The notes below the pieces were generated by a model. That model had not been told where the DNA came from. It saw nothing but the letters and a program-made list of their open reading frames with translations, and did no database searches. 20,125 nt of DNA from the IMG/VR virus record IMGVR_UViG_3300027754_000540, positions 1-20,125 of that record, one strand, 5' to 3'. This DNA is from a virus. Positions within the stretch are counted from its first letter, which is position 1; every line of letters begins with the position of its first letter. A program made the position numbers and the translations under genes. Shown piece by piece: positions 1-20,125 of this stretch.

Positions 1-2353
1 ATATTTCAAATGTCTTGATACCAGCAATACCCATCAAACTCAATTCAACATGAATATTTCGTAACGGTGAATTATATATGTTTATGTTATTTTTAAGATC
101 GCCGTCATTCAATAAAAATGTTAATATGTTAGGATATGGTATTACCAAATCTACGATATTGTATGTAAAGTTTTGAGGTGTACTTTCATAGAGCACAGTA
201 TCGTCTCCGGTCATTCCAGCTCCCGATCTGACTATTTCTTTCTTCACATTAGATGTAGTAATTTGTAAAAATCCATCTTGAGTTTTGTCTCCATCTTGTG
301 CAATTTTTTTAAGATAAGGAATCCTCCGTAAAACATTTGCGGATTTATTTTGTTTCGTTTTTTTTGATAGATTTTTCAATATTCTATCTCGGAATTGATC
401 GTTACTAGTAAAATCTAGAAGATTATTTGACGATTCATATTCTTTACCAGACGCTCTAAACAATACTTGATTTGCTTGTGCATTTGATAATGTTGTTGTG
501 AAATTTAATTTTTTGATTATAGACTTATTGGTCATATATTCAAAATTAAAAACTTTATCCGGAGAAGTATTAAACGGTCCCTTGTGATCTATAATTTTTA
601 ATTTAGCAAATTCAGTTTTTGGATCAGTCACATCAGACACTTGAAGATCCCAGAAATTGACGGTTGATCCATTTATTAATTTTAATATTTCATCATAAAT
701 TTCTCTGAGTGTTGTATTATTGGGATTTTTAACAATATTAATAACTGCTTCCAAATTAATATATAAATTTTTCAACCATCCCTTTTCTGCATTACGGCCC
801 CGAAAGTTGAAATATGTAAATTCTCTAGATTGATCTATTCTATTATTTCTATTTAATACATAATCCAAATCTTCTCGTTGTATTATGGGCTGATTAACAT
901 AAGATGACAATGTATAATTTGCTCCAACGGTGGTGTCTGCTGCAACAGACCCAGTCGGAGAATATATGTCAAACGACTGTCGCAGAGTTTCACTAGACTT
1001 ATCTATGTCTATATCAACTGCCTGAGTTTTAATAAGAAAATAGAATCTTGAATTTAATTTAGGCGCATCTCGATTTGGAATTAATACTGCCTTAGTTGTT
1101 GAAATTAAATTCATATGTGCTCCAATTTTAACTTCATCAATATCCATTTCATAATAAAATTTTAATAACTCTTCGTCACCTATTTTTTTTATTTGGTTTA
1201 AAATATCAACTAGCAATTCCATCGTAATCCATGTATTTTTATTTATATCGACACTTTTTGCATCAAAATCTCTGGTATGAATACTCAATGATGATTTCGA
1301 CTGGTCTCTTCCAGTAAATACATAATCCTTCAAATGTTCAAGCTCCGATCCATACTTGTACTTCGGTTTTTTATCAGATCCCAACATTTCAAGGTTTTCG
1401 GTGTCTCCATATAGGAAATCCGATTCATTGGTAGATAATGGCTTTTTTACTGGAGATGTCGTTTCTACTTTAGATAATAAATTTTTTAACTCGTCGCTCG
1501 GCTTAATTGTCGTATCGATTACTTGTGTAATAACGTCGGTAAAATATTTTGTATAATTTTCCCTTTGTGATTTAGTGTTTTCCTCTTCGACATCCACAAT
1601 TCCCTCAGATCCATTTGAGGCGAATCCGTTATAAAAAGTTTGGCGACTATATACTTCGGTTTTTCCTTTTATAATATTATCTTCAATAGAATATTCAAAG
1701 TTTGTAATTTGTCCAAAAATATAATCGTAATTACCGTTTGATTTTGATAATCTTTCTGAATAATCTGTGTAATAATTTGACCATATTTTGAAGATTTTGT
1801 CATAATTATTGATTGGTATAAGAGATCGAGGATCAAATGTATTCCATCCAAATTCTACTATGACAGTAGTGAGTGGCGTCGTAAAATACGGAGCAATAGC
1901 CTTAAGTTGATCGATTGAATGACATACCCAATTTATTGTGACTTTAGCAAAAAAGTTCTTTTGGATTTCAGTTTCAATACTGGTTATACCAGGATCAGGT
2001 ATATTGATACGAGTTTCTGAATTAACATGTTTAGGTGTATCCTTGTTACTATAACCATAAACTTGTTTTGTTTGATTGGTTTGATTATTTGAAACACCAT
2101 ATCTTTCAAAAAATCCATTGCCGCTTTTAAATACAAGTCCCCACTCGTCCTCGTTATCAGGAGGATTACTACTCTTATTCATTCCATTTGAAAACACTCT
2201 GGCCCAAGCTTTTTTTGGACCTGAATACGATACCTTGCCTCCATCATCTGGGTAAGGAGAAATGCCTTTTGATAGGTTATTGACTCTGTAATTTAATTCG
2301 TCACTTACCCACGGCTCAAATGGCCCAGCTTCCCATGGTCTTTCTTTTGACAT
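1..2353 (-). CDS. Large baseplate/tail structural protein, C-terminus cut by window edge
   Basis: An uninterrupted minus-strand reading frame starts at the ATG at 2353 (MSKERPWEAGPFEPW) and stays open to base 1, giving at least 784 residues. I translated it by hand because it has no stop in the window. It is rich in aromatic and charged residues and has no signal peptide or membrane segment. Near the N-terminus are ARVFSNG (about 51-57) and a block with IPDPGITSIE (118-127), KVTINWVC (137-144) and VIVEFGWN (164-171). From memory, such blocks occur in large hub or baseplate proteins of T4-like phages; that is recollection, not a search result. The start lies 3 bases after the gp53-like stop, so it belongs to the baseplate operon. 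A role in the hub or wedge is inferred from position. The family is not firmly recognised. Confidence 0.7.
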   Translation of the reverse strand, partial: MSKERPWEAGPFEPWVSDELNYRVNNLSKGISPYPDDGGKVSYSGPKKAWARVFSNGMNKSSNPPDNEDEWGLVFKSGNGFFERYGVSNNQTNQTKQVYGYSNKDTPKHVNSETRINIPDPGITSIETEIQKNFFAKVTINWVCHSIDQLKAIAPYFTTPLTTVIVEFGWNTFDPRSLIPINNYDKIFKIWSNYYTDYSERLSKSNGNYDYIFGQITNFEYSIEDNIIKGKTEVYSRQTFYNGFASNGSEGIVDVEEENTKSQRENYTKYFTDVITQVIDTTIKPSDELKNLLSKVETTSPVKKPLSTNESDFLYGDTENLEMLGSDKKPKYKYGSELEHLKDYVFTGRDQSKSSLSIHTRDFDAKSVDINKNTWITMELLVDILNQIKKIGDEELLKFYYEMDIDEVKIGAHMNLISTTKAVLIPNRDAPKLNSRFYFLIKTQAVDIDIDKSSETLRQSFDIYSPTGSVAADTTVGANYTLSSYVNQPIIQREDLDYVLNRNNRIDQSREFTYFNFRGRNAEKGWLKNLYINLEAVINIVKNPNNTTLREIYDEILKLINGSTVNFWDLQVSDVTDPKTEFAKLKIIDHKGPFNTSPDKVFNFEYMTNKSIIKKLNFTTTLSNAQANQVLFRASGKEYESSNNLLDFTSNDQFRDRILKNLSKKTKQNKSANVLRRIPYLKKIAQDGDKTQDGFLQITTSNVKKEIVRSGAGMTGDDTVLYESTPQNFTYNIVDLVIPYPNILTFLLNDGDLKNNINIYNSPLRNIHVELSLMGIAGIKTFEI

Positions 2354-2356
2354 ATG

Positions 2357-2653
2357 TTACGAATTTATTAAATTAAAATTTTGTAAGATTGTTGTGATAT
2401 TGGTTGGTATTCTTAATTGTGTATCAATTTTCACACTTAGTTTACCTTTTCCAAGATTATTAGCAACAGCTATAATCCACCACAAACTTGTATCTTTGTA
2501 ATACTTGAAAGCAAGCGCATCCAAATAATTTTCATCCGATACTGTAATATACATATCGGCGTAAGACATTGGAATGTTAGGATAAATTACAGTTTTATAA
2601 ACAGGCTTTCCATCCCATCTTTTATCAGTAGTTGTGTAGTCATATCTATTCAT
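2357..2653 (-). CDS. 53: Baseplate wedge protein, gp53-like
   Basis: A 98-residue protein. Its core, SYADMYITVSDENYLDALAF followed by KYYKDTSLWWIIAVANNLG, is the LysM-like pattern of T4 gp53-type wedge proteins: a hydrophobic strand, an L-D-A-L-A helix, a tyrosine pair, a double tryptophan and an 'A-N' before the glycine. In T4, gp53 joins wedges together in the baseplate. This protein is about half the length of T4 gp53 and is close to the minimal domain. Its ATG overlaps the stop of the upstream 733-residue gene (ATGA), so translation is probably coupled, and the next baseplate gene starts 3 bases downstream. A TATAAATA octamer, like a T4 late promoter, lies about 10 bases upstream on the coding strand but inside the preceding gene, so its relevance is doubtful. 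Confidence 0.75.
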   Translation of the reverse strand: MNRYDYTTTDKRWDGKPVYKTVIYPNIPMSYADMYITVSDENYLDALAFKYYKDTSLWWIIAVANNLGKGKLSVKIDTQLRIPTNITTILQNFNLINS

Positions 2654-4851
2654 ACTAAATTATTTATATTTTGATTAAGAATTACATCGCCTTCATATAA
2701 AATGATTTTCTTGTAATTCGGATTCACCTTGATTTTCTGACCAAAATATTCCCTTGACGATCCTTTTCCATTACCATAATAGTCGCCAAAATTGCTTTTA
2801 CCAACCATTGGAGTTTCTTTTTCTAATATATTGCAATCTACGCTAATTTCAGCTTCATATGGAAATTGAGCAACATACGGTCCCTTTGACGTTATTCTCC
2901 GATTGTAATAATCGTAATCTTGACCCTTTGTCTCATCCATAGTTTCCCAGCTTGCATTTTCGGGTATCGTCATCCCTAAACTGTTAATAACCATTGGTTG
3001 ATTTTTATATAAATCTCCAATTGTCAATTGAACCAACGGAGGAACAATATAACTTCCATCCAAATATTCAGAGGGTTTTGATAAACTCAACAAGTAATTG
3101 ATTCGTGTCCACATTGGAAGCAGTTCTTTTAAACTCATAGCAACTGCGGTAAAATTGAATGACAATGCTCTTGTGAATCCTTTATAGTTGTATACTTTAT
3201 CGGCATTACCAATATATTGAAATTCATCCCAATTTGAAGTATATCTTTCGCTTATTCCTTTAACGGTTGCTCTGAATGGAATATACTTTTCATTCGTTAT
3301 ATCATAAAACCAAAATTTTATTAAATCTCTGTATTTGAACTTTTCGGTATCATTCTGTACATCTAAAATATTGATACTATCAAACTGACCACTACCCGCG
3401 AATCCCTTTCCATCTTTCTGATCATCAATCAAATCCCCCTCGTTGGTTCTGAATTCATTTAAATAAGTACCTGGCACCCTCAATCCGGGCGTAGATGTTG
3501 GTCCTGCACCATCACTTCTAACACTTTTTTGAGTTTTTAATGTAGACCAAGTTTTTAATTGTGGAGAAACATTATCTCCATAATTAACATATCCAGATTT
3601 ACCAATAATGTTTTTAAGTCTGTTTGTCAATATATCTACATAATCTTTTCCAAATGGCGAATCGTCCGACAGTTGATTATTTAATTTGGTTGGATAAATT
3701 GCTTTATCATCATTAGCATACTTTCCATATTGAAATAATATCTCTGATTGTTCAGGATTGGTTGAATTTGTTTTATTAATCGTTCCTGTATAATTTCCTG
3801 TACCATTTTGTTTTTGATATCCAAAGTTTAGTTTTGATTCAACCACTCCGTCGATCGGTACAAATAATCCAGCAACCTTAACTTTGGGACGATACCATTT
3901 TTGTGAAACTCCATAATGTTCTGCATCTTTAGTATCAACATAATAAAATCTAGTACTAGCTACCTTTGCAGTCGACGAACCTAAAAACGGAAGTTTAAAC
4001 TTTGGGCGAAATGCATTCTCTGATCGTGGCCCGGTGAGGAGCGTATTAGTAATCATCAAATCATATGTTGATTCATCTGCTTTGTATTTTGTATTGTTTG
4101 GTTGAGGAACTGCACTAAATGCACCAAACAATGTATTGCTCCGAAAGAAATTTCCAACTATCTTTAAAAATCCGCCGCTTCCTGGTGGAGTTCCCCAATA
4201 TGATATTAAATTTTTATATGGAGTTGATGTAGAAGATCCGCGAGTTAATCCTTTTGCTCCGCCAGGTGCGTTATAAGGCAAAGCCCCTTCTCCAACTGTT
4301 CCTTTGGGGGGGGTTGGGTTTGCTTTTGTAGTAAAGAGATTCGTGATTGCGCTTAGTCCTAATGCCCCAAATACTCCACTAAGATTTGGTTCTATGTGAC
4401 GAATTGGCCTATCCAATAAACCAAGTGATCCTGGGAATGCCGCTGCTTGAATAGGCATCAACGGGTTGTAGATCTTTGTTTCGTTAAAAGGTTGAAGTCC
4501 TTGTAAACCTATTTGTCTCAATGCAAATAGTAGACCTGGGTTTGATTTACTAAAACGAGTGATTCTTACCAAATCTCGTGATGCATTTCCAAGAGGAAAT
4601 CCCCGTGTGCGAGACAAATTACGTTTATATGAATTTGGATTGTTTGTTATAAACGGTTGACCTGTTCCTCGTCCACCATCAGAAAAATAGCTAAACTTAG
4701 TATATATTTTATCACTGTTTGCATTAAATAACGTCAACAGTTTGTTTGGTGCTGGCGCTGTATTTATATTTTCCGGAAGAAACAATCCATTCGCAGCAAT
4801 CTGTGGATTGTTTGTTTCAATAAGACCGCCTATGTTGTCGGAGTTAGCCAT
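2650..4851 (-). CDS. Large tail structural protein, possible tail-tube cap/baseplate protein (gp48/gp54 position)
   Basis: A 733-residue protein directly after the tape measure gene, where T4 has the tube cap and tube initiator genes 48 and 54. The N-terminal 250 residues are rich in Gly, Pro, Asn and Ser. They include a block from VRITRF to DRPIRHIEP (about 95-155) that I remember from large virion proteins of environmental phages. Around residues 510-650 lies a globular segment with IKFWFYDITNEKYIPFRATV, then ALSFNFTAVA, then VPPLVQLTIGDLY and PMVINSLGMTIPENASWE. This resembles tube-like folds that cap or start the tail tube. It is more than twice the length of T4 gp48, so it may be a fusion or carry a long extension. 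An eight-cytosine run encodes part of T180-P181-P182. The start is the ATG at 4851, and the 3' end overlaps the gp53-like gene. The structural role is likely; the exact assignment is inference. Confidence 0.6.
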   Translation of the reverse strand: MANSDNIGGLIETNNPQIAANGLFLPENINTAPAPNKLLTLFNANSDKIYTKFSYFSDGGRGTGQPFITNNPNSYKRNLSRTRGFPLGNASRDLVRITRFSKSNPGLLFALRQIGLQGLQPFNETKIYNPLMPIQAAAFPGSLGLLDRPIRHIEPNLSGVFGALGLSAITNLFTTKANPTPPKGTVGEGALPYNAPGGAKGLTRGSSTSTPYKNLISYWGTPPGSGGFLKIVGNFFRSNTLFGAFSAVPQPNNTKYKADESTYDLMITNTLLTGPRSENAFRPKFKLPFLGSSTAKVASTRFYYVDTKDAEHYGVSQKWYRPKVKVAGLFVPIDGVVESKLNFGYQKQNGTGNYTGTINKTNSTNPEQSEILFQYGKYANDDKAIYPTKLNNQLSDDSPFGKDYVDILTNRLKNIIGKSGYVNYGDNVSPQLKTWSTLKTQKSVRSDGAGPTSTPGLRVPGTYLNEFRTNEGDLIDDQKDGKGFAGSGQFDSINILDVQNDTEKFKYRDLIKFWFYDITNEKYIPFRATVKGISERYTSNWDEFQYIGNADKVYNYKGFTRALSFNFTAVAMSLKELLPMWTRINYLLSLSKPSEYLDGSYIVPPLVQLTIGDLYKNQPMVINSLGMTIPENASWETMDETKGQDYDYYNRRITSKGPYVAQFPYEAEISVDCNILEKETPMVGKSNFGDYYGNGKGSSREYFGQKIKVNPNYKKIILYEGDVILNQNINNLV

Positions 4852-4884
4852 ATGTTATATAAATATTATTGTACTCAAATTGTA

Positions 4885-7374
4885 TCAAGCGTTCCCAATT
4901 TTGCGCACCGGTTGGGATCCCATTGTAAAATTTGTGGCGATCTCTCCCTTCGGATTTACTGTTATTTGTATACGTGACATACCATTTTGTATCGCATTCA
5001 CAATAGCATTGGTTAAATCAGCATAACCACTTTCTTTTTTATTTGTGACTTCTGTTCCTGTGGTATTAGTAGCTCTAAGAGTTTCCAATGTTTTCAGATC
5101 GGCAGCGTTAAACTTTTGTATTTCTTCACGCAACTCTTTTATCCCATTTTTTGAAGCAGTCATTCCCAACGACAGTCCGTCGTTATTCATTAAATTAACA
5201 AGTTTGGAAAAAGAATCTGACAAAGTGATCATACTAGATGCAAGTGGATCAACGACTTTCTGTAATCTCTTTAGTTGTTCAATCATAAGTGTCATTCCAA
5301 GCGAACCAAAAATTCCGCCGATCAATGATGCTCCCATTGCTACACTTAATAGTCCAATTGCCCCCGCAAGTTTTAATATATTGCCAAAATCTATGCTTTG
5401 TAGGTTATTCAAAGCGTTAATTGTTATTTCAAGTGATTTTGCAAAGAGATAGACACCAGCCCCAACCCCCAAGAATGCAAGTCCAAGTCCTATTAGCACG
5501 CCAGTGGCGGGTCCTACTACGGGAGAAGCCGCCGTCAATGCGGTTGACATGCTGATTAGTGAAGTTGTGAGTGCTGGAATCACTACCGCCAAACTCTCGA
5601 ATACTCCTGTTATGATTGAAATTGATAATGCTTTGAATGCAGCGACCATTCCCCATATAAGAAGAGTACCGATAACTAGACCGGCAGTCAATGTACCTAA
5701 CCATCCTCCTGAAATTTTATTCAAGAAATTAATTCCTTCTGCTATATATCCAACAAGTTTAAAAATAGGCATCAATATTTCCGTAACTTGATTCAATAAA
5801 CCGAGGAGTTCTGCTTGAATTTGTTTTTGTCTTGCTAAATTATTTGTTTCTTTTATTCTTTTTAACGCGTCGTCACCTTTCATTTCCGCAGCATACTTAC
5901 CCAATCCATTTAATTGATTATACAAATCAACTTGTTTTCTTGCCTCCTCATTACCAGACAATTCCAACTCGTGGACGTCTTTACGTATTTGCAAACTATC
6001 TTGCAACTGTCCGACCGTCAATCCGGTTGCTTCAGAAATACTCTTTAATTGTAATGAATCCAATTTATTGAGATCCGTCGTTTGTTCAATTGTATCCAAA
6101 ATATTCTTTGTAGCACCCAATATATCACCTTTGTAAGCAAGTGTTCTGGCATCTTGAAAACTGATATTTTTGCCCAACATTACACTCGCTTCAATTTCTG
6201 CATTGATGCTGTCTGTGAAATTTAAGAGCTTTTCCGCAACATTGCCTACTTCAGTGATTGTTAGTCCCAATTTTCTTGCTTCTACCGTGGATTTTACAAG
6301 TTGTAAAGTTGAACCTCTAAAAGTTTGTCTAACAGAGTCAGAAAGAGTTGATAGATCTTTCATTACGTCGGCTAAAGGAACACCGGCAGCGGTTGAAAAT
6401 GCTTGTGCAAATCCAATCATAGAGACTTGAGATTTTGCACTTGATTGTGAAATTCCCATCAAAGTTCTAAGAACTTTTGCGGATGTGTCACCTGAAATAC
6501 CCAAACTTGCTTCTAGTGCGGAAAAATTCCTAACAATATCGGCGGACACAAATGCCGCGCTACCAAATGCACTAGAAATACTGATGATACTTTTTCCTAC
6601 AATTTCAGCCGTAACACCAATATGAGATAATTCGTTAGATACATTTTGTACAATTCCATACAATCCATCTTCGCCAACGTCTCGTATCAACAACCCCATG
6701 TGCTGTCTAACTGCGAAAGCTGCATTTTCTATTGCACCGAATTGTTGAATCATTAAAGATAATAAACCAGTAAAAGTAAACATTTCTGGACCAATACCTG
6801 TTAATTCTTTTCCAATTTGTATAAAAGCCGCTTTCGTTTTTTCTGAATTTTCTTTTTGTTTTCGTAAATGTTCTTCTAGTTTTTCAGATTCAATCAATCT
6901 TCTTTTAATTTCATCTGTAATATCTGTATTAAGGACAAGGTCTTCTCCCTCTATTTTTAAAATCTCCCCTTCAATATTCAAATTTTTGCTCAAAATTTCG
7001 TACTGAGCTTGGTGTTGTATATACTGTTGATTTAAAGAATCTTGAATTTCTTTAGATGCGTTTGTAGCGATTGCTAACACTTTTGCTTTATGAAAGACTT
7101 CGACTTGACTTGCTAAAGACCCCAATGTGTTTAAATCAGAAACGTTTTTTGCAGCAATTTTTTGTAATTCTTGTAAAGCTACAGTTTTTTCCGTTTCGTC
7201 TTTAATTTTTTTGGCTTTATTTACTATAGCATCGTATTGATTTATAAGACCCGATTGAACGCCCTCCAAAACATTAGCTTCAATAACAATCTGTTTAAAT
7301 GCCTTAGATATTTCTTCTACTGTATTTAAACTTGAAAGGTCGATTTTTGGTGTTGTTGGTGGGACGGTTGCCAT
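4885..7374 (-). CDS. Tail tape measure protein
   Basis: An 829-residue protein with tape-measure features. The N-terminal part (about 1-190) is charged, helical and coiled-coil-like. A long helical middle follows, then a cluster of hydrophobic segments at about 557-690 (including TLTAGLVIGTLLIWGMVAAF and VLIGLGLAFLGVGAGVYLFA), and a hydrophilic tail with helical stretches. Tape measure proteins set tail length by stretching inside the growing tube, and their hydrophobic segments may act at the host membrane. At the usual 0.15 nm per residue, 829 residues would correspond to a tail of roughly 120 nm. The position fits: it follows the gp26-like gene and its overlapping partner and precedes tube-cap/baseplate genes, as gene 29 does in T4. 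It starts at the ATG at 7374, 35 bases after the preceding frame. No Shine-Dalgarno sequence is seen. Confidence 0.85.
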   Translation of the reverse strand: MATVPPTTPKIDLSSLNTVEEISKAFKQIVIEANVLEGVQSGLINQYDAIVNKAKKIKDETEKTVALQELQKIAAKNVSDLNTLGSLASQVEVFHKAKVLAIATNASKEIQDSLNQQYIQHQAQYEILSKNLNIEGEILKIEGEDLVLNTDITDEIKRRLIESEKLEEHLRKQKENSEKTKAAFIQIGKELTGIGPEMFTFTGLLSLMIQQFGAIENAAFAVRQHMGLLIRDVGEDGLYGIVQNVSNELSHIGVTAEIVGKSIISISSAFGSAAFVSADIVRNFSALEASLGISGDTSAKVLRTLMGISQSSAKSQVSMIGFAQAFSTAAGVPLADVMKDLSTLSDSVRQTFRGSTLQLVKSTVEARKLGLTITEVGNVAEKLLNFTDSINAEIEASVMLGKNISFQDARTLAYKGDILGATKNILDTIEQTTDLNKLDSLQLKSISEATGLTVGQLQDSLQIRKDVHELELSGNEEARKQVDLYNQLNGLGKYAAEMKGDDALKRIKETNNLARQKQIQAELLGLLNQVTEILMPIFKLVGYIAEGINFLNKISGGWLGTLTAGLVIGTLLIWGMVAAFKALSISIITGVFESLAVVIPALTTSLISMSTALTAASPVVGPATGVLIGLGLAFLGVGAGVYLFAKSLEITINALNNLQSIDFGNILKLAGAIGLLSVAMGASLIGGIFGSLGMTLMIEQLKRLQKVVDPLASSMITLSDSFSKLVNLMNNDGLSLGMTASKNGIKELREEIQKFNAADLKTLETLRATNTTGTEVTNKKESGYADLTNAIVNAIQNGMSRIQITVNPKGEIATNFTMGSQPVRKIGNA

Positions 7375-7409
7375 ATATTATAGTCTTGTTATTATAAATA
7401 TACAGAGAA

Positions 7410-7685
7410 TTATCTTTTTGACTTTAATTTAGATGATCCACCAGAAGATTTTTCCAACTGTTGTTGTTCTTTTTCCTTGGTTTTTATCAAAAGATTAAGA
7501 TAATAGTTGCGCAAATATATAGGAAGATTATACACAATATCTTGTGTAAATGCACCTTCACTATAATACGACAAACTAAAGATCTGTTCGTGCAGATATA
7601 ACTTATGCTCAGGTGTTAGGCCAAAAAAAGGATACCGTGAGAGGTACCCCCATCCTTTCCTCCGCACTACAATGTTCACAAACAA
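7410..7685 (-). CDS. ATG-less reading frame overlapping gp26-like gene; possible gp51-like or frameshift-expressed tail assembly protein
   Basis: A 91-codon frame overlaps the 3' end of the gp26-like gene by 77 bases, in the +1 frame relative to it. It contains no ATG at all. Its furthest start is a TTG at 7685, with GTG alternatives at 7679 and 7667. Beyond the overlap it encodes a plausible conserved segment: LTPEHKLYLHEQIFSLSYYS, then IVYNLPIYLRNYYLNLLI, then a basic, charged C-terminus. The 'MPIYLR-FY' type of pattern occurs, in my recollection, in small T4-like hub-assembly proteins next to gp26. Lying between a gp26-like gene and the tape measure gene, it is either started at a weak codon or reached by ribosomal frameshifting at the seven-T tract (plus-strand 7623-7629). 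An assembly error in that tract cannot be excluded. Confidence 0.6.
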   Translation of the reverse strand: MFVNIVVRRKGWGYLSRYPFFGLTPEHKLYLHEQIFSLSYYSEGAFTQDIVYNLPIYLRNYYLNLLIKTKEKEQQQLEKSSGGSSKLKSKR

Positions 7686-8430
7686 AGTTGAAATTCATAT
7701 CAAATTCAGGAGTATTTTCCTTTATATTCGTTCGTAAAGATAAACTATCTCTAGATGTAAGCTCGTTTTCAATAAAATTACGAATTTCTGCTTTATCTTC
7801 ATTTCCATTTACAGAAGTAATAACGAACTTTAATCTGGTAGTAAGCTCATTCGATCCACCATTTTTGTAAAGTTTAGCCGAAGACTTGAGTTCTGAATCT
7901 ATCGCTTTATCATCTTGATGTGTCAACAATTTATAAGTAACAACCTTCTTACAATACGGCAGTGTATATTCAAATCTGTTTTGATGCGGGGTATACTTTG
8001 AAGTATCCAGTTCTTTAGGCTTAAGTTCTCCCAAATTAATGTTAACCGATGTGTTTTCACTACACTTAACACACTTTACATCAAGTGGACCATAATTGTC
8101 ACCATACGCTAAACGTCGTGACGCTACATATAATGCGTTTTTATCACACAACAATACGTCATCTAATTTGATATTCTTATCAACTATCAAACTCTCCAAC
8201 AACTTGTCCAAAACTATACCCTTTTTAATGAGGTTTTGATTCATTAATATATCTTCCTCACGAGCAGTCATCATCTTCATTTCAACCTGACCAGTGCTCA
8301 ATATGTGATTCTCAGGATAAAAATGACCTTCACTCGGAAGATCAATCATTTCAGTTGGGTATGTAGTCTCCTTCTTGTTGTTAGAAGGTGGAGTTTGCCG
8401 CGTAATTGGTACTATAAAATTTTCATTCAT
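7609..8430 (-). CDS. 26: Baseplate hub/tail assembly protein, gp26-like (T4_baseplate family)
   Basis: A 273-residue protein with the layout of T4 gp26-type proteins. It has YPTEMIDLPSEGHFYPENH (about 24-42), followed by VEMKMMTAREEDIL (49-62), the family's most recognisable block. Two CxxC pairs, C120/C123 and C251/C254, could bind zinc. It ends in VPLTVSFFWPNT, the FFWP ending I expect for the family. In T4, gp26 takes part in building the central baseplate hub. The FFW codons lie in a TTT TTT TGG run where a second reading frame overlaps. The start is the ATG at 8430, which is preceded by 59 bases of AT-rich sequence without a clear Shine-Dalgarno sequence. The C-terminus looks complete, so the overlapping frame is more likely a partner than the severed end of this protein. 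Confidence 0.8.
   Translation of the reverse strand: MNENFIVPITRQTPPSNNKKETTYPTEMIDLPSEGHFYPENHILSTGQVEMKMMTAREEDILMNQNLIKKGIVLDKLLESLIVDKNIKLDDVLLCDKNALYVASRRLAYGDNYGPLDVKCVKCSENTSVNINLGELKPKELDTSKYTPHQNRFEYTLPYCKKVVTYKLLTHQDDKAIDSELKSSAKLYKNGGSNELTTRLKFVITSVNGNEDKAEIRNFIENELTSRDSLSLRTNIKENTPEFDMNFNFVCEHCSAEERMGVPLTVSFFWPNT
7623..7662 (-). promoter_or_regulatory. Possible frameshift signal: T7 slippery run with adjacent hairpin
   Basis: On the coding strand the gp26-like frame reads TCC TTT TTT TGG, with seven T at 7623-7629. Just upstream, AAAGGA can pair with TCCTTT and the inner TACC with GGTA, around a TCTCAC loop with a TGGGGG bulge. The hairpin therefore overlaps the start of the T run. 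A GGAGG sequence lies about 29 bases upstream. Moving into the ATG-less frame needs a +1 or -2 shift. The sequence elements are seen directly; their function is inference. Confidence 0.35.
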
Positions 8431-8489
8431 AACTTTGATATATATATTCTACACCAATATATATAATAAAAGTATGATTTTTGGTTATT

Positions 8490-8870
8490 TTATTTTTTAC
8501 CAATATTAGCCGCAGCAGCTTGCGCCAGACCAGTAGCCGCCGTACTTGCCTTTTTTTGTAGATTTAACTCAGCAACCTTACGCGAAAGATCTTTAATTTC
8601 AATTTCAACTTCTTTTCTCTTTGCGGGATCCGATGAAGATATTTGCTGTTTTAATTTCTGCTTACCCGCAACCTGCTTTTGAACAGCGGTAATTTTAGCC
8701 AAAATAGACAACACTTCCGCCTTTTTTGCAACCGCCAATTTTTCTTTTTCATTTTTTCCTGCCGATACTACCTTCGGATCGCTGTCTATTGAAGAATCGT
8801 CTGATTCAGATTCAACAATCTTTTGAAAAATTCGTTTTACAAACAGTCTGGTGTTTTCTTTATCTTGCAT
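8490..8870 (-). CDS. Small coiled-coil protein of unknown function
   Basis: A 126-residue hydrophilic protein. Residues about 40-110 are Lys-, Glu-, Ala- and Leu-rich with heptad-like spacing (AEVLSILAKITAVQKQVAGK, then VEIEIKDLSRKVAELNLQKK), which suggests a coiled coil. The C-terminus is an Ala-rich TAATGLAQAAAANIGKK. An acidic Ser/Asp stretch (ESESDDSSIDSD) lies near residues 20-31. No enzymatic motif, membrane segment or cysteine is visible. It lies between a nuclease gene (stop 15 bases upstream) and the gp26-like gene. A tail assembly or virion-associated role would fit the position, but I do not recognise the family. The start is the ATG at 8870, with no clear ribosome binding site. 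Confidence 0.55.
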   Translation of the reverse strand: MQDKENTRLFVKRIFQKIVESESDDSSIDSDPKVVSAGKNEKEKLAVAKKAEVLSILAKITAVQKQVAGKQKLKQQISSSDPAKRKEVEIEIKDLSRKVAELNLQKKASTAATGLAQAAAANIGKK

Positions 8871-8885
8871 ATCTATAAGTATATC

Positions 8886-10835
8886 TCAATTTTGGTTATA
8901 TTCGTATAAAATATGACCGCAATCCCAAATACGATCATATCCATTTAATTTCATGTTTTCCCACTCACTTAAAGATTTATCAAAATGTTTTAATTTTTTT
9001 TCCAAAGTATGCTTCGCAAACCCAAATCTGTGAAATCTAATGTCTTCTCCAACCCTAAAATACCAATAATTAGGATCGGTATCCTTACTCCTCTCAAATT
9101 TCATCTTTTCATATAAATTACCTACGCTATATCGTTTGTCAGCGTAAGTAACCACTTTCTTGGGTTTGTATATCTTAACAAACGCGTCAAATAACTTGCT
9201 CGCAATACCCACAATTCTTTTATTAGTAGCAAACCGCAATAACTCATACTCACCATCCATTGATGATTTTTTTCCCATCGCAACTCGCCTCTTACCAAAT
9301 GTCATAACCGCAACCAATTCATTATTATAATACGCCCCAAATTTAATTGATGCAGGACAATTCCCCTGTACATGATTGTTGTTCAAAAAATATTCACAAT
9401 CACGTATTTCAGTTAGTTTACACTTTCTCGCATATATAGACTTTTCATGGTTCTCACACAATATATGACGCAATTTATCTTTAACAATCTGCTTGCGGTA
9501 TACCCACTCATCCTCAAAAATATGAATCAATCGTATACCCTTTTTATTACATATATCAGTTTTATTTAAATGATATTTTCTTGATTTTCCACCATTGCTT
9601 TCACTGTGCCAAAATAATCCGTTATATTCTATAGCAACTTTCTTGTACGGTATATAAACATCCAACTCTAACCCATCTAATATATCTCTATTGTTTTCAA
9701 CCACATTATCAACACCAACCAAACTTTTTACATACTCACCAATCTCCCTCTCATTCAAACTAAAACCCGCAATATAAGGTTCACACTTCAAACACCGAGG
9801 CAAATGCCCGCCGTCAATGTGATCCTCAAATATATCGTCACATTTTTTGCACTGAAATTTATATTTGTTTTGTTTGTTAGTGTCAATATAATCATCCAAT
9901 TCAAAACAAGCAATACAGTTGCTTTTTTCATTTATTCGTTTTATAATGGAAATATATAATGTTTTCTTCAATGTAATCATCATTTTTTTCTTCAACTCTG
10001 GTCCATTTACGGGTATCTTTGTTCCATATTTTTGAATATTTTCCTCATAAACGTTGTCCATTGTTTCTTTGTGTTGAAAAATGTTATCAACCCCATAATT
10101 TTTTTGAAAAGTTTCCTTAACCTTATCTTTAATTTCATCGGACTGTGATGCATTTGGTACCCCATATTTTTCTATGTTTGATGCTTCACTTTTTTGTTGA
10201 AAATTTTCACTTTGAAAAAAACAATCTACGCCGTATTTTTCTATGTTTGTAGCCTTTGCTTTATCCACAATTTGCTTATATTTAAACACGTTATCAACCC
10301 CATATTTTTCCAAACATGTCTGTTTAGCTTTTTCAGCATTAACATATGCTGAATTGCCATACTTTTTAAGCTTGGTTTGCTTTATTTTATCAATCCGATC
10401 GGGTTGGCTCGCAACATACACACCGCTACATTTGGCATCACAACATTTTTGCTTTCTGAAAATTAAAGACTCAAATTCATTATTACAAACCAAACATTTT
10501 TTGGTCTCATAATAATGATGACGAGTTTGTTTGTTTTTCTCAATCATCGTCTGTGACCTTTGATTAGCAGTTGAACGATTACTACACTTTTTACTGCAAT
10601 ACTCTGTATACCCGACCAGAAATGACTTGAATTTCGTTTCTTTGTTACATTGTTTACATTTTCCTGCCCCATGAATGTGTTGATACAATTTCTCACCAAA
10701 AGTGTTTCCGTTATATTGTATGTTAATTGTTTCGTAAAAAGACTTGTGACGAGCCTTGATTATTTGAACATAAACATCAGGCTTCTCATTGATCAATTTT
10801 AATATTTCTTCGTTAGTCATCTTATATACTTTCAT
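8886..10835 (-). CDS. Large homing-endonuclease-like protein: zinc fingers, KYG repeats, EDxHD-type nuclease, GNAT/Mom-like C-terminus
   Basis: A 649-residue protein. I place the start at ATG 10835 (MKVYKMTNEE) or 10820. The frame is open further upstream, but that would run through the tail tube terminator and into its gene. Domains in order: cysteine clusters C60/C63, C80/C84, C114/C117 and C131/C136 (zinc-finger-like); six KYG-type repeats at 158, 177, 200, 223, 246 and 269; further CxxC pairs 307/310, 329/332 and 348/351; a nuclease core with E390-L-D392, E403, H410, H422 and the block from H438 to E443 (HIFEDEW), which resembles the EDxHD/Vsr-like homing endonucleases; and a C-terminal domain at about 480-600 with ELLRFA, GIASKLFDAFVKIY, VVTYAD and LYEKMKF, resembling GNAT or Mom-type enzymes. 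It is paralogous to the gene at 11526-13037. Probably a mobile free-standing nuclease; DNA cleavage is inferred from family knowledge. Confidence 0.75.
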   Translation of the reverse strand: MKVYKMTNEEILKLINEKPDVYVQIIKARHKSFYETINIQYNGNTFGEKLYQHIHGAGKCKQCNKETKFKSFLVGYTEYCSKKCSNRSTANQRSQTMIEKNKQTRHHYYETKKCLVCNNEFESLIFRKQKCCDAKCSGVYVASQPDRIDKIKQTKLKKYGNSAYVNAEKAKQTCLEKYGVDNVFKYKQIVDKAKATNIEKYGVDCFFQSENFQQKSEASNIEKYGVPNASQSDEIKDKVKETFQKNYGVDNIFQHKETMDNVYEENIQKYGTKIPVNGPELKKKMMITLKKTLYISIIKRINEKSNCIACFELDDYIDTNKQNKYKFQCKKCDDIFEDHIDGGHLPRCLKCEPYIAGFSLNEREIGEYVKSLVGVDNVVENNRDILDGLELDVYIPYKKVAIEYNGLFWHSESNGGKSRKYHLNKTDICNKKGIRLIHIFEDEWVYRKQIVKDKLRHILCENHEKSIYARKCKLTEIRDCEYFLNNNHVQGNCPASIKFGAYYNNELVAVMTFGKRRVAMGKKSSMDGEYELLRFATNKRIVGIASKLFDAFVKIYKPKKVVTYADKRYSVGNLYEKMKFERSKDTDPNYWYFRVGEDIRFHRFGFAKHTLEKKLKHFDKSLSEWENMKLNGYDRIWDCGHILYEYNQN

Positions 10836-10869
10836 ATATAAGTATAATCCATTTAGTGAAAAAGTCAAC

Positions 10870-10905
10870 AAAAAATCCTCTTTATACTTTAAATAAAGAG
10901 GATTT
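10870..10905 (-). terminator. Rho-independent terminator after the tail tube gene
   Basis: A perfect 12-bp stem (10873-10884 with 10894-10905, AAATCCTCTTTA and its complement) with a 9-base loop. Read on the minus strand it is followed by six T (10870-10875). It lies 21 bases after the tail tube stop and 35 bases before the nuclease start, so it would separate the highly expressed tube gene from the nuclease. Confidence 0.8.
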
Positions 10906-10926
10906 GAAAGAAATATGTAGAAACAA

Positions 10927-11418
10927 TCAATATTGGAGCACGCAATAATCCACCGCAATCGTAATACCGACTGTAAGAGGTTCCCCCGAATCAGTATAGT
11001 CACCTTCACCGAAATCGGCGTTCGTAATAAAGGCTCCTTTTAATGTCCATTCACTCACTTTATCTCCGACAGGTCCTAGAATATTTAGAGTGAGATCCTT
11101 TTTGTAGAAATCACTATATCCATCTCTTCCGGTAACCGACTCATGTGACAATCGTATCCACTCCATGATTGCTTGAGCGCCGCTTGGAACGATGGGGTTA
11201 TATAGTTCCATGGTGATATCGTCCCAAGTGGTTCGACCCTTATAGTATCGTTCTTGGTTGATGTGTTGTATGGTTTTCTTTTCGCTTTTTACGGTTGGGA
11301 GTTTGCATTTTCTTACGAGGAAGCTTGGAATGCCGTCCGCGTATAGCACAAAGCGATTTTTGACTTGTGGTTCAAAATTCGTGTAGAATATCTCATTACT
11401 GTTCAATAAATCTGCCAT
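10927..11418 (-). CDS. 19: Tail tube protein, gp19-like
   Basis: A 163-residue protein, the same length as T4 gp19. It begins MADLLNSNEIFYTNFEPQVK and continues NRFVLYADGIPSFLVRKCKL, the expected N-terminal pattern (N-R-F ... G-I-P-S-F ... K-x-x-x-P). The middle contains WDDITMELYNPIVPSGAQAI followed by MEWIRLSHE, and the C-terminus has WTLKGAFITNADFG followed by a strand with TVGITIAVDYCVLQY. Gp19 rings polymerise into the inner tube through which DNA passes. The gene has its own terminator and a 107-base upstream gap shared with a divergent nuclease gene, so it is probably transcribed on its own, as expected for a protein needed in many copies. Two related nuclease genes flank it. No strong Shine-Dalgarno sequence is seen. 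Confidence 0.92.
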   Translation of the reverse strand: MADLLNSNEIFYTNFEPQVKNRFVLYADGIPSFLVRKCKLPTVKSEKKTIQHINQERYYKGRTTWDDITMELYNPIVPSGAQAIMEWIRLSHESVTGRDGYSDFYKKDLTLNILGPVGDKVSEWTLKGAFITNADFGEGDYTDSGEPLTVGITIAVDYCVLQY

Positions 11419-11525
11419 AAAGTTTATATAGTTTTGTTATTTGTTTACATAAAATAAATATCATGAAATATTAATTTTTTAGGTTTTTTTATAAAATATT
11501 TAATAGTTATTCAATATAAGAATCA
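11419..11525. other. Divergent AT-rich intergenic region between tail tube and nuclease genes
   Basis: The 107 bases are almost all A and T and must hold the starts of both the tail tube transcript and the plus-strand nuclease transcript. ATATTTAT occurs on the minus strand at 11454-11461, 36 bases before the tail tube ATG. No convincing -35/-10 pair or Shine-Dalgarno sequence is visible for either gene. Confidence 0.4.
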
Positions 11526-13037
11526 ATGTATATTTATATGTCTAGAAAACTTAATAAAAAATTTTGGTTGACTGTGAATTGTAAACACTGCAACAAACAA
11601 TTTATGTGTAGGATATCAAAGCCTCGCATTTTTTGTGGTATAAAATGTTCATCCAGCGATGTGGATTTAAATAAGCAAAGATTGAAAAACCAAAAACAAA
11701 CAAACCTTGATCGTCACGGAGGTCATCATATGAAAAGTGGTGGTGTTGAAAAATGCAAGGCTACCTTATTAGTTAAATATGGTGTTGACAGTTATAGCAA
11801 ATTACCTGAATACAGAATTCGTGTGAAAAAAACATTATTTGAAAAATTTGGGGATGAAAATTATTTAAATGTAGAAAAAGTTAAAAAAACATGTTTAGAA
11901 AGATACGGAGTTGATAATATATCAAAATTAAATCGTGTGTCAGAAAAGACATCTGAAACTAAAAAATCAAACCATTATGATTTTTTATTGGATCACTGCA
12001 AAGAAAAATCTCTTGAATTTTTGTGTGACAAAGAAAATTATAATGGGTATCATTTTAGCAATATTTATAAAATTAAATGCAATGTTTGTTTAAAAACATT
12101 TGAAAGCACGGTTTATAACTTGCATAATATTTTTTGTGATTATTGTGATCCCGAGAAAATTACGTCTGTTGAGAGTCAATTTTATAGATTCTTGCAAGAA
12201 ATTTTGGACAAAGATGTTGTTATAAAAAGAAATGATAGAACGATATTAAATGGCAAGGAATTGGATTTTTATATACCCGAATTAAAGATTGCGTTTGAAA
12301 TAAATGGGTTATATTGGCACAGTGAATTTGCGGGCGGGATAAATAAAAATTATCATCTCAACAAAACGAAATCTTGTATGCATTACGGTATCACGCTTGT
12401 TCATATTTTTGAAAATGAATGGATTCATAAATCGGATATAGTAAAATCGGTAATCAAATCTTTGTTAAATTTGACAAAAGCTAAAATTTATGGTAGAGAG
12501 TGTATAATAAAAGAAATAGATATAAAAGCTAAAAATGACTTTCTTGCAAAAAATCATTTACAGGGTGAAGATAAATCAACAGTAAAGCTTGGGTTATATA
12601 AAGATGAAAATCTTTTGAGTGTGATGACATTTAGAAAAGCTTCAAGATTTGAAAAAACAAGTGAATGGGAATTAGTTAGGTTTTGCACATTAATTGATAC
12701 TGTTGTAATAGGTGGAGCGAGTAAATTACTATCATATTTTATAAAAACTTATCATCCAAAAAATATTGTGACTTATAGTGATCGTAGATTTTTTACCGGC
12801 AAAATTTATGAAACATTGGGATTTAGATTTGTTGATATCACGCCATGTGGGTATTATTATATCATAAATAAATACAAAGACTTAAGACACAGAATGTCTT
12901 TTCAAAAACATAAAATAAAGAATTTTTTAAACGTGTTTGATTCAAATTTATCAGAATGGGAAAACATGAAAAACAATGGATATGACCGAATTTGGGATTG
13001 TGGTAACAATAAATACTACTTAAAGTTATCAGATTGA
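11526..13037 (+). CDS. Homing-endonuclease-like protein, paralogue of the 8886-10835 gene, opposite strand
   Basis: A 503-residue protein on the strand opposite to the tail genes. The start is ATG 11526, or ATG 11538 (MSRKLNKKF). The order matches its paralogue: cysteine cluster C19/C22, C37/C41; KYG-type repeats at 63, 84, 107 and 126; CxxC pairs 185/188 and 204/207; a nuclease core with E245-L-D247, E258, H265, H277 and H293-I-F-E-N-E298; and a C-terminal domain with WELVRF, GGASKLLSYFIKTYHP, IVTYSD and IYETLGF. Both proteins end with a near-identical LSEWENMK-NGYDRIWDCG motif. It has fewer repeats and a shorter zinc-finger region than the 649-residue protein. The 3' end overlaps the convergent nucleotidyltransferase gene by 9 bases. 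The region is visibly AT-richer than the tail genes, consistent with transfer. A site-specific DNA nuclease is likely; the target is unknown. Confidence 0.75.
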   Translation: MYIYMSRKLNKKFWLTVNCKHCNKQFMCRISKPRIFCGIKCSSSDVDLNKQRLKNQKQTNLDRHGGHHMKSGGVEKCKATLLVKYGVDSYSKLPEYRIRVKKTLFEKFGDENYLNVEKVKKTCLERYGVDNISKLNRVSEKTSETKKSNHYDFLLDHCKEKSLEFLCDKENYNGYHFSNIYKIKCNVCLKTFESTVYNLHNIFCDYCDPEKITSVESQFYRFLQEILDKDVVIKRNDRTILNGKELDFYIPELKIAFEINGLYWHSEFAGGINKNYHLNKTKSCMHYGITLVHIFENEWIHKSDIVKSVIKSLLNLTKAKIYGRECIIKEIDIKAKNDFLAKNHLQGEDKSTVKLGLYKDENLLSVMTFRKASRFEKTSEWELVRFCTLIDTVVIGGASKLLSYFIKTYHPKNIVTYSDRRFFTGKIYETLGFRFVDITPCGYYYIINKYKDLRHRMSFQKHKIKNFLNVFDSNLSEWENMKNNGYDRIWDCGNNKYYLKLSD

Positions 13038-13703
13038 TTTCTGATTATCGTATGATTTGACCGCAGCATTTCGTAATTTGTCTAGATGTCCTCTGTTGCG
13101 AAGTAATTTAAAAACTAGATTTTCATTACTTAATTCGCCTTTTCTGTCTAGTCCTTGTTGTCGGAGGTCGTATATATCTTTTAATACTTGTTTTATGCGT
13201 TCGAGATTATTTTCTTTGATTGCGCCATTAATTTTTGAAAGAGAATCGTTATACTTTAATTGAATTAATTGTTGATCTACTTCAAAATTTTCATATTTTG
13301 GATTGGTTATCCAGCTTCCTGTGAGTAGTGAATAAACTCCACTGGATCTATTTATTTTTGTGACGTTCTGAATATACACCTCGACATTATATCCGTGTAA
13401 GTGAATGTCATGTTTGTTGTTCCAGTCTGATTTTAATCCATTAACATACTTTTCAACCAATTCAATGTTTGAATCTACATTTTTAAAATCTATCACCAGG
13501 TGAACATCGAGATCACTATTCTTTGACCAGTTATAATTAGCGAGGCTTCCTACGAAAAGTATATCTCTAACAGGAGCAGTTAATTCAGTTTGTTTATAAA
13601 AATCATTCGCAATTTCCGTGAGTTTTTGTCGAATCTCTTTTTTGAGAATCATTCCATCCCATACGTCAGGACTTAGATTTGTGTTATATATTTGAAATTT
13701 CAT
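13029..13703 (-). CDS. Nucleotidyltransferase-fold protein (pol beta superfamily)
   Basis: A 224-residue protein with the minimal nucleotidyltransferase signature. G52-S53 (FVGSLANYNW) is followed by D64 and D66 in NSDLDVHLVID, and a third acidic residue, E108, sits in the strand YNVEVYIQ. These match the metal- and nucleotide-binding residues of the family. C-terminal to this is a helical region (about 140-220). The family adds nucleotides to proteins, RNA or small molecules; the substrate here cannot be read. The start ATG overlaps the stop of the HAD gene (ATGA), so the two are translationally coupled and may act in one pathway. Similar pairs occur, in my recollection, in other T4-like phages. 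The 3' end overlaps the convergent nuclease gene by 9 bases. An intact active site suggests a functional enzyme. Confidence 0.75.
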   Translation of the reverse strand: MKFQIYNTNLSPDVWDGMILKKEIRQKLTEIANDFYKQTELTAPVRDILFVGSLANYNWSKNSDLDVHLVIDFKNVDSNIELVEKYVNGLKSDWNNKHDIHLHGYNVEVYIQNVTKINRSSGVYSLLTGSWITNPKYENFEVDQQLIQLKYNDSLSKINGAIKENNLERIKQVLKDIYDLRQQGLDRKGELSNENLVFKLLRNRGHLDKLRNAAVKSYDNQKSI

Positions 13704-14332
13704 AGATTTGTTCGACTATATCCACAGGTTTCTTTAATAATCGACAATGTTGCATTGAGTTCTTTTATGGTTTGATTTGCGTCTCTGAACACAATACCCT
13801 CACCTCCTGATGCAATAAAAGATTCTACATTCTTATAAAGATCATCTATCAACACACTCGACTTGGTAGCGAATCTAGCTTTATCGGTTCCAGAATCGGC
13901 GTAGTTTATAACATAACCAGATAAGTGTTTATCGATCCAATCTTTCTTGCCTGTTTCTATTTCTGAGATTCTCATTTCTGCCTCTTTCTTGAAATTTTGA
14001 CGAAATTGATCAGCACTTGTGCTGGTAAGAATTTGAATTTTTATATTTGGATTCTTTGATAATTCTGTGATATATTTTTTTAATATATTAAAGTCTGGCA
14101 TTGGATCCATTTGGTTCCAGAATTTTACGCCGTGATTTGTTATAATTTCCCAAAATTTAACTGTTCCCCTTTTTCTTTCAAACGATATGGGTTCTTCGTT
14201 AGTAAAATGAACAAACTGTTTGTCAAAGTCACATAAAACACCATCCATATCAAAGTATACAGTGATGATTTGTTGTTCTTCTAAAAGATTTGCATCCTGC
14301 ACTTCTTTTACTAAGTCCTTTAATCGAATCAT
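13700..14332 (-). CDS. HAD-superfamily phosphatase, 5'-nucleotidase-like
   Basis: A 210-residue protein with the HAD motifs. Motif I is YFDMDGVLCDF with D28 and D30 as nucleophile and acid/base; motif II is ILTSTS (101-106); a lysine region follows (KKDWIDKHL, 129-137); motif IV is SVLIDD with D163/D164 binding magnesium. Between motifs I and II is a FW-rich helical cap (FWEIITNHGVKFW). Size and pattern fit deoxyribonucleotidase-type 5'-nucleotidases, which dephosphorylate nucleoside monophosphates, but the substrate is inferred. The first 20 residues (MIRLKDLVKEVQDANLLEEQ) lie before the domain and resemble a T4 capsid-targeting peptide. Translation is coupled to the nucleotidyltransferase. 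The start is ATG 14332, with an ATATTTAT element 6-13 bases upstream and no Shine-Dalgarno sequence. Confidence 0.8.
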   Translation of the reverse strand: MIRLKDLVKEVQDANLLEEQQIITVYFDMDGVLCDFDKQFVHFTNEEPISFERKRGTVKFWEIITNHGVKFWNQMDPMPDFNILKKYITELSKNPNIKIQILTSTSADQFRQNFKKEAEMRISEIETGKKDWIDKHLSGYVINYADSGTDKARFATKSSVLIDDLYKNVESFIASGGEGIVFRDANQTIKELNATLSIIKETCGYSRTNL

Positions 14333-14361
14333 ATATAATAAATATCAGTGACTATATTAAC

Positions 14362-14390
14362 TTGACAAACTATTATAATTATGCTAATAT
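14362..14390 (+). promoter_or_regulatory. Sigma70-like promoter, plus strand
   Basis: TTGACA at 14362-14367, a 17-base spacer, then TAATAT at 14385-14390. The -35 box is a perfect match and the -10 box is near-consensus at ideal spacing. It points toward 14400, away from the HAD gene, and no gene starts before the terminator at 14471-14512. It is the best promoter match I found in the window. Confidence 0.6.
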
Positions 14391-14395
14391 AGCAG

Positions 14396-14512
14396 CATAG
14401 TAGTTAAGTTAATGTTGTTGCTATTATTTAAATATTAAATGTTTAAGTTAAAGTAACTGAAAACAAAAGAAAAAAGCAGCTACAAACATAAATATTTCTG
14501 CAGCTGCTTTTT
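14396..14512 (+). ncRNA. Candidate small non-coding RNA, about 115 nt
   Basis: A transcript from the promoter at 14362-14390 would start near 14396 and end at the hairpin at 14471-14512, giving about 115 bases with no gene in it. The longest plus-strand frame I see inside is 8 codons (ATG 14412). AGCAGCA (14391-14397) can pair with TGTTGCT (14416-14422) if the start lies slightly upstream, which would give a 5' hairpin. The remainder is AT-rich. The promoter and terminator are seen directly; the RNA itself is inference. The terminator may serve only the minus-strand genes. Confidence 0.3.
14471..14512. terminator. Bidirectional rho-independent terminator
   Basis: An 11-bp perfect stem, AAAAAGCAGCT (14471-14481) with AGCTGCTTTTT (14502-14512), and a 20-base loop. 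The arms supply T-runs on both strands. On the minus strand it follows the stop of the 92-residue gene by about 16 bases and would end that two-gene operon. On the plus strand it would end the candidate small RNA. Confidence 0.75.
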
Positions 14513-14527
14513 GTAAAAAACTTCAGT

Positions 14528-14806
14528 TTATTTTTTAGCTGGCACAAATGTGCCATCTGATAATGAAAAATTGCCGTCACCATAAGTTTCAGCAATTCCG
14601 TTAACCCAATCTTGTTCTTCTTTTTGAATATTCATATATTCTTCTCTGGTCTTAGTCTCAAGATCAGCAAGATTCTTGATTTTTTCATCCAGATCTAAAC
14701 GTTCTAAATAAAATTGACCAAATTGAAATATTTTACTCTGATACTTGTCTTGAATCTTCTTCAGTGATTCAAGCTCTTCGCTTTTTAATTTAATTGGGTC
14801 GGACAT
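14528..14806 (-). CDS. Small helical protein of unknown function
   Basis: A 92-residue acidic protein. Residues 1-70 look like a long helix or coiled coil (LKSEELESLKKIQDKYQSKI, then LERLDLDEKIKNLADLETKT), followed by WVNGIAETYGDGNFSLSDGT and FVPAKK. The C-terminal 'YG-G--SL--GTF-P' pattern is familiar to me from small proteins of T4-like environmental phages, without a known function. It starts 1 base after the stop of the 69-residue gene, so the pair is co-transcribed and probably coupled, and the operon ends at the hairpin at 14471-14512. There are no cysteines, signal peptide or membrane segment. Confidence 0.65.
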   Translation of the reverse strand: MSDPIKLKSEELESLKKIQDKYQSKIFQFGQFYLERLDLDEKIKNLADLETKTREEYMNIQKEEQDWVNGIAETYGDGNFSLSDGTFVPAKK

Positions 14807-14807
14807 A

Positions 14808-15017
14808 TTATTGTTTAGTAGCTTCTAATTCAGATGCAACTGATGCAATAACTTGATCTGCTTGTTTTTGTGCGTCAAAAGCAGCGGGATTAAGTCTACG
14901 TTGTAATTCTTGATTTAAGAATCGAATATTGGATTGACACACGTCCATTCTCGACATCTCATCATAAGCCAAAGCTTTTAATTCTGTAACTGTGTATTCA
15001 CTAATTTGTTTTTCCAT
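14808..15017 (-). CDS. Small helical protein of unknown function
   Basis: A 69-residue protein predicted by eye to be almost all helix (ISEYTVTELKALAYDEMSRM, then IRFLNQELQRRLNPA, then an Ala/Gln-rich tail). It is the first gene of a two-gene minus-strand operon with the best upstream region in the window: a GAAAGGA Shine-Dalgarno sequence 9 bases before the ATG and a sigma70-like promoter before that. This suggests early or strong expression, unlike the AT-rich, Shine-Dalgarno-poor starts of the tail genes. No domain is recognised. Confidence 0.65.
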   Translation of the reverse strand: MEKQISEYTVTELKALAYDEMSRMDVCQSNIRFLNQELQRRLNPAAFDAQKQADQVIASVASELEATKQ

Positions 15018-15026
15018 ATGTAATAA

Positions 15027-15063
15027 TCCTTTCTATAACACTTATATATATAAACCGTTTCAA
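15027..15063 (-). promoter_or_regulatory. Sigma70-like promoter and Shine-Dalgarno site of the 15017-14528 operon
   Basis: On the minus strand, TTGAAA (15058-15063), a 17-base spacer and TGTTAT (15035-15040) form a moderate sigma70-like promoter. GAAAGGA (15027-15033) lies 9 bases before the ATG at 15017. The -35 box and -10 box match five and four of six consensus positions. Confidence 0.45.
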
Positions 15064-15116
15064 AAAAATATTAATTATAATTGACGGTTAATTTTTATAT
15101 GTTATTATATCATCAT

Positions 15117-15767
15117 ATGAAAATTGTTTTTTGTCTTCCAGGCCGAAGCTTTAGCGGCAAATTCTTGCAATCGTGGTCAAACCTTCTTGCAACATGTACA
15201 TCGAGAGGATATCAAGTTAGTTTACAACAAAATTATAGTTGTAACATATACTATGTCAGAAACATGTGTTTGGGTGGAAACACCATGCTTGGATCAAACC
15301 AAAAACCATACAACGAAGAATTAGATTATGACTATATGTTATGGATCGACTCAGACATTGTATTCACGGTAGATAACTTTGATAAATTGCTTAGTCACCA
15401 AACGGATATCGTAAGCGGTTTATACCTTATGGAAGGCGGACAACAATTCGCCACGGTTGAAAACTGGGACGAGAACTTCTTCGTGAGAAATGGTTATTTC
15501 AAATTTTTATCTCCAAACGATCTTCAAAACAAAACAGAACCATTTCCGGTTAATTATACAGGTTTTGGGTTTATGTTGATAAAAAAAGGAGTGTTTGAAA
15601 GTATGGAATATCCGTGGTTCAGGCCAGAATTCGTGCAAGTTGGAAACTGCAAAGATTTCACAATGGAAGACGTTGCGTTTTGTAGAGAAGCAACCCGAAA
15701 AGGATACAAAATTCTTGTTGATCCAACCGTAATAGTTGGACACGAAAAATCAATAGTTTTAATTTAA
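15117..15767 (+). CDS. Glycosyltransferase, GT-A fold
   Basis: A 216-residue protein on the strand opposite to the tail genes. I chose ATG 15117 (MKIVFCLPGRSFSGKFLQSW) because it begins with the first beta strand of the fold. A TTG at 15081 and an ATG at 15099 in the same frame would add only a short non-domain extension. WIDSDIVF carries the metal-binding D78-x-D80. Further on are NYTGFGFMLIKKGVFE, an acceptor-loop pattern, then MEDVAFCREATRKGYKILVD and a final GHEK, whose histidine could be a metal ligand. The family transfers sugars from nucleotide-sugars. In phages such genes modify DNA, virion proteins or host surface glycans; the acceptor here is unknown. It stands alone between the fibre module and the small-protein operon, like an inserted accessory gene. 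Confidence 0.78.
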   Translation: MKIVFCLPGRSFSGKFLQSWSNLLATCTSRGYQVSLQQNYSCNIYYVRNMCLGGNTMLGSNQKPYNEELDYDYMLWIDSDIVFTVDNFDKLLSHQTDIVSGLYLMEGGQQFATVENWDENFFVRNGYFKFLSPNDLQNKTEPFPVNYTGFGFMLIKKGVFESMEYPWFRPEFVQVGNCKDFTMEDVAFCREATRKGYKILVDPTVIVGHEKSIVLI

Positions 15768-15845
15768 TCGATGTTTAAATATTGAATTATTGATACGTTT
15801 TAGCTCATAACAATTTATACAATAACTATGTTTATTAGGTAAATA
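15768..15845. other. Gap between convergent glycosyltransferase and fibre-chaperone genes
   Basis: Seventy-eight AT-rich bases between two converging genes. I see no hairpin with a T-run, no repeat and no gene; any terminator here must be weak or of another type. Confidence 0.4.
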
Positions 15846-16406
15846 TTAATTATAACTTGGTATTGGAGGAAATGGTGGCAAGTTGATATTAACTGAGGTT
15901 GGAATTGACGGCCAAGTTATGGTTGAAGGATCTGTTGTGTTTGGTAGATCACGTAGTTGTTGTCTAAAAGTAGCAAATTCAGTTTTTACTTGCGATGATA
16001 TTGGGATATCTGATAATTGAGTAAAATCAGTTAATGATAGATATCTATCACGAACCATTCTTATTTGACTTTTTAAAATGTATATTCTTTGATTTAGTTC
16101 TTGATCTGATAGTGTTTTTAAAGTATAGATCACATCACAAGTTTTGTCTGCAATATTTAAGTTATTTATTGGAACTAAACTTTGACTAATATTATAGTCT
16201 GGCTTTGTGTCAAATACTGCTTTCCAGAATCCCATGTTTATATTACCTTGCCATGATAAATCTTTTAGTAATTCCGGCGAATTTTCTTCCAAAAAATTAA
16301 ATCCACTTGTTGGGCCAAAACTATCAGGTAATTGCATTGGCCCCTGAATTATAAAATAATTTTGATTATCCAGTTTATTAACTAAAAAATATTCATTGTT
16401 GCTCAT
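15846..16406 (-). CDS. Tail-fibre assembly chaperone-like protein (Phage_tail_APC type)
   Basis: A 186-residue protein. The N-terminal half (MSNNEYFLVNKLDNQNYFII, then GPMQLPDSFGPTSGFN) is a variable domain. Residues about 105-165 carry the pattern of C-terminal tail assembly chaperone domains: an R-I-Y-I-L-K-S-Q helix, MVRDRYLSLTDFTQLSDIPI, a helix with FATFRQQLRDLP and then STITWPSIP. The W/Y-R-Q-x-L-R-D-L-P followed by T-I-x-W-P is the key signature. Such proteins sit next to fibre genes and help fibres fold, trimerise or attach. The C-terminus is proline-rich (NINLPPFPPIPSYN). It is the last gene of the adhesion module, 3 bases after the lectin-like gene. No terminator is seen in the 78-base gap after it. 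Confidence 0.7.
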   Translation of the reverse strand: MSNNEYFLVNKLDNQNYFIIQGPMQLPDSFGPTSGFNFLEENSPELLKDLSWQGNINMGFWKAVFDTKPDYNISQSLVPINNLNIADKTCDVIYTLKTLSDQELNQRIYILKSQIRMVRDRYLSLTDFTQLSDIPISSQVKTEFATFRQQLRDLPNTTDPSTITWPSIPTSVNINLPPFPPIPSYN

Positions 16407-16409
16407 AAA

Positions 16410-17156
16410 TTAAACGCTTATACCATATCTATATTTGATTTTATCTTTTATCGCTAAAGCCGCAGTAGTAGATAAATATGTGTTACTATAAATTGCATCT
16501 CCATAATAACATCTACTGAGATAATAATCACCGAAACCGCCATATTTTCCTAAAGAAATTGTACCAGCTGTGCTCGACGGTAGTCCTAGAATCCCAGTAT
16601 TACTATCAGAATTTCCTGCACTATCAAATAAGTAAAAATAACCTGCGTTTGTTGAATTACTATTTCCAACAACAGCAATATATCGTCTACCAACAACTGG
16701 TGCGGTACCAAGGGTGTATCCTGTATTATTTCTAGAAAATCTATACGCAGCGCCACCGCTAATCTGACCTATCCACCAATCGTGTGTGCTACTAACATAA
16801 GCACCGGCTATAATATTGGGTCCGGAGGTCGTATCAACATATTCCCAGGCAACAATAAAAGTAAACTCATTACTTGTTCCAACATTTAAATTTGCGGTTT
16901 TTCCATTGCCAAGATTGGTATTACTGGTATTATTTAAATAAATCATACCACCACATTTCCATGGATAATATTCACTTGATATATTATATGCGGTGCCAGT
17001 TACGCCATTTCCAGATACATCTAGAAAATCACTGGTTGATTTTTTTGGATTATAACTTCTACCTTGACTCATGTTATATCTGTACACACTACTAGTGGCA
17101 GATGGATTATAAGGAAATGCACTTCCGTTAATGTTTGCATTTTGTAAAATAGTCAT
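16410..17156 (-). CDS. Lectin-like (LamG/concanavalin-type) tail protein
   Basis: A 248-residue protein rich in Asn, Ser, Thr, Gly and Tyr. It looks all-beta: alternating strands such as EFTFIVAWEYVD, NIIAGAYVSS, WWIGQISGGAAYRFSR and AGYFYLFDSAG match the jelly-roll of LamG/concanavalin A-like domains, including the 'W-I-G' and 'Y-R-F' strands. The N-terminus (about 1-60) includes YPWKCGGMIYLNNTSNTNLG, typical of the first strands. The final segment (LSTTAALAIKDKIKYRYGI) is a short helix often seen at the end of such phage proteins. It lies 3 bases after the long fibre gene, so it may be a tip or accessory adhesin that binds glycans. There is no signal peptide. Confidence 0.65.
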   Translation of the reverse strand: MTILQNANINGSAFPYNPSATSSVYRYNMSQGRSYNPKKSTSDFLDVSGNGVTGTAYNISSEYYPWKCGGMIYLNNTSNTNLGNGKTANLNVGTSNEFTFIVAWEYVDTTSGPNIIAGAYVSSTHDWWIGQISGGAAYRFSRNNTGYTLGTAPVVGRRYIAVVGNSNSTNAGYFYLFDSAGNSDSNTGILGLPSSTAGTISLGKYGGFGDYYLSRCYYGDAIYSNTYLSTTAALAIKDKIKYRYGISV

Positions 17157-17159
17157 AAA

Positions 17160-20125
17160 TTATAGGTTCGTGCTAACTAGAGCTTGTGATACAACGGTTC
17201 CTATCCAAACAGGTGTAACAGCCCCTCCTTTATAACTAGTTAACATAAATACGTCTGCATAACCACTTGTTGCGGTGATTGATGGAGTTACAGCATTTGC
17301 CCATATTACGTCTGTAAATGTAACAGTAGCAGCACCGTTATATTTTAGTACCAACATTACTGTATTTACATGTGGATTGTTATCTCTGTTACCGTATGTT
17401 AAACCTGATATTACGGCAGAACTAGAAAGGGACAAAATGTGTACAGCACCATTTGATAAATCAATCGAACAGGATGCTGAGCCTGACAATGATTGCGTTG
17501 TGCTTCTTTGTACAAGTTTCGCACTGGTATAGATAGATCCACTTACATCAAGTGACCCACTAGGATTTAATGTTCCAATACCAACTCTACCAAAACTACT
17601 TGTTCCACTTGCACTTATATTGCTTGCGGTTAAATTGGTAATATTATAAGAATTGCCGACAACCAAACTAGATGCAGTCAAACTGTTACTTGCCCACGAA
17701 GATGTACCAAAAAAATTACTAGCCGTGATAACACTGCAACTGATATTGCCAGCAACATCTAATCTATTTACAGGACTCGTAGTCCCGATCCCAAAGTTTC
17801 CAGTTGAACTAAATCGTCCCACTTCTGCAAACGACGAACCTGATGGTCGAGTAAAGAATGACATTGCACCCTGATTTGTACTACTATTTTCATGTATAAA
17901 CATTATTCCCGCAGATGTACCGAATGAGGAGTTTTGACCTGAAATAGATGAGTAAACATTGGCAGTTGAATCGGTATTTCGTAGGAGTATTGATCCACCT
18001 GCTCTATTCTGACCATAAGCAGTGTCTGTATTACTGTTTGTACCTATAATCGATAGACCAGAAAATGTTGTTGGACTTGTAGCGGTGTTTGTTATTGAAG
18101 CAATTGCTACTGATGATGACGCAATAATAGTTAATGGAGACGTCGGCGTCGTTGTACCTATTCCAATATTCCCGCTTCCACTTACAAACAATAATCCATT
18201 GCCACCGGCTCCTTTTATATTCAATAAACTTGCGGCGGTACTACTACTCAATTCCAATAAAGCACCAGGACTCGTTGTGCCGATGCCGACGTTGCCCGAG
18301 CTTTGTGCAATTACAAAAGGATAAGTTCCTGCCGTTACATCTCGTATTGTGTAACTGGATTCGTTTACTGTGGGTATACCAACATCCGTAACCCAACTAA
18401 AACCCCCTGATGTATTTCTTATACGAAAACCAGAGGAGTTTACGACAACTGCGCCGTGTTCTAATGTAAGAAGTGATAATGGTGTCGTTGTCCCGATGCC
18501 GACGTTACCAAAACCACCTGTTCCGCTTGCACTTATATTTGACGCGGTTAAATTTGTAATATTATAAGAATTGCCAACAACCAAACTAGAAGCAGTCAAT
18601 GCATTAGTTGCCCAACTACTTGTTCCAAAAACACTTCCAGTATGTGCTCCTACAAATATACTTGCGCTAACGGTTCCTAATGTAGAAACACCAATTACAT
18701 TTAATGTACCGGCTCCATAAATATTACTTGCGGTCACAACGCCGCTTGCACTTAATGTATTATTTAAAACAGTTGCGCCAAGCACAGTCAATGTACTATT
18801 TAAACTACTTGCGCCAGTTACTGACAATACACCAGGAAAAGCGGTTGTCATACTTCCACCACCGATAGTGATTGCGTTCGCACTCGCAAACAATGTTGCG
18901 CCGGTTAAAGGACAATCAATCGTGCCTAAATTTACATGTAATGTTCCGTTTGCCCTAATATTACTTGCGGTTAAATTTGTTATTGTATAATTATTTGATG
19001 TTACCAAACTAGATGCAGTCAATGCATTAGTCGACCATGATGCGGTAATAGTTGTAGGAGCAGAACTCGCACTTAATGCATATGAAGCACTTGTAACAGT
19101 TCCAACTATGTTACTTGATGTAATATATGAAGCCGTCAAAGCATTAGTTGCCCAACTTGATGTTGCATTCAATGAACCACTAATACTCACACTACCCGTA
19201 AATTGATGTGTATTTGTTGATGTAAATCCAAATCTACTGCTTCCACTTACATCCAATAAATAAGCAGGACTTGTTGTGCCGATGCCGAAGTTGCCTGCAG
19301 AATCGATCCTCACCTTCTCGCCCTCAGCAACATTAAATCGGAATGTGCCGCCTGATGGCACATTGTGATAGAAGTTAGTTGTTGACCCACCCGCTCCAAT
19401 ATATCGAGTTGCAGCGGAACTTCCTGCACCAAGTCCGATAGGGCCGCCGGGATTGCCGCCCAATACCCAACCTCCCAATGAAGTGAAAGATCCGCTGATA
19501 TCAAGGAGTTGACTGGGACTTGTTGTTCCGATTCCGACGCTGCCAGAAATTAATAATCCATTATTGAGTGATGCCGTGGTTCCAATACTCAATCCACCAT
19601 CAATCATTAAATTAAATGCAGTTGCTCCAAAAGTTCCCCAATTTGTATTTGGCAATGATACAGTACCCAATCGCAATTGATTGACACTCGATGTAGTTAA
19701 TTGACCCAACCCCATCCACGAAGCAACTCCGTTAAATATAAATTGTGGACGTGTTGTGCCACTAGTTTGATAATTACCAAAAACTAATTGTGCGGGTGTT
19801 ATAGACGATACATTGTATGGACCAACTTGAATATTTCCAGATGATGTAATTGTTCCAAAACTTCCAGTTGCACTCGTACTTATATTACTTGCGGTTAAAT
19901 TTGTAATATTATAAGAATTGCCAACAACCAAACTACTTGCCGTTAAACTGTTTGTTGACCAACTACTTGTGCCAAAGAACGAGGCAGTAACTGCACTGCA
20001 ACTTATGTTTCCCGCAACATCAAGTTTGTTTAATGGTGTATTAACACCAATACCAACACGACCACTGCTTGTAATAAACATTACACTTCCACTACCTAAT
20101 GCAACATCACTACCACCCGATTGAA
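17160..20125 (-). CDS. Long repetitive tail fibre protein, N-terminus cut by window edge
   Basis: The frame stays open past the internal Met at 20081 to the right edge (upstream codons read QSGGSDVALGSGSV), so the gene starts outside the window and at least 988 residues are present. It contains eight GIG-x-x-x-P modules (for example GIGTTSPSQLLDISGS and GIGTTSPVNRLDVAGN), a known beta-helical or triple-stranded fibre shaft motif, alternating with LTASNI blocks. The last 130 residues form a different domain (LSGSASCSIDLSNGAVHILS, then a strand-rich end with VWIGTVVSQALVSTNL), probably the distal tip. No peptidase S74 chaperone domain is visible at the C-terminus. Fibres bind the host surface. 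A lectin-like gene and an assembly-chaperone-like gene follow in the same operon. Confidence 0.85.
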   Translation of the reverse strand, partial: QSGGSDVALGSGSVMFITSSGRVGIGVNTPLNKLDVAGNISCSAVTASFFGTSSWSTNSLTASSLVVGNSYNITNLTASNISTSATGSFGTITSSGNIQVGPYNVSSITPAQLVFGNYQTSGTTRPQFIFNGVASWMGLGQLTTSSVNQLRLGTVSLPNTNWGTFGATAFNLMIDGGLSIGTTASLNNGLLISGSVGIGTTSPSQLLDISGSFTSLGGWVLGGNPGGPIGLGAGSSAATRYIGAGGSTTNFYHNVPSGGTFRFNVAEGEKVRIDSAGNFGIGTTSPAYLLDVSGSSRFGFTSTNTHQFTGSVSISGSLNATSSWATNALTASYITSSNIVGTVTSASYALSASSAPTTITASWSTNALTASSLVTSNNYTITNLTASNIRANGTLHVNLGTIDCPLTGATLFASANAITIGGGSMTTAFPGVLSVTGASSLNSTLTVLGATVLNNTLSASGVVTASNIYGAGTLNVIGVSTLGTVSASIFVGAHTGSVFGTSSWATNALTASSLVVGNSYNITNLTASNISASGTGGFGNVGIGTTTPLSLLTLEHGAVVVNSSGFRIRNTSGGFSWVTDVGIPTVNESSYTIRDVTAGTYPFVIAQSSGNVGIGTTSPGALLELSSSTAASLLNIKGAGGNGLLFVSGSGNIGIGTTTPTSPLTIIASSSVAIASITNTATSPTTFSGLSIIGTNSNTDTAYGQNRAGGSILLRNTDSTANVYSSISGQNSSFGTSAGIMFIHENSSTNQGAMSFFTRPSGSSFAEVGRFSSTGNFGIGTTSPVNRLDVAGNISCSVITASNFFGTSSWASNSLTASSLVVGNSYNITNLTASNISASGTSSFGRVGIGTLNPSGSLDVSGSIYTSAKLVQRSTTQSLSGSASCSIDLSNGAVHILSLSSSAVISGLTYGNRDNNPHVNTVMLVLKYNGAATVTFTDVIWANAVTPSITATSGYADVFMLTSYKGGAVTPVWIGTVVSQALVSTNL
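17626..17669 (-). repeat. Tail fibre DNA repeat, copy 1 (44 bp)
   Basis: Same 44-bp unit as the copies at 18544-18587 and 19891-19934, with two mismatches to them. It encodes part of SLVVGNSYNITNLTASNI and lies 918 bases (306 codons, in frame) from copy 2. Confidence 0.8.
18544..18587 (-). repeat. Tail fibre DNA repeat, copy 2 (44 bp)
   Basis: Identical over all 44 bases to the copy at 19891-19934. It lies 1347 bases (449 codons, in frame) from it. A fourth, more degenerate copy lies near 18957-19021. Confidence 0.85.
19891..19934 (-). repeat. Tail fibre DNA repeat, copy 3 (44 bp)
   Basis: Identical to copy 2. Recombination between the two would remove or add 449 codons without breaking the frame. 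Confidence 0.85.

What the first reader, a model, noticed from the sequence alone, without database searches (positions are those of the whole stretch)
8886..13037. Nuclease fused to a GNAT/Mom-like C-terminal domain in two paralogues
Both large nucleases carry, after the EDxHD/Vsr-like core, a domain reading ELLRFA/WELVRF, G-A-S-K-L, VVTYADKR/IVTYSDRR and LYEKMKF/IYETLGF. This matches the order of GNAT motifs and especially the 'Y-A-D ... G ... Y ... F' block of phage Mu Mom, a DNA base-modifying enzyme. A protein that both cuts and chemically modifies DNA, or uses a modification-like fold to recognise its site, would be unusual for a homing nuclease.
Basis: partly seen in the sequence, partly recalled or inferred. 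Interest (0 to 1): 0.62.

Follow-up and report, generated by a model that had tools for sequence, protein, structure and literature searches.

The report
DNA-cutting phage gene with DNA-modifier domain
Two selfish DNA-cutting genes beside a phage tail gene each end in a domain that is a true relative of phage Mu's DNA-modifying enzyme Mom and still carries most of its active-site residues; the fusion has been noted before, but whether these proteins also modify DNA, perhaps to shield themselves, is untested.

Summary
ORF A (8886-10835, minus, 649 aa) and ORF B (11526-13037, plus, 503 aa) are paralogous free-standing 'Hef-like' homing endonucleases: two Zn-finger-like Cys4 clusters, YG(V) repeats (DUF7487), an EDxHD/I-Bth0305I-type nuclease core, and a C-terminal domain. 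That domain has a GNAT fold. Mu Mom (8bv8) is the best PDB match to the B model, ahead of every other GNAT; the domain of B alone passes Pfam's cut-off for Mom; profile comparison with 45 Moms gives E 2.8e-10, controls nothing. Seven Mom-invariant residues, including H58, E108, R111, D149 and Y159, are near-invariant in 83 relatives; S124 is kept in most; Y59, N121, E123 and N163 are not. The domain is as constrained as the nuclease. Both genes flank the tail tube gene and are optional: relatives lack A or B, and 42 tube loci lack both.

The architecture is not new: Iyer et al. 2021 described Mom-REase fusions in jumbo phages (including PA5oct, which matches here) as restriction-modification; U5 Hef, annotated as a homing endonuclease, has the same domain. 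Catalysis is untested. My favoured reading, a homing endonuclease whose Mom domain marks DNA, perhaps for self-protection, is open and testable.

The parts
8886..10835 (-). ORF A, free-standing Hef-like homing endonuclease, 649 aa from ATG at 10835 (707 aa if the upstream GTG is used)
   Evidence: (phrog_3339 E 3e-123)
9444..9764 (-). ORF A: EDxHD/Vsr-like nuclease core (residues ~358-464)
   Evidence: (3r3p I-Bth0305I E 0.0066)
9012..9443 (-). ORF A: Mom-like GNAT domain (residues ~465-608)
   Evidence: (H, E, R, G, S, D, Y kept)
8889..9011 (-). ORF A: conserved C-terminal tail (SEWENMKLNGYDRIWDCG)
11526..13037 (+). ORF B, free-standing Hef-like homing endonuclease, 503 aa
   Evidence: (phrog_3339 E 6e-114)
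11580..11648 (+). ORF B: N-terminal Cys4 cluster (C19 C22 C37 C41), zinc-finger-like
   Evidence: nearly invariant columns
11706..11975 (+). ORF B: YG(V) helical repeats (DUF7487, PF24308), likely DNA-recognition part, variable
   Evidence: conservation
12078..12146 (+). ORF B: second Cys4 cluster (C185 C188 C204 C207), zinc-ribbon-like
12165..12479 (+). ORF B: EDxHD/I-Bth0305I-type nuclease core; D247, E258, H265, K280 kept in 82/83 relatives
   Evidence: 3r3p TMt 0.71; E 2.6e-6
12480..12911 (+). ORF B: Mom-like GNAT domain (residues 319-462); H344, E382, R385, G396, S399, D419, Y428
12912..13034 (+). ORF B: conserved C-terminal tail (SEWENMKNNGYDRIWDCG)
10927..11418 (-). Tail tube gene (gp19-like) lying between the two HEGs; candidate target region
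   Evidence: phrog_4542 E 1e-24
8878..10752 (.). Segment absent from the close relatives L005 and L006 (a 28-codon 5' remnant of ORF A remains)
11420..13035 (.). Segment absent from the close relative L084 (replaced by ~78 bp): empty site for ORF B

Best explanation
ORFs A and B are free-standing homing endonuclease genes of the Hef type. The N-terminal Cys4 clusters and YG(V) repeats most likely read the target DNA, probably in or near the tail tube gene between them. The EDxHD core cuts. The C-terminal domain is a Mom-family GNAT acyltransferase that keeps most of the Mom active site and most likely still acts on a DNA base, modifying the target or its neighbourhood. The simplest use is self-protection: genomes that carry the element become marked and are spared, unmarked rivals are cut and repaired with a copy of the element. 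Shown: fold, Mom relationship, retained residues, strong purifying selection, free-standing site, presence/absence in relatives. Inferred: acyl-CoA binding, base modification, self-protection, and the cleavage target.
For: Fold and profile: Mu Mom is the top PDB match and the reverse search agrees; Pfam Mom above cut-off, PHROG_1384 in 33/45; hhalign with controls. Residues: HEG H344, G356, E382, R385, D419, R421, Y428 = Mom H58, G72, E108, R111, D149, R151, Y159, each invariant or nearly so in both families; 80/83 HEGs keep all of H, R, D, Y; 11 columns conserved in both against chance P 4e-4. S399 aligns with Mom S124, whose alanine mutant is called inactive in the title of 8bv8; S in 65/83, G in 16/83. 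Nuclease residues kept in 82/83. Constraint: in ORF A dN/dS is 0.05 and 0.02 in the Mom-like domain, 0.08 and 0.06 in the nuclease, 0.13-0.35 in N-terminal and middle parts. Over 83 relatives the mean top-residue frequency is 0.59 for the Mom-like domain, 0.60 for the nuclease, 0.46 for the repeats. Mobility: 73/73 B-type genes with a tube gene in their locus lie upstream of it on the opposite strand; 42 tube loci with at least 2 kb on both sides have no HEG; L005/L006 lost A, L084 lacks B; F-LimVIII of LIMEstone1 sits the same way beside gp19. U5 Hef carries the domain.
Against: No biochemistry. Mom's Y59, N121, E123 and N163 are not kept. D419 is replaced by N in U5 Hef and L290, and by A in Valrath and XapPhi3, so part of the family may have lost or shifted activity, and U5 Hef is reported active as a homing endonuclease (Sandegren 2005, from memory; paper not held). 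Conserved cleft residues could serve DNA binding or base flipping alone. In the closest ORF B pairs the N-terminal repeats are no less constrained than the Mom-like domain. No modified target or methylome was available. Model coordinates could not be inspected, so clustering of the residues in one pocket is inferred from the GNAT topology.
Confidence: 0.5

Rival explanations
1. Homing endonuclease in which the Mom-like domain no longer catalyses but serves as a DNA-binding or base-inspecting module (bends or flips DNA, places the nuclease).
For: Phage homing endonucleases routinely carry extra DNA-binding modules (PMC3943268). Mom's Y59, N121, E123 and N163 are lost, and D419 is lost in several members including U5 Hef.
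Against: The conserved columns coincide with the Mom active-site positions and are near-invariant over 83 diverse members plus deeply diverged ones, while the variable, target-specific part appears to be the N-terminus. The loop before helix 3 (GGAS / GIAS) still resembles a GNAT CoA-binding loop.
Confidence: 0.34
2. A single-chain restriction-modification weapon of the phage: the Mom domain modifies phage DNA, the nuclease attacks host or superinfecting phage DNA (proposal of Iyer et al. 2021); homing is secondary or absent.
For: Published interpretation for jumbo-phage Mom-REase fusions; PA5oct is said to have five such enzymes (PMC7824862), and five places in PA5oct match ORF B.
Against: Sporadic, sited beside conserved virion genes, often antisense, with decayed remnants and empty alleles in close relatives: the pattern of a homing element. 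U5 Hef is annotated as a homing endonuclease.
Confidence: 0.13
3. The Mom resemblance is chance or only generic GNAT likeness.
For: Sequence identity to Mom is only 18%.
Against: Mom ranks above all other GNATs by fold, curated Pfam threshold passed, control alignments score far lower, shared invariant residues.
Confidence: 0.02

Closest known systems
Hef-like free-standing homing endonucleases (phage U5 hef; F-LimVIII of LIMEstone1; PHROG_3339)
   Same: Same overall family and C-terminal domain; free-standing; F-LimVIII has the same position and orientation beside the tail tube gene.
   Different: Under 60% identical to any phage record; U5 Hef has N in place of D419. Two divergent copies flank one tube gene here.
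Jumbo-phage Mom-REase fusions of Iyer et al. 2021 (PA5oct, five copies)
   Same: Same architecture; PA5oct member matches ORF B at 40% identity over 76% of its length and is the top viral fold match.
   Different: Here the genes lie in a T4-like tail cluster, with empty sites that point to homing rather than a resident R-M system.
Phage Mu Mom (PF25680, PDB 8bv8)
   Same: GNAT fold, H58/E108/R111/S124/D149/Y159 equivalents present in both window proteins.
   Different: Y59, N121, E123, N163 absent; fused to a nuclease; Mom's C-terminal part replaced by a tail with NGYDRIWDCG.
EDxHD homing endonuclease I-Bth0305I (PDB 3r3p)
   Same: Catalytic core fold and sequence.
   Different: 3r3p holds the catalytic domain only; no Mom-like domain is known for it (own knowledge).

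Membership tests
EDxHD-type homing endonuclease | Vsr/PD-(D/E)xK-like EDxHD catalytic core | tested here: met
   hmmsearch of the family profile finds 3r3p E 2.6e-6; fold match TMt 0.71; D247, E258, H265, K280 in 82/83.
EDxHD-type homing endonuclease | Optional gene between conserved genes, present or absent in close relatives | tested here: met
   L005/L006 lack A, L084 lacks B at 82-91% nucleotide identity of the flanks; 42 tube loci without HEG.
EDxHD-type homing endonuclease | Cuts the allele that lacks the gene and is copied into it | not testable with these tools
   Needs a cleavage assay and mixed infection.
Mom family (PF25680) | Profile score above the curated cut-off | tested here: met
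   Domain of B alone 27.9 bits against 27.1; full-length B 24.6 falls below; full-length A gave no hit; 26/45 members match at E 0.01.
Mom family (PF25680) | GNAT fold closest to Mom | tested here: met
   8bv8 chains are ranks 1 and 2 in the PDB.
Mom family (PF25680) | Residues invariant in stand-alone Moms (H58, Y59, S60, G72, E108, R111, N121, E123, D149, Y159, N163 and others) | tested here: inconclusive
   H58, G72, E108, R111, D149, R151, Y159 kept; Y59, S60, N121, E123, N163 not kept. A branch related to Mom rather than an orthodox Mom.
Mom family (PF25680) | Methylcarbamoylation of DNA adenine; acetyl-CoA and iron binding | not testable with these tools
   Needs purified protein and mass spectrometry.
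Single-chain restriction-modification system (type IIG-like) | Modification of the same sites that the nuclease cuts | not testable with these tools
   Both active sites appear intact, nothing more.
Intron- or intein-borne homing endonuclease | Host intron or intein | tested here: not met
   No Rfam intron in the window or around the genes; both ORFs lie between genes.

The most novel reading that the evidence does not exclude
A self-protecting homing endonuclease: one polypeptide that cuts unmarked DNA at its target and, through an active Mom-type acyltransferase, adds a bulky group to adenines so that genomes carrying the gene are spared. Homing immunity would then rest on a chemical mark instead of a changed sequence.
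Probability: 0.33. Interest if true: 0.82.

Novelty: new member of a known kind. Interest (0 to 1): 0.46.

Why it matters
Free-standing phage homing endonucleases must avoid destroying their own genome. If the Mom-like domain is active, hundreds of 'Hef-like' genes are nuclease-modifier hybrids and the mark could be their self-immunity, linking homing with restriction-modification. It would also give many new enzymes for a rare DNA base chemistry so far known mainly from Mu Mom.

Tried and rejected
Generic GNAT likeness alone: rejected because Mom outranks all other GNATs and control alignments fail. A decayed vestigial domain: rejected by low dN/dS and invariant residues. Intron-borne element: no intron found. 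Divergent Jersey-type members in viral contigs: only two loci. NCBIfam gave no family. Papers by Sandegren 2005 (Hef) and Taylor 2011 (I-Bth0305I) are not held; no held paper on 8bv8 or Mom residues was found.

Full report
Observation. The window is a 20,125-bp virus record holding a T4-like tail gene cluster on the minus strand. ORF A (8886-10835, minus; 649 aa from the ATG) and ORF B (11526-13037, plus; 503 aa) are paralogues at 35% identity that lie on either side of the tail tube gene (10927-11418). Both hit PHROG_3339 'homing endonuclease' with E below 1e-113 and DUF7487 in their N-terminal part.

Anatomy. An alignment of 83 relatives shows two Cys4 clusters (B: C19/C22/C37/C41 and C185/C188/C204/C207), YG(V) repeats between them (B has three, A about five), a nuclease core with invariant D247 and H265, then the C-terminal domain with invariant R324, H344, R374, E382, R385 and G396, and a conserved tail (NGYDRIWDCG). 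The core is EDxHD type: the family profile finds I-Bth0305I 3r3p at E 2.6e-6, and the fold match has TMt 0.71.

Fold of the domain. The AlphaFold2 model of B has mean pLDDT 93.9 and a GNAT order of strands and helices in residues 327-447. Foldseek against the PDB puts both chains of Mu Mom (8bv8) first, E 1e-6 and 4e-6; other GNATs start at 1.7e-4. From a Mu Mom model, the first proteins after the stand-alone Moms in the viral library are endonucleases of this family, E 3e-9 to 2e-8, while named generic acetyltransferases come in at 1e-5 or worse. By sequence, the domain of B alone exceeds Pfam's cut-off for Mom, 26 of 45 members match Mom, and 33 of 45 match PHROG_1384. hhalign with 13 Moms gives E 2.8e-14 and with 45 Moms E 2.8e-10; reversed, shuffled and other-domain controls give E 0.01 or worse.

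Active site. Of Mom's invariant residues, the HEG family keeps H58, G72, E108, R111, D149, R151 and Y159 as H344, G356, E382, R385, D419, R421 and Y428, all at or above 95%. H, R, D and Y are all present in 80 of 83. S399 aligns with S124, whose alanine mutant is named inactive in the title of 8bv8; it is S in 65 and G in 16 of 83, and S in both window proteins. Y59, N121, E123 and N163 are not kept. In thirteen aligned full-length proteins (A, B and deeply diverged phage members such as Jersey, MEW1, Sasha, Thermus TMA, Cr30), H344, R385, G396 and Y428 are invariant; D419 is A in Valrath and XapPhi3 and N in U5 Hef. My recollection that H48, R101, S114, D139 and Y149 (numbering minus 10) were mapped as Mom active-site residues (Karambelkar et al. 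2020) is a lead, not a test; the paper was not held.

Constraint. Mean top-residue frequency is 0.59 in the Mom-like domain and 0.60 in the nuclease, 0.46 in the YG(V) repeats. For ORF A, dN/dS of the Mom-like domain is 0.05 and 0.02, lower than the nuclease (0.08, 0.06) and than the N-terminal and middle parts (0.13-0.35). For the closest B pairs the domains do not differ clearly, 0.05-0.17. So target choice probably resides in the N-terminus, and the Mom-like domain does something constant.

Mobility. All 73 B-type loci that include a tail tube gene have the HEG upstream of it on the opposite strand; most A-type loci with a tube gene have it downstream on the same strand; 42 tube loci with at least 2 kb on each side have neither. 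These counts are of contigs, some of them near-identical, not of independent events. Against the window, L005 and L006 align through 8306-8877 and again from 10753 on, so A is gone but for 28 codons followed by a stop; L084 aligns through 8306-11419 and again from 13036, so B is missing. In LIMEstone1, F-LimVIII lies in the same place and orientation beside gp19. Other members sit by portal or terminase, major capsid, or within a tape-measure gene. This is how free-standing phage homing genes behave (PMC2988022).

Mechanism. Best reading: a homing endonuclease whose Mom-type domain is still an enzyme, most simply for self-protection. Architecture and Mom relationship: about 0.97. Homing element: about 0.85. 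Active base modification: about 0.5. Self-protection as its purpose: about 0.33. The chief rival is a DNA-binding use of the old fold. From memory of the abstract of Sandegren et al. 2005 (not held), U5 Hef cut DNA of its own phage as well as of phages without the gene; if that was done on unmodified PCR DNA it would be compatible with protection by modification, but U5 Hef is also one of the members with D419N. Both points need the paper and a bench test.

Relation to the known. Iyer et al. 2021 (PMC7824862, section 3.4.7; [quoted passage not shown] Five PA5oct places match ORF B, and a PA5oct 'putative homing endonuclease' is the top viral fold match, so it is most likely the same family. 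Some phage annotations also say 'nuclease/acetyltransferase'. The architecture is therefore known; what this work adds is the residue-level comparison with Mom, the constraint, and the homing-type distribution, which favour a homing element over a resident R-M system.

Noticed in passing
10927-11418 with 8886-10835 and 11526-13037: Two divergent paralogous HEGs flank one tail tube gene, A downstream on the same strand and B upstream on the opposite strand; the same pair recurs in over a dozen other IMG/VR contigs (14 of 73 B-type loci, 20 of 29 A-type loci with a tube gene).
   Followed up: yes
L005:1089-1172, L006:2228-2311: Decayed ORF A: only the first 28 codons remain, then a stop, beside otherwise 89-91% identical DNA; a remnant of the homing gain-and-loss cycle.
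   Followed up: yes
L007 against window 8886-13037: ORF A is about 71-86% identical in protein while the adjacent tube and ORF B are about 92%, which suggests replacement or faster change of A.
   Followed up: partly
13029-13703 (-): MNT-like nucleotidyltransferase (palm domain PF22600 just below cut-off) whose 3' end overlaps the 3' end of ORF B by 9 nt; beside it a 5'(3')-deoxyribonucleotidase gene (13700-14332).
   Followed up: partly
17160-20081 (-): Large repetitive fibre-like protein with recurring NSYNITNLTASN and VGIGTTSP modules and no Pfam match.
   Followed up: no
L289 (phage G8/U5 Hef) and L290; L379 (Valrath) and L385 (XapPhi3): The Mom-like domain has N (U5, L290) or A (Valrath, XapPhi3) in place of D419; natural variants useful as controls for a catalytic test.
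   Followed up: partly
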